A stretch of DNA of 64,000 bases. Origin: Spiroplasma syrphidicola EA-1. Its GTDB lineage: Bacteria; Bacillota_I; Bacilli_A; Mycoplasmatales; Mycoplasmataceae. The stretch covers positions 248,001 through 312,000 of the forward strand of contig NC_021284.1 of the NCBI RefSeq assembly GCF_000400955.1, written 5' to 3'. Below are positions 1 through 64,000 of the stretch, piece by piece. The notes beneath the pieces are model-generated. The model was not told the origin of the DNA. It made no database searches and saw only the letters and a program-made list of their open reading frames with translations. Numbering within the stretch: the first letter of the stretch is position 1; each line of letters begins with the position of its first letter. The position numbers and the translations under genes are program-made.

Positions 1-465
1 ATGGAAGTACCAGTTGTTAAAAAAATTGTTGTTAATATGGGAGCCGGAGATGCAACAAGCAATGCAAAAGTAATCGAAGATATTACAAATGAATTAGGAT
101 TAATTACTGGTCAAAAAGCAGTAATTACTAAAGCAAAAAAATCAATCGCATCATTTAAACTACGTGAAGGAATGCCAATTGGGGCGAAAGTAACTTTACG
201 TGGTAAAAAAATGTATGAGTTTTTAGATAAATTAATTAATATTGCTTTACCACGAGTAAGAGACTTCCGTGGGGTTAGTTCATCAGGATATGATGGACGA
301 GGAAATTACACATTAGGAATTAAAGAACAAATCATTTTCCCAGAAATTGATTACGATAAAGTAAAAAAAGTTCGTGGGATGGATATTACAATTGTTACAA
401 ATGCCAAAAACAATCAAGATGCACACGCATTATTAGTAAAAATGGGAATGCCATTTAAAAAATAG
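1..465 (+). CDS. rplE: 50S ribosomal protein L5, 5' end outside window
   Basis: L5 binds 5S rRNA in the large ribosomal subunit. The 154 visible residues cover the conserved core, including the [11 protein letters not shown] segment near the start and the [12 protein letters not shown] segment. Family members run to about 180 residues and have roughly 25 residues before this point, so the ATG at position 1 is probably an internal Met and the gene is cut by the window edge rather than truncated. It is followed 12 bases later by rpsN with a GGGGAT-type ribosome-binding site, in normal spc operon order. Confidence 0.96.
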
Positions 466-477
466 GGGGATCGAGAC

Positions 478-663
478 ATGGCGAAAAAATCATTAAAAGT
501 TAAACAACAACGTCATCCAAAATTTAAAACACGTGGATATACTCGTTGTGGACAATGTGGTCGACCACATGCCGTTTTACGTAAATATAACTTATGCCGT
601 ATTTGCTTTAGAAATTTAGCATACAAAGGCCAAATTCCTGGGGTAAAGAAAGCTTCATGGTAG
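478..663 (+). CDS. rpsN: 30S ribosomal protein S14, zinc-binding type
   Basis: A 61-residue S14 of the short, zinc-containing class. Cysteines at 24, 27, 40 and 43 form the two CxxC pairs of the zinc ribbon, and the C-terminus (GVKKASW) is typical. S14 sits in the head of the small subunit. It lies between rplE and rpsH as in other Gram-positive spc operons. A minus-strand open frame overlapping it is a shadow. Confidence 0.97.
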
Positions 664-681
664 AAAGAGAGACTGAAAATT

Positions 682-1071
682 ATGATGATTGATACTATCG
701 CAGATATGTTAACTAGAATTAGAAATGCGAACCAAAGATTACACAAAAGTGTAGCAATGCCTTCAAGTAAAATGAAAGTAAGAATTGCGGAAATTTTAAA
801 AGAAGAAGGATACATTGAGGACTTTAAAGTTGAAGGGGATGCTAAAAAAGAGTTAACATTATCGCTAAAATATAAAGGTAAAACAAAAGTTATTTCAGGA
901 TTAAAAAGAATTTCAAAACCAGGTTTAAGAGTTTACGTACCCGTTGAAAATGTCCCTCATGTTTTGAATGGATTAGGAATTGCAATTATATCTACAAGTA
1001 AAGGAATTATGACAGACAAAGCAGCGAAAAAAGCTCACTTAGGTGGCGAAGTAATTGCTTATGTGTGATAG
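682..1071 (+). CDS. rpsH: 30S ribosomal protein S8
   Basis: S8 binds the central domain of 16S rRNA. The N-terminus ([12 protein letters not shown]) and the C-terminal GGEV.AYVW are diagnostic. The last codon before TAG is TGA at 1066-1068; reading it as Trp restores the Trp that ends S8 in most bacteria, direct evidence for the mollicute code. The protein is 129 residues. Start is the first of two adjacent ATGs (682 or 685), preceded by an AGAAAGAGAG purine tract. Confidence 0.97.
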
Positions 1072-1092
1072 AAAGATACAGGATTAGAGAAA

Positions 1093-1632
1093 ATGTCACG
1101 TATTGGTAATCGCGAATTAAAAATTCCAGCAGGAGTAGAAGTAACAATTCAAAATAATAGTGTGATCGTAAAAGGATCAAAAGGGCAATTAGAACAAGCA
1201 ATCCCAAGTGTAATTAAAGTAGAAAACACTGATGGTGTAATCACAACAAAAAGAAGCAATGAAATTAAACATACAAAACAACTACATGGAACAATTAACT
1301 CACTAATTCAAGGAATGCTTGAAGGAGTAAGTAAAGGGTTCAAAAAAGAATTAGAAATTAATGGGGTTGGATATAAAGCAGCCTTACAAGGGGATAAAAT
1401 TACCCTAAACTTAGGATATTCACATCCAATTGAATATAAAATTCCGCAAGGAATTACTGTTACAATCCCAAAACCAACACAAATTGTTGTCGAAGGAATT
1501 TCAAAACAATTAGTTGGCGAAGTCGCTGCAAACATCAGAAGTTATCGTAAACCAGAACCTTACAAAGGTAAAGGGATTAAATATAAAAATGAATACATTA
1601 TTCGTAAAGAAGGAAAATCAGCTGGTAAATAA
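1093..1632 (+). CDS. rplF: 50S ribosomal protein L6
   Basis: A 179-residue L6 with the usual MSRIGN start and the C-terminal [10 protein letters not shown] motif that contacts 23S rRNA near the GTPase-associated centre. Length is normal for the family. It follows rpsH by 21 bases and precedes rplR by 21 bases, in standard spc operon order. Confidence 0.97.
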
Positions 1633-1653
1633 CAGCAAAGGAGTAGAAGAAAA

Positions 1654-2007
1654 ATGACAAATTCACGTAGTAAAAATCGTAAAAGAAGACATTTCCGTGT
1701 TAGAGCAAAAATTAGCGGCACAACCTCTATTCCACGTCTGAATGTATTCAAATCAAATGGACATTTTTATGCCCAATTAATTGATGATGTTAAGCAAGCA
1801 ACTATCGTATCAGCCTCAACTTTAAAAATGGCTGATTTAAAATCAACAAGCAATATTGCCGCAGCTGAAAAAGTTGGGCAAGAAATTGCAAAACAAGCGA
1901 TCGCTAAAAAAATCACAACCGTTGTATTTGACCGTGGAGGGTATTTATACCATGGAAAAGTAAAAGCATTTGCAGAAGCTGCTCGTCAAGCAGGACTGAA
2001 GTTTTAA
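1654..2007 (+). CDS. rplR: 50S ribosomal protein L18
   Basis: L18 binds 5S rRNA. The 117-residue product is basic at the N-terminus ([17 protein letters not shown]) and carries the conserved [21 protein letters not shown] segment near the C-terminus. An AAGGAG ribosome-binding site precedes the ATG. Spacing to rpsE is 17 bases. Confidence 0.96.
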
Positions 2008-2024
2008 GAAGGAGAGTTAGGATA

Positions 2025-2687
2025 ATGGCAGATAAAAAAGAAAATGTTGTAGAACAAACAACACCAGTTGAAAATTCACCAGTTAAAGCAGAAGGTAATA
2101 GTGTTGGAACAAGAGAAAACCAAAACGGACAAACAGGATTTGCTCCTCGTCGCGATGGCAATCAACGTTGAGATAAAAACAATGATCGTCGTCGTAACAA
2201 TTTAGAAGAAAATCCGTTTGAAGAAAAAGTTGTTACAATTAATCGTGTTACAAAAGTTACAAAAGGGGGGCGTCACTTCCGTTTCGCTGCTGTTGTTGTA
2301 ATTGGTGATAAAAAAGGCCGTGTTGGCTTTGGAACAGGAAAAGCAAATGAAGTTCCTGATGCGATTAAAAAAGCAATTAAAGAAGCGAAAAAACAACTTG
2401 TTCGTGTTCCAATTGTTGGAACAACAGTTCCTCATGAAGTAATTGGCCACTTTGGTTCATCAAAAGTTTTAATTAAACCAGCCAAAAAAGGGACTGGAGT
2501 TATTGCTGGAGGACCAGCACGAGCAATTATTGAATTAGCAGGATTAGCAGATGTTTATACAAAATCACTAGGATCAAATACACCAATTAATATGATTAGA
2601 GCAACGCTTGAAGGATTAAGAGAACTACGTACAATTGACCAAATTAGTAAATTACGTAATAAAACCCCTGAAGAATTAAAAGGATAA
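2025..2687 (+). CDS. rpsE: 30S ribosomal protein S5 with N-terminal extension
   Basis: The 220-residue product has a standard S5 core from about residue 64 ([20 protein letters not shown]), with the double-stranded RNA-binding fold and the [16 protein letters not shown] motif. The first 60 or so residues are a polar, Gln/Asn/Arg-rich extension of low complexity that S5 lacks in most bacteria but which occurs in mollicutes. One internal TGA (Trp, about residue 49) lies in the extension. An AAGGAGAG ribosome-binding site sits 10 bases before the ATG. Confidence 0.95.
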
Positions 2688-2702
2688 GAAGAGGAATTGA
2701 TC

Positions 2703-3140
2703 ATGAAATTAAATGAATTACAATATACAGAAGGTTCACGTCATAGCAAAAAACGCTTAGGTCGTGGGACTGGATCAGGAATCGGAAAAACTTCAGGGAA
2801 AGGGCATAAAGGTCAAAATGCTCGTAGTGGGGGAGGAGTTCGTCCTGGCTTTGAAGGGGGACAAACACCAATCTTCCGTCGTTTACCTAAAGTAGGGTTT
2901 ACAAGCTTAAATAAAAAAGATTATACAATTCTAAACTTAAATGATTTAGAAACAATTAATTTAACTGATGTAAATCACAAAACTTTAGTTGAAAAAAAAG
3001 TAATTAAAAATGAAAAAGCATTAATTAAAATCTTAGGTAATGGTAAAATTACTAAGACAGTTAATGTAAAAGTTAACAAAATTTCAGCTAGTGCTAAAGA
3101 TGCAATCGAAAAAGCTGGCGGGAAAGTTGAGGTAGTATAG
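2703..3140 (+). CDS. rplO: 50S ribosomal protein L15
   Basis: L15 is a late-assembling large-subunit protein. The glycine-rich N-terminal half ([19 protein letters not shown]) and a C-terminal domain ending GGKVEVV are typical; length 145 residues. I chose the ATG at 2703 rather than a TTG six bases upstream because the AAGAAGAGG site is better spaced for the ATG. rpmD (L30), which separates rpsE and rplO in many bacteria, is absent: only 15 bases lie between them. Confidence 0.95.
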
Positions 3141-3142
3141 TT

Positions 3143-4558
3143 GTGAAAACTAAGGCTAAAAAACAGAAAAAGGAAATAAGTTTGACAAAATCTTCAAGTT
3201 TCTTTGTTAAAAACAAAGATTTGATTAAAAGAATTTTATTTACAATTATGGTTTTAGTAATTATTCGTTTGGGTAGTTACTTAACTGTCCCTGGGGTTCA
3301 GGTTTCTGATAACTTTAATAGTAATGCAGAATCAGAACAATTCTTTGCGCTAATTTCAATGTTAGGTGGGGGAACACTAGGTCAATTTTCAATTTTAGCC
3401 TTAGGGGTATCACCATATATTACCGCCTCAATTATTGTCCAATTATTATCGACTGATGTAATTCCACCGCTATCGCGTTGAGCAAAAAGTGGGGAAAAAG
3501 GTCGAAAAAAATTGGATCGTTTAACAAAATGATTAACAATCCCCTTTGCAATTATGCAGGGGATTGCGACTATCTTTACAATGGCTAACCAAGGTTTAAT
3601 TACCCCAAAATGAACATCAAGTGATTTTGGAACAGGAAGCCCAATCTTCTATTACATTTTAATTCCTTGTGCTTTGATTGCCGGAACAATGTTAATGTTG
3701 TGAATGGCAGATCAAATTACGATTAAAGGAATTGGAAATGGGGTTTCGTTAATTATTTTTGCCGGAATTGTTGCTAAATTACCAGAAAATTTAATGACAA
3801 CTTTCAAATTCTGAATTTCAGGGCAAGAAGATATTAACTTATTGTTTGATGGAATCCTAAAATTCTTAGGATATGTCATCATGTTCTTATTAGTAATTCT
3901 CTTTGTCGTAATGTTAAATGAATCGGAGCGAAAACTACCAATTCAACAAACGGGAAGTGGATTATCCGCGGGGGGTCAAGAAGAGACCAAACCGTTCTTA
4001 CCATTAAAAATTAACTCTGCTGGAGTTATCCCTGTTATTTTTGCCTCAGCATTAATTTCAGCGCCAATTACTGTTGCCCAAATCATTAGTGTTAATAATC
4101 CAACAAATGGTTTTGTGTGATTTAGTAATAACTATTTATCATTTAATACGTGACCTGGAATTATTATTTATGCTGTTTTAACGATTTTATTTACATTCTT
4201 GTATTCACAAGTGCAAATGAATCCAGAAAAGATTGCCGAAAACTTTCAAAAAGCGGGAACGTTTATTCCCGGAGTACGGCCAGGAAAAGAAACAGAAAAA
4301 TATATTAAAGGGACAATTAATCGTTTAAGTATTTTAGGATCAATTTTCTTAGCGGGAATTGCCGTCTTACCATACATTATTAGTAAATTAACATCCTTAC
4401 CAAGTGCTTTAGCAATTGGAGGAACCGGGTTAATTATTATGGTTTCAGTTGCGTTAGAAACAGTTCGTCAAGTTAAAGGACGAATTACTCAACAAGCCTT
4501 TATTGATAAAAAAGCCGAAAGTATTATTAATGACAAAAACGATTCATATTTGTGATAG
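3143..4558 (+). CDS. secY: Preprotein translocase subunit SecY
   Basis: SecY forms the protein-conducting channel of the cytoplasmic membrane. The 471-residue product has about ten hydrophobic segments and the family motifs TVPGV near the first membrane segment, LGVSPYITASIIVQLL (plug and TM2) and a cytoplasmic loop with GIGNGVS. The frame is interrupted by many TGA codons read as Trp, including the one before the TAG stop. The start is GTG at 3143, two bases after the rplO stop, which suggests translational coupling. Confidence 0.96.
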
Positions 4559-4576
4559 AAAAGGAAAAATATTGTA

Positions 4577-5215
4577 ATGAAAAACATTATTTTATTAGGA
4601 GCGCCTGGGAGTGGGAAAGGTACACAATCAGAACATTTAATTCAAGAATATGGCTTTCATCATCTTTCAACGGGCGATATTATTCGCAAAAATATTCACG
4701 ATAATACCGAATATGGTCAATTATGTAAAAAATATTCCGAAGAAGGGAAGTTAGTTCCTGATGATATTATGATTGCAATGGTTGAAGACCATTTAAAAAA
4801 TTTGCAAGGAAGCATCATTTGAGATGGCTTTCCACGCACAATTAATCAAGCGCAAAAATTAGACCAATTATTGGCAAAATTAGGACGTAAGATTAACCAT
4901 ACATTATATTTTGAAATTGATGAAAGTAAGCTAATTGCCCGTATTACTGGGCGACGCATTTGTCCAAAATGTGGTAAAACATACCATTTAACAGCTTTAC
5001 CACCAAAACAAGAAGGACTTTGTGACCTTGATGGAAGCGCTTTAATTCAACGCGCTGATGATAGCGTTGACAAAATTACTGTTCGTTTAGCGGCTTATCA
5101 TAAAGATACAGCCCCATTAGTGGATTATTATTTACATCAACAAAATTTAACGGTCATTGATGCTGATATGACGGGACATGCCGTTTGAGATCAAATCGTG
5201 GCGGTACTTAAATAA
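4577..5215 (+). CDS. adk: Adenylate kinase
   Basis: Interconverts ATP + AMP and 2 ADP. The P-loop GAPGSGKG is at residues 8-15, the AMP-binding STGD follows, and the lid carries a zinc site built from Cys129, Cys132, Cys149 and Asp152, as in Gram-positive long-form enzymes. Length is 212 residues with two in-frame TGA Trp codons. It lies between secY and infA; map, often found here in Firmicutes, has moved downstream of rplQ. Confidence 0.96.
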
Positions 5216-5232
5216 AAAGGAGGTAATATTGA

Positions 5233-5451
5233 ATGGCCAAAAGTGATTTATTAGAAGTCCAAGGGACAATTTTAGAAGTATTACCAAATACAATGTTTAA
5301 GGTGAAATTAGAAAATGGCGCAGTTATTCTTGCCCACGTTTCTGGTAAAATCCGGATGAATTACATTCGCATTTTACCAGGGGATGCGGTAACTGTTGAA
5401 ATGTCACCTTACGATTTAGAACGTGGGCGAATTATTTTTAGACATAAATAG
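5233..5451 (+). CDS. infA: Translation initiation factor IF-1
   Basis: A 72-residue OB-fold protein matching IF-1 along its length ([21 protein letters not shown] and the C-terminal SPYDL.RGRI.FR). It occupies the ribosomal A site during initiation. An AAAAGGAGG ribosome-binding site precedes the ATG, stronger than most in the operon. Confidence 0.97.
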
Positions 5452-5474
5452 AAAATGTAAAAGGAGACAGCACG

Positions 5475-5588
5475 ATGAAAGTACGATCATCTGTAAAAAA
5501 AATTTGTGACAAATGTCGTGTAATTAGACGAAAAAGTCGTGTTATGATAATTTGTCAACAACCAAAACACAAGCAAAGACAAGGTTAA
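5475..5588 (+). CDS. rpmJ: 50S ribosomal protein L36
   Basis: A 37-residue protein with Cys11, Cys14, Cys27 and His32, the zinc ligands of the L36 ribbon, and a very basic sequence ([20 protein letters not shown]). It lies between infA and rpsM, the expected place, with AAGGAGA upstream of the ATG. Confidence 0.96.
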
Positions 5589-5604
5589 TAGAGGAGGAAG
5601 TTAA

Positions 5605-5970
5605 ATGGCACGTATTGGCGGAGTAGATATTCCAAATGATAAGCGAGTAGTTATTGCATTAACTTATATCTATGGAATTGGGAAACCATTATCACAAGAA
5701 ATTTTAAAAAGAGCTAGCATCTCAGAAGATGTTCGCGTTAAAGATTTATCAGAAGATGAATTAACAAAAATCAGAAATGAAATTGCAAAATATAAAACTG
5801 AAGGGGACTTACGTCGAGAAGTTGCTCTAAACATTAAACGTTTAATGGAAATTGGAAGTTATCGCGGAATGCGTCACCGTAAAGGGTTACCAGTTCGTGG
5901 ACAATCTTCAAAACAAAATGCTCGAACAGTTAAAGGACCACGTAAAACTGTGGCTAATAAGAAAAAATAG
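5605..5970 (+). CDS. rpsM: 30S ribosomal protein S13
   Basis: S13 lies at the head of the small subunit and contacts the P-site tRNA. The sequence begins [26 protein letters not shown] and has the C-terminal [14 protein letters not shown] motif; 121 residues is normal. A GAGGAGG site precedes the ATG. Confidence 0.97.
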
Positions 5971-5988
5971 GTAGAGAGGAGAATAATT

Positions 5989-6378
5989 ATGGCAGGTAAA
6001 AAAACAGTTAGCAAGAAAAAAGCGAAAAAAAATATTCTGAAAGGAATCGCCCATATTCATTCAACTTTCAATAATACAATTGTGACAATTTCAGATGAAG
6101 CAGGAAATGTAATTTCTTGATCATCAGCTGGCGCAATGGGATTTAAAGGAAGTAAAAAATCAACACCATATGCAGCGCAAATGGTTGCTGAAGCAGCTGG
6201 GAAAGCAAGTCAAGAACACGGAATGAATAGTGTTCAAGTTGAAGTTAAAGGTCCGGGACCAGGAAGAGATGCTGCCGTGCGTAGTATTCAAGCAATTGGG
6301 TTAGAAATTACTTCAATTAAAGATGTAACTCCAATTCCTCATAATGGGGCAAGACCACCAAAAAGACCAAGAGGATAG
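5989..6378 (+). CDS. rpsK: 30S ribosomal protein S11
   Basis: S11 forms part of the platform of the small subunit. The 129-residue product has [15 protein letters not shown] near the start and the conserved [14 protein letters not shown] and [17 protein letters not shown] motifs. An internal TGA near residue 44 is Trp (conserved SWSSAG). Confidence 0.97.
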
Positions 6379-6392
6379 GAGATAGATACTTA

Positions 6393-7346
6393 ATGAAACA
6401 ATTTATTAGACCAGAATTTAAATTACAAGCTGAAGATAAGACAAATAATTATGGTAAATTTTTAGTTGAACCATTAGAACGTGGTTTTGGGATAACTTTA
6501 GGTAATGCTATTCGCCGAACACTATTATCCGCAACACCAGGAGCAGCTGTTTTTGCTGTGCGGATTAAAGGGGCATCACATGAATTTACAGCAATCCCAG
6601 GGGTTGTTGAACATGTGACAAAGATTATTTTAAACATTAAAAATTTAGTGTTAATTATCAACCAAGATATTATTCCTGACGGAGAATCAGTAATCTTAAA
6701 AATTTCTTCAACAAAAGAAGGAGAAATTTTAGCAAAAGATATTATTTTACCAGCCGGTGTTGAAGTTGTTAATCCAAGTCTTCATCTTGCAACAATTTCA
6801 AAAGGGGGAAGCTTAGAAATTGAATTACATGCGCGTAATTCACGGGGATATAAATCATTTAATGACAATAAAAAAGAAAAAAAATATGCTGATTTAATTG
6901 TTATTGATTCAAATTATTCACCAATTCAAAAAGTTTCTTACAAAGTTGAACCAACAAAAGTTGGGAAAAATGCTGATTTAGAAAAATTAGAATTAGAAGT
7001 TCAAACAGATAGTTCAATTACCCCAGTTAATGCGGTGGCAATGGCAGCGAAAGTTTTAACAGAACACTTAGAATTCTTTGTTAACTTAAATGAAGCTATT
7101 AAAGCAACTCAAATTATTTCGTCAGAAACTGAAACAGAAGAAGATGAATTAGATCGTAGTATTGATGAATTAGAGTTTACACAACGTTCACAAAATTGCT
7201 TAAAACGAGCAAAAATTGATACATTACGTGATTTAGTTTCAAAAACAGAAGATGAAATTCAACAAATCCGTAATTTAGGGAAAAAATCATTAACAGAAAT
7301 TAAAGAAAAAGTTGCCCAATTAGGGTTACACTTTAGAAGAGATTAG
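6393..7346 (+). CDS. rpoA: RNA polymerase subunit alpha
   Basis: The 317-residue product has the alpha N-terminal assembly domain ([27 protein letters not shown]) and, from about residue 250, the alpha C-terminal domain with its helix-hairpin-helix DNA-binding motif ([35 protein letters not shown]). It sits between rpsK and rplQ, as in most bacteria. Confidence 0.97.
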
Positions 7347-7361
7347 TAAGGAGGAGTTCAA

Positions 7362-7721
7362 ATGTCATATCAACAAAAAAGAGGAAAAAACACTTCATGA
7401 AGAAATGGTTTAATGCGTAATTTAGCAACAGAATTAATTATTCATGAACGCCTAGAAGTTACTGAAACAAGAGCAAAAGAATTACGTAAACATGTTGATA
7501 AACTAGTTACTTTAGGAAAACGTCAAGATTTGCATTCACGTCGTCGTGCGGCAAGTTTCTTACGTAATATTGATGCAAATGAAAAAGAAACAGCATTACA
7601 AAAATTATTTGATGGTGTCGCTAAAAAATATAAAAATCGTAATGGTGGATACACTCGAATTCTGAAGTTAGATAATCGTAAAGGCGATAATGCCCCAATG
7701 GTAATTATCGAATTAGTATAA
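7362..7721 (+). CDS. rplQ: 50S ribosomal protein L17
   Basis: A 119-residue L17 ([25 protein letters not shown], with the Trp encoded by TGA) ending in [12 protein letters not shown]. It is the last gene of the ribosomal operon; a strong intrinsic terminator follows directly. A TAAGGAGG site precedes the ATG. Confidence 0.96.
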
Positions 7722-7748
7722 AAACTAATGGCAACATTAGTTTTTTTA
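7722..7748 (+). terminator. Intrinsic terminator of the ribosomal operon
   Basis: AAACTAATG, a GCAA tetraloop, then CATTAGTTT and a run of T. Perfect 9-bp stem directly after the rplQ stop. Confidence 0.93.
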
Positions 7749-7782
7749 TTTTATAATTAAAAGGAGAAAAGAGGAGAAAAAG

Positions 7783-8526
7783 ATGGTAACAATAAAAACC
7801 ACACAAGAAATTAACTATATGCGTAAAGCTTGTGAAACACTAAAATTAATTCATGAAGAATTAAAAGCAATGATTAAACCAGGAGTAACAGGATTAATGT
7901 TAAATCAAAAAGCCGAAGAAATTATTGCTGCGAATGATTGTGTCCCAAATTTTAAAGGCTTATACAATTTTCCAGCTTCAATTTGTGTTTCGTTAAATGA
8001 TGTTTTAGTCCATGGGATTCCTGATCATCGTCCCTTTCAAGATGGCGATTTAGTATCTGTTGATGCAGGATGTGCTTATCAAGGTTATAATTCCGATGGG
8101 GCTTTTACTGTCATTGTTGGGAGTCCAAAAGATCCAATTGATGAAAAATTGGTTTTGGTTACCAAAACATCATTGGATAAAGCAATTGCGATTTTAAAAC
8201 CCGGAGTTAGAATTGGGGATATTAGTGCCACAATCCAAAGTTATGTTGAAGAAAATGGCTTTTTTTTACCAACCGAGTTTACAGGGCATGGGATTGGCCG
8301 TAATTTGCATGAAGATCCCCATATTCCCAATAGTGGTCCAGCTGGGGTTGGGATGCGTTTACAAGCGGGGATGACAATTTGTATTGAACCAATGGTCCAA
8401 ATTGGGACAAAAGAGATTAAAATGCTTAGTGATAATTGAACGCCTGTTTCAAAAAATCGTTTAAATAGTGCCCATTTTGAGCATACAATTTTAATTACCG
8501 ATGAAGGTTGTGAAGTATTAACATAA
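7783..8526 (+). CDS. map: Methionine aminopeptidase, type I
   Basis: Removes the N-terminal Met from nascent proteins. The five dinuclear metal ligands are present: Asp94, Asp105, His169 (TGHGIG), Glu202 (IEPM) and Glu233 (FEHT), with the substrate His in VHGIP. Length 247 residues, a type Ia enzyme without zinc-finger extension. It has its own ribosome-binding site (AAAAGGAG) after the terminator of the ribosomal operon. Confidence 0.96.
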
Positions 8527-8580
8527 TCAAAGATAATTACTAAAATTGCATTCGACAATAAAAAAATAGCTTTAAAATGT

Positions 8581-8586
8581 TATAAT
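8581..8586 (+). promoter_or_regulatory. -10 box for the 8.6 kb gene pair
   Basis: TATAAT, 31 bases before the chosen start codon of the next gene; no convincing -35 hexamer. It places transcription start near 8593, which argues against the ATG at 8593 as translation start. Confidence 0.6.
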
Positions 8587-8616
8587 AAAGGTATGAAAAA
8601 GGAGAAGGATGTTTAT

Positions 8617-9588
8617 ATGTTTTTATCATTTCTTATTGTCGCGCAGAATAATCCAGTTAAATTAATTAAAACACTTAGTTCAATTGGGGCGCAAACAGAA
8701 CAAGATTTTGAAGTTATTTTAGTTGACGATACTGGTTTTCAACCAAAATCAGTTGTTTTAGACTTTATGTCAGAACATTTTTATCAATTTAACAATCAAA
8801 TCAAAGTAATTACCAATTTACGTAGTCAAGGTTTTTCATATTCAATGAATACAGGAATTAATAATGCCAGTGGCGATTATATTGTTTTTGTTAAAGAAGG
8901 TGAAGTTCTTCATGAAAATCTTGTTGAAACATTGAAAAAAACAGTAGCAGAATTTAGTACTAATAATAAAACAATTAATCTTTTAGAATTTGGGATTCAA
9001 TATGCTAATCTGAAGAAAAATAGTTATAGTCGTTTAGCAACTGATAAATTATTATCACCAAAAACAAATAAAGAAGTTTTAGCATACGTGCATCCTTTAT
9101 TGCATACAAAAGCTTTTAACCGCGAAATGTTAATTAAAAAACAAATTTACTTTGTTAATTATACTCGCAACGAAACATTCTTTATTTATAAAGTTTTAGC
9201 TTATGCTGATGGGGTTGTGGCAGTTAAAGATATCTTAGCTGACTATGATTTAGAACAAGTTAAATACAGTGTTTTTGATTTATTAAAACAATGAGTTCAT
9301 ATTTTTAACTTTTATCGTGAACATAGTTTGTATAAAGAATATTATGATGAATTAGAATATGCTTATGTTCGTTTCTGTTTAGTGTCATTTTTACGATTAG
9401 TGCGTTTACAACATAATAAACAATTGGCAATTAAAGCAATTAATAGTGCAGAAAATAAAGTTGATCGCCGAATTAAGTCGTTTATGAAAAATAAATATGC
9501 AAAAAATATTAGTGAACCAAAATTCCGAATAATTGCTGAAGATATTAAAGGTTATATTAAAGCATGACGCTCTGAATTTACTAGATAA
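8617..9588 (+). CDS. Glycosyltransferase family 2-like protein
   Basis: The 323-residue product starts like a GT-A glycosyltransferase: a beta strand (MFLSFLIVAQNN), the EVILVDD segment at about residues 32-38, and SQGFSYSMNTGINNASGDYIVFV, which matches the GLSAARNTGIKNAKGEYI.F pattern. The metal-binding DxD expected next is replaced by VKEGEVL, so catalysis is uncertain. No membrane segment seen. I chose the ATG at 8617 over 8593 because AAAAAGGAGAAGG precedes it at good spacing. It may form an operon with the RDD protein downstream (17-base gap). Confidence 0.72.
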
Positions 9589-9605
9589 GAGTTTTTAACG
9601 TTAAT

Positions 9606-10385
9606 ATGAAAATTATTACCCAAAAAACAGTTGATGACTTACCAGAAGTTAATGAACAAACTGTAAAAAAACCACTACCTTCAACAGAGTCTGAACCTTC
9701 GGAACTAGATTATTTTCTTTTAGCCTCACCGTGAAGGATCATTTTAGCCCGTTTTTTTGATATTATTATTGCCAGTATTTTGCCGTTAGTCTTATCAATA
9801 ACAATGGTGAAGTGGAATCCGACCTATGCGATTTGGGGGCCAATTTTATTAATTGTCATAACTTTTATTTTTTTATTTCTTTACTTTATTATCGTACCAT
9901 ATTTGTGGGGTGGCAAAACTTTTTGTAAATGAGTTTTGCGAATTAAACTAATTTGTTTAAATCAAAAAATAACTTTTTTAGCCTTGTTTGTTCGGGAAAC
10001 GTTAATTATTTTTATTCCGTGGCTAATTGAATTATTATTTGATTTTGCCTGCATTATGATTTTTAAAATAAATATTATTGATCTTTTCAAAAATAAAACA
10101 ATTGATGCCCCAATTGTCGTTGTTATTATGAAAATAGTTGTAACATTTTATTTTTTATGATATCTAGGTTTAGTTTTTGCCGTCATTTTTAATAAAGACC
10201 ATCAAATTTTACTTGATCGGCAATCAAAATTAATGATTGTTAAAATAAAACCAAAAGAAGCGGTAGTTACAAGTAAACCAGTTAAAAAACTGATTAATCG
10301 GGATAAAAAACATGTCCATTTAGGAACAGACCAGCCAGGAAATTTAACGGATGAAGCGTTAAAAGAAATTGATGAACTAACATAA
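9606..10385 (+). CDS. RDD-family membrane protein
   Basis: A 259-residue integral membrane protein. After a polar 40-residue N-terminus comes LLASPWRIILARFFDIIIASIL, containing the Arg...Asp pair that names RDD proteins (R..ARFFD), then several hydrophobic segments, GGKTFCKWVLRIKL (typical of the family) and a charged C-terminal tail. Substrate unknown; some family members are thought to be ion antiporters. No strong ribosome-binding site, so it may be coupled to the upstream gene. Confidence 0.72.
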
Positions 10386-10420
10386 TATTGGTTAATATTA
10401 TATATAAAGGAGCTTAGAAA

Positions 10421-12628
10421 ATGTTAAATGAATTTATTACAAACTTGAATCCAAACCAACGTGAGGCGGTTTTAGCGATTAAAGGACCTGTTCGAATTAT
10501 TGCTGGGGCCGGGAGTGGTAAAACCCGCGTTATTATTAATAAAATTGCTTATTTAATTAAATATGCTAATTTAAAACCATGACGAATTTGTGCGGTAACT
10601 TTTACTAATAAAGCCGCAAATGAAATGAAAGAACGGATTATTGACTTAATTGGTCCTGATGGCAAACAATGTAGTATTTCAACCTATCACGCCTTATGTG
10701 TGCGTATTTTGCGCGAAGATATTGATACTTTAGGCTATAATCGTAATTTTAATATTATTGATAATCAAGACCAAGATAGTATTTTTCGAACAATCTATAA
10801 AAAAATGGATTATAAGTATGATAATAATGAAGCTAAGTTATTAAAAAGTACCTTGTCAAATTGAAAGAATGATTTTATTTCTCCAGCTAGTGCAAGTGCT
10901 AATAACAGTGATAATCCGAATGCTCGTCGCTGAGCGCATGTCTATAAACTTTATCAAGAACGTTTATTAGAATTAAATAGCTTAGATTTTAATGACTTAA
11001 TTTTATTAACTTACCAATTATTTCGTGATCATTTAACAGTTTTAGCAAAATGACAAGGTCGTTTTGATTATTTTTTAGTTGATGAGTTCCAAGATACAAA
11101 TGATTTACAATTTAGCATTATTAAGTGATTAACAGGAGAGCAACAAAATATTACGGTTGTTGGGGACCCTGATCAAACAATTTATTCATGACGAGGGGCT
11201 AAAATTAGTTTAATCTTAAATTTTGATCGCGAATTTAAAAATACCGAAACGGTTATTCTTGATCAAAATTATCGTTCAAGTCAGAATATTTTAAATTTAG
11301 CGAATAGTTTAATTGAGAACAATCCGAATCGGATTAAAAAAGAATTATTTACCGTTAATCAAAGTGGGATTAAACCAATTTTATATCACGGTCATAGTGG
11401 TGGGGATGAAGCGGAATTTGTTGCTAGCAAAATTCGTACCCTTGTTAAAAATGAAGAATTACGCTACCAAGACATTTTAATTTTATATCGCGCAAATTAT
11501 TTATCACGTGATATTGAAGGAGCTTTAGCTGACTATGGGATTTCTTACCATATTTATGGGGCGTTTAAATTCTATGAACGTAAAGAAATTAAGGATGCTC
11601 TATCTTTTTTACGCTTATTAGTTAATAATGATCCGTTAGCGTTACAACGGGTGTTATTATTATTTCCAAAAGTCGGGGAAAAAGCGGTGGAAAATGTTTT
11701 TGAATTAATGGGGACAGAACAATTAACAGGAAGTGACTTATTAATTAAACACCGTGAATTATTAGGAACGGGGTTAGCAAATAAATTAGAACCGTTAACA
11801 AGAGCTTTGATTGCTGGGCAAGCAGCGTTGCGAGAAGAGAAAACAATTGGTGAGATTCTAGACCAATTATTACAAGAAAGTGGTTACTTACAGCTTTTAA
11901 AAGATAATTTTGAAGAAGAACGGGTTGAAAATATTAAAGAGTTATTTAACTCAATTAATAAATTTGATCAACAAAATAAAGATTTAAGTGGCATTGATTT
12001 AGTTAATGAATATCTCCAATTAATGGCGTTACAAACTGACAATGATAATAATTTAGTTTCAGAAGATGCCGTTGCTTTAATGACAATTCATAATGCTAAG
12101 GGATTAGAAAAAAAAGTTGTTTTCATCATTGGTTTAAATGAAGGAATTTTCCCTTCGGCTCAAGCAATTCGTGGTGGGGCTAACCAGTTAGAAGAAGAAC
12201 GACGAACATTTTATGTGGCGATTACTAGAGCAAAAGAACAATTATTTATTAGTTATGCTGATGGCTTTTCCTATATTACTAATAATGAACGATTCCCATC
12301 CCGCTTTATTAAAGAGTTAAATGAAAATTATTTTGATTTAATTGAAAGTGAACAACCAAAAGCAGAACCAAAATATATTGATAAGTTCCAAAATTTTAAA
12401 AAGGATTGAAGAATTAGTTTAGAAGATTTTGGTTCTCAAAAATATTTAAATAGTAAAGCAACTGATGCAGCTAAAAACAAGTGAAAAATTAATGATACCG
12501 TTAACCATGAATTATTTGGAACAGGAGTAGTTGTTAAAATTATTGCCCAAAATATTCAAATTGTCTTTCCGTCACCAATCGGCTCAAAAATTATTTCAGC
12601 TGATAGTAAGGCAATTACAAAAGGATAA
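10421..12628 (+). CDS. pcrA: ATP-dependent DNA helicase, PcrA/UvrD type
   Basis: Superfamily 1A 3'-5' helicase for repair and replication restart. All motifs are visible in order: Q motif (LNPNQREAV), Walker [22 protein letters not shown], Walker [56 protein letters not shown] and [15 protein letters not shown]. Length 735 residues, normal for PcrA, with a short C-terminal beta domain. About nine TGA Trp codons lie in frame. AAAGGAG precedes the ATG. Confidence 0.95.
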
Positions 12629-12642
12629 AAAGAGGTGGGAAA

Positions 12643-13557
12643 ATGAAAATTCGTAATTATAAAGAGTTAGCAAAAATTGCCGGCTGTGGAGTGGGGACAA
12701 TTTCACGCTATTTTAGTGGTGGCTCGATTAGCCCTCAAATGGCTCAGCGTATTGAGGCAATTTTAAAAACAAATGAGTACGAAAAGAAAACTGAAAATGC
12801 GAAAGTAATTTATCTCTTATTACCAACTAATTTAAACCCAAGTTATTTTGCTCTTTTTCAGAAATTATTAAATTCTTTACTAAATCAAGAGTATGCCGTT
12901 AATACAATTTTCTTAACTTCTAACTGAGAACAACACGATGAACAACAGTTAAAATTATTAATTAACAGTAATTTTGAAAAAATAATTCTATTTTGACCAG
13001 TGGCAAATGGTTTTATTACAGAAATTCTTGATTTTTTACAGCCTTGAAAAGAACAAACGATTTTAATTGGTCAAAACTGTCCAGGGTGAACAACTTTCTT
13101 TATTAATAACGAAAAATTAATGTATGATTTTACAATGCACTTACTGGCTAAAGCTAAAAATATTTTATTTTTAAGTACAAAAGAGAATGATAATAAAGAG
13201 TTTTATCGGGGTTATTACAAAGCTTGTCAAGAAGTGGCAATTAACCCGCAACAATTAGTTTTACAAAAAAATGGGGAAGCAGATGAAGTTAACTTAACAA
13301 ATGCAATTATTGATAATAAGATTGAAACAGTTATTTGTTATGAGGATTATTCGCAGTTTTTATTAAAAAAACTAGCAAATTATCCTGTTTCAGTCGCAAC
13401 AATTACTTGTAACAATGAAGATATTAACCAACCCTGAAAAAATGATAAAACAATGGTAATTGATTGAGCGGAAATGTTAACAAAATTAGTTGCAGTTCTT
13501 AATAATCCAGACCAAAAAGCAGAGACAGTCGAATTACGCTATAAAATTAATGATTAA
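12643..13557 (+). CDS. LacI-family-like transcriptional regulator
   Basis: The N-terminal 45 residues form a LacI-type helix-turn-helix (NYKELAKIAGCGVGTISRYF, then a hinge-like SISPQMAQRIEAIL). The rest resembles a diverged periplasmic-binding-protein sensor fold. Length 304 residues, a little shorter than typical LacI proteins. It follows pcrA by 14 bases and precedes ptsH. Ligand and operators cannot be deduced, though a link to sugar phosphotransferase control is plausible from the neighbour. Confidence 0.72.
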
Positions 13558-13582
13558 AAGGATAAAAAAACGGAATATTTTA

Positions 13583-13609
13583 TTGAAAATTATATTTCTT
13601 TGATATAAT
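13583..13609 (+). promoter_or_regulatory. Promoter of ptsH
   Basis: TTGAAA, 15 bases, then TGATATAAT (extended -10). The ptsH start lies 41 bases downstream. Confidence 0.7.
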
Positions 13610-13650
13610 TATTAAGGACATTAAGATTTATATTTAAGGAGGAAATTTGA

Positions 13651-13914
13651 ATGGCATCGTTTAAGGCTATTATTATTGATCCAGTTGGTATGCATGCTCG
13701 TCCAGCCGCATTAATTGTAGGAGAAGCAGGAAAATACAAATCGGATATTACAATTTTTTCAGGAGGAAAAAGTGGTAATTTAAAATCAATTATGACAATT
13801 ATTGCCTTGGGTATTCACAAGGGAGCAGAAGTTGAAATTGTTGCAACTGGTGAAGACGAAGAAGCAGCAATTAGCGGAATTGAAAAAATAATGAAAGATA
13901 ACAAAGTTATATAG
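13651..13914 (+). CDS. ptsH: Phosphocarrier protein HPr
   Basis: Small energy-coupling protein of the phosphoenolpyruvate sugar phosphotransferase system. It carries the active-site motif GMHARPAA (phospho-His) and the regulatory serine region (NLKSIMTIIALGI) that HPr kinase phosphorylates in Gram-positives. Length 87 residues. Single-gene transcript: it has its own promoter and a terminator just downstream. AAGGAGG precedes the ATG. Confidence 0.96.
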   Translation: MASFKAIIIDPVGMHARPAALIVGEAGKYKSDITIFSGGKSGNLKSIMTIIALGIHKGAEVEIVATGEDEEAAISGIEKIMKDNKVI

Positions 13915-13931
13915 TTATTACAATTCATAAA

Positions 13932-13964
13932 AAATTAAAATTTTAGAAATTTTAATTTTTTTTT
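13932..13964 (+). terminator. Terminator of ptsH
   Basis: AAATTAAAATTT, a short TAG loop, AAATTTTAATTT, then a T run. Confidence 0.85.
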
Positions 13965-13981
13965 GAAATTTTATCAAAAAG

Positions 13982-14009
13982 TTTATTGTTTTAATATTTA
14001 GTATATAAT
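13982..14009 (+). promoter_or_regulatory. Promoter of tsaD
   Basis: TATAAT at 14004-14009 with a weak TTTATT -35 sixteen bases upstream; tsaD starts 19 bases after the -10 box. Confidence 0.6.
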
Positions 14010-14027
14010 TAAAAATGAGGTGTAAAT

Positions 14028-14981
14028 ATGGTCATTTTAGCAATTGAGACAAGTTGTGATGAAACAAGTATTGCGGTTTTAGCAGATGGAAAAGTATTAA
14101 GTAATGTTATTTCGTCGCAAATTGCAGAACATACAAAATTTGGAGGGGTTGTGCCAGAATTAGCATCACGTCTACATTTAAAAAATTTAAGTTATGTTTT
14201 ATCACAAGCACTTCATAACGCCAAAATAGCAATCACAGATATTAATTATATTGCATATACAGCAACTCCAGGTTTAATTGGAGCCTTGCATATTGGTAAA
14301 GTTGCCGCTGAAACATTAAGCACTTATTTGGAAATTCCTTTATTACCTCTAAATCATTTGTCAGGCCATATTTATGGCGCGGCAATTGACCAACAATTTG
14401 AATTTCCATTATTAGCATTATTAGTTAGTGGGGGCCATACACAATTAATATTAATGACAAGACATTTAAAATTTGAAATTCTTGGTTCAACCCTTGATGA
14501 CGCCGTTGGCGAATGCTACGATAAAGTGGCGCGAATGTTAGGATTAAGTTATCCTGGGGGACCAGTAATTGATCAATTAGCTCAAACCGGTAATCCCGAC
14601 CGCTATCAATTACCGTTACCATTGAATGATAAAAGTTACAACTTTTCTTTTAGTGGTTTAAAATCAGCCGCTGCTAATTTGCTTACTAAAATTAGAAATC
14701 GGGGAGAAGAACTAGCTATTAATGATTTTTGTGCAACATTTCAAAAAGTTTGTGTTGATACTTTAATGCAAAAATTAACAATGGCAATTAAAGAATATCA
14801 GCCAAAAATGGTTGTGCTAGCTGGTGGTGTTTCTGCTAATCAAAGTTTACGAAAAGCTTTTTTAGGGTTAGAGTCCTTAGGAGTAAAAGCGGTTGTTCCA
14901 AAATTAGAATATTGTACCGATAATGGGGCAATGATTGGGCGATTAGGATACCAAGAAATTTTAAATAATAACAATAAATAG
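14028..14981 (+). CDS. tsaD: tRNA N6-threonylcarbamoyladenosine transferase
   Basis: Transfers the threonylcarbamoyl group to A37 of ANN-decoding tRNAs, with TsaB and TsaE. The 317-residue ASKHA-fold protein starts LAIETSCDETS and carries the metal-binding His110 and His114 (NHLSGH), VSGGHTQL, and the C-terminal LAGGVSANQSLR and CTDNGAMIG motifs. No TGA codons occur. A GAGGTG site precedes the ATG. Confidence 0.96.
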   Translation: MVILAIETSCDETSIAVLADGKVLSNVISSQIAEHTKFGGVVPELASRLHLKNLSYVLSQALHNAKIAITDINYIAYTATPGLIGALHIGKVAAETLSTYLEIPLLPLNHLSGHIYGAAIDQQFEFPLLALLVSGGHTQLILMTRHLKFEILGSTLDDAVGECYDKVARMLGLSYPGGPVIDQLAQTGNPDRYQLPLPLNDKSYNFSFSGLKSAAANLLTKIRNRGEELAINDFCATFQKVCVDTLMQKLTMAIKEYQPKMVVLAGGVSANQSLRKAFLGLESLGVKAVVPKLEYCTDNGAMIGRLGYQEILNNNNK

Positions 14982-15002
14982 GAAAAAAGGAGAATTATAA
15001 CG

Positions 15003-15818
15003 ATGGCATCATTTCTATCGATTTTAGAAACATTTGATTCTAAAAATTTTACAAAAAAAGAAAAAGAAATTATTAAATACATCCGTGAAAATATGCGCGA
15101 TGTAACAACAATGAATATTGAGGTTTTAGCTCAAAAAGTTGATACTGGATACAGTGCAATTTATGGTTTATTACGAAAAATGCAAATTAAAGGATATCGA
15201 GACTTTTTAATTTCAATTGCGGCAGATGTTGAAATTAAATCATTAGATATGAGTAACATGGAACAGTTAATGAAGAAAACCTATTTTGATATTATTAATC
15301 AAAATGACACAATGATTGATAACGAGTTAGTAGGACAAACTGTTAATGCAATTACTGGGGCATATCGGATTTTTGTGATTGGAATGGGAACAACAAATTC
15401 ATTATCACAAACATTAGCATTAGAATTATATCGTTTTGGTTTTAATGCCTTTAATTTAGATGAAAATGAAGAAGATTTAGTCGTTCGTGCTCGTTTTATG
15501 ACAAAAAATGATTTAATTATTGCTTATTCATTATTTGGCGATAATGAAGCTGTTAATAAAGCCTTAGCAATTGCAAAAGACAATCAAGCAACAATTGTCG
15601 CAATTTCGGGAAAAGATATGTCAAAAGTTGTTAAATTAGCTAATTGAACACATATTATTTCAACCCCAAATCAAAAATTAAATGACAATGAAGTTTATGT
15701 TAATAAATTATTACCTTGAATGTATTTCACAGATGATTTAATTAATCGTTTATGGTCTTCAGGCTTTGTTGATCGTGAATTTGTTTTAGCTAAACAAGAA
15801 AATCGTTGAGATTACTAA
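15003..15818 (+). CDS. RpiR/MurR-family regulator, copy 1
   Basis: A 271-residue protein with an N-terminal helix-turn-helix (LTKKEKEII.YI and VDTGYSAIYGLLRKMQIKGYRDF) followed by a SIS phosphosugar-binding domain from about residue 115 (YRIFVIGMGTTNSLSQTLALEL). RpiR proteins sense phosphosugars. It is followed four bases later by a paralogue with the same architecture. Effector and targets are unknown. Confidence 0.8.
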
Positions 15819-15821
15819 TTC

Positions 15822-16652
15822 ATGGAAGCAATTTCAATTTTATCAAAACTATCAATGATCCAAGGTAGTTTGACCAAAAAAGAAACAAAAATTGTTAATT
15901 ATCTGAAAGCAAATATTAATAACCTACGGACAATTAAAATTGAAGATTTATCAACAGCAACCGGAATTGGTTATTCACCAATTTATTCGTTAATTAAAAA
16001 GTTAGGTTTCCAAGGTTATCGTGATTTTGTTATTGCGGTAGTTGCTGAACAAGAGCGTTTAAATAATAGCAATTTAAATGCCGATGCAACTGAAAATATT
16101 TCCCAGTTTTATCATGATATTATTCAACGCAATAATCAAGTTTTTGATAAACCAACGTTGCAAAAAATTGTTGGCTGATTTAAAAAAGCAAAAATAATTT
16201 CAATTGCTGGTTTAGGAATGGCAGAATTAGCCGCCCAAGAATTATCAACACGGTTATTTTATTTTGGTTTTTTTACAAATGTTTTATCAGGAACGGATGA
16301 AAATATTATTTTAAAAGCTGCGGCGTTAAATGAAAATGATGTTTTAATTTGTTTTTGTTTAGATCATCATAACAGTATTTTAATTAATGCCACAAAAGAG
16401 GCGAAAGCCCGCGGCGCATATGTTATTGCAGTTACAGCGAAACTAAATACTGATATTAGTCGCTATGCTGATTTAAATTATGGGATTATTACTTCGGCAT
16501 TATATGATAAGAGTGAAGTAATGATATCAAGTTTATTACCATTGATTTATTGAAATGATACCTTGTTACAACATATTATGGCGCTTGATAGCGAAAAAGA
16601 ATATCTTGATAATAAAGCAAGAATGATTAGAGTTGTAAAAAAATACCGATAA
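15822..16652 (+). CDS. RpiR/MurR-family regulator, copy 2
   Basis: A 276-residue paralogue of the upstream gene: the same helix-turn-helix (LTKKETKIVNYLKANINNLR, TGIGYSPIYSLIKKLGFQGYRDF) and a diverged SIS domain. The tandem pair could act as homo- or heterodimers. No clear ribosome-binding site precedes the ATG, which lies three bases after the first gene's stop, so translation is probably coupled. Confidence 0.78.
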
Positions 16653-16662
16653 TGCTTAAAGA

Positions 16663-16688
16663 ACTATCATTTTTAGCAACTTGATAGT
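16663..16688 (+). promoter_or_regulatory. Inverted repeat upstream of deoD
   Basis: ACTATCA and TGATAGT separated by 12 bases. It has no following T run, so it looks more like an operator than a terminator. It lies between the RpiR-like pair and deoD. Confidence 0.4.
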
Positions 16689-16731
16689 AAAATGATATTA
16701 ATAAAAAGCAAAGAAAGAAAGAAGGAACAAA

Positions 16732-17442
16732 ATGACACCACATATTAATGCGGAAAAAAAAGATATTGCTAAAATTGTTTTAATGCCAGGGGACCCATTA
16801 CGGGCAAAATTTATTGCCGAAAATTTTTTAGATAATTATCGATTAGTAAATGATGTTCGTAATATGTTTATGTATACAGGAACATACCATGGGAAAGAAA
16901 TTACAATTGCTGGAAGTGGAATGGGCTGCCCTAGTATTGGGATTTACTCATATGAATTATTTAAGTTTTATGATGTTGAATGTATTATTCGAATTGGTTC
17001 AGCTGGAAGTTATGTTAGTGAATTAGATGTTTATGATTTAGTTAATGTTACTTCAGCATATGGGGAAAATAATTATGCGAAAATTGTTGCTGGGCTTGAT
17101 GATCAAGTATTATCCGCATCTTCAGAGGTTGTTGATTTAATTACAACAACAGCGCAAGGGTTAGGGTTAAAGCTTAAAAATGCTCGTGTTCATTCTTCTG
17201 ATGTTTTCTATCGTCAAAACCCTGATGATTGAAAAAAAATTAATAAAGAATATGACGCGCTTTGCGTTGAAATGGAATCTTTTGCCCTATTTGCTAATGC
17301 TCGGGCTTTAAATAAAAAAGCGGGTTGTTTATTAACAATTTCTGACTCTTTTATTAGTGGGGCTGTCACAACAGCGGCAGAACGCCAAAATAATTTTAAA
17401 AAAATGATGGAATTAGCCTTAGAAGCGATAATTAAATTTTAG
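16732..17442 (+). CDS. deoD: Purine-nucleoside phosphorylase, DeoD type
   Basis: Cleaves purine (deoxy)nucleosides with phosphate for base salvage. Hexameric bacterial class: NAEKKDIAKIVLMPGDPLRAK phosphate-binding region, GSGMGCPSIGIYSYEL, RIGSAGSY, and the VEMESFALFANA and ISDS segments with the catalytic acid. Length 236 residues. Mollicutes depend on base and nucleoside salvage, which fits with hpt and guaA elsewhere in the window. Confidence 0.95.
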
Positions 17443-17456
17443 GAAAAAGGAGAAAT

Positions 17457-18824
17457 ATGATTAAGATTGTTGATTTGTTTAATAATAAAATAGCAAATGA
17501 TGAAGTTATTACTGTTGGGGGTTGAATTAAATCAAACCGTAATAATGGGAAGTTAGGTTTTTTAGTTCTTAATGATGGTTCGGCTTTTCAAAATGTTCAA
17601 GTTGTTTATAAACCAACTGAGGTTGCAAATTTTACTGAAATTGAAGGAATTAAGCTTTCTTCAGCGGTAAAAGTAACTGGGAAGTTTATTTTAACGCCAA
17701 CAGCAAAACAACCATTTGAAATTCAAGCGCAAGCAATTGAAATTTTAGATGAAGCAACAGAAGATAGTCCCGTTCAAAAAAAAGAACATTCATTTGAATA
17801 TTTACGAGAAATTGCTCATTTACGCGCTCGAACAAACACTTTTAATGCTGTTTTCCGGATTCGTAGTAGCTGTGCTTTTGCCATTCATAAGTTTTTTAAT
17901 CAAAAAAATTTTATTTATGTTCATACCCCAATTATTACTGGTAATGACGCCGAAGGAGCAGGGGAAGCTTTTATTGTTACTACTCGTAGTGATGGCAATT
18001 ATGCGGAAGATTTCTTTGGCAAAAAAGCTAGTTTAACCGTTTCAGGGCAATTACATGCCGAAGGGTTTGCCCAAGCGTTTGGTCAAGTATATACGTTTGG
18101 TCCAACGTTCCGAGCGGAAAATTCAAATACAACAAAACACTGTGCGGAGTTTTGAATGATTGAACCAGAAGTAGCGTTTAATGATCTAAGCCAAAATATG
18201 GATTTAGTTGAAGAAATGATTAAAGCAATTATAAATTATTTATTTGCTCATAATTTTGCTGAGTTAACATTTTTAAATGAAACAGTTGATCCAACACTAT
18301 TAGAACGTTTAACAACTTTAAAAGATAGTGCCTTTGATAGAATGACATATACGCAAGCAATTGATGTTTTAACAACAGCTTTAAATAATAATCATCCGTT
18401 TGAAAATAAAGATATTTTCTGAGGAATGGACTTACAAACTGAACATGAAAGATTTTTATGTGAAGAAATTAGTAAAAAACCAATGTTTTTAACTGATTAT
18501 CCAAAAGATATTAAGGCTTTTTATATGAAAGTAAATTCAGATAATAAAACAGTCGCTGCCTGTGATTTACTAGTTCCTGGAATTGGGGAATTAGTTGGAG
18601 GTAGTGAACGAGAAAGCAACTATGACAAAATTATTGCTCGCTGCCACGAAATGAATGTTCCGGTTGAGGAATTAGATTGATACTTAGATTTACGAAAATA
18701 TGGTTACTACAAAAGCGCTGGTTTTGGTTTAGGTTTTGAACGATTAGTGATGTATGTAACAGGAATTTTAAATATTCGGGATGTAATTCCGTTCCCCCGA
18801 ACACCAAAAAACTTATTATTCTAA
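17457..18824 (+). CDS. asnS: Asparaginyl-tRNA synthetase
   Basis: Class II aminoacyl-tRNA synthetase: N-terminal OB-fold anticodon-binding domain (residues 1-110), motif 2 in [20 protein letters not shown], and motif 3 in [22 protein letters not shown] rather than the AspRS pattern and the 455-residue length identify AsnRS. It follows deoD by 14 bases with AAAAAGGAG between. Confidence 0.95.
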
Positions 18825-18845
18825 AATTGAAATATGCTGTAAAAG

Positions 18846-18872
18846 AATTTTATTAAATAATAAAATTTTTTT
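18846..18872 (+). terminator. Terminator after asnS
   Basis: AATTTTATTA, AA loop, TAATAAAATT, then seven T. Confidence 0.9.
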
Positions 18873-18873
18873 A

Positions 18874-18882
18874 TGCTATAAT
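18874..18882 (+). promoter_or_regulatory. Extended -10 promoter for the HTH gene
   Basis: TGCTATAAT directly after the asnS terminator; no clear -35, as usual for extended -10 promoters. Confidence 0.65.
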
Positions 18883-18961
18883 CGTTGTATTGCATAGTTA
18901 GGAACAACTTAATTACTTTGCCTTTATTTTGGGACAAAAAAAGGAAAGAAAGGGGATTTTT

Positions 18962-19279
18962 TTGAACGAAATTATTAAACAATTACGGATTACGCGAGGT
19001 TTGACGCAACGAGAGTTAGCGGAGATATCAGGGTTACAGCAATCAACGATTTGTCGAATTGAGAATAATTGCTCAGCAACTAGCTGAAGTAAATTATTAG
19101 CCCTATTAATTGCGTTGAAAATTGACGTAAATGATTTTATTACCAAACTTAATTCATTTAATCCTGGAAAAGTATGTGAGTTTTTATCATTAATTATTGA
19201 TAATCCTAAAATAAGAAAAGAATTAGCTAATAATCCAAAGTTATTGGCGGCCAAAATTTTAAGAATTTTTTCAAATTAA
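18962..19279 (+). CDS. XRE-family helix-turn-helix protein, TTG start
   Basis: A 105-residue Cro/CI-type regulator. Residues 4-58 form the helix-turn-helix domain (QLRITRGLTQRELAEISGLQ, then STICRIENN); the remaining 45 residues are helical with no recognised domain. It starts with TTG after an AAAGGGG purine tract; no in-frame ATG fits. One TGA Trp is in frame. Isolated between two terminators; targets unknown. Confidence 0.8.
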
Positions 19280-19345
19280 AATAATTTAAATAAATATGTA
19301 ATAAAGATTTTTCTAGTTATGCAATTAGAAAAAATATGATAAAGC

Positions 19346-19369
19346 TACCCTTTTTGTAAAGGGTTTTTT
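19346..19369 (+). terminator. Terminator after the HTH gene
   Basis: CCCTTT, TTGT loop, AAAGGG, then six T. Confidence 0.9.
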
Positions 19370-19387
19370 CAGTTTCCCCCCCCTTAA

Positions 19388-19396
19388 TGTTATAAT
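19388..19396 (+). promoter_or_regulatory. Extended -10 promoter
   Basis: TGTTATAAT, 35 bases before the start codon of the zinc-ribbon pair. Confidence 0.65.
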
Positions 19397-19431
19397 TAGT
19401 AGGAAAGAGGTTAAATAACCAGGAGGAAAAT

Positions 19432-19917
19432 ATGATCTGAAATTATTATTTTATTTTTGACAGTAATGGAATTAATCAAGAAATCCGTTGCATTTGTCGC
19501 TCAGAAGAAGATGCTGTCTTAGCTTTACAAGATTGTTATTTAGATAATAAATATAACGAAGACATTGTGAAACAAATTTCATTTTGTTTGGTTTATAGTT
19601 ATGATGATGCTAATGAAAGTTATGAATTTAACAAACGCTTAACAGGGGAATTTATTAATGACTTATTGTTATGTAAACAGTGTAATCGAATTAAACAAAA
19701 ACTAAATTCTGATAAAATTTGTTCAGAATGTGAAAATGAATTAATTGGTTTAGAAACATTTAAATGTGATTTATGTAAAAAACAACGTCTAACTCGTGAT
19801 GATTTTGCCCGCGAATTATATGGGGAATTAATTTATGAAGGCCACAAATACAAAATTTGTTTTAAATGTGCCGAACAAAACTATCAAAAACAACCAATGA
19901 AAAGGGAGGGGAAATAA
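19432..19917 (+). CDS. Zinc-ribbon protein of unknown function, copy 1
   Basis: A 161-residue protein I do not recognise. About 80 residues of mixed alpha/beta character are followed by paired cysteines: LLCKQC, KICSEC, FKCDLC and KICFKC, enough for two treble-clef or ribbon zinc sites. Its stop codon overlaps the start of a second protein with the same plan. Strong AGGAGG site. No membrane segment or signal peptide; a cytoplasmic nucleic-acid or protein-binding role is possible but unproven. Confidence 0.7.
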
Positions 19918-20387
19918 TGAATATCCAAAAAAATCTATATGTTATTTTTTATGTCGAAGACCCCAATAAACGTCGTAGTGAAAAAGTTGTTAAAGTTTTT
20001 ACAACAGCAGAACAAACAGTTAAATATTTATTAACAAAAGTAACAATTGATGGAAAAAAAGTCCCAAAAGATAATCGCTGAATTTTACAAGTATTTAATT
20101 ATATTCCAGCAGATGATCGTTATGAATTTTCAAAATGAGAAACAGCGCAAGTTAAAAGTGTTGTTGGAATTTGTACCCATTGTCATGAATACTTTGCCCG
20201 CGAAAACAATTTAAATATGTGTGATAATTGTTTTTTACAAGTGCAAAAAGGCTTACAAGAATGTGATGTTTGTCATCAATTCTTTAATCCAATTGGAACA
20301 AAATTTGTTTCGAATGGTGATGTTTTTCCATCATTGGCTTGTGTTGATTGCTCAAAAGATTTAATTAAAAATTTAAAATTAAGCTAA
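19917..20387 (+). CDS. Zinc-ribbon protein of unknown function, copy 2
   Basis: A 156-residue tandem relative of the preceding gene, starting at an ATG that overlaps its TAA stop (TAATG). Same layout: an N-terminal alpha/beta domain, then ICTHC, MCDNC, ECDVC and ACVDC pairs. GGGAGGGG precedes the start. The shared arrangement suggests an old duplication and possibly a heterodimer. Function unknown. Confidence 0.7.
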
Positions 20388-20407
20388 GAAGACTGCTAGT
20401 CATTTTA

Positions 20408-20416
20408 TGCTATAAT
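20408..20416 (+). promoter_or_regulatory. Extended -10 promoter
   Basis: TGCTATAAT, 43 bases before the next gene. Confidence 0.65.
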
Positions 20417-20459
20417 AACGGTAGAAATTAATATTTTGAGAAAATATTAGGAGGAAGAA

Positions 20460-21326
20460 ATGTTAAAGTGAAATAATAAGATATTATTTTGATTTAGATT
20501 AGGGGCCTTACTATTAGTGGTATTCTTTTTAATCTTTGATCTAGTTTTAACAATTACCAACCCTTCAGGACTGAACGCTGATTTAGGATATGCAGAACGC
20601 GTGTCAAATTATTATGCTTTTTTTACAACGCAAAGTAATTATATTGTTGCGGCTTATTTCTTAGGTTATTTATTTGAATCAAAATTCCGTAATAGTCGCC
20701 CATCAGATGTGATTAAATTAGCTGTCGTAACATATATTACAGTAACAATGCTTGTTTTTTGATTTGGGATTTTTACCAATACCCAAACAAATACTTCATA
20801 TAGTTCTTATGAATGGGCTTCAACGATAATTTTACACTTAGTGATTCCATTCTGTATGATTTTGAGTTATATTTTAACCGCTGGAGAAAGCCAATATAAC
20901 ATCCGCAACCACTATAAATTATCATTATGATTAATTTTAGTTTATCCTGTTTTATATTTTGTTGTGATTTTAATTCGGGGGATTTTCCGCCAAATGGATC
21001 ATCGCCCAGAAGGAACGTGATTTCCCTACTTCTTTTTAAATATTTACCAACCAAATGGGATTTTAATCTTAGCGTTAATCTTTATTTGTATTCTGGTTTT
21101 ATTTGTTGGGTTACAATATATTTACTTATGAATAAACAATATGTTATTTAGACGGAATAAAGGGGAAACCTTAAATATGACAGTAAATAAAAAGGTTTTT
21201 GGGATTAATACAAAACCATTGCCAATTAAAAATGAAAAAGTATTTATTCCGGCTACTTTAATTAATTTAAGTAAAAGTTATGATAATAACGGATTAATTA
21301 CCGATTCTCAAAAAAATGTTAAGTAA
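20460..21326 (+). CDS. Pr6Pr-like multi-pass membrane protein
   Basis: A 288-residue membrane protein with about six hydrophobic helices. The segment FFTTQSNYIVAAYFL resembles the FT.QSN core of the Pr6Pr / FAR-17a-AIG1-like family, and a His follows in TIILHLVIPF. The last 60 residues are polar and cytoplasmic. Biochemical role unknown. An AGGAGGAA ribosome-binding site precedes the ATG, and a terminator overlaps its end. Confidence 0.65.
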
Positions 21327-21349
21327 AAGTGCTTGACACTTTTTTTTAT
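21325..21349 (+). terminator. Terminator whose loop holds the rpsP -35 box
   Basis: AAAAGTG, CTTGA loop, CACTTTT, then T run. TTGACA at 21333-21338 is formed by the loop plus the first stem bases. Confidence 0.85.
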
Positions 21350-21360
21350 TTCGGTAGAAT
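21333..21360 (+). promoter_or_regulatory. Promoter of rpsP operon
   Basis: TTGACA, 16 bases, TAGAAT: consensus -35 and near-consensus -10. It drives rpsP-rimM-trmD-rplS and overlaps the preceding terminator. Confidence 0.8.
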
Positions 21361-21419
21361 ATATAGTGATGTTAAGTTTTATAGTTTAACAGCAGAGATT
21401 TTTAGAAAGGATATTTAGT

Positions 21420-21716
21420 ATGGTAAAACTACGTTTAAAAAGAACAGGTAAAAAGAAAGCAGCTTTTTATCGCATTGTTGCAATTGATGCTCGTGTCAAA
21501 CGTGATGGTGAATACATTGAATTAATTGGAACATACAACCCAATTAATGGGGATGTAAAAATTGATCAAGAAATTGCTTTTAAATGACTACAAAATGGGG
21601 CGCAACCAACTGATACTGTTCGTAATTTATTAAGTAAAGCAGGTCTAATGACAAAATTACATAACGAAAAACAAGCAGTTAAAAAAGATAGTGCCAAACC
21701 AAAAAAAGGAAAATAG
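21420..21716 (+). CDS. rpsP: 30S ribosomal protein S16
   Basis: A 98-residue S16 ([23 protein letters not shown] and IGTYNP) with one TGA Trp in [15 protein letters not shown]. The lysine-rich C-terminal tail is extended. First gene of the rpsP-rimM-trmD-rplS operon, with a 93-base 5' region to its promoter's -35 box and AGAAAGGA upstream of the ATG. Confidence 0.96.
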
Positions 21717-21789
21717 CATTTCGCTAAATTCATCAGATTAATTATTATTTGGGACCAATATTAAAATTAATTAGAATAAGGACATATTT

Positions 21790-22278
21790 ATGGAAAATTT
21801 AATTAAAGTTTTTACAATCAAAAAGCCCCATGGAATTAAAGGGGAGTTAAAAGTGATAAGTTTAATTAATCTTAAAACTTACGCAACTGTTGATAATAAA
21901 TTAGCGTTTATTAAAATTGGTGAAATTTTTAACCCCGTAACCGTTGAAAAAGTATTTGGAACAATTGATAAATTAGTCATGCGGTTAAAAGAATATCGTA
22001 ATATTAATGATGTTACTAAATTCCAAGGTTGTGATGTCTATTTTAAAAAAGATGATATTGGTGATGTTCCAGTCTTAACTTCATTGATTGGATATCAAGT
22101 AATCAAAGATGATGAAATAATTGGTACTGTAATTGACCAGTTAGAAACAAAAGCTCATCCGGTTCTCCGAATTAAAGGTTTGGACAATGATCAAATAATG
22201 TTAATTCCAATTGTTAAAGAATATGTTCAAGCAATTGATGAACTAACAGAAAGGGTAATATTAGATAAGGTGATTTAA
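21790..22278 (+). CDS. rimM: Ribosome maturation factor RimM
   Basis: Assists 30S head assembly. The 162-residue product has the N-terminal beta-barrel signature KPHGIKGELKV, followed by a PRC-barrel-like domain (LIGYQVI.DDEIIGTV.D and the ending LIPIV.EYVQAID). It lies between rpsP and trmD, the usual place. Confidence 0.93.
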   Translation: MENLIKVFTIKKPHGIKGELKVISLINLKTYATVDNKLAFIKIGEIFNPVTVEKVFGTIDKLVMRLKEYRNINDVTKFQGCDVYFKKDDIGDVPVLTSLIGYQVIKDDEIIGTVIDQLETKAHPVLRIKGLDNDQIMLIPIVKEYVQAIDELTERVILDKVI

Positions 22279-22279
22279 T

Positions 22280-23008
22280 GTGAAAAAATTTACAGTCTTA
22301 ACTTTATTCCCAGAGATGTTTGCCGGATTTGTGACGACATCAATTATTAAAAAAGCCCTTGAAAGAAAGTTAATTGCGATTGAAATTGTTGATATTCGTG
22401 ATTATAGTGTTGGTAAACACCATCAAGTTGATGATTATCAATATGGTGGGGGGCAAGGAATGGTCTTAATGCTTGAACCTTTGGTAAAAGCAATTCGGGC
22501 TCATCAAACAAGCAATAGTCTTGTTGTCTTATTAACCCCCCAAGGACAAACTTACCAACAAAAAATGGCCGTTAATTTGGCCAATGATAAGGCTGATTTA
22601 ATTTTAATTTGTGGTCACTACGAAGGTTTTGATGAAAGAATTTTACATTATGTGGATTTAGAACTTTCCTTGGGAGATTATGTCTTAACAGGGGGAGAGT
22701 TAGCTAGCATGGTCGTAATTGATAGTATTGCCCGATTAGCAACAGATGTTATTAATCCAGAATCCCATCAAAATGATTCTTTTTCCGAAGAGTTATTAGA
22801 CTATCCGGTTTATACGAAACCAGTTACTTTTGAAGGCCATGAAGTACCAGCGGTATTATTAAGTGGTCATCATCAAAATATTGCCCAATGACGGGAATTT
22901 AAAGCTTTTGAAAAAACCTTTTACAAAAGACCAGATTTATTAAAAGATAAAAAATTATCTGAACTGCAACAAAAATGGTTAGCAGAATTAGAACAAAAAG
23001 AAAATTAG
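22280..23008 (+). CDS. trmD: tRNA (guanine-N1)-methyltransferase
   Basis: Methylates G37 of tRNAs. SPOUT trefoil-knot fold with [19 protein letters not shown] and the knot segment [14 protein letters not shown]. Length 242 residues. The start is GTG at 22280, one base after the rimM stop; the ATG two bases earlier is in another frame. Overlap-type spacing implies coupling with rimM. Confidence 0.95.
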
Positions 23009-23024
23009 AAAGGAAACAAAGATT

Positions 23025-23387
23025 ATGAATATGCGTTTAGTAGATGAAGTAACAATCAGTCAACTTCGTAATGATTTACCTGAATTTTCATCAGGAGATA
23101 CTATTCAAGTCCATTACAAAATTCAAGAAGGAAATAAATTTAGAATCCAGCTTTTTGAAGGAGTTGTAATTAAATTACAAGGTAGTGGAATTACAAAATC
23201 AGTAACAATTAGAAAAATTAGTAATGGAACTGGTGTTGAAAGAAACTTCCCAATTCATTCACCTTTAATCGAAAAGATTCAAGTTGTTAAATATGGGAAA
23301 GTACGTCGCGCAAGAATTTACTACATGAGAGATCGTCAAGGTAAAGCTGCTCGTATTAAAGAAATTATTAATCCAAGAAAAAAATAA
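23025..23387 (+). CDS. rplS: 50S ribosomal protein L19
   Basis: A 120-residue L19 at the subunit interface ([27 protein letters not shown] and [16 protein letters not shown]). Two in-frame ATGs (23025, 23031) are possible; the first fits the AGAAAGGA site. It ends the rpsP operon. Confidence 0.96.
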
Positions 23388-23457
23388 TATGTCACAATAA
23401 AGAAAAAATTGCATATTATTCGACAATAATTTAATATCACGAGGAGGTATATTAGTT

Positions 23458-24318
23458 ATGCACGCAGAACAAGGTGAATTAGTGTCCTCTAAATTTATTA
23501 AAACTAGTAAAAAGATTTTAGATTTAGCAAAGGAAATGGATGTTGTCGTTGAAATTGTGGACGCCAGAATCCCCATTTCTGGGGCAAATTTATTGGATTA
23601 CCATGCTTTGGGGAATAAAAAACGACTAATATTTTTAACAAATCCGCACAGAGCAGACGCCAAGCAAACAGAAGCTTGGGTTGAATTTTATAACAACAAC
23701 GGAATCAAGTGTCAAATTCTTGATACCGATAAATTATTGCTAGAAGATAACCAAGAATTTCTTAACAGTGATTGAGCTGAAGAATTAATAAAACTTAAAA
23801 ATAAAAAAATCTTAATAATTGGACTACCAAATAGTTTACGAACTCTGGTATTGGCGAATTTATTCAATTTACCAGAATTAGCTGATGGTATCCCAAGCAA
23901 CTTATACTGAAAATCGAAAGCAACACGCTTTCCTGATGTTGAAATTATGGTAACCCCTGATATCACACCGTTAAATCCCTTTGACCAAGAGGTATATTGA
24001 CATACTCAAATGTTAGGTATCTTTACTGTTGAAGGTAATGAGGAAAGTGTTGCTGTAAAATTATTTGAATTTTTAGTTAAAAAATATAAAAAGAAATTAG
24101 AGGAAGGCTATGGTCTAACGCCAAAAGAAGCAATTAAGGTTAATGACATTGTTAAATGCTTAATTAAAATTATGGCGATTACCAAAGGAATCCAAATTAA
24201 CGAAATTTCTGATTTAACAGAGGCTTGTACCAACTTTTTTGAAGATTTTATTAGTGCTAAGCGCATAAATAAAGTAACGCTTGAATGAGTTAGTGATTAT
24301 GAAAAAAAATCCTTATAA
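23458..24318 (+). CDS. RbgA/YlqF-like pseudo-GTPase
   Basis: A 286-residue relative of the circularly permuted GTPase RbgA, which is encoded directly downstream. It keeps VVVEIVDARIPISGAN (as in VIEIVDARIP of RbgA) and the overall order, but the nucleotide motifs are gone: the NKxD position reads TNPHRAD and the P-loop position reads GLPNSLRTLV instead of GxPNVGKST. It probably cannot bind GTP conventionally. The frame is intact over 287 codons, so it appears to be maintained. TTGCAT and TAATAT, 17 bases apart, precede a GAGGAGG site. Confidence 0.75.
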
Positions 24319-24338
24319 TTTTGTAAGGATTTTTTTAT
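24306..24338 (+). terminator. Terminator overlapping the pseudo-GTPase stop
   Basis: AAATCCTTA, eight-base loop, TAAGGATTT, then T run; the 5' arm contains the last codons of the gene. Confidence 0.88.
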
Positions 24339-24375
24339 TTCGTTATAATTAAAGTAAGAAAGTTTGAGGGGTAAT

Positions 24376-25257
24376 ATGAGAGCAAATATTCATTGGTTTC
24401 CTGGTCATATGGCGAAAACAATTCGCCAATTAGATGAACAGAATAAGTTAATTGATTTAGTAATTGAAATTGTTGATAGTCGGATTCCGAACTCATCACG
24501 GAACCCTTTAGTTGATAAGATTTTTGCTAATAAACCAAAGCTGATGATTTTAAATAAAAAAGATCTCGCCGACCCCAAAATTACAGCAAAATGAATTAAT
24601 TACTATCAACAACACGGGCAAATGGCAATTACTTTAAATAGTAAGGATTTACAAATTAAAAAAGAAATTATTGCAAAGATCTATGAAGTTTTAGCCCCAA
24701 AAATTAATAAAGCGCTGACAAGAGGAATTAAAAATCCAAAACTTAAAGTGTTAATTATTGGGATTCCAAATGTGGGGAAATCAACTTTTATTAATGCGTT
24801 AATTAAGCGCCAATCAGCTAAAGTTGGTAATAAGCCAGGGGTCACAAAGGGCCAACAATGATTAAAATTAAATGAACAAATTGATTTAGTTGATACGCCG
24901 GGGATTTTATGACCAAAATTTGATGATCCCCAAGTCGCTTTAAATCTCGCCTTTACGCGATCAATTAAAGAAGATATTTTACCAAAAGAAGAAGTTGCCT
25001 TTGGAGCATTAAAGTTTTTTTATCAGCATTATTTTGCCCCATTAAAAGAGATTTACCAATTAACCTATAATCCGGACGTTAATCTTGATGATGAAGTAAC
25101 GGTCTTTAATTTAATGTTAGAAATGCAAACAAATAAATTTAAAGTTAAAAGTGAGGATAATATTGATCGGATTGTGAACGATTTTTTAAACCACCTTTGA
25201 AATAACCAATTAGGACTAGTATCGTTTGAAAGTCCACTAAAGGAAAACAATGAATAA
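24376..25257 (+). CDS. rbgA: Ribosome biogenesis GTPase RbgA (YlqF)
   Basis: Late 50S assembly GTPase. Circularly permuted motif order is clear: [10 protein letters not shown] at the N-terminus, [11 protein letters not shown]4 LNKKDL, G1 GIPNVGKST, switch [12 protein letters not shown], and G3 DTPGI. Length 293 residues. Start ATG 24376 follows GAGGGG. The last eight bases overlap the rnhB start, so the two are co-translated. Confidence 0.95.
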
Positions 25258-25864
25258 ATTTGAACAAGACCTTTTAAAAGACAATCAACCAATTGAATAT
25301 TTAGCAGGGACAGATGAAGCTGGCCGGGGTTGTTTAGCAGGACCGTTAGTAGTGGGGGCTGTTATTCTTCCACGAGATTATCACAATCCAGCGATTAAAG
25401 ATAGTAAAAAACTATCAGAAAAGAAACGACTCGAATTATATGATGAAATTATTAACGTGGCAATAAGTTATCAAATTATTGTAATGTCGGTCAAAGAAGT
25501 GGAAGATTTAAATCCAAAACGAGCAAGTATTGTTGGAATGGAACGAGCAATTTCAAGATTATCTGTTAAGCCAGATTTAATTTTAACAGATGCTGAAAAA
25601 ATTGATGCTAAGTTTAACTATATCGCAATTATTGATGGGGATAATTTATCACAAACAATTGGCGCTGCCTCAATTTTGGCAAAAGTTTATCGGGATAATT
25701 TAATGCAAGAATATCACCAGCAATTTCCCCAGTATCATTTTGACCAAAATAAAGGGTATGGAACAAAACACCATTTAGCAATGCTAAAAGAACATGGTTA
25801 TACTGCAATTCATCGCAAAACTTATCAACCAATTAAAACAATGGTTGCAGAAAATTTAGAATAA
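25250..25864 (+). CDS. rnhB: Ribonuclease HII
   Basis: Removes ribonucleotides from DNA and degrades RNA in hybrids. Asp22 and Glu23 (AGTDEAGRGCLAGPLVVGAV) begin the catalytic set; the remaining acids lie in LTDAEKID and KVYRDN. Length 204 residues. The start overlaps the end of rbgA. Confidence 0.95.
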   Translation: MNKFEQDLLKDNQPIEYLAGTDEAGRGCLAGPLVVGAVILPRDYHNPAIKDSKKLSEKKRLELYDEIINVAISYQIIVMSVKEVEDLNPKRASIVGMERAISRLSVKPDLILTDAEKIDAKFNYIAIIDGDNLSQTIGAASILAKVYRDNLMQEYHQQFPQYHFDQNKGYGTKHHLAMLKEHGYTAIHRKTYQPIKTMVAENLE

Positions 25865-25926
25865 AAAAAATTTATTCTTATTGAATTCAAAAATATGAAA
25901 AATTACTATCAAGGAGAACAATAAAA

Positions 25927-27462
25927 ATGAAAAAATTATTATTAATATCAGGAGCTGTTAGTATGTTAACTAGTAGCTTTGCGGGGCAAATTCCAGCCTT
26001 TCAACAAGAAACATTAGAACAAAAAGCACCCCGCGCAGGACAAGGAATATTAGATAATGTAAAAGAAAATTTATCAGACAATAAAATAAACAATATTTCA
26101 GTTTATTTTATTGGACGTAATGGGGCTTTTATTGCGATTCAAGAACTATTATCGGCCTTATTAACTGCCCAAAATTCCAAGAAAGAAGTTTATTTTTATT
26201 TAAGTCCGGGGATTAAAGATAGTGATGCCATTGGAACAATTAATTGATCAGCAATTACAGCTCACTTTCCAAATTTTCATTTTGGTCGCTCACAAACACA
26301 AGAATATATTACTGACCAAGATTTAAAAGCGGTAAAAGATAAATTACAACCAGACCAGAAAATGGATGTCTATATTGAAGATTTTGCCTTAGGACAAATT
26401 CGACCAACGCAAATGATTACTGATTTATCAGCATCATGGTCATTAATTGATTCAATTACCTTTCCAACTGATGGTGTTGGCCATTTCGGTTTTACGGCAA
26501 AAACACAACAATATCTAAATCAGTTATCGGACAGTACAAAAGATTATTATAGTGAAATTTGACAAAGTCTTTTTACTGGGGAAAAAACAACAGCTGATTA
26601 TAGTAGTAAAGATTTAAAAGGGGCTAGTCAGTATTTACCAGCCATTACAAATTTTGGTCAAGGCTTTAATAAAGTTAATAGTTGAGTTGCAACAGACCAA
26701 TATTATTTAGAGGGAACAACTTCACCACGAGCTTGAAATGAAATTGGGACAGGGTTGCACCAAGCCTGAACAGCCATGACCCCAGAAACGCAAGACATTT
26801 TTAAAACAGCTTATAACTTAAATAAGTTTGATTTTTCATATACAACTGATAAAAAAAATATTGTTTACTCTGGGTCGTTAATGAGCGAGGCGACAGCTTT
26901 AGCGAATGAAGCAGCTGTAATTGTGGATAATTATAACAAGTTTCATCAAAATTATGGGCAAGTAAATATTTTATATAAACCTCATCCGCGTGAAAAACAA
27001 AGTAACCTTAATAAATTAACAGAAACTGTTAAAAAAACAGTAAATGATTATAGCGATTGATTTCATATTGTTCCCCAAGAAGTACCAATTGAAGTTTTCC
27101 CATTAACAGATACCTTTATAACGGATTTAAATGTAGAAACTAAATTTGCATATTATATGTTTGGAACATCAACATCAGTTCAAACGTTTTATGAAGCGCA
27201 AGCCACGCCGCAAATTATTCAATTTATTTTTCCAACTACTCAAGATATTACAACAGCGCTTAATTGATATGGTAAAAATAGTACAGTCTTAGATTTTAGT
27301 AAAGCATTTAGTCAAAATATGCCAGTAAAACATAATCAGTGGCTTATTATTTTATTAGCTACTTTAATTCCAACCGTTGTTATTATTGCCAGTGGTGTTG
27401 GAGGATATTATCTTTATCGTCATGTGAAAAAAAGTAAAAAACCAGTAATAAAATCAGAATAG
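25927..27462 (+). CDS. Membrane-anchored surface protein with a glycosyltransferase-like motif
   Basis: A 511-residue protein with an N-terminal signal-like segment (KLLLISGAVSMLTSSFAG) lacking a lipobox Cys, a long extracellular region, a C-terminal transmembrane helix at about 481-503 and a short basic tail. It should be anchored in the membrane and face outward. The segment NILYKPHPREKQSN near residue 350 resembles the YKPHPR motif of polysialyltransferase-type glycosyltransferases. That would be odd outside the cell, so the resemblance may be structural only. A single-gene unit ending at a strong terminator. Confidence 0.6.
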
Positions 27463-27479
27463 TATCTTCTGATTTTTTC
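27452..27479 (+). terminator. Terminator of surface-protein gene
   Basis: AATCAGAA, seven-base loop, TTCTGATT, then T run; it overlaps the stop codon. Confidence 0.88.
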
Positions 27480-27589
27480 TTTTCCTTTTATAGCAAAATA
27501 TTAGGAAAATAAATATTTTGCTATAATAAAGATATTAGTAAGCAATTATTGATTACAAAGGTACTAATTTGCAAAGGAGAAATTATCTT

Positions 27590-29248
27590 ATGAAAAAAAT
27601 TGTTATTATTGGTGGAGGTGCTGGTGGGGCTGGTGCTGCGGCAAAATGCCGTCGGTTAGATGAAACAGCTCAAATTACTGTTTATGAAAAATCAGGGTTT
27701 GCGTCTTATTCAAATTGTGGGTTGCCATATTATTTTTCTCATAAAATCAAAAATTTTGATAGCCTAATTCTAAATACCCCCGAAGCGTTAAAAACTAATT
27801 ATAATTTTGATGTGTTTGTTAAACATGAAGTATTTGCCTTAGATGTTCCAACAAAAACGATTAAGGTGAGAAATTTATTAACAGGGACAGAATTTAGCGA
27901 TAATTATGATGTTTTAATTATTGCGGCGGGGGCCCCTGCCTTACGACCAAATATTCCAGGGTTAGCAGAAAGTAATAATGTCTTTTCCCTAAAAACTCCT
28001 GATGATATTTTAGCAGTTGATGAATATCTTAAAAAACATGGTGAACCTGAGGATGTTGTCATTGTTGGTGGTGGTTTTATTGGCGTTGAAATTGCGGAAA
28101 ATTTTAAAATTAGAGGGGTTAAAAATGTCACAATTATTGATGCCCAAGATCAATTATTTTTAACTGTTGATAAAGATATTGCCGCTTGAGGACATAAAGC
28201 CTTATTAGAAAAAGGAATTACCTTAAAATTGCAAAAAAGTTTAGCAAGTTTTGCAGATAATGGTAAGACAATTGTTTTAGCGGATGGGGAGAAAATTAAA
28301 ACGGATTTAACATTTTTAACAATTGGAGTTCGCCCGGAAGTAGAAATTTATCGTCAAAATGGGATTGTGATCGGAACAACTGGAGGGATAAAAACCGATA
28401 AATATCAAGCAACTAATATTAAAGATATTTATGCAATTGGTGATATTGCTGAAACATTTGATCTAGCGGGGAATCCTGTGCGAATTGCTTTAGCGACTCC
28501 GGCCTCTCGCCAAGCGATAGTCGCCGCAAATCATATTTATCAAATTAACGATGAATATAAGGGTAGCCAAGGAACAAATGCTATTAGTATTTTTGAAACA
28601 ACAATTGCATCGATTGGTAAAACAGAAAAACAATTGCAAAAAGAAGAAATTAAATATCACAAAGTTGTTGTGGCTAAGCAAAATAAACTAGGATTACTAG
28701 GAGGACAATTTATTTGATTAAAACTCTTGTTTACTAAAGAAGGTGTGATATTAGGAGCTCAAGCTGTTGGACCAGAAAGCACCGAAAAACGAATTACCTA
28801 TTTAGCAATTGTGATGTATGCCAAACAAACAGTTTTTGATTTAGTTGAATATCAAGTTGCTTATAATCCTGTTGTTGATAATTCTTTTGATGTAATTAAT
28901 ATGGCTGGGCGAGCAGGGCGACTTGTTCTAGAAGAAAGTTATCAAATTGCTTTTGTGGAAGATGTTGAAACTTTACTAGAACAAGGGTGAACAATTTTAG
29001 ATGTTCGTAAACCAGGAGAACTAACGGCGATGGGCCAAATTCCAGGGTCAATTAATATCCCGTGAGATCAATTACGTTATCGTATTAAGGAATTAGATTT
29101 GACAAAAAAATATTTGGTTCATTGTCGTTCAGGGGCTCGCTCATATAATGCAACTTTAATTTTACAAGCGCATGGGTTTAAAAAAGTTAAAAACCTTGCG
29201 GGAGGTTATGAATATTGAATGGTATATCAACAGTATCATAACCTTTAA
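27590..29248 (+). CDS. CoA-disulfide reductase with C-terminal rhodanese domain
   Basis: A 552-residue flavoprotein. The N-terminal FAD site is VIIGGGAGGAGAAAKCRR; Cys43 in YSNCGLPYY is the single redox cysteine of CoA-disulfide reductase and related NADH-dependent enzymes; a second GGGFIGVEIAE Rossmann loop binds NAD(P)H; AIGDIAET binds FAD. From about residue 460 it carries a rhodanese domain with active-site Cys512 in VHCRSGARS. This is the CoADR-RHD architecture. Possible roles are thiol balance or persulfide reduction. ATG 27590 follows AAAGGAG; a terminator follows. Confidence 0.88.
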
Positions 29249-29276
29249 AAGATGTTAAAAAAATTAACATCTTTTT
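29247..29276 (+). terminator. Terminator after the flavoprotein
   Basis: AAAAGATGTTAA, AAAAA loop, TTAACATCTTTTT. Twelve-base-pair stem. Confidence 0.9.
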
Positions 29277-29400
29277 ATTTTGAATCTTGCTGATCTGTTA
29301 AATGGTGGATTACTAGTAATCTTTGGAAAATAATAATATAATATATAAGTATAAAACAATAGTAACAATTAATAATTGATTAGTTAGGCGGAATAAAGCG

Positions 29401-30219
29401 ATGAATTTATTTAATAGTGCTTATGATATTTTTTATGAAGTTATGACGAGTTGAGCCAATTGATTGTTTTTTGGCTTAGCAATTTTTGGTTATTTAGTGT
29501 TCTTACTGTGCTATTGAATTTACTTATTTTCCCAATGAAAAACTAATTTAAAAAGAGCAAAATATGATGCTAATGAAGAACTTTTAAAAACAAAAATAAA
29601 TCCAGATGGAGAAACTCAGCAAGCAATTACAATAATTATTAACACAATTGGGGAGATGATTAATAATAATGATGCGGAGAACATCTTATTTATTGATTCA
29701 AATATTAAAAAAGATGCTATTTTATCCCATTGTTGACAGTATTATGAAGAAGATAAAACTTATAATAGTTCTTATGTTGATTGCCAAAAGCTTGAACAAA
29801 ATCGCCACCATGAGTATGGCTCATTATTAATTGGGCGATTAGTTTCTTTAGCGAATTATAAAGTCTATATGAATAAAAAAATGCGAATGAAAGTAATTAA
29901 TATTTTTGCTTCAAAATTACCATTTACTCCGGCTTCCGATATTAGTAATTTAGAAGTACAAAAGAAAACGATTATTTTTTTAGATAATATTGATGCTTGT
30001 AAAGCTGATACGATTAAGGATACCTTAGAAATTATTAAAAATAGTTTTTTAGATATCAGTAACTTAATAATAGTATGTCCAATTAATAAACATCATATGA
30101 CCAAAGTCTTAAACCATTATTATTCATATAACTTAGTGTTATCAGAAGAAGAATTAGCCAATAATAAAGTCTTTGATCATTATGCCAAAGCAACAAATAG
30201 TAAAATTATTGAAGTATAA
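29401..30219 (+). CDS. Membrane-anchored protein with KAP-like segment, no P-loop
   Basis: A 272-residue protein with one N-terminal membrane segment (WLFFGLAIFGYLVFLLCYWIYLF, many Trp from TGA) and a cytoplasmic domain. KTIIFLDNIDACKADTIKDT followed by NLIIVCPINKHH resembles the Walker B and sensor region of KAP-family P-loop NTPases, but no Walker A motif is visible, so ATP hydrolysis is unlikely. No clear Shine-Dalgarno site before the ATG. Function unknown. Confidence 0.55.
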
Positions 30220-30220
30220 A

Positions 30221-30250
30221 AAATAAAATCGGTTTAAGATTTTATTTTTT
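30221..30250 (+). terminator. Terminator after the KAP-like gene
   Basis: AAATAAAATC, seven-base loop, GATTTTATTT, then T run. Confidence 0.85.
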
Positions 30251-30315
30251 ATTATCGGCTAATTTAGTTGCAAAATAACGAGAGATAAGTTATATTTTAT
30301 TTATAACTAAATAAA

Positions 30316-30382
30316 AACTTATATATGCTAGTAAGATGAACTAGCGTTTCTACGTCTTGTCAATCTTAAGATACTATAGGTT
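30316..30382 (+). promoter_or_regulatory. Purine (guanine-class) riboswitch aptamer
   Basis: Three-way junction aptamer. P1 pairs AACTTA (30316-30321) with TAGGTT (30377-30382); P2 pairs GCTAGT with ACTAGC; J2/3 has the conserved TTTCTAC; P3 pairs TCTT with AAGA; J3/1 reads ACTAT. The C in ACTAT is the ligand-pairing position of guanine/hypoxanthine switches (U in adenine switches). It lies 96 bases before hpt-guaA, which make GMP. The expression platform is not obvious; occlusion of translation or of a weak hairpin is possible. Confidence 0.85.
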
Positions 30383-30478
30383 ATGAAATTTGTATGATAG
30401 CATATTTTCTTTTACATAATCAGTTTAGGAAGTTAAATTGTTTATGTTTTTATTTTTATGGGGTAAAGGAGAAAAATA

Positions 30479-31000
30479 GTGGATAAAGAAAAATTAGAAT
30501 TGTATATTTCTGCTCAGGAAATTCAAAGTCGGATTAAAGCTTATGGGGAAAAAATTACTAAACTTTATCAAGGAACAACTTTACATTGTATTGGGATTAT
30601 GAATGGTTCATTATTCTTTTTTAGTGATTTACTACGTCAGATTGATAACTATATTGTCATTGATACAATTACGGTTTCAAGTTATCAAGGGGTTAATTCA
30701 ACTGGAGAAATTATTTTTAGTAAAGCCGTGACAAAAAATATTGAGGATAAAGATGTTTTATTAATTGAAGATTTAATCGATACAGGGAAAACTTTATCAG
30801 TTGTCATTGCGGAAATTAAAAAATTAAAACCAAAAAGTTTACGAGTGGTTTGTTTAGCAGATAAAATTGATTGTCACCCAGACTTTAAATATGAATATGA
30901 AGCCTTATTTGATATTAAAGATGAGTTTGTCGTTGGTTATGGATTTGATGTTGATGATCGTTATCGTCAGTTAGAAGATATTTATATTTATAGAGGATAG
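30479..31000 (+). CDS. hpt: Hypoxanthine phosphoribosyltransferase
   Basis: Makes IMP or GMP from hypoxanthine or guanine and PRPP. The type I phosphoribosyltransferase fold shows [14 protein letters not shown] (PPi loop), the flexible SSYQG loop and the PRPP motif EDLIDTGKT at residues 97-105. Length 173 residues. Start is GTG at 30479 after AAAGGAGAAA. Under the upstream guanine riboswitch and in operon with guaA (8-base gap). Confidence 0.95.
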
Positions 31001-31008
31001 GGGAAATT

Positions 31009-32550
31009 ATGAAAGAAAAAAATTTTATTGTTATTTTAGATTTTGGCTCACAGTATACCCAGTTAATTGCTCGCCGAATTAGGGATTTAGAAGTTTACTG
31101 TGAGGTATGACCTTATAATGTTGAGTTAGAGAAATTAAAAGCGCCCGGGATTAAAGGAGTTATTTTATCGGGCGGACCAGCTTCTGTTTATGCCGAAGAT
31201 GCTTTTCTAATTGGAAAAGAAATTTATCACTTAGGGGTTCCTGTTTTAGGAATTTGTTATGGAATGCAGTTAACTTGTCATTTATTTGAGGGAAAAGTAA
31301 GTCGTGCGGCAAAACAAGAATTTGGGTTTGCTAGTTTAATGCTAGATGAAACAAATGATGAGTTATTTTATCAAATTAAAGATAATGAACAAGTATGAAT
31401 GAGTCATGCTGATCATATTGAAATTTTACCCCCAGAGTTTAAACAATTAGGACATAGTGTTAATTCAATTAGTGCTATTAAGCATAACTCATTGCCAATT
31501 TATGGTTTACAATTTCACCCAGAAGTAACTCACACCGTAATTGGGAAACAATTATTAGCTAATTTTGTTTTTAAAATTGCTAAGTGTTCGCCTGATTGAC
31601 AACTTTCATCATTTATTGAAACAACTGTTGAAAATATTCGCACAATAGTTAAAGAAGATAAAGTTATTTTAGCTTTATCTGGGGGAGTTGATTCAAGTGT
31701 TTGTGCGGTCTTATTAAATCAAGCAATTGGTACTCAATTACAATGTATTTTTATTGATACGGGATTATTACGCTTAGATAGTGGTTGAAATGATATTCAA
31801 CAGTTACAACAACAATTTGGTTTAAATGTGATGCGCATTGATGCGAAAGAACGTTACTTTAATAGTTTAAAAGGGGTAACTGATCCAGAACAAAAACGTA
31901 AAATAATTGGTCAGTTATTTATTGAAATTTTTAATGAGGAAGCCCAAAAAATCAAAGATGTGAAATGATTAGGACAAGGGACAATTTATCCCGATATTAT
32001 TGAATCAGTTTCGGTTAAAGGACCATCAGCAACAATTAAATCCCACCATAATGTTGGGGGCTTACCAAAAGAAATGCCGTTCCAATTAATTGAACCATTA
32101 CGAGAATTATTTAAAGATGAGGTGCGTAAAACCGGGGAATTACTAGGAATTGGTCATGACTTTGTTTATAAGCATCCGTTCCCAGGACCAGGCTTAGCAG
32201 TTCGAATTATTGGGGAAGTTAGTCCAGAGAAAGTTGATATTTTACAACAAGCTGATCATATCTTTATGGAAGAATTACATAAGAATCATTTGTACCATGA
32301 AGTATCACAAGCTTTTGTTGTTTTATTACCGGTTCAATCAGTTGGGGTAATGGGTGATGTCAGAACCTATGGTTATACCGTTGTATTACGTAGTGTTAAT
32401 ACAACCGACTTTATGACTGCGCATTGAAGTGAATTACCTTATGATTTCTTAGCTCATGTTTCACGTAGAATTGTCAGTGAAGTGTCAAATATTAACCGGG
32501 TAACTTATGATATTACTTCAAAACCACCAGCAACAATTGAGTGGGAATAA
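31009..32550 (+). CDS. guaA: GMP synthase (glutamine-hydrolysing)
   Basis: Converts XMP to GMP. The N-terminal class I glutamine amidotransferase has Cys83 (GICYGMQ) and HPEVT; the ATP pyrophosphatase domain has the P-loop LSGGVDSSV; the C-terminal dimerisation domain ends with KPPATIEWE. Length 513 residues. Second gene after the guanine riboswitch. Confidence 0.96.
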
Positions 32551-32560
32551 AATAAGAGTT

Positions 32561-32593
32561 AAAAATAGAATTTATAAATAAATTCTATTTTTT
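32561..32593 (+). terminator. Terminator after guaA
   Basis: AAATAGAATTTA, TAAA loop, TAAATTCTATTT, then T run. It marks the left edge of the accessory block. Confidence 0.88.
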
Positions 32594-32705
32594 GTATTAT
32601 AATTATCTTATATTAATAGTATTAATTTAAGTATAAATAATTTTTATAAAATATAATCCTTATTATTAAAAAATATTTATTTTTATAGAAAGATTTTAAA
32701 GTAAG

Positions 32706-34739
32706 ATGGTTAAAAATGATACAAGTAAAAAACTACAAAAACACCAAAATTTTGAAGTTTCTAATTTAAGATTATGAGGAGATAATCCAAGATATACTAA
32801 TTTTAAAAATGTAAAAATATTAGATATTGGAAAACAAGATTATGAAATACAATCACAAAAAGACATATATAATATTAATTTAATAAACTCATATAAAATG
32901 CTTTGTGATAACAGTCAAAAAATAAAAAAATTGTATGAATTAGTTGAAAATATAATAAAAGGTGGTTTTGATACAGACGCGGATGAAATATTAGTTACAC
33001 TTTCGCCAGAGTTAATAAAAATAGATGGGATTAAATATCAGGATACTTATTATGTTTTAGAAGGGAATAGGAGATTATTTGCTATTCACTTAATAAATGA
33101 TTTTAATAGAGCTAGAGAAGTTTTAAAAAGAGAAATTGGAGAAGTAGCATATAAAAATTTTGAAAAATTATTTTATTCTATAAAGGAAAGTATAATAAAT
33201 ATTGAGTGTAAAATTTTTAATGTATTAGAAAAAGGAGAAAAGCATACTTGAAAAACTTTAAATTCTCGTCATTTTGGAAATAGAAAGGGAAAATTAAATT
33301 GGCCAAGAGGTACTGTATTAAATATTATCGATACAAAGGTTAGAGACTTTAGAAAAGATAATTTTATAGATGATAATTTGGAAATTTCTCAAGAGCAATA
33401 TGACAATATGATTATTGAACTTGAATCTTATACAGGGAAAAAAATCTCACAAATAGATTTGTTAAGTGCACTTTGATCAACAACTGTAATAAAAATTTAT
33501 AATTCTAATTCAAAATCAAAAGAAATTACTTTTGAAAATACTGATGAGGAATTGGAAAGTAGACAAGAAGATTCAAATTATTCTAATGAAAAAACAGAAA
33601 CAGATAAAAAATTGTTTTCAATATCGTCATTAGAGCTAGCACCAAATACTATTAAAATTATTAATGATATTGGAGAAGCAGAAACATTAAAAGAAAAAAT
33701 CTCATTATTAATTAATCCTAAAAAATGGACAGTGGAACACTCACTTTCAAAAGAAATTTGAAAGAATTTAGCTATATATTTGGTAGAAGCAATTAAAAAT
33801 AAAAAATTAAATACTAGAGTTTTTAAGGAAGAATATGCCACTGAATTATTAAGTATATTATCAGAGGACACAAGATTATCAAATAAAACATTGAATACAT
33901 CTAATGATGGGAAAATTAATTTTGATCAAATTACTTTTTTAGGTTTAAAAAATATAAGCGTAGATAATATTAAGTTTGCTACAAAAGAAGAAAAAATAAT
34001 TTATGATCAGTTTATTAATTTAATGCCTGAAGTTGATGATATTATAAAGTTAATATTATTTTTAGATTCAAAATTAAGTAATATTACAAATAAATATATT
34101 TATTCTTTATTATATGTCTGATGTAAAGAATTTAAGCCCCTTATTTTAAGCAAATCATATTTGCAACCTATTCACTATCCTTATTTTAGTATTGCCTCCT
34201 TATTACGCTCAACGAGTGAATTGTTATGTAATTTATGAGTTATACTAGACTTAGATATTCAAAATATGGCGTTGGAAGAGTTTTCGAAAAAAGCAGGAAA
34301 ATACAAAATTAAAACTTTTAATCATATTTTTGAACAAATTAAAAATAATAATTTTAATGAGCATGTATCTGAGCAGTTTTGTAAATATTGTGAGGGTAAA
34401 AAATTTATACAATATATAGATACAACTGATTTAAAATTCAAAATAGCTTTTGAAAAATTCATTATAAATTTAGAAAATTCTAATAATAGTTTTGTAAAAT
34501 CTTTTTATTTAAAATATAAAAAACAAATTGATTTAGAAATTACACAATATGTGACTTATATAAAATGAGCTGAAAATACTGATATTTTAAATAGGCTTAT
34601 TCATAAAAATCATTATATATATGATTTAGTTAATGAAAATATTACTCCATTATTAATTGATGAACTAAAAAAGAATTTTCAAATAATTATTAGAATGCTT
34701 ACTTGATTTAAAATGTTTATTATTGAAAGTGACATTTAA
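32706..34739 (+). CDS. ParB/sulfiredoxin-fold protein of the defence island
   Basis: A 677-residue protein, unusually A+T-rich. The N-terminal part matches the ParB nuclease-like fold: LRLWGDNPRY (residues 21-30) resembles the first conserved motif and YVLEGNRRLFAIHLI (116-130) the G[ED]RR motif with which these proteins bind or cleave nucleotides or DNA. SRHFGNRKG follows. The rest is helical with no domain I recognise, rich in Lys, Asn and Ile. About nine TGA Trp codons. Weak ribosome-binding site. A SPPY-type methylase follows after 33 bases, so they probably act together. Confidence 0.65.
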
Positions 34740-34772
34740 AATTTATTATTTTAAAAATAAAGGAGAACTAAT

Positions 34773-35978
34773 ATGCAATTAGTGAAAGTAAAACTCTTAA
34801 ATAAAAATAAATTTATCTTATTGGAAGAGAAAAATACTTGAAAAAAAAGAGGTCGTCTTTGAGGAGATTGAACTCATAGAATATGTTCTTATGTAGCAAT
34901 GTTTTCACCAGCATTAGCTGAATATTTTATTGACCAGTATGCTCCAAATGATAAGGACATAGTTTTAGATACATTTTCTGGAAGAGGAACAACTTTATTA
35001 CAGGCAAGAATAATGAATAAACAGTCATATGCTGTAGATTTAAATCCGTTTGCATATGTTCTTAGTAGGGCAAAAGCAAAAAGTTTTACTGAAGATAAAA
35101 TAATTAAAAGAATAAAAGAATGAGAGCTAGAATATTTAAAATATAATAATAAATCAGATAATTTAGATGATATTAATCAAGATTTAAAAGTTTATTATAG
35201 TGAAAAAAATTTAAAACAAATGTTATTTATCAAAAAAACATATGGTGAAAATTTTGCTAATTTAACAGATGAAGATAATTTTATTTTGGCAATTACATTA
35301 GGCATTATGCATGGGCCAATGAGAAAAAATGGAGAAAGTATTTATCTATCTTTAAGCATGAGTAATCATACTTCTATGGCAGTAAATTATGTAAAAAATT
35401 ATGCATTAAAACATAATTTAACAAAGCCAGAAGATAATGTTTTTGAAAAAATATGTAATAGAGCTAGATATATCTTTAAAAAATCTGATTTTTTTGATAA
35501 TGAAGCTCATGTTAAATTAGGTAATGCATTAAACATTTCAGAATATTTTAATATTACTCCTAAATTAGTTTTTACATCACCACCATATTTAAATATAATA
35601 AACTATACTCAGCAAAACTGGTTAAAAATGTGAATGCTTGGTTTTAATAATAAAGACGATAACAAAAAAATTAAATTAGATGATAATCATAATATTAATG
35701 AGTATAAAAATTTTATGTTACAGTATTTGAGTAATATTTCACAGATATGTGATAAAGAATCAACAATTGTATTGGTTATTGGTGATGTAAAAAAAACAAA
35801 TAAACTTGAATATTCTTTTGAAAATATATGAAAAGACTATCAACACTTATCAGATTTAGAATTAATTAGAATTTATGAAGATACAATTAACCAAAAACTT
35901 AAAGCAACAAATTCAATGGGTGATAGATCAGGAAAGGCTACCAGAGTTGATAAAATATATGTTTTTAAGAAAAAATAG
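34773..35978 (+). CDS. DNA methyltransferase, TSPPY (N4-cytosine/N6-adenine) type
   Basis: A 401-residue Rossmann methyltransferase that modifies an exocyclic amino group. The SAM motif is DTFSGRGTT (residues 66-74), followed by an acidic AVDLNP loop, and the catalytic motif TSPPYLN is at 268-274. Motif I precedes the catalytic motif; the target recognition region probably lies between them. No restriction endonuclease adjoins it; the ParB-like protein upstream is the only obvious partner. AAAGGAG precedes the ATG. Confidence 0.85.
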
Positions 35979-36021
35979 ATTTAACTAATTTAGAAGTTAT
36001 TTTAGAAAGAGTGATGAAATT

Positions 36022-36663
36022 ATGGGTTCCAAATATTATCGAGAAAAAGCAAGACAAAGATTTAAAAATAAATCATTCACAAATGATTCTATTGAATTAA
36101 TTGCACTATCTATAGATATTAGAAGATCAACGCAAATGCCATTTTTATTAACTAAAGAAGAAACAGTTGAAATAGTAAAACCATTTATTGAGGAATGCTA
36201 TATTCTTCTACAGTCTAGAACCATTTTTAATAATTTTATTTACGCAGGTGATGGAGTAATTGCAGTAGCGCATGTTAACAATAATAAAGACATTTTTAAT
36301 GAAACATTTGATGCGGCAATAGATATTAATACTTATTTAAGAGATTATAGAAAATGAGTTAAAAAAATGTATAATTATCATTTTGATGTGGGTATTGGTA
36401 TTACTTATGATAATAACACATATCGTGAATATATAAAAAATATGCCTAATAGTTATAATAATGTGCTATATATTGGAGGTGCAATATCTAAGGCAACAAA
36501 ATTATCGGGTATAACCCCCAAAAACATAAAAGGAGAAAAATGTTATATTAGTGCTTCAAAAGAATTTAGAAAATTTTTAAGTGAGGAAAACAAAAGATTT
36601 ATTAAACTAAAAAACTCTAAGGGAACAGTTTACTATTCTAGTACATTTTGAAAAGAAGATTAA
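36022..36663 (+). CDS. pycC: Class III nucleotide cyclase, Pycsar-type
   Basis: A 213-residue stand-alone cyclase domain. LSIDIRRSTQ (metal Asp32) and YAGDGVIAV (second metal Asp77) are the two metal motifs of class III adenylate/guanylate cyclases, and FDVGIGITY is the next core strand. In IGGAISKATKLSG the usual catalytic Asn...Arg pair appears as Ser and Lys, in keeping with divergent cyclases. With a small membrane effector 21 bases downstream this matches the two-gene Pycsar antiphage design, in which infection triggers cCMP or cUMP synthesis. The nucleotide made cannot be told from sequence alone. Confidence 0.75.
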
Positions 36664-36684
36664 TAATTTTAAAGGAGAAATATA

Positions 36685-37242
36685 ATGATAAATAAGAATG
36701 AAAAAATAATTGATTTGGATATTATTTTTGAAAATAATAGGAAAATTAGTAATTATGCTGAAACAAAAAGTTATTATGCTTTAGTGTTATTAGGTCTTTT
36801 ATCTGTTCCATTATTTACTTTATTTGTTGAAATGTTAAATTTGAAATTATTTAATTTTTGATATAACAAATTATTGTTTATTTTTTCCCTGATATTATTA
36901 GTTTTATCTTTTTTTTCTTTAATATTTTCTTTTATTCCAAGAATAGTTATTAAATCAAAAAAGCAAAGAAAAAATATTGTCGAAGTATCAAATGCTTTTA
37001 AGAATGATTATTATCATTATCAATTTTGATCTGATATTAAATATTTTAATTTATTAGAAATCGAAAATTTTCTTAGTAGTTTAAAAATTGAAGTAATAGG
37101 TAATATTAATTTATTAAGTCAGATTATAAACCTTGCATGAATTGCAAAAATAAAATTTAGAGCTTTTAATATAAGTATTATTTTACAAATGTTATTAATT
37201 ATTACAATGATTGCTTTATCAATAATATTAATATTGACTTAA
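36685..37242 (+). CDS. Pycsar-type transmembrane effector
   Basis: A 185-residue membrane protein. NRKISNYAETKSYYALVLLG (residues 18-37) resembles the ISYADTKA..L motif at the start of Pycsar membrane effectors. Hydrophobic helices lie at about 31-50, 62-84 and 162-184, with a cytoplasmic stretch of about 75 residues between the second and third. By analogy, the cyclic pyrimidine nucleotide binds the protein, which then damages the cell membrane to stop infection. In a wall-less cell that membrane is the only envelope. AAAGGAGAAA precedes the ATG. Confidence 0.68.
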
Positions 37243-37266
37243 AAATAAAAGGAGTTATGTCATAAT

Positions 37267-37587
37267 ATGTCAAGTAAAAGTAAAAATAGAAGAGAAAACG
37301 AATGGCAAAGTGCCTGATTAAATACTGATAATTGCAATTGCCCTGACAAGGAAAGCCATTCAAAAGATTTACATAAAATCTGTTCTATTTGCAAAGGCAT
37401 TATGCATAAGGATGTTAGAATTAATTTAAATTCTAATTTACTTCATCATTTTGCATGAAATAAAGATAATTCTAAACCAAAAGCGAATGGAGGTACTAAT
37501 AGAAAAGATAATTTAGTTGCTATGCATCCATGATGTAATCAAGAAAAAATTCAATTTAGTTTTTGAAAAATTAATATAATTTTGTAG
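37267..37587 (+). CDS. Small HNH endonuclease-like protein
   Basis: A 106-residue protein with a zinc-type HNH signature: CSIC at about residue 42, LLHHFAWNKDN, GGTNRKDNLVAMHPWCNQEK. The HH..N(x)H..CN..K pattern matches compact HNH nucleases and McrA-like domains. It follows the membrane effector by 24 bases with AAAGGAG, so it may belong to the same operon, but it could equally be a separate defence gene. It ends 45 bases before the promoter of the small RNA described next. Confidence 0.65.
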
Positions 37588-37632
37588 TCAATTATTTTAT
37601 GAAATAGTTTTAAATATTGTTTATCAAATGTC

Positions 37633-37660
37633 TTGTGTTTTTAAAATAAAATGTTAATAT
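37633..37660 (+). promoter_or_regulatory. Promoter of the tracrRNA-like gene
   Basis: TTGTGT, 16 bases, TAATAT, with an extended TG one base before the -10 (TGTTAATAT). Predicted start near 37667. Confidence 0.6.
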
Positions 37661-37666
37661 ATTTAT

Positions 37667-37750
37667 AAGAAAGTATAGCTTTCTTGCTAGTTACTGACAA
37701 ATTGGAGAAGATTAGTACAACAAAGTAAAGTGATGAACTTTACTTTTTTT
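37667..37750 (+). ncRNA. tracrRNA-like small RNA with anti-repeat
   Basis: A predicted RNA of about 82 nt. It opens with the hairpin AAGAAAG-TATAG-CTTTCTT (37667-37685). Next, 37695-37718 is a 24-nt anti-repeat whose complement matches repeat positions 1-24 at 22 of 24 bases. Both differences are transitions that keep pairing as G-U wobbles (U opposite repeat G7, G opposite repeat U4). It ends with the terminator stem AAGTAAAG, TGATGAA loop, CTTTACTT and a T run. Anti-repeat followed by a terminator is the plan of type II tracrRNAs, although the tail here is very short. It could instead be a stray repeat unit, but the pairing-preserving changes argue against that. Confidence 0.75.
37723..37750 (+). 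terminator. Terminator of the tracrRNA-like gene
   Basis: AAGTAAAG, seven-base loop, CTTTACTT, then seven T. Eight-base-pair perfect stem. Confidence 0.88.
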
Positions 37751-37760
37751 ATTTTTCATG

Positions 37761-37788
37761 TTGTTATTAATAATTATTTATTTATAAT
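37761..37788 (+). promoter_or_regulatory. Promoter of the HEPN effector gene
   Basis: TTGTTA, 16 bases, TATAAT, just after the small-RNA terminator; the effector start codon lies 41 bases downstream of the -10. Confidence 0.65.
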
Positions 37789-37829
37789 TTAATTATTCAA
37801 GGAAACTTGCAGAAAGGTTGTATTATATA

Positions 37830-38963
37830 ATGATTAATAAATTAGAACCAAAATTAATTTTTTCATTTGGGGTAAATATCCTTAATAAAGAACAAAAAAA
37901 TACTGTTAATACTAATACTAGCTTGCTCAATGAACTAGAAATATTAAAAAATTTTTTACATTCTTCTCTTAATGTAAAAATAAAACTAAATGAGATTGTT
38001 AGTAAAAAGGGTGCACAGCATTATAATTTTTCATTTAAAAAATGATTTTCTTCGGATAAAGACTTAAAATTTTTACGTAACAATAATTTTTTAGAATTTA
38101 ATTACTTTTTTTCAGAAGAACAACAAAAGAATATAAGTTCATGACTGGACTTAATACGAAATATTATTGCTGATGGATATAAAAAAATTATTATAAATGA
38201 CAAAGAAGTTCAAAAATATAAAGAAATAGGTATGGAAGAAATAATTATTTTTCTTTTCATAATTTTAAAAAATCAGGGAAAAATTAAACGAATTATTAAA
38301 TTAATTAATGAGTTTTTCTTATTTACTAAAATCGGAGATGAAGATATTGAAGAAATTAATAAATTGGTTTTTTTAACTGTTAAAAAAAATTTTGGATTAA
38401 ATGATGATGATCATAATAAAATAAGTGTAAAAAAATTAAAAAATTTATATTTATTTAATAAAGATATTATTGGGAAAAATAACTTGCCAAATAAAAAAAT
38501 TAAGAAAATAGAAACTATAACTAATGTTTTATACGCTCAAATTAAAACAATCAATAACAATGTAAAAAGTCAAAAATATTTTTTTGAAGAAATTTTTAAT
38601 TTTGAGTTAAATGACTTAAAATGAAATAATATGTTCCATTTTAGTGATGTATTAATTGTTTGATTAAACAACTATTTTGGGAAACAACCAAAAGGAGAAA
38701 ATGGGAGATTTGTTTATAAAAATATTTTAAGTACATTAGAAGTTAGAGCAAATTTTGATGAAAAAGAAACACCCAGGGGAAATAAAAAATATATTAATCT
38801 GTTTTTTAAAAATAAAAATAATCTTAAAAATAATTTATTAATAAAACTAGAAAATACTAGAGCTGATATTTTATATTTAGTTTTATGACTTAAAGTTATT
38901 GGTTTATCAAGATTAAAATTTTTTTTAGATTTTAGTCAATTAGAAATTGATGAAAAAAAATAA
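37830..38963 (+). CDS. HEPN CRISPR effector candidate, N-terminal part (frame 1)
   Basis: 377 codons from ATG 37830 (AGAAAGG site 12 bases upstream; a TTG at 37818 is an alternative) to TAA 38961. Extremely Lys/Asn/Ile/Phe-rich. I find no RuvC, HNH or other DNase motif. One segment, LIRNIIADG (Arg110 to Asp115), looks like a HEPN R-N-x3-H motif whose His is Asp; Cas13b proteins carry their first HEPN motif near this position, but this is only suggestive. The gene ends inside GAA-AAA-AAA-TAA: the A8 run forms an A-AAA-AAA slippery heptamer, and a -1 shift joins it to the next reading frame, giving a protein of about 725 residues. Confidence 0.65.
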
Positions 38964-40006
38964 ATAAAGTTTATCGTTGAGAAAATTTTACAGAAATAAC
39001 AACAAAAATTCAACAGTTTTGAAAAAGAAATCAAAACATTAATGCGTATGGATATAATATAGCCTTAAATAAGGGCAATGAAAATATACTAGTTACAGAT
39101 GCAATAACTGTTGTAACAAATAATAACATAATCGAATTATTAAAAGATAATAATTTCAATAACAGTATTTTAAAAAGCGATGCTTTATATATTAGCGAAA
39201 TGCAAGAAACAATTAATTTTTTTAATAATTTAGATGAAATATTCAATCAATTTGTTCAGGGGATATTAGGTGATGAACTAATTGATGATATTAGAAAAAA
39301 GGCTAAAAGTGAATCAAATTTAAAATTAAAAAATTTTGCTGAAGTGTATATATTAGTTAGAAATGAAATTTCCCATTACAGTTTTTTTGGTACTTTTATT
39401 AGAAAAGACAACGTATTAAAATCAAAAATTAATAAAAATTTTGAAGAATTATTAAAAAATAAATCAGATTATATTAATAAACTTTTATTTAAATATAATA
39501 ATAAAAAAAATCTAATCTATAAAAATGAAGTTAATGATGAACTTATTAAAAAAATTAATACCAAAGAGTTTGAATATTTAAAGGCAATTATTATGTTTTT
39601 ATACTATATTTATGATTATGGAAATAACAAATTTAAAATTAAAGATGACAATTTATTGAGGCATTTAGAAAAATTTAAAAATCATGAAACTAAGAATTAC
39701 TATCATTATTTTTTATTAAGAGTTAATAATTTATTTATTTCATTGTATAATTTGTTTAAAAATTATTTTTCAATAAATAGAGTTAAAATATGTGAAGAAA
39801 ATATAAAAAACTATGATTCGTTAAATTTATTTAATGAATTTAAATTAAATTTAATTTATAAAAATAATCAAAATAAAATTATACTAGATCAAAATAAAAT
39901 GTTAAAATATGTTTATAAAGATTTTTTTTATACTGTTTCTGACAAAAAAGCTATTAAAGAAATTTTAAAATTATTTTATGAAATCTTTAGTATTTCAGTA
40001 AAATAA
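38960..40006 (+). CDS. HEPN CRISPR effector candidate, C-terminal part (frame 2)
   Basis: 348 codons continuing in the -1 frame from the A8 run to TAA at 40004-40006. The first in-frame ATG is at 39200, with no good ribosome-binding site and 80 homologous-looking codons before it, so it is probably reached by frameshift or slippage, or the split reflects a sequencing or mutational indel. It holds a canonical HEPN ribonuclease motif in EVYILVRNEISHYSFFG: Arg511, Asn512 and His516 of the joined protein, the same R-N-x3-H-Y form as Cas13 HEPN domains. Only one intact motif is present, so activity would need dimerisation or a diverged second site. The stop lies 16 bases before the first CRISPR repeat. 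Confidence 0.7.
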
Positions 40007-40022
40007 GTTCTTTATTTTTGAG

Positions 40023-40586
40023 GTATTAGTCTTCTCCAATTTGTCAGGAAACAACAGCTAATTTTTAAACTAATACCAATAGTCATATGTATTAGTCTTC
40101 TCCAATTTGTCAGGAAACAACAGCTTCGCACATTTTAGCGTCTTCTTGTTCTTGGTATTAGTCTTCTCCAATTTGTCAGGAAACAACAGCATAATTTGAC
40201 AATTTTTATCACAACTACTAGTATTAGTCTTCTCCAATTTGTCAGGAAACAACAGCCAGTTATTGTATATCTATCTCCATAAAAATGTATTAGTCTTCTC
40301 CAATTTGTCAGGAAACAACAGCAATTGTCTTTTAATGTCGTTTATAAATTCTGTATTAGTCTTCTCCAATTTGTCAGGAAACAACAGCTTTTTAAAATCA
40401 ATATCAGTTTCACAAGCAGTATTAGTCTTCTCCAATTTGTCAGGAAACAACAGCCAATGTAGCACCATCTAGAACATTACGCCCGTATTAGTCTTCTCCA
40501 ATTTGTCAGGAAACAACAGCATCACCATACATATAACTTCCTTGTTTAAGGTATTAGTCTTCTCCAATTTGTCAGGAAAATTTAGA
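40023..40586 (+). CRISPR. CRISPR array: nine 36-bp repeats, eight 30-bp spacers
   Basis: Strict 66-bp period. Repeats start at 40023, 40089, 40155, 40221, 40287, 40353, 40419, 40485 and 40551. The repeat begins GTATTAGTCTTCTCC and ends GGAAACAACAGC. The first eight are identical; the ninth matches for 29 bases, then diverges, as leader-distal repeats do, which suggests + strand orientation. Repeat and spacer lengths, the GTnTTAG start and the CAAnAnC end recall type II repeats of mollicutes. All eight spacers differ. No cas1 or cas2 nearby. A TATAAT on the minus strand at 40608-40613 leaves minus-strand transcription possible. Confidence 0.97.
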
Positions 40587-40607
40587 GACAGTAATTTAAA
40601 ATTATTT

Positions 40608-40636
40608 ATTATATTTTTTCTTTACATTAAAATTAA
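40608..40636 (-). promoter_or_regulatory. Possible minus-strand promoter facing the array
   Basis: On the minus strand TTAATT, 17 bases, TATAAT, placing a start about 15 bases before the degenerate end repeat. The -35 is poor and the region is A+T-rich, so chance is likely. Confidence 0.3.
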
Positions 40637-40649
40637 GTTATGTTATTAT
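40621..40649 (+). promoter_or_regulatory. Promoter of the uracil permease leader
   Basis: TTTACA, 17 bases, TATTAT with extended TG (TGTTATTAT). Predicted start near 40656, at the base of the leader stem. Confidence 0.65.
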
Positions 40650-40655
40650 TTTTAT

Positions 40656-40813
40656 TAAGAATGTTGAGGTAGCAATGCAAAAAAATTCTATTATAAAAAA
40701 ATGCAGATTTTTACAAAATAGTCATTTTACTATCAATGTTTTTAACATTCTATTATTTGCAAAAAATATTATTAATAATAAAAAAACTAGTTATTTATTT
40801 AACTAGTTTTTTT
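40656..40813 (+). promoter_or_regulatory. Structured attenuator leader of the uracil permease
   Basis: The leader RNA starts with AGAATGTT (40658-40665), which pairs perfectly with AACATTCT (40744-40751), closing a domain of about 78 nt that contains a smaller hairpin ATAGT-CATTTT-ACTAT (near 40722-40737). A strong intrinsic terminator follows at 40784-40813. As the gene's AGGAGG site lies eight bases past that terminator, transcription must read through it: a layout typical of riboswitch or attenuator control. I do not recognise the class; PyrR-type consensus is not apparent. Confidence 0.55.
40784..40813 (+). terminator. Intrinsic terminator before the uracil permease
   Basis: AAACTAGTTA, short loop, TAACTAGTTT, then T run. 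It may also end CRISPR array transcripts. Confidence 0.88.
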
Positions 40814-40831
40814 ATGGTTCAGGAGGAAAAA

Positions 40832-42313
40832 ATGGAGAAAAGTCAAAATCAAATTACCGAGCAAGGTTATGAAGTTAATGACATTAAATTATTGTTAGAA
40901 CCAAACCAACGACCAAAAAACATGTGACAATGAGCAATTTTATCATTACAGCATGTTTTTGCAATGTTTGGATCAACTGTTTTAGTCCCATTAACAATTA
41001 ACCAAATTGCTGGGGTTGAAGTGATGAATATTTCAATGGCCTTATTTTGTTCTGGGGTCGGAACATTAATCTATATTGTCTGTACAAGTGCGAAAGTACC
41101 AATGTATTTAGGAAGTTCATTTGCCTATATGGGGGCAATTGGATCATGTTATCCCTTATATGGTAATGCTGTTTTTATTGCTGTTATGATTGTTGGGATC
41201 ATTTATATTTCTGTTGGAGTAATTGTTTACTATGTTGGTAATGCTTTCTTAGAAAAAATCTTACCAGCAATTATTGTTGGACCCTTAATTATCATTATTG
41301 GGATGTCAGTTGCCCCTAGTGCAATTAATAATTCAGGGTTAAATCCAGCCCAATGAAACCAAAGTTACTCGCGTTGAATTGGAGTTGGAATTGCTGCTTT
41401 TACTTTTACAGTAACAGCTTTAGTGGCAATGAAATGTAAAGGATTTACAAAAGTAATTCCAGTTATTATTGGAGTAGTATCAGGATATTTACTAAGTGTG
41501 ATTTTACACTTTGCTTTAGGAACAGAAAATCATATTCTAGATACAAGTAAAATCAATGATCCAAGTGTTTGACAATGATACCCATCATTTAAAGCATTTT
41601 GAAACTTAAACCCAAAAAATATTGGACCAGCTGTGTTAGCAATTAGTCCTTTAGCAATTATTGTCATTGCTGAACATATTGGGGATCATATTAGTATGGG
41701 GGCCTTAACGGGGAAAAATTTTGTGAAAAATCCTGGAATGCACCGCACATTAATCGCTGATGGGGTTTCAATTATCTTTGATGGAATGGTTGGGGGACCA
41801 CCAAATACAACATACGGTGAAAATACTTCGGTTGTCGGAATGACTAAAATTGCTTCGGTATGAGTAACTGGATTAGCCGCCATCTTTGCTATTATCTTAT
41901 CGTTTATTGCCCCTGTTAATCAATTAGTTCAAATGATGCCCGGACCTGTTATGGGAGGAATCAGTATCATTATGTTTGGATTAATTGCGACAAATGGGAT
42001 TCGAGTTTTAATTAATAATAAAGTTGATTATAGCAATATTCGTAATGTCTTTATTACTTCAATTATTTTAGTGTTAGGATTAGGGGGAGCCATCTTTAAC
42101 TTTACAATTGGAAGTGGGACATTATCATTCTCTGGAACAGCATTAGCTGCTTTCATTGGCATCTTCTTAAATCTAGTTTTACCAAAAAAACTAAATGAAG
42201 GGTTTTGAACATTAAACTGAATTATTGCTAAAATTAGGTTAGCAAAAAATAACAAGAAAAATAAAGTTAAAAAAGCAAAAGAACCAAAAAAAGCAAAATC
42301 AGAAGAAAAATAA
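40832..42313 (+). CDS. uraA: Uracil permease, NCS2 family
   Basis: A 493-residue membrane transporter with about 12-14 hydrophobic segments. Family motifs: QHVFAMFGSTVLVPL near residue 40, AEHIGDH, and GGPPNTTYGENTSVVGMTK, whose spacing and GENTS form point to uracil (UraA/PyrP) rather than xanthine permeases. The C-terminal 35 residues are Lys-rich and cytoplasmic. It imports uracil for the salvage-dependent metabolism of mollicutes and is preceded by an attenuated leader. Confidence 0.9.
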
Positions 42314-42320
42314 TGAAGTA

Positions 42321-42349
42321 AAAAATATGAGAAGTATCTCATATTTTTT
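42321..42349 (+). terminator. Terminator after uracil permease
   Basis: AAATATGAGA, AGTA loop, TCTCATATTT, then T run. Confidence 0.9.
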
Positions 42350-42476
42350 ATTAATAATAAAAAAATTTTAATGGTAGTTAAAATAAAGTAAATTTATTCC
42401 ATAATATAAACAAAACAAGATATAATAAAATCATAGCCTAGAAAATACAAATTAAAAATTTAATAAGGAGAAAATT

Positions 42477-44108
42477 ATGAACAAGATAATTACAATTTTA
42501 TCAACTGTATCATTAATATCAACCACTGCAATCCCGGTTTCTAACCTAGTAGCAAAAGAAATTTTTAATAAAAACAATTATATTGAAAAAACAAATTTAA
42601 ATAAATTTGATAATAGCAAAGTATCATTACATAACATAAACTTTTCAGAAGGATGAGAGGATAATATTTATAAAACAATAGGGGAATATTTATTGGAAAT
42701 AAATCAAGCAGACTTAGGGAACTTATTTATTAATGTTAATAAATACAAAATGTTTTTTACAATATATGGTGATGATTTTAGTAAGCCAAAGATAGGCGAA
42801 TATAATAAGTATCTTCTTGTTATTAGTGCATTAGAGGATAATCCCTATTATGTTGGTTCAACTAATATTGAAATTAAGCTATGAAATGATAATAGCCAAA
42901 TAAATATAGAAGAAGAATACCAAGATTTTATTAATTCTCAATATTTTAAAGAAAATTTTAAACTTGATTTACGTGACAGTAAAGACAATGTTAATATTTC
43001 CTTTTTAAAAGCTTTTATAAAATTTGTTAATTTAGATCAAACTAAAAAACTACTAAATGCTGAAATTCTTTGAGACGCCTGATTAAATAAAGAGTTTACG
43101 ATTACAAATGAAGAAATTAAATCTAATGATTTTTTAGTTCAATATAATTTTAAAATCACAACAATACAATCAGAAATTTCAAGTATTTTACAACCCGGAG
43201 TTACTTTAGAATTACAAAATATTAAGGGAATTAAACACGATAAAATATCGTTCCAAGATTTTAAACCTAATATTAATGAAATTTTACAAAATAAAAGTAT
43301 GAAGTTAAATAACTACAATTCAACTGAAATTATTAATCAAAATATTAGAATCATTGATTCATATATGAACCAGCATTCTAATGGCACAATTTATGAATCA
43401 ATAGGAGACTTTTTAACAAAATATCGCAATGAATATGATATAAAAGGTGTACAAACAAAAGGATTATACTTTGAAGTTATTTATAAGTTTACTCCAAAGG
43501 AAGATAGTCAAATTTTTAAAAACTCTTCAATTTTAGAAGTAACTTTTTCATCAGAAGATGTTTATAAAAATGAAAGTTATGTTATTAATTCAAATAAAAT
43601 AGGAGTTAGTGGATGATCAAATTGGAGTTCTCGTTTTAATTTTAATAGTTCAACTCTTAATACATCAATTGATTTTGGGAGAATTAAAGGAATTAATAAT
43701 TTTGATGATTTAATTAAAAATTTTACTAAAATACGAATGTATGTTGATGGATATATCCAAGGGTCTGGAAATGGAAGTGACAAAAAAGAATATGGTAATG
43801 AGTTTAATCCAAATGATGGAGTTATTCAAAATAGTAAAGGTGCAAAATATTTAGATATATCTTTACAGAATTTAAAAAATAATAATTCTAGTGGAAATAA
43901 AAAACAATTAGACTGGGAGCCTAAATTAGATCATAAACAAGGCGCAACCAGCATCCAAGGAAGATTAGAAAATAAAATATATTATTCTAATGCTGCTAAA
44001 AAAATATATTTTGAAAATACATTATTTTTTTCAACTTATCGAGCAGGGATTCCAAAAGCATATGCTGATGGATGGTTTATTATCAGAAAAATAGATATAC
44101 TAGTTTAA
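42477..44108 (+). CDS. Predicted secreted surface protein, unknown function
   Basis: A 543-residue protein with a signal-like N-terminus (NKIITILSTVSLISTTAIPVSNLVA) but no lipobox Cys, so it is released or held by the uncleaved signal. The remainder is polar, Asn/Lys/Ser-rich, with no membrane helix and no recognised domain. It is followed 18 bases later by an ABC exporter permease and ATPase; it may be that system's substrate or partner. A TATAAT at 42421 and TAAGGAG before the ATG support a transcription start here. Confidence 0.6.
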
Positions 44109-44126
44109 AAAGGGAGAATTATTCAA

Positions 44127-45851
44127 GTGAAAGTTTATAATTATTTTATTAAAAAAACTTTTAGTGATAAAAATAATATTATATTAGGGGTTTTCTTTGC
44201 TGTTATGTTTATTGCAGTACAGGGATTTGTCTTAGTTTATGGTGTAAAATATAAAATGAGTATGGAGTTTATTCAAGTTTTATCAATTACTGCTCCAATT
44301 ATTTTAATTTTATTTTCCGCATCATTTATTGTCTATTATTTTTACAAAGAAATAATTGTATATTATAAAAATGGATCATGGAATCTGGAATTAAGAATGG
44401 GTCAATCATATTGACAAATCTATTTACGTAAAATTTTAATTTCTTTAATTTGGTTATGAGTTTATCTATTAGGTCTATTTTTAATTAATATTTTCTTTAT
44501 TGTTGGAATTAATAAGGATGTTAATTTATTAGTAATTAAATTAACCCAAAATTACTTACTAACATTTATTGTTCAAGTTTTTTTAATAGCTTTAACATTA
44601 TTAATTTTTTCATTTCGTAAACCCGTTTTAGCAATTATTTTATCCACTTTTATTGCTTTAATTTTTTCATGTATGGAAATTGTCACAAATCCATATGTTT
44701 TTTTAGATCCTACAATGAGCGAAGTAATGGCTGATATTAATGAATTAAATATTCGGAATGAATATGCCCAAAAAGCTCTAAAATTAAAAAACCATAATAA
44801 AATTTTTAAAGAGTTGAGCAATAATCCTGGTGATATTTTAAATAAATATGATCTTAAATATGATTCTGAAAGCTCAAATCCAAATGAAAGAGCTCTATTC
44901 GATAATTATTGAAATGGTGATGTTTCAATAAATTTACCATTATTTTTTGATAATGCAACATTAAAAGAAAATGCACCACAAACCGTTTATGATTGAATGT
45001 TTGATTTAAATTATATTTTAAGGGAAGAAGTTTATAAAGCCGATTTAGTTGATGATAAATGAGATAAAGATGAGTGAATCACTTATTATCGTATTGATAA
45101 AATTGGATTTGATAATTTAACAACTTACAAAATGCCAAAATATAATATTTGATATACTTATAAAATAATGAATAAAAATCTTGATAAATTATCCCAAAAA
45201 GGGTATTCAAGTAGTGAAATAAAAGATATCAAAGCTGTCATTAAATTTGCTTATAATTTTGCTATTAAATATGATTATGCCAGAATATCAATAGAAAGAA
45301 TGAGCCAGTCAGTGAATTCATTTCCACCAATGTTGGTTAATAAAGAATCAAGTTTTTCTTTTGAACCTAAGTATAGTATGGATAGATATCAAACACTGTT
45401 AACTTCCCCAGGAGAAAATGAAATATATTCAACATTAATTCGCTTAGTTATTAATTCAAAAATGTTTATCAATAAGCCAAATATTGTTAAAACCGACCAA
45501 GTTGTTAAACGTATCCGCTTACAAAGTTATTTAAATCCGCTAGCTGGTTTATGAGCAATTAATAACTTTAGTTATCAGTTTAATGAAAAAAACTGGATGG
45601 ATTATTCAGTGTTGGGATCAAATATGGCTAATTTTATTAATAATTATCATAGCGTAACATTTAAGACTCCAATTGAAGCAAATGATTTTCGTAGTTTCGC
45701 CTATGATATGAATGATTATGAAAATGCTGTTGTTGTCTCAGCTAATCATAAAATAGTTTACCCAACAATTATTTGTTTGGGTTGGTTACTAGCCAGTGGT
45801 TTAATTGGATATTGAGGATACTATCAATTTCGCAAAAATATTATTTTTTAA
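44127..45851 (+). CDS. ABC transporter permease with large extracellular domain
   Basis: A 574-residue protein. Four or more membrane helices occupy residues 17-195 (for example ILGVFFAVMFIAVQGFVLVYGV and PIILILFSASFIVYYF); a polar region of about 340 residues follows, predicted to be outside; a final helix lies near 548-566 (TIICLGWLLASGLIGYWGYY). Start is GTG at 44127 after AAAGGGAGAA. The ATPase subunit follows after 12 bases. Substrate unknown. Confidence 0.68.
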
Positions 45852-45863
45852 GGAGAAAACAAC

Positions 45864-46616
45864 ATGGAACAATTTACAGTTAAAAATTTAACAAAACAAT
45901 TTAATAAAACTAGTGGAATTGATAAAATAAATTTTTCCTTTAACCTAACTGATATTGTTGGCTTTGTCGGTGCTAACGGAGCTGGAAAAACAACAACAAT
46001 TAAAGCCATTTTTAATGAATTAAAAACTAGTGCTGGGGAAGTAACTGTTAATGGTGAACCTTTTAAAATTTACAATAAAGATAATAAGATTGGTTTTTTG
46101 CCTGATTCAACTAATTTACCACAAGATATTAAAGTAAAAGAGTATTTAGAATTAGTCGGGATTCTAGCAAAAATTAATTCTAAGGAGTTAAAAGAACGCA
46201 TTATGCTTTTACTTGATATGTTTGATTTAACTGATTCAAAAAATAAACTAATCCGGGAATTATCGGCTGGAATGCAAAAACGGGCAGCAATTGCTGGGGT
46301 AATGATTTTTAAACCAAAATTTATTTTTATGGATGAACCAACAGCTAATTTAGATGTTGAAGCACGGATTGAAATTTTAAATATCATTAAATCGTTAAAT
46401 CAAAAAGGAATTGGCTTTTTCATAACAACCCATATTATTGATGAACTAGAAAAAATCATCAATAAATTAATTATTATTGAAGCGGGGACAATTGTTTATG
46501 AAACTGATTTCAATCATAAAAAAGATAATATTATGGAAATTTATCAAAAATATGTGGGTGGCTGAAAAGAACGTAAAAATTTAGGAACAAAATTAGACAG
46601 TTTTTTTGCTGAATAG
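45864..46616 (+). CDS. ABC transporter ATP-binding protein
   Basis: A 250-residue ATPase: Walker A GANGAGKTT, signature LSAGMQKRAAIAG, Walker B FIFMDEPTANLD, and switch His in TTHIIDE. The LSAGM signature and short length resemble exporters of the CcmA/YhaQ class. With the upstream permease and surface protein it forms a three-gene operon ended by a terminator. Confidence 0.88.
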
Positions 46617-46641
46617 TTTTATTAGTAATTTTATCATTTGA

Positions 46642-46684
46642 AAAAAACAGTAAAAACAATAAAAGTTGTTCTTACTGTTTTTTT
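46642..46684 (+). terminator. Terminator of the ABC operon
   Basis: AAAAACAGTAA with TTACTGTTTTT around an inner stem, then T run. Its 3' arm is also where the smc-like duplication begins. Confidence 0.82.
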
Positions 46685-46845
46685 AACGTATTAAAGGTTT
46701 TTCTATAAAACTAAGTGTTTTATAGAAAAATTAGAGTGACAAAGTTTATTATTTGATGGATAAATAGGTACCAAAAGGTTTTATTTTAAAAAAAATACAA
46801 GGAGTAGAATTTAAATCATAGGCTGATCTGTTATGAATAATTTTG
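46674..46845 (+). pseudogene. Decayed duplicate of the smc 5' region
   Basis: About 170 bases match 48366-48541, which covers the region before smc and its first 23 or so codons. Shared landmarks in order: ACTGTTTTTTTAAC, TATTAAAGGTTTTT, TTTATTATTTGA.GGATAAA, GGT.TTATTTT, and TAGAATTTAAATCAT against TAGGATTTAAATCAT, ending AATTTTG. The copy has stops and indels in the smc frame, so it is non-coding. It marks an ancestral ABC-smc junction now split by the acyltransferase gene. Confidence 0.8.
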
Positions 46846-46866
46846 TAAGTCCTAACAAAAATAAAA

Positions 46867-46907
46867 AATTAAATATCTTTTTATTTATATAAAAAAGATA
46901 TTTAATT
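46867..46907. repeat. Long perfect inverted repeat
   Basis: AATTAAATATCTTTTT and its complement around a short A+T loop: about 15-16 bp. No T run follows on the + strand; one follows on the minus strand. It may be a terminator scar. Confidence 0.5.
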
Positions 46908-46922
46908 ATGAATATTTTTTTA

Positions 46923-46931
46923 TGATATAAT
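46923..46931 (+). promoter_or_regulatory. Extended -10 promoter upstream of the acyltransferase
   Basis: TGATATAAT, implying a 5' leader of about 225 nt before the next start codon. That leader contains AAGTTTTA/TAAAACTT (about 47070-47106), a possible attenuator hairpin. I see no gene in 46846-47164. Confidence 0.5.
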
Positions 46932-47164
46932 GACTCAGTAGTTTTTCTATGCTACAATTTAAAAATTATTAAGTATAAATGTGTAATATTTTATTAAAAT
47001 TTATCATTAAATATAATAATTTTGTAGTAAATAACAATTAGCAAATAACAAATAATATTTTTAATACTATTAATAAAAAAGTTTTATTATTATGACTTAA
47101 AACTTTTTATTGTTGTCAAATAAATTGATACTTATTTTTAAACTATTTTAGAAGGAGAACCAAA

Positions 47165-48238
47165 ATGTCTGATATTAAAGAACAGAAAGTAAAAAGAACA
47201 AGTCAATTTGAATTGTTAAGATTTTTAGCGGCTTTTATGGTTGTTATGTTTCATGCTGCTTTTTCATATGGTCGTAATGACTGATGATATACAAATGTTA
47301 ACACGATACTAGTAATTCCAGTTGTGTTGTTTATTTTTATTACTGGTTTTTTTGTGGTGAAATCAAAAAAATCTCGAATTATTAAAATTTTATTAATGAT
47401 TTTAATTTACTATTTATTAAATTTATTGTTAGGATATAGTGTTATAAAAATTTTTAATCTTAACTATGATTTTAATAGTTTATGAAAATACGGAGAAGGT
47501 CCCTGGTGATATTTATGAACATTACCAATGCTATATGTTTTTATCCCAATTCTGAATCTTGCTCTTCAAAAACTTAATAAATGATATACTTTAATAACTG
47601 CTTTAATTATATATATTTTTTATTACTACTTTTGCCATATTGAATATGATAAAATCTTTGCTCCTGGACAGTTATTACTTTTTATTTCAGTCTATATGTT
47701 AGGAGGATGATGGCATTTATATGCAAATACTTTTAGCACACGTAAATTAGTATTATGAATTGCTATTGCATACTTAATTATTTTACAAATTATAAATAAT
47801 GTTTTATTTGCCACGATTCAAAAAACTGTTTTTATGGCAATTAAAGAAGGGGCAAAAGATACATCCCAACCGCTAACAATATTAGCGGCGGTGGCGGTAT
47901 TTATTTGTTTTCAACATATAAACATTAAGTATAACAGATTTATCAATTTTTTAGGACAGTTATCACTGCCAATCTACTTATTCCAAGGTATATTTATGGC
48001 TTTAACAGAACAAAAAATCTTACCCCATCTAAATCTTATTGATTCAACAATATTTAAAACAATAGTTGAAAGTCTCATTGTTTTTGCTATTGCCATGGTT
48101 TTTGGAGCAATCATTATTTGACCAGTTAATTTTGTCATTAATAATTTAGATAATTTATTAACAAAAGGATTTAAAATTGCCAAAAGCAAATCTGAAAAAT
48201 TTTATTATGCTAAGTTAAAAGTTAAAAATAATAGCTAA
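47165..48238 (+). CDS. Acyltransferase-3 family membrane protein
   Basis: A 357-residue integral membrane protein with about ten hydrophobic segments. The N-terminal QFELLRFLAAFMVVMFHA is the signature of acyltransferase-3 (OafA/Wzy-like) enzymes, with the catalytic His in the first helix; a later NFLGQLSLPIYLFQG segment is also typical. These enzymes O-acetylate or succinylate surface carbohydrates. It sits between two copies of the smc 5' region, so it is a probable insertion. AGAAGGAGAA precedes the ATG. Confidence 0.75.
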
Positions 48239-48282
48239 GTTTGCTCTTTAAACAACAGTTTTAATATAATTAAATTATAATT

Positions 48283-48326
48283 AAACATTTGAAATATTTT
48301 AATAGGTATTTTAAATGTTTTTTTTA
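48283..48326 (+). terminator. Terminator after the acyltransferase
   Basis: AAACATTT and AAATGTTT around a 22-base partly paired loop, then T run. Confidence 0.7.
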
Positions 48327-48471
48327 TTTAATAAGATAAACTTAGTTTAGTATCCCAACTTTGGAACTGTTTTTTTAACATATTAAAGGTTTTTTCTTGC
48401 AAAACAAAGCATTTTATAGAATAATTAAAGTGAGAAAATTTATTATTTGAGGGATAAAAGGGGACCAACAG

Positions 48472-51438
48472 GTGTTATTTTTAAAGAGATTAGAAGCAGT
48501 AGGATTTAAATCATTTGCTGATCCGTTAACGATTAATTTTGACCATGAAATGATTGGAATTGTTGGTCCAAACGGGAGTGGAAAATCAAATATTACTGAC
48601 GCCATTCGTTGATGTTTAGGAGAACAATCAATTAAGTCTTTACGGGGAGATAATAGTGAAGATGTTATTTTTAATGGTTCAGATGCTAAATCAGCGCTAA
48701 ATATGGCCGAAGTCAAATTAACATTTGATAATACCCGCCGGATTTTTAACCTTGATTATGACGAAATTGAAATTGTTCGTCGGGTTTTTCGTGGTTCTGG
48801 AGAAAATGAATACTTTATTAATAATCAACGTGTCCGTTTAAAAGATGTCCAAGAATTTGCCCTTGATACTGGTTTAACTAAGTCATCATTGGCAATTATT
48901 TCACAAGGAAATATAAATGGTTTTGCCGAAGCAAAACCATTAGAACGCCGAGCTTTATTTGAAGAAGCAGCGGGAGTTGCTAAATATAAAAAACGAAAAT
49001 TAGAATCGTTAAAAAAACTAGAACGTTCTAATGAAAATCTTGATCGTTTAAAAGATATTATTAATGAAATTGAACGAAAATTACCAAGTTTAAAACGCCA
49101 AAGTAGTAAAGCATTACGTTATAAAGAGAAAAAAGATAAGTTAAATGAAATTGAGTTATCGATTTTAGTGAAAGATATTACTTTTTTTAATGAAAAATTA
49201 TTAGAATTACGGGAACAACAAAAAGTTATTACTTCCGAAAAACATGAAGCTGAACGTGATTTAAAAAATAAAGAAAATGAATATAATGAACTTACAAAAG
49301 TTAATTATGGGTTAGATAATAAAATTAACTCATTATCAAAAGACTTCCAAGGTTTAGTAACAGAAATTGGGAATTTAAAAGTTCAAAAAATTGAATTAGA
49401 TAATAAGAAAAATTCTTTAAAAATGGCTAATAATGATATTACAATTGTTGAAATGTTAGCAAAATATAATGATTTAAAAGCCATTGTTCAAATGGAAACT
49501 GAGAAATTAGCAGCTTTAAAAACCCAACAAGTTGAAGACCATGATAGTCAACGAAGCTTAGTTAAAACACAAGGTAGTTTAAATGAACAATTAGGGGCCT
49601 TAAACCGTTCAATTATTCGTCTTGAAACGGATTTAGAACAAGCCCAACGTAATATTGATAACCAAGATAATTTACATCCGGGGGTTAAAAACATTATTAA
49701 AAATAAAAATGTTTTACCAGGGATTGTTGGCTTAGTCCAAGAAATTATTAGTTTTGATGATAAATATGAATATGCGATGGCCGTTGCTTTAAGTGGGCGT
49801 TTACAAGACATTATTGTTAAAAATGTTGATAGTGCTAAAAAAGCAATTTCTTATTTAAAACAAAATAATGCTGGTCATGCGACATTTATTCCATTAGATC
49901 GGATTCAACCTCGTTATATTAGTGATAATGAACAATTTGTCATCAAGTCTGTTCCTGGTTTTTTAGGTCTGGGACATAATTTAATCACAACAAAAAAAGA
50001 ATATCGCCAAGCGGTTGATTACTTATTAAGTCGTTATATTATTTGTGATAATTTTGATAGTGCCCAAGAAGTTGGTCAGTTATTAAACTTTAAATATAAT
50101 ATTGTAACCCTAGAAGGAGAAATCATTCGTCCACAAGGAGCAATTACTGGGGGATCACGAAATGCTAAGCAAATAATTGTTAACTTTGAAAAAGAATTAA
50201 CAACAATTCGCGAACAATTAGCCAAAAAAGTAGCCGAACAAGAAGCAATTAACAAACAATTAAATGGTTTAAAAACGCAGTTAGAGGAAATTAATGAAAA
50301 AATTTCGGAAAACCAAGCTTCAATTGGGGCAAGTAAACGCCAAATTGAAATTGTTGAACAAGATAAGTTAAAAATTAAAAATGAATATCAATTATTAACG
50401 GCAAAAAATATTGATGAGTCAGAATTTGAAAATGGGTCAGAAAGTATTAACATTAATGAAATGATTAATCAAAAAGAAATTATTAAAGTTAATATTGAAC
50501 AACAATTAAATGTTGCGCGCAGTTTAAAAGAAAAACAAACAGTAACACTAAATGATTTAAATAACTATATTTCAGAACGTCGTTATTATATTTCAGCCTT
50601 ACAAGAACAAGTTGGAAAAATTAGCACTGATATTTCAATGTTAAATGTTAAAACACAACAAGATTTAATGCGTTTAACAGAAGAATACCATATGACCTAT
50701 GAACATGCGACAACGTTATCGTTAGCCGCAATTGATAATGAAGAAGCAGTACGTGAAGAAATTAAACAATTACGAAGTGATTTAGCCGATATTGGGAATG
50801 TTAACTTAGAAGCAATTGCGGAATATCAAGAAGAAGATAGCCGCTATAATTTTATGTTAAAAGAATATGAGGATTTAAATAAATCTGTTAAAAATTTACT
50901 ACATTCAATTTCGGAAATGGATAATTTAATGCAAGAACAATTTGATCAAACAATTAAAGCTGTTAATAAAAACTTACCACATACTTTTGAAGTTTTATTT
51001 GGTGGGGGAACAGCAAAAATTATTTATACTGAGCCAGACAATATTTTAGAAACGGGTGTTGATATTAAAGTTTCACCACCAGGAAAAAATATTGCTAATT
51101 TAAACTTACTATCGGGAGGAGAAAAATCACTAGTTGCATTATCAGTTTTATTTGCAATTTTAAAGGCGCGCCCAATCCCATTAGTAATTTTAGATGAAGC
51201 TGAAGCTCCATTAGATCCAGCAAATGTTGAACGTTTTGCTAAATACATTAAAACTTTTATTGATACAACCCAATTCTTAATTGTAACGCACCGTGTTGGA
51301 ACAATGGCAAATTGTGATATCTTGTATGGAGCAACAATGCAGAAAAAAGGAGTTACAAAAATTGTAAGTATTAAGTTACAACAAGCGGAAGAATTAATTA
51401 AAAACATTGAAAGTGAAGGGGAAAATCGGGTAAATTAA
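48472..51438 (+). CDS. smc: Chromosome segregation ATPase SMC
   Basis: 988 residues. N-terminal LKRLEAVGFKSFADP and Walker A GPNGSGKSN at 32-40; two long coiled coils; a hinge at about 420-560 (PGIVGLVQEII, YEYAMAVALSGRLQDIIV, TGGSRN); C-terminal signature NLLSGGEKSLVALSVLFAIL and Walker B PLVILDEAEAPLD. The start is GTG at 48472: it is in frame, has AAAAGGGGA upstream and yields the standard N-terminus. It forms the core of the SMC-ScpAB condensin. Confidence 0.95.
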
Positions 51439-51480
51439 TCTGGAATTAAAAAACGATTTTATCGTTTTCCAATCTTTTTT

Positions 51481-51489
51481 TGATATAAT
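51481..51489 (+). promoter_or_regulatory. Extended -10 promoter of the pst operon
   Basis: TGATATAAT (the TG begins at 51481), 59 bases before pstS. No obvious Pho-box-like repeats are seen near it. Confidence 0.6.
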
Positions 51490-51547
51490 TAACAAGTAGT
51501 TTAGTGAAATTTTTAATTACTTGAAGTATAGGAGGTTAATAAATTTC

Positions 51548-52855
51548 ATGGAAAAAGCAAACCCTGCTAACCCTAAAAAAGTTAATAAGTTTAAAGCATT
51601 TTTTAGAAATGTTTTTAGTGCGATTGCAAGTCACCGAATGATGACAATTATTACTTTTGTGTTAATTTTAGTTATTTCAATTATAATTTGAACAATTTCA
51701 GCTGCTAGTAATGTAATTGTTGGTGGGGGAAGTACCTCTGTTTCAGCAATTATGGCTGATATTACTGAACAATATCGCCGTGATAGTGGTAGTGATGTTT
51801 TATATAACTCATTAGGGAGTGCTGCTGCCTTGGTGGGGGTTAAAAATGGTAGTTATGAATTTGGATTATTATCCGAAGATGTTCATTCAACACCAATTGA
51901 TGGCGATAATGGTACAAATGCCCAAAATTTATGAAATAATAATGGAATTAATCGTTTTGTTTTTGCTCGTGATTATATTGTCTTATTCTATAATTTACCA
52001 AATGGTTGTTTTTTAAGTGACAATGATAAACCATTAACTTTCTCAGAATTTGGTCTTAATGAAAACGGTAATCCTGAACCAGGAACAAAAGCAATGCAAC
52101 AAATTTATAGTCAAAATGCCACTTGAAAAAGTGTTTTTGGTAATCAATTAACTTGTACAAATGATGCCCCTTTTTATACTATTACTAGAGAAGCAGGGAG
52201 TGGAACACGGAGCTTTTTTGAATCATCAGTAATTTATAAAAAAGATTATTCAACAAACGAAGTTGCTTCTTCAAACGGGGCAATGTTCCAATCAGTAACA
52301 CGAACACCAGGGTCATTTGGTTATATTTCGTTTTCATTCATTGAACAAGTAGCTGATAAATTAGGAAAAAATCGGATTGCTGCTGTTATCAACCCGATAA
52401 TATCGCCAGATCCACAAGTACCATTTATTGAAACACCAGAAGGAGAATTTCTTTTTAACTCGATGTATTCTTTAAATCGTCCTTTTACAGGAATTGTTAA
52501 TACTAATAGTTCCCAACTGGTTCCAACTTTGAAATTTTTAGCCTGAATGTTGGATCCAATTCCTTATGCTAAAACACTCAAAGATAGTAAATTTTATGAT
52601 CCAACATATGAATTAGGACCTCATGATGCCGCTTATTGATATATTTTAGAAGGCGAAGAACCGTTAGCACCAGAAGATCATTACTTTCAAAAATATAATA
52701 ATAATACGAAATTTGCTCTTAGTGGCGAAACTACTCTGACTGAACCATACCCATGAGACTTCAAACAAAATTATTTAAGTATTTGAGATTTAATTCGCCA
52801 GAAAATTCCTAATAATAATTATCAAGATTTAAAAGATTATGAATATGAAGGTTAA
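51548..52855 (+). CDS. pstS: Phosphate-binding protein PstS, membrane-anchored
   Basis: A 435-residue substrate-binding protein. A single N-terminal helix (MMTIITFVLILVISIIIWTIS, about 31-51) anchors it instead of a lipoprotein Cys. The binding region shows GGGSTSVSAIMADI, YNSLGSAAAL, ITREAGSGTRSFFE and PGSFGYISF, matching PstS motifs for phosphate oxygens. First gene of pstS-pstCA-pstB-phoU. AGGAGGT lies upstream of the ATG. Confidence 0.88.
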
Positions 52856-52875
52856 GAAATAAAGGAGCACAAACA

Positions 52876-54972
52876 ATGGCAAAGACAACAACCCCATCCC
52901 CGATGCAAAAACTAACAGTTAAAGAAAAGTGAGAAAATTATTGGAAACGCGTTAAAAACAATTTTCGTAGCCGCAAACAATTAATTGATTTTTTATCAAA
53001 AGTTTTAATTTACAGTTTTGCTGTTATTACGATCTTAATTTTATTAACGCTAGTTGGTTTTATTATTTACAAATCAATTTATTTCTTCCAACATTACCCT
53101 GGTGGTTTTTGAGGATTTTTATCAGGGCGAACTTGAAATGCCAATAATAATCAATTTGGGATTTGATGGATTATTATTTCAACTTTCTTTGTTTTATTAA
53201 TTTCCTTGCTATTTGCCGTACCATTAACAATCTTTTCATCGTTATATATTACTGAATATTTAAGTCCGCGCTTAAAAGCAAAAGTAATTGGGATTGTCCG
53301 TTTACTAGCGGGAATTCCTTCGGTTGTTTTTGGATTATTTGCTCTAACCATTTTAGGGCCATTCTTTATGTTACTGGGGGCACCATCAACATCAAATTTA
53401 TTGGTTACATCAATTACTCTAGCTTTTATGGGGTTACCAATTATGATTTCTTTATCAGTTAATGCGATTGAAAATGTTCCCGAAGCTTACCGTTTTGGAT
53501 CATTAGCTTTAGGATTAAGTAAAACTCATACAACTTATCGTATTGTCTTAAAGTCAGCATCATTTCGAATTGTAACGGCAATTATGTTAGGAGTTGCCCG
53601 TATTATTGGAGAAACAATGGCTGTTATGATGATTGCCGGAAATGCGCCTGATGGCTTAAAAATTGATAATGGTTTCTTAAACTTTATTTTTTCTTCAATT
53701 ACAACCCTTGCTTCAACAATTGGGTTGGAAATGTTAGAAAACTCAGGGCCAATGCATGAATCAGCATTATATGCAATTGGTTTAATTCTATTTATTTTTG
53801 TTTGTATTATTAATATTATTGTTATTAGTTCGCAAGCAATTAAAAGCCGTAAGAAAAATTTACATACGATTAAAAAAGGAAAAAAACTAACCTTAAGTAG
53901 TTCTTATAATGCTAAAAAAATGAATAGCCTTTTTTATAATAAAATTGAACAAACACGTACGATTAAAAAAGTTCGCGATGGAATTGGTTTCTTTTTCCTA
54001 ATATCCTCAACAATTATTGTAATTTCTTTTACCTTATTAGTCCTTGTCACGATTATTTGAAAAGGGTTATTTGGGATGGTATGACATGATTTAATTTCAA
54101 CTTCAACATATAGTGAGGGGGCTGGAATTTTATCGGCTTTTCTAGTAACATTATTATTAGTAATATGTGCAATGATTTTTGCGATTCCTTTAAGTATGAT
54201 TGTCGCAATTTATTTAAGTGAATATGCTGCCCCAAATAGTCGTTTAGCACGTATTGTCCGCTATGCAATTGATGTTTTATCATCAACACCAAGTATTATT
54301 TATGGAACCTTTGGGTTAGCTTTCTTTATTGGGGTATGTAAGTTGCCAATTTCGATTTTATCGGCGGGATTAACCTTAACAATTGTTATTTTACCAATTA
54401 TGATTCGTAGTATTGAAGAATCATTGCAAGGGGTATCCCCAGCATTACGTAGTGCATCCTTAGCATTAGGGGCGACAAAAACGGCAACAACAATTAAAGT
54501 TGTTTTACCAAATGCGATGCCCGGAATTGTAACAGCTGTTATTTTAGCAATTGGACGGGTAATTGGTGAATCAGCCCCAGTTTATTTAACATTAGGAACA
54601 GCTGTTCGTTTACCAATTGCTGGTTTCTTATCACCAGGGGCAAGTTTAACAACCCAAATCTTAATGTTATCAAAAGAAGGTTCAACTGCTGATGCGATGC
54701 GAATTATGTATGAATTAGCCTTTACCATTATGGTTTTAATTCTATTAGCAAATATCTCAGCGACAACCTTGGGTAAAAAAATGGCCCCTGATTATGTTAA
54801 AGTTGGCTTTAAACAAAAATGAACAAATCGTTTTATCGCATTAAAATACTTTTTTTCAAAAGAATTCTATCAAGATAAAAAAGAGCAAATTGAGAAAAAA
54901 TGACAACACTGATTCCGCAAACAACGCGCTCGTAAGCAAGCACGAATTGAAAAAGAACAAGGAGATAAATAA
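52876..54972 (+). CDS. Phosphate permease, PstC-PstA fusion
   Basis: A 698-residue protein holding both permease halves. Residues about 45-330 are PstC-like ([20 protein letters not shown] and [20 protein letters not shown] ... [12 protein letters not shown]); residues about 370-640 are PstA-like ([40 protein letters not shown] ... [12 protein letters not shown]). Each half carries the loop that docks to PstB. A basic linker joins them and a basic tail ends the protein. The reading frame is continuous with Trp TGA codons, so the fusion is real unless a frame error was made. The stop overlaps the pstB start. Confidence 0.9.
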
Positions 54973-55781
54973 TGGACGCAAGAAGTTTTTTAAAAAGACC
55001 AGCTTTTGATTCATCGGATAATAATCCCAATTTAATTGAAGTTAAAAATGTTAACTTTTTCTATAAGGGAAATAAGCAAGCATTATATAATATTTCAATG
55101 AATATTAAAGAAAATACTGTTACGGCCTTTATTGGTCCATCCGGTTGTGGTAAATCAACGTTATTACGATTATTTAACCGAATGAATGATATGGAACCAA
55201 AAACAGTTTTTGAAGGGGAAATTTCGATTAACGGGAAAAATATCTATGATGCTGATACCGATATTGTTAAATTACGAACAGATATTGGGATGGTATTTCA
55301 AAAACCAGCCCCTTTTCCAATGTCAATTTATGATAACGTTGCTTATGGTCCACGAAACCAAGGGGTTAAAGACAAGAAATTATTAAATAGCTTAGTTGTT
55401 GATAGTTTAAAAAAAGCCGCGTTATGAGATGAAGTAAAAGATAATTTAAAAGATTCGGCGTTTGCTTTATCTGGAGGACAACAACAACGATTATGTATTG
55501 CCCGAGCAATTGCGATGAAACCAAAGATTTTATTAATGGATGAACCAACTAGTGCCTTAGATCCAATTTCAACTTCGAAAATTGAAGAACTAATTCAAGA
55601 ATTAAAAAAAGATTTTACAATTATTATTGTTACCCACCATATGCAGCAAGCTGCCCGGGTAGCTGATTACACCGCCTTTTTCCTAAAAGGGGAATTAATT
55701 GAATATAATAAAACAAAAATTATTTTTTCCCATCCAGCCAATAAAAAAACGGAAAAATATATTACTGGTCGCTTTGAGTAG
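54972..55781 (+). CDS. pstB: Phosphate ABC transporter ATPase
   Basis: A 269-residue ATPase with Walker [10 protein letters not shown], a Q-loop in [21 protein letters not shown] (the FQKP.PFP.SI form is specific to PstB), signature [14 protein letters not shown], Walker [14 protein letters not shown], and [10 protein letters not shown] overlaps the pstCA stop (TAATG). Confidence 0.96.
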
Positions 55782-55807
55782 CAAGAAGAATAAGGAGGAA
55801 CTGCAAG

Positions 55808-56467
55808 ATGAGTGTTAGAGTAGAAAATGACTTATTACAAATTAAACAAATTGTAATTGATATGATTAAAATTACAACACATCAATATGAAGATATGTTA
55901 TTAAGTATTCAAAAAAATGATTTTGAATTAGCCCAAGCGGTAATTAATATGGATGAAACAATTAACCGGATGGAAGAGGCCTTTATTGATGTGTCATTAT
56001 GAAAAATTGCCAAACAACAAATGGTGGCCAGTGATTTACGCCGTGCGGTTGGATTTATTTCAATTGTTCGGGAAGTGGAAAGAATTGCTGATTATGCAAA
56101 AAATGTTTGTCGATACTTTATTAAATATACCCCATCAAATAAATTAGTTCACTACTTAGAAGAATTAGTAGCAAAAGTAATTGAAATGTTGTCCGAGGTT
56201 TCAAAAATTTTTGAGGAAGAAAAAATTGAATTAGCTTATAATATGCCAAAATATGATGTTGAATTAGATCGCATCTTTAAAAAAGAAAATAATGAATTAA
56301 TTGAAAAAATTCGGGATGTTAAAACAAAAGAAGAAATTAAAGTTATTACATCAACAATGCAACAATTAAAATATATTGAACGCGCTGGTTTACATATTAT
56401 TAGTATTACCGAACTATTAATTTTCATTATTGAAGGAAGAACATACGATTTGGAAACACCAATTTAA
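55808..56467 (+). CDS. phoU: Phosphate uptake regulator PhoU
   Basis: A 219-residue all-helical protein made of two PhoU three-helix repeats, with the E/DxxxD-type metal motif visible in VREVERIADYAKNV and its counterpart around LKYIERAGLHIISI. It ends the pst operon. PhoU restrains the transporter when phosphate is plentiful. AAGGAGG precedes the ATG. Confidence 0.92.
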
Positions 56468-56497
56468 AATAATATGGCAACCATATTATTTTTTTTA
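56467..56497 (+). terminator. Terminator of the pst operon
   Basis: AAATAATATGG, CAA loop, CCATATTATTT, then T run. Confidence 0.93.
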
Positions 56498-56579
56498 TTT
56501 TTTTTACAAAGTGATTATTTTGACTAGAATATTACTAATAAAACATAGTATACTTAATTTAAGAAAGAGGGAAACAATT

Positions 56580-58256
56580 ATGTCTTATATTGATAATTTA
56601 AATTTATGAAAAAATGCGAAAGATTTAGAACCAGAATTGGGGGCACAATTCAAGGCCATGTCAGAACAAGAGTTACTTGAAGCCTTTAGTAGTGATTTGG
56701 AATTTGGAACAGCGGGGTTGCGTGGTTTAATTGGTCCGGGAACAGGGAAAATGAACTTATATACAATTCGTCGAGCAACCTTAGCTTTTTTACAATTTTT
56801 ACAAAAAAAATACTCCCTAACTGATTTAAAAGAAAAAGGGGTTATAATTGGGCATGATAATCGTCATTTTTCTGAAAAATTTGCTCAAGAAGTGGCGGAG
56901 ATATTTGCTTCGAATGGGGTTAAAGCAATTTTATTTCATAATAATGATTTGCGTCCAACACCAATGGTGTCGTATACAATTCGTAAAATTGGGGCAACAG
57001 CCGGAGTAATTATTACCGCTAGCCATAATTCACGCGAATATAATGGGTATAAAATCTATGATCATAATGGGAGCCAATTTTTACCAGTTGATACTGATGT
57101 TATTGGGGAAAATTATTTGAAAATTAAAGAGGAAGTATTTACTTTAAATTTGCATCCCCAACCCGAACTGTTAACATTTGTTTCTCAAACAGTGGAAGAA
57201 AATTATGTTGAAGATGTAAAAGCAATGCAATTTTATCCAGGACAAAAACGCAATATCAAAATTGTCTTTTCCAATCTACATGGGACAAGTAAAGATTGAA
57301 CACCACGGATTTTAAGAGAATGTGGTTATGATGTTATTATAGTAGAAGAACAGTTTAATAATGATCCTGATTTTACTTATGCCCCAAATCCAAATCCAGA
57401 ACTAGCTGAGTGTTTTGATTTACCAATTAAATACGCCCAAAAACATAATGCTGATATTATTATTTTAAATGATCCTGACGCTGACAGATTAGGAATTGGA
57501 ATTCGGCAAGGGGATAACTCATATTATTTAATGACAGGAAATGAAACAGCGCCTGTCTTATTAGAATATTTATTCTCGCACTATCAAAAAAATAATACTT
57601 TACCAACAAATGGGGTAATGTATAATACTTTTGTAACTGGAAATTTATCAGATAAAGTAGCGGAAAGTTATGGGGTTGAAGTTGTGAAAACTTTAACTGG
57701 TTTTAAATGAATTGGTGATCAAATGGCAAAAGCACCAAACCAAAATCGAACATTCCTATTTGGGTTTGAAGAAGCTTATGGTTATGTTTTAAAAGACATT
57801 GTGCGCGATAAAGATGGTATTCAAGCATCATTAGTTATTGCCGAAGCATGTTGATATTATCATAACTTAGGGAAATCATTCTTAGATATCCTAAATGAAC
57901 AATACGAAAAATTTGGTTACTATTATTGTAATACCGTTAATTTAGTTCGTACTGGGGTAGAAGGACCAGAAATTATTAAAGGAATGTTAAAAACATTACG
58001 CGAAAACACTTTACCAGCTTTAAATGGAATTAGCTGTGTTAAAAAAGAAGATTATTTAACCGGATTATATAATATGCCGGGACAAGATTTATTAAAATTT
58101 TATTTTGCTGATGGTAGTTGATTTGCTGTTCGTGCCAGTGGGACGGAACCGAAAATTAAATTCTATTTTGTTTGTGTTGATAAAAGTGCCCAAGGGGCAA
58201 AAACAAAGATGCAGTTAATGTACCAAGAATTAGCAGAAAAATATTTAAACAATTAA
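56580..58256 (+). CDS. Phosphoglucomutase/phosphomannomutase
   Basis: A 558-residue alpha-D-phosphohexomutase of the larger Gram-positive class (PgcA-like). Motifs: FGTAGLRGL near residue 42, the phosphoserine loop ITASHN (Ser148), metal loop NDPDADRLG, sugar loop GFEEAYGY and phosphate loop RASGTEPKIKFY. In mollicutes this enzyme may serve both hexose-phosphate and deoxyribose/ribose-phosphate conversion. Own transcript with a GAAAGAGGGAAA site. Confidence 0.9.
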
Positions 58257-58294
58257 TTTTATGATAAGATAATTAAAGAAAAAGGGGATTTACA

Positions 58295-60043
58295 ATGGGA
58301 AAAATTTTTTTTGAGGCCGATGATAATCGCAAGGGAATCATTGATAATGTTTTTGTAAAAGAGGGGCAACTAGTCCAAAAAGATGATAAATTAGTTAATG
58401 TTGTTACACAAAGCCGGGTTTATGAAATTAAAGCTCCTGGTCCAGGAGTTGTAACTAATTTAAGTATTTATGAAAATAAAGTAATTAATACAGGTGATAT
58501 TTTACTGGAATTAAATAATCAAGCTAGCCATTATAATCATCATGATCAAAAAAACATTTATAATAAATCAAATTTTACTAATGTTCGTTTTGATAATAAT
58601 CAAAATAAAAAAACCGAAACAGAAATTTTTCGTGAAGAGTTAATTGAAACATTATTAGCTCGGAAAGTAGCAGGAGAAAATTCTGATTCAATTGAATTAA
58701 CCGAAGAAATTATTGAGCCAGTATTAAATGAACAATCAACACCACCAATTACAGAACCAGTTGGACCAACACCACCAGAAGGAAATAATCAAACTTTTGC
58801 TTTTGGCGATGAAATTACGACAACATCAGTTTTATTAACAGAGGAAGTAAATAATACTTCCCAACCAGTTGCAGCGGACAAAGATTTTATTTCAAATATG
58901 AATAGTTTACGTAAAAACTTACAAAACGTTGAAACAGCAACTAATACTGTTGATATTCAAGAAGAAATTATTAACAATTTAATTTCCGATGTTGATGTTG
59001 ACCAGTTATCAGAACATTCAAGCTTTAAAAAACAACAACCTTTCCGTGATGAATTATCAAAAACATTTGTCCATCGAATGTATAGTGATATTCAAAATGA
59101 TTTAAATCATGAAAGTAATATTGAACCAGGGCAAGTTGAAATTGAACCAACTCCAACGGAAATTATTTATTTTAATGAAGAATTAATGGAACAAGAATTA
59201 GAGGATAATAATATTGTGCAAACCCCAAGTCCCGAAGAACCAGGACCATTAAGTTCAGAACAACCTAGTTTTGAACAAGGGGAAATTATTGCTGATTTAA
59301 CAAAAAATGTTGAAGAACCACATGATATTCGTCAGGAAGACAATGATAATATTAGTAGTGAGGTAAAATTAAGTCCGCATGCTTATCGCCGTGTTGCACG
59401 ATTATTAAAAAATCCTAATAAAAATGCCCAAACTTTTTTAGATATTGAAGTTGATGTGACTGAATTGGTTAACTTATTAACAATTATGCGCGAAGCTTAT
59501 TTACAACAAAATATTGAGTTAACATTATTACCATTTTTTGTAAAAGCAGTTCACAGTGGGTTAAAAAAATTCCCGCTGTTAAATGCTAGTTTTAACTTAG
59601 GAACGCAAAGTGTTATTTTTAAATGAATTTACAATATTGCTGTTAGTTTAGACAATGATACAACAATTTCAACGCCAGTTTTATTTGATTTAAAAGATGA
59701 CACAATTAAAGAAATTGCAACAAAATGTAATGCCTTAGCTGTAAAGGAATATGATGATAATAGTGAAGCCTTTGATTACGAAAATTCAACTTTCTCAATT
59801 TTTAATTTTGGCGATTTTGGCGTAACAAGAGGGACTTTAACAATTCCTGAACATCATTCAGCCGCAATTGGGATGGGCATTATTTTCAAAAAGCCAGTAG
59901 TTGTTGAAAAAAATGATATTGCAATCCGTGATATCATGGTAATTACTTTAGCATATAATGAAATGATTATTGATATTACCGAAGCAAGTAAGTTTGCCCA
60001 TTATGTCGCATACTTATTATCAAATCCAGGATTATTATTGTAA
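58295..60043 (+). CDS. Dihydrolipoamide acyltransferase-like pseudoenzyme
   Basis: A 582-residue protein with E2 architecture but missing key residues. Residues 1-76 form a lipoyl/biotinyl fold, but the lipoylated Lys turn (TDKA) reads TQSR (Lys replaced by Ser40). A long acidic, Pro/Gln-rich linker covers about 80-360. The C-terminal domain matches the E2 catalytic fold (VDVTELVNLLTIM, TLLPFFVKAVHSGLKKFPLLNASF, FSIFNFGDFGV), but the active-site YDHRVIDG reads YNEMIIDI, with Glu556 for the catalytic His. It should neither carry lipoate nor transfer acyl groups. lplA and pdhA lie 2.6-3.6 kb downstream. Confidence 0.82.
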
Positions 60044-60067
60044 GTAATTACAGAAAGAAGGTGCTGT

Positions 60068-61015
60068 ATGCAAATTAAGGATTTAACAAAAGAAGGTTCA
60101 AACTTACAATTAACAGTTTTAGCCGAAAAAGTTGCCCAAGGAGTGGCAACAAATGGGACAACATATTTATCAATTACCCTAAAAGATAAAACCGGGACAA
60201 TTGAAGCACGATTATGAGATGCGAAACCCCTTGATTTAGAAACATGAGTTAAAGGGAACTTTTATGAAGTTAACATAAACATTATTGAATATCGTCGCAT
60301 TTTACAAGCAAAAATTAATAGTTATAATATTGTTGATCCAAGCGAAATTAATTTAGATGATTTTCTAGAAACAGCACCAATTAATGCCGAAGAAATGTAT
60401 CAAGAGATTACTAATTTTGTTAATAATTTACAAGAACCAGTTTATAAAAAAATGATGGAACTAATCTTATTACAATATGGGGAAGATTTTAAAGTTTGAC
60501 CAGCTGCCATCCGTAATCATCATGAAATTAAATCAGGATTACTATGACATAGCTTAACAATGCTAAAAATGGCCGAAAGTTTACGAACAATTTATTCTGA
60601 TCGTTTAATTGATTTTGAACTCTTAGGGTGTGGTGTAATTTTACACGATTTAGGAAAAGTAATTGAAATTAGTGTTGGAACTGTTAGCGATTTTTCTTTA
60701 GCGGGAAAACTGCTTGGTCATATTTCAATTATGGGTAATGAAATTCATCGTATTGCCAAAGAAAATGGGATTGTTGATGATAAAGTCTTATTACTAGAAC
60801 ATTTAGTTTTAGCAAGCCATGGTAAATTAGAATTTGGTTCTCCCGTTGAACCCCATTTATTAGAAGCAGAAATATTGTCGTTTTTAGATAATTTGGATGC
60901 GCGGATTTATCGCATTGACCGTGAGTTAGATAAAATTAATGCTAATGATCAAACTCCGCGCTTATTACCAATCGAAAATCGCTGATTTATTAAGCACTTT
61001 GATAAAAACAAATAA
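60068..61015 (+). CDS. YhaM-like 3'-5' exoribonuclease (OB fold + HD domain)
   Basis: A 315-residue protein. Residues 1-110 form an OB-fold nucleic-acid-binding domain (TTYLSITLKDKTGTIEARLWD); residues 150-300 form an HD phosphohydrolase domain with His in HHEIKSGLLWHSL and the HD pair in GCGVILHDLGK, plus HLVLASHGKLEFGSP. This combination is YhaM, a 3'-5' exoribonuclease of Gram-positives. GAAAGAAGGTG precedes the ATG. Confidence 0.88.
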
Positions 61016-61027
61016 TTAATCATTCTG

Positions 61028-61049
61028 AGCCTGTTAGCAGGCTTTTTTA
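61028..61049 (+). terminator. Terminator after the YhaM-like gene
   Basis: AGCCTG, TTAG loop, CAGGCT, then T run. Confidence 0.93.
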
Positions 61050-61138
61050 TTTTGAACTACCGGCAAAATTAGCCAAAAAATGGAAAGAGATTTTTTTTAT
61101 TAAAATAACTTTTTTATAAAAAAAATTTAAATAAAGTA

Positions 61139-61144
61139 TATAAT
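61139..61144 (+). promoter_or_regulatory. -10 box of the nox-lplA-pdhA region
   Basis: TATAAT in a very A+T-rich stretch, about 95 bases before nox; no clear -35. Confidence 0.5.
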
Positions 61145-61239
61145 TATACAAGATATAACTTATCTTATTTTTTTAGTTAAACGATGAAAAGCTAAAAGTA
61201 GGAAAATTATCGAGATATTAGAAAGGAGTTATATCAGTA

Positions 61240-62598
61240 ATGAAAATTATAGTAGTAGGAGCAAATCATGCCGGAACAACAGCGATTCGAACTTTAAGAA
61301 GGTTAGATCCAAGCGCTGAAATTGTAACGTATGATCGTAATAACAACATCTCATTCTTAGGGTGTGGAATCGCCCTTTGAGTTTCGGGGGAAGTACAAGA
61401 TCCGCAAGGATTATTTTATGCTTCACCAGAGATTTTAGCAAGTGAAGGTATTAAAGTTAATATGGAACACGAAGTAATTGGGGTTGATAACAAAAACCAA
61501 AAAATTCGTGTTAAAAATCTACAGACAAATGAAGAATTCGAGGACAATTATGACAAATTAGTGTTAGCAATTGGTTCATGACCAATTATTCCACCAATTG
61601 AAGGAATTAAACAAGAAGGTGTTCATATTGTTAAATGATATCAACATGGGGAGATTGTAAAAAATGCCAATGAAGATGATAACATTAAAAATGTTGTTGT
61701 TTGTGGAGCTGGTTATATTGGAATTGAATTAGTAGATGCTTTTTATCAAAAAGGTAAAAATGTTACTCTAGTTGATATTTCAGATCGTATTATGCCACGT
61801 TATTATGATAAACCATTTACTGATTGTGTCGAAGGCGCAATGCTTCGTGATGGTGTTACTTTCCGTGGTGGAGAAACAGTTGTTAAATTTGATGGAAAAA
61901 ACAATGTTGTTAGTCATGTTGTGACTGATAAAGGTTCTTATCCAGCTGATTTAGTAATTTGAGCAGTTGGTTTCCGCCCAGCAACAAAAATGTTAGAAAA
62001 TGTTGTTGATTTAAATAAAAATGGCGCAATTATGGTTGACCAATATATGCAAACATCTGATCCAAATATTTATGCGGTTGGGGATTGTGTTGAAGTTTAT
62101 GACAACGCTAAACAAACATCAGCATATATTGCTTTAGCAACAAATGCTGTTCGAACAGGAGTAGTAGCAGCGGTTAATATTATTAAACCAGCTGGCCTAG
62201 AATCACCAGGATTCCAAGGTTCAAATGCTATTAATGTTTTTGGATGGTGTTTAGCTTCAACAGGGGTTACCGAAACTGTTGCAAAAGATTTAGGGATTGA
62301 TTATGACCAAATTACTTTTAGTGATAATGATCGCCCAGAGTTTATGTCATCGTATAAAAATGTAATTATTAAAATTGTTTGAGATAAAAAAACAAGAAAA
62401 ATCATTGGAGCCCAAGTTGGTTCAGAAAATAATCATACTGAAGTAATGTATATGTTTTCATTAGCAATCATGAAAGGAGTAACAATTGATGAGTTACCAT
62501 TAATTGATATTTTCTTTTTACCACATTTTAACAAACCATATAATTTTATTACCCTAGCTGGCCTAGAAGTTTTAGGACTAAACTATTTTAAAAAATAG
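61240..62598 (+). CDS. nox: NADH oxidase, water-forming
   Basis: A 452-residue flavoprotein that reduces O2 to water with NADH. His10 (GANHAGTTA) and the single redox Cys42 ([13 protein letters not shown]) are the hallmark residues of Nox2-type enzymes; [12 protein letters not shown] binds NADH and YAVGDC binds FAD. It regenerates NAD+ for glycolysis and for pyruvate dehydrogenase, encoded just downstream. GAAAGGAG precedes the ATG. Confidence 0.93.
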
Positions 62599-62615
62599 TG
62601 AGTTAGGAATTAGCT

Positions 62616-63605
62616 ATGTTATGCTTTAAAAGCAATGATAACGATGTCTATTTTAATCTAGCATTAGATGAGTATTTATTAAAAAGTGATCTACCAACGC
62701 CAATTTTGTTTTTGTGAAAAAACCATAACACTGTAATTGTAGGCAAAAATCAAAACACTTACGAAGAAGTTAATCAAAAATTGGCGAATGATGATCATGT
62801 TAAAGTGGCCCGACGAGCATCTGGGGGTGGAGCAGTTTATCAAGATGATGGAAACTTATGCTTTTCAATTATTTTAGATAAAAATAGTGCGATGGCTAAA
62901 AACTATCACACAATTTTGCAACCATTTATTGATGTGTTAACCAAATTAGGATTAAATGCTCAGTTTGCTGGCAAAAATGACATTGAAATTGATGGTAAAA
63001 AAATTTCAGGGAATGCGCAATTCCAGTATAAAGAACGTTTACTTCATCATGGAACCTTTTTATTTAATGTTGATTTAAGTAAAATGGGAAAATATTTAAA
63101 TGTTGATCAATCAAAGATTATCTCAAAAGGAATTAAATCAATTCCAGCCCGTGTAACAAACATTAAACCATTATTAAAACAAGATCTTTCAATCGATGAT
63201 TTCATGGATTTTATTATCCAAGAACTTATTGAACAAGGAACAGTTGTTCAAGCAATTCCAGCAGATATCATCTCAGCAGCTCATAAGTTAGCAGAGGAAA
63301 AATATCGTACTTGAGAATGGATTTATGGTAAAAACCCCAGTTTTGTCTTTCAAAACAAAATTAGGTTTGAGGGAAAAGGGACACTTGATGTAAGAATGAA
63401 TGTTGAGAATTCAATAATTCAAGAAATTAAATTTTTTGGGGACTTTTTAGGATGAGAAGGAACCGAACAATTAGAAGCAGCTTTAGTTAACTGTAAGTAT
63501 CAAATTGAAGATATTAGCAAGGTCTTAGAGCACTTTGATTTAGCAAAAATTTTTGGCGACAAATTTACACGCGCCGAAATTTTAGAAACAATCGTTCATA
63601 AATAA
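62616..63605 (+). CDS. lplA: Lipoate-protein ligase A
   Basis: Activates free lipoate with ATP and attaches it to carrier proteins. Motifs RRASGGGAVYQDDGNL (substrate loop), GKNDIEIDGKKISGNAQF (catalytic Lys) and HGTFLFNVD; the C-terminal accessory domain is present. Length 329 residues. It lies between nox and pdhA, which links it to lipoylation of the pyruvate dehydrogenase complex. The ATG lies 17 bases after nox, with only GTTAGGA upstream. Confidence 0.92.
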
Positions 63606-63622
63606 GAAAGGAACAGAAAACT

Positions 63623-64000
63623 ATGTATTTTGATAAATTTGATGCATTGAAAAATGAAAAATTACAAATCATGGATAATACTGGGAAAATTCTAAAACCA
63701 GAATTAATGCCAAAAATTAGTGATGAAGATGTCTTAGCAGCTTATAAACTAATGTGTTTATCACGCCGTCAAGATGATTTTCAAAACAAAGTGCAACGTC
63801 AAGGAAGAATGTTATCATTCTTATCATCAACAGGGCAAGAAGCCACTGAAGTAGCCTATGCAATGCAAATAATTAAAGGAAAAGACTGATTTTCACCAGC
63901 ATATCGAAATAATGCCGCATGATTAACAGCCGGAATTCCAATGCGTAATATTATGTTATATTGATGTGGAAATGAAATGGGAGCAAAAACACCAGAAGGG
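63623..64000 (+). CDS. pdhA: Pyruvate dehydrogenase E1 alpha subunit, 3' end outside window
   Basis: The 126 visible residues match E1 alpha: LAAYKLMCLSRRQDDFQNKVQRQGRMLSFLSSTGQEATEVAYAMQI, then FSPAYRNNAAWLTAG (Trp from TGA) and an RNIMLYWCGNEMGAKTPEG stretch. The gene continues past the window. AAGAAAGGAA lies before the ATG. The rest of the pdh operon presumably follows. Confidence 0.93.

What the first reader, a model, noticed from the sequence alone, without database searches (positions are those of the whole stretch)
37633..37750. tracrRNA-like gene upstream of a HEPN effector
A complete small transcription unit: extended -10 promoter, 5' hairpin, 24-nt anti-repeat (22/24 to the complement of repeat positions 1-24), and an intrinsic terminator. 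The two mismatches are exactly those that keep pairing with the + strand repeat as G-U wobbles, as expected under selection for the duplex. tracrRNAs are known for type II and some type V systems, not as a required part of type VI. A tracrRNA-type RNA with a HEPN effector would be a new combination.
Basis: partly seen in the sequence, partly recalled or inferred. Interest (0 to 1): 0.88.

Follow-up and report, generated by a model that had tools for sequence, protein, structure and literature searches.

The report
tracrRNA–HEPN gene–CRISPR array locus
A Spiroplasma genome carries a small CRISPR locus in which a tracrRNA, normally the partner of Cas9, sits in front of a single unrecognised protein with an RNA-cutting (HEPN) motif and a CRISPR array whose guides look aimed at messenger RNA; if they work together, this would be an RNA-targeting CRISPR type not described before.

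Summary
The tracrRNA-like gene is real. It has a 25-nt anti-repeat (23 Watson-Crick plus 2 G-U pairs with repeat positions 1-25), a 5' hairpin and a terminator. It lies about 80 nt upstream of a ~725-codon gene, and the array begins 16 nt after that gene's stop. The 2019 Mollicutes survey noted this array and a putative tracrRNA in Spiroplasma syrphidicola EA1 but found no cas gene; the gene in between is the new element. It matches no family, and no relative was found in ~1,100 searched genomes or the other collections. It has one extended HEPN motif (LVRNEISH; shuffle P 4.5e-4), a second lacking the histidine (LIRNIIAD), and a frame break at an A8 tract. The repeat has no hairpin of its own, unlike Cas13 repeats. 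The leader ends TTTTGAG, near the type II-A motif ATTTGAG that precedes the resident II-A array, so spacers probably come in trans. All 8 spacers look antisense to coding sequence, while the resident II-A spacers lean the other way (22 of 27), as reported for F. columnare VI-B versus II-C. Best reading: a tracrRNA-dependent, HEPN-type, RNA-targeting system, known from one genome, possibly decaying.

The parts
37633..37660 (+). promoter-like hexamers of the tracrRNA gene (TTGTGT, 16 nt, extended -10 TGTTAATAT)
   Evidence: sequence; 4/6 + 4/6 plus TG, weak match, not reported by the scanner
37667..37752 (+). tracrRNA-like RNA, predicted about 80-85 nt
   Evidence: promoter, anti-repeat and terminator geometry
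37666..37686 (+). 5' hairpin of the tracrRNA
   Evidence: fold, z -2.1
37694..37718 (+). anti-repeat, 25 nt, pairs with repeat positions 1-25 (23 Watson-Crick + 2 G-U)
   Evidence: only antisense match in the genome
37722..37750 (+). intrinsic terminator hairpin and U run
   Evidence: 10-bp stem, z -3.3
37830..38963 (+). 5' part of the putative effector gene (377 codons, table 4)
   Evidence: ORF; no family match
38157..38174 (+). codons of degenerate HEPN-like motif RNIIAD (R110-D115; histidine position is D)
38953..38960 (+). A8 tract where the reading frame breaks between the two ORFs
   Evidence: three-frame translation; A-run list
38948..40006 (+). 3' part of the putative effector gene (352 open codons plus stop)
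39359..39376 (+). HEPN R-x4-H motif RNEISH
   Evidence: extended motif shuffle P 4.5e-4
40007..40022 (+). leader end ...TATTTTTGAG, near the type II-A leader motif ATTTGAG
   Evidence: motif literature PMC5382924
40023..40579 (+). CRISPR array: 8 identical 36-nt repeats plus a 29-nt truncated ninth; 8 spacers of 30 nt

Best explanation
The tracrRNA, the ~725-residue HEPN-motif protein and the array form one minimal class 2 CRISPR-Cas locus. The array is transcribed on the + strand, perhaps by read-through from the effector gene. The tracrRNA anneals to the 5' 25 nt of each repeat. Host RNase III is expected to cut the duplex, leaving a spacer-repeat crRNA paired to the tracrRNA, as in type II. 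The effector binds this dual RNA and, when the spacer pairs with phage or plasmid mRNA, its HEPN site cuts RNA. New spacers are supplied in trans by the Cas1-Cas2-Csn2 of the genome's separate type II-A locus, which recognises the shared TTTGAG/GT leader-repeat junction. Shown by sequence: the RNA gene, array, gene order, HEPN motif, leader junction and antisense spacer bias. Inferred: RNase III processing, complex formation, RNA targeting and adaptation in trans. The gene is frame-broken at an A8 tract in this assembly, so the locus may be slippage-rescued, mis-sequenced or recently inactivated.
For: Tight unit: the effector start codon lies about 80 nt after the terminator, and the array starts 16 nt after the effector stop. 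The whole block from the Pycsar genes to the array is absent from the 94%-identical sister genome, and two further relatives have guaA directly beside the permease. The genome's own Cas9 has a different repeat and a longer, different tracrRNA. The repeat has no hairpin of its own (MFE -1.3 kcal/mol, z +0.9), whereas the duplex with the tracrRNA is -42.5 kcal/mol, so a trans-acting RNA would have to supply the structured handle. Extended HEPN motif P 4.5e-4 and two partial motifs P 6e-4 by residue shuffling. Spacers: 8 of 8 read as antisense to coding sequence (P 0.0013 against random orientation), G 20 versus C 46 (P 0.002), against 5 of 27 antisense in the II-A array of the same genome (Fisher P 5e-5). 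The same contrast is published for F. columnare: natural VI-B spacers all mRNA-targeting, II-C spacers biased the other way in the acquisition experiment, VI-B adaptation in trans from II-C (PMC8092290). Leader ends TTTTGAG|GTATTAG versus ATTTGAG|GTTTTAG at the resident array, and both arrays have a 66-nt period.
Against: No relative of the protein was found and no Pfam, NCBIfam, PADLOC, PHROGs or PDB match, so membership in HEPN/Cas13 rests on short motifs. The N-terminal motif lacks the histidine, and Cas13 needs two HEPN sites. The frame is broken. AlphaFold on single sequences gave pLDDT 33 and 36, useless for a fold. No protospacer was found. The orientation bias rests on 8 spacers, drops to 6-7 of 8 with some other codon models, and the DNA-targeting control array is itself biased, so strand bias alone is not proof of RNA targeting.
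Confidence: 0.48

Rival explanations
1. Orphan remnant of a second type II locus: the tracrRNA and array come from a type II system whose cas9 was lost, and the HEPN-motif gene is an unrelated defence gene that landed between them.
For: The leader junction resembles II-A; the anti-repeat pairs with the repeat's 5' end and the tracrRNA lies upstream, as in type II; the region is a defence island with Pycsar, methyltransferase and HNH genes; the effector frame is broken.
Against: No cas9 fragment is left in the locus; the gene fills the cas9 position with only about 80 nt and 16 nt to its neighbours; repeats are identical and the tracrRNA pairing is intact; spacer orientation is opposite to that of the resident II-A array.
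Confidence: 0.2
2. The array and tracrRNA serve the resident Cas9 in trans; the HEPN gene is incidental.
For: A type II-A locus with cas9, cas1, cas2 and csn2 exists in the genome; both arrays share repeat and spacer lengths and the leader motif.
Against: The repeat and tracrRNA differ throughout from the Cas9 pair, and the tracrRNA has only a terminator hairpin after the anti-repeat; the Cas9 frame is itself broken; spacer strand bias is opposite.
Confidence: 0.09
3. Decayed locus: formerly a tracrRNA-guided HEPN system, now inactive, with a frameshifted effector and a lost catalytic histidine in the N-terminal HEPN.
For: A8-tract frame break and RNIIAD in place of RNxxxH; no relatives to show constraint.
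Against: Each half is open over about 350-377 codons in an AT-rich genome with a single break; cas9 in the same genome breaks at an A9 tract too, which hints at homopolymer sequencing error or transcriptional slippage; repeats are identical and the tracrRNA intact.
Confidence: 0.15
4. AbiF-like toxin-antitoxin: the upstream RNA is an antitoxin of the HEPN protein and the repeat match is secondary.
For: Cas13 is thought to derive from HEPN toxins such as AbiF, which has an associated ncRNA (literature surfaced).
Against: No Abi_2 match, no Rfam abiF RNA; the RNA has a 25-bp anti-repeat to the adjacent array.
Confidence: 0.05

Closest known systems
Type II-A CRISPR-Cas9 (tracrRNA, cas9, cas1, cas2, csn2, array)
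   Same: tracrRNA upstream of a single effector gene; anti-repeat pairs with the repeat's 5' half; 36-nt repeats and 30-nt spacers; leader ends TTTGAG before the repeat
   Different: the effector is not Cas9 (no RuvC, HNH or bridge-helix match); no cas1, cas2 or csn2 in the locus; short tracrRNA tail with only a terminator hairpin
Type VI-B CRISPR-Cas13b with adaptation in trans from a type II locus (Flavobacterium columnare, PMC8092290)
   Same: HEPN-motif effector, spacer-repeat polarity, adaptation genes absent from the locus, spacers antisense to mRNA, co-resident type II array with the opposite bias
   Different: the repeat forms no hairpin and a tracrRNA is present; no sequence similarity to Cas13b models; smaller protein; HEPN motifs at residues ~110 and ~510 of ~725
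Second CRISPR locus of S. syrphidicola EA1 (PMC6882279)
   Same: this locus: 9 repeats, 8 spacers, putative tracrRNA predicted
   Different: that paper identified no cas gene; here the intervening gene is proposed as the effector, with spacer-orientation and leader evidence
Type V-G Cas12g (tracrRNA-guided, RNA-targeting; PMC10511118, abstract only; tracrRNA use partly from own knowledge)
   Same: would share tracrRNA-dependent RNA targeting by a single effector
   Different: Cas12g uses a RuvC nuclease; here a HEPN motif and no RuvC match

Membership tests
Type VI CRISPR-Cas (Cas13) | effector with two HEPN R-x4-H motifs | tested here: not met
   one complete motif (RNEISH, R510-H515); the other is RNIIAD without the histidine
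Type VI CRISPR-Cas (Cas13) | sequence similarity to a Cas13 profile or structure | tested here: not met
   no Pfam, NCBIfam or PADLOC Cas13 match, and no PDB match, at E up to 10
Type VI CRISPR-Cas (Cas13) | Cas13 fold | tested here: inconclusive
   single-sequence AlphaFold pLDDT 33 and 36
Type VI CRISPR-Cas (Cas13) | repeat with internal hairpin, no tracrRNA | tested here: not met
   repeat MFE -1.3 kcal/mol, z +0.9; anti-repeat RNA present
Type VI CRISPR-Cas (Cas13) | crRNA-guided cleavage of RNA | not testable with these tools
   indirect support only from antisense spacer bias
Type II CRISPR-Cas | tracrRNA with anti-repeat to the repeat's 5' part | tested here: met
   25 consecutive pairs
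Type II CRISPR-Cas | Cas9 effector in the locus | tested here: not met
   the gene between tracrRNA and array has no Cas9 match; the genome's only Cas9 hit is at C1:1011408-1013705
Type II-A adaptation | leader end ATTTGAG at the first repeat | tested here: met
   TTTTGAG, 6 of 7 bases of the motif
AbiF toxin-antitoxin | Abi_2 domain and abiF ncRNA | tested here: not met

The most novel reading that the evidence does not exclude
A class 2 CRISPR type or subtype in which a HEPN ribonuclease, unrelated by sequence to known Cas13, is guided by a crRNA:tracrRNA duplex and targets RNA. It would have arisen by a HEPN protein taking over the tracrRNA, array and adaptation machinery of a type II-A system.
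Probability: 0.38. Interest if true: 0.87.

Novelty: new variant of a known kind. Interest (0 to 1): 0.72.

Why it matters
TracrRNAs are described only for type II and some type V systems. Described Cas13 enzymes read a hairpin in the repeat itself. A HEPN effector using a tracrRNA would show that dual-RNA guiding can be adopted by RNA-targeting enzymes, and would suggest a route by which effectors are swapped into an existing CRISPR locus. The locus also gives a natural pair in one small genome (a DNA-targeting and a putative RNA-targeting array sharing adaptation), so selection on spacer orientation is directly testable.

Tried and rejected
Search for relatives of the protein in genome contigs, 14 genus genomes, 395 class, 320 order and 392 phylum genomes, phages, plasmids and viral contigs: nothing. 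The weak order-level hits proved to be a stretch of an ordinary housekeeping protein (it looks like TrmFO; from own knowledge) or matches through stop codons. Protospacer search in phages, plasmids and the genus: only chance-level hits. Viral 17-mer matches to the repeat are chance: similarity ends at the core. Rfam gave no match of note.

Full report
Observation. The anti-repeat at 37694-37718 pairs with repeat positions 1-25 without interruption (23 Watson-Crick, 2 G-U) and then, after small internal loops, toward the repeat's 3' end; predicted duplex -42.5 kcal/mol. Its match score (19) exceeds the maximum of 200 dinucleotide shuffles of the window (17) and the next-best antisense site (12); it is the only antisense match with up to 3 mismatches in the whole genome. 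The 5' hairpin and the terminator hairpin are more stable than shuffles (z -2.1 and -3.3). The promoter match is weak (4/6, 4/6, plus TG). The wobble argument for selection carries little weight alone, since about one in nine random pairs of substitutions would keep both pairs.

Array and polarity. Eight identical 36-nt repeats plus a ninth truncated after 29 nt, with 30-nt spacers, run from 40023 to 40579. The truncated repeat at the far end and the leader motif at the near end set the leader upstream, next to the gene. The anti-repeat pairs with the 5' part of the repeat, so the expected crRNA is spacer-repeat, as in type II and in VI-B.

The gene in between. Two table-4 ORFs, 37830-38963 and an open frame 38948-40006, overlap at an A8 tract and would together make a protein of about 725 residues. 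No profile library, structure database or genome collection yields a relative. It contains LVRNEISHY, which fits the extended HEPN signature (P 4.5e-4 by residue shuffling), and LIRNIIADGY, which fits it except for the histidine; two such partial motifs occur in 6e-4 of shuffles. The signature was written after seeing the sequence, so these values are optimistic. Structure prediction failed for lack of an alignment.

Genome context. The window's genome (1,107,344 bases) has a separate type II-A locus: cas9 (frame-broken at an A9 tract), cas1, cas2, csn2 (PADLOC Csn2 E 1.2e-120) and an array with a different repeat and its own longer tracrRNA. The HEPN locus lies in a defence island between guaA and a permease: a PD-Lambda-5_A-like gene, a DNA methyltransferase, Pycsar cyclase and effector, and a small HNH gene precede it. 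The closest relative (94% identical DNA at the permease) has about 300 bp in place of the block from the Pycsar cyclase to the array, and two further relatives have guaA directly beside the permease.

Leader. The HEPN array is preceded by TTTATTTTTGAG and the II-A array by ATAATAAATTTGAG. ATTTGAG is the commonest leader end of type II-A loci and is required for adaptation in S. thermophilus CRISPR1 (PMC5382924). Identical repeat and spacer lengths fit adaptation in trans. Such in-trans adaptation of a type VI-B array by a type II locus has been shown in F. columnare (PMC8092290).

Spacer orientation. With a codon model trained on Spiroplasma and related ORFs (about 80% of coding 30-mers oriented correctly), all 8 spacers score as antisense to coding sequence on the crRNA strand (summed log-likelihood ratio 27.6, P 0.0013 against random orientation); 22 of 27 spacers of the II-A array in the same genome score the other way (Fisher P 5e-5). 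Other training sets give 6-8 of 8 and 5-11 of 27. Base composition agrees: G 20, C 46 in the eight spacers (P 0.002). This resembles the pattern reported for F. columnare, where natural VI-B spacers all target mRNA and newly acquired II-C spacers are biased away from it. Because the DNA-targeting array also has a strand bias, the result supports but does not prove RNA targeting.

Repeat structure. The repeat has no stable hairpin, whereas the type VI systems treated in PMC13187072 lack the tracrRNA and process a repeat hairpin. The passages read from the 2025 classification mention tracrRNA for types II and V only (PMC12669027).

Prior knowledge. [quoted passage not shown] The tracrRNA and array are therefore already noted; the HEPN-motif gene as candidate effector, the leader evidence and the spacer bias are new here, as far as the papers searched show. 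Subscription papers and preprints were not searchable.

Verdict. Most likely a tracrRNA-dependent HEPN CRISPR system that targets RNA and borrows type II-A adaptation, known from one genome and possibly inactivated there. By tested features it is not a member of type VI (no Cas13 similarity, one intact HEPN motif, tracrRNA present) nor of type II (no Cas9 in the locus); it would work like a hybrid of the two.

Noticed in passing
L023:7783-7818 (G011:C1:81782-81817): A single copy of the same repeat (33 of 36 identical) in another Spiroplasma genome, directly after the stop of a 74-codon ORF and followed by a terminator, near primase and relaxase genes. It resembles a solitary repeat unit / RNA anti-CRISPR (PMC10651486), or a relic of an array. 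No effector relative or array of this kind was found in that genome.
   Followed up: partly
L010 near 6400-6420 (G000:C1 about 1011400), strand -: cas9 of the resident type II-A locus is frame-broken at an A9 tract just before the HHAIDA motif; the HEPN gene breaks at an A8 tract. A common cause (homopolymer error, slippage or phase variation) seems likely.
   Followed up: partly
L010:2813-4042, strand -: A clear large csn2 (PADLOC Csn2 E 1.2e-120) makes the resident system type II-A, although PMC6882279 reported csn2 as undetected and classed it as II-C.
   Followed up: yes
window 36022-37242: Pycsar pair: PycC cyclase and PycTM effector immediately upstream in the same defence island.
   Followed up: yes
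window 37267-37587: A 106-codon HNH-like ORF between the Pycsar genes and the tracrRNA; its role is unknown.
   Followed up: partly
window 32706-35978: PD-Lambda-5_A-like gene plus DNA methyltransferase, diverged between the two sister genomes.
   Followed up: partly
window 40022-40078: Spacer 1 contains ACTAATACC, complementary to the start of repeat 1 (GGTATTAGT). The hairpin could hide repeat 1 from the tracrRNA, like leader-repeat hairpins that block extraneous crRNAs (PMC13187072); it could also be chance.
   Followed up: partly
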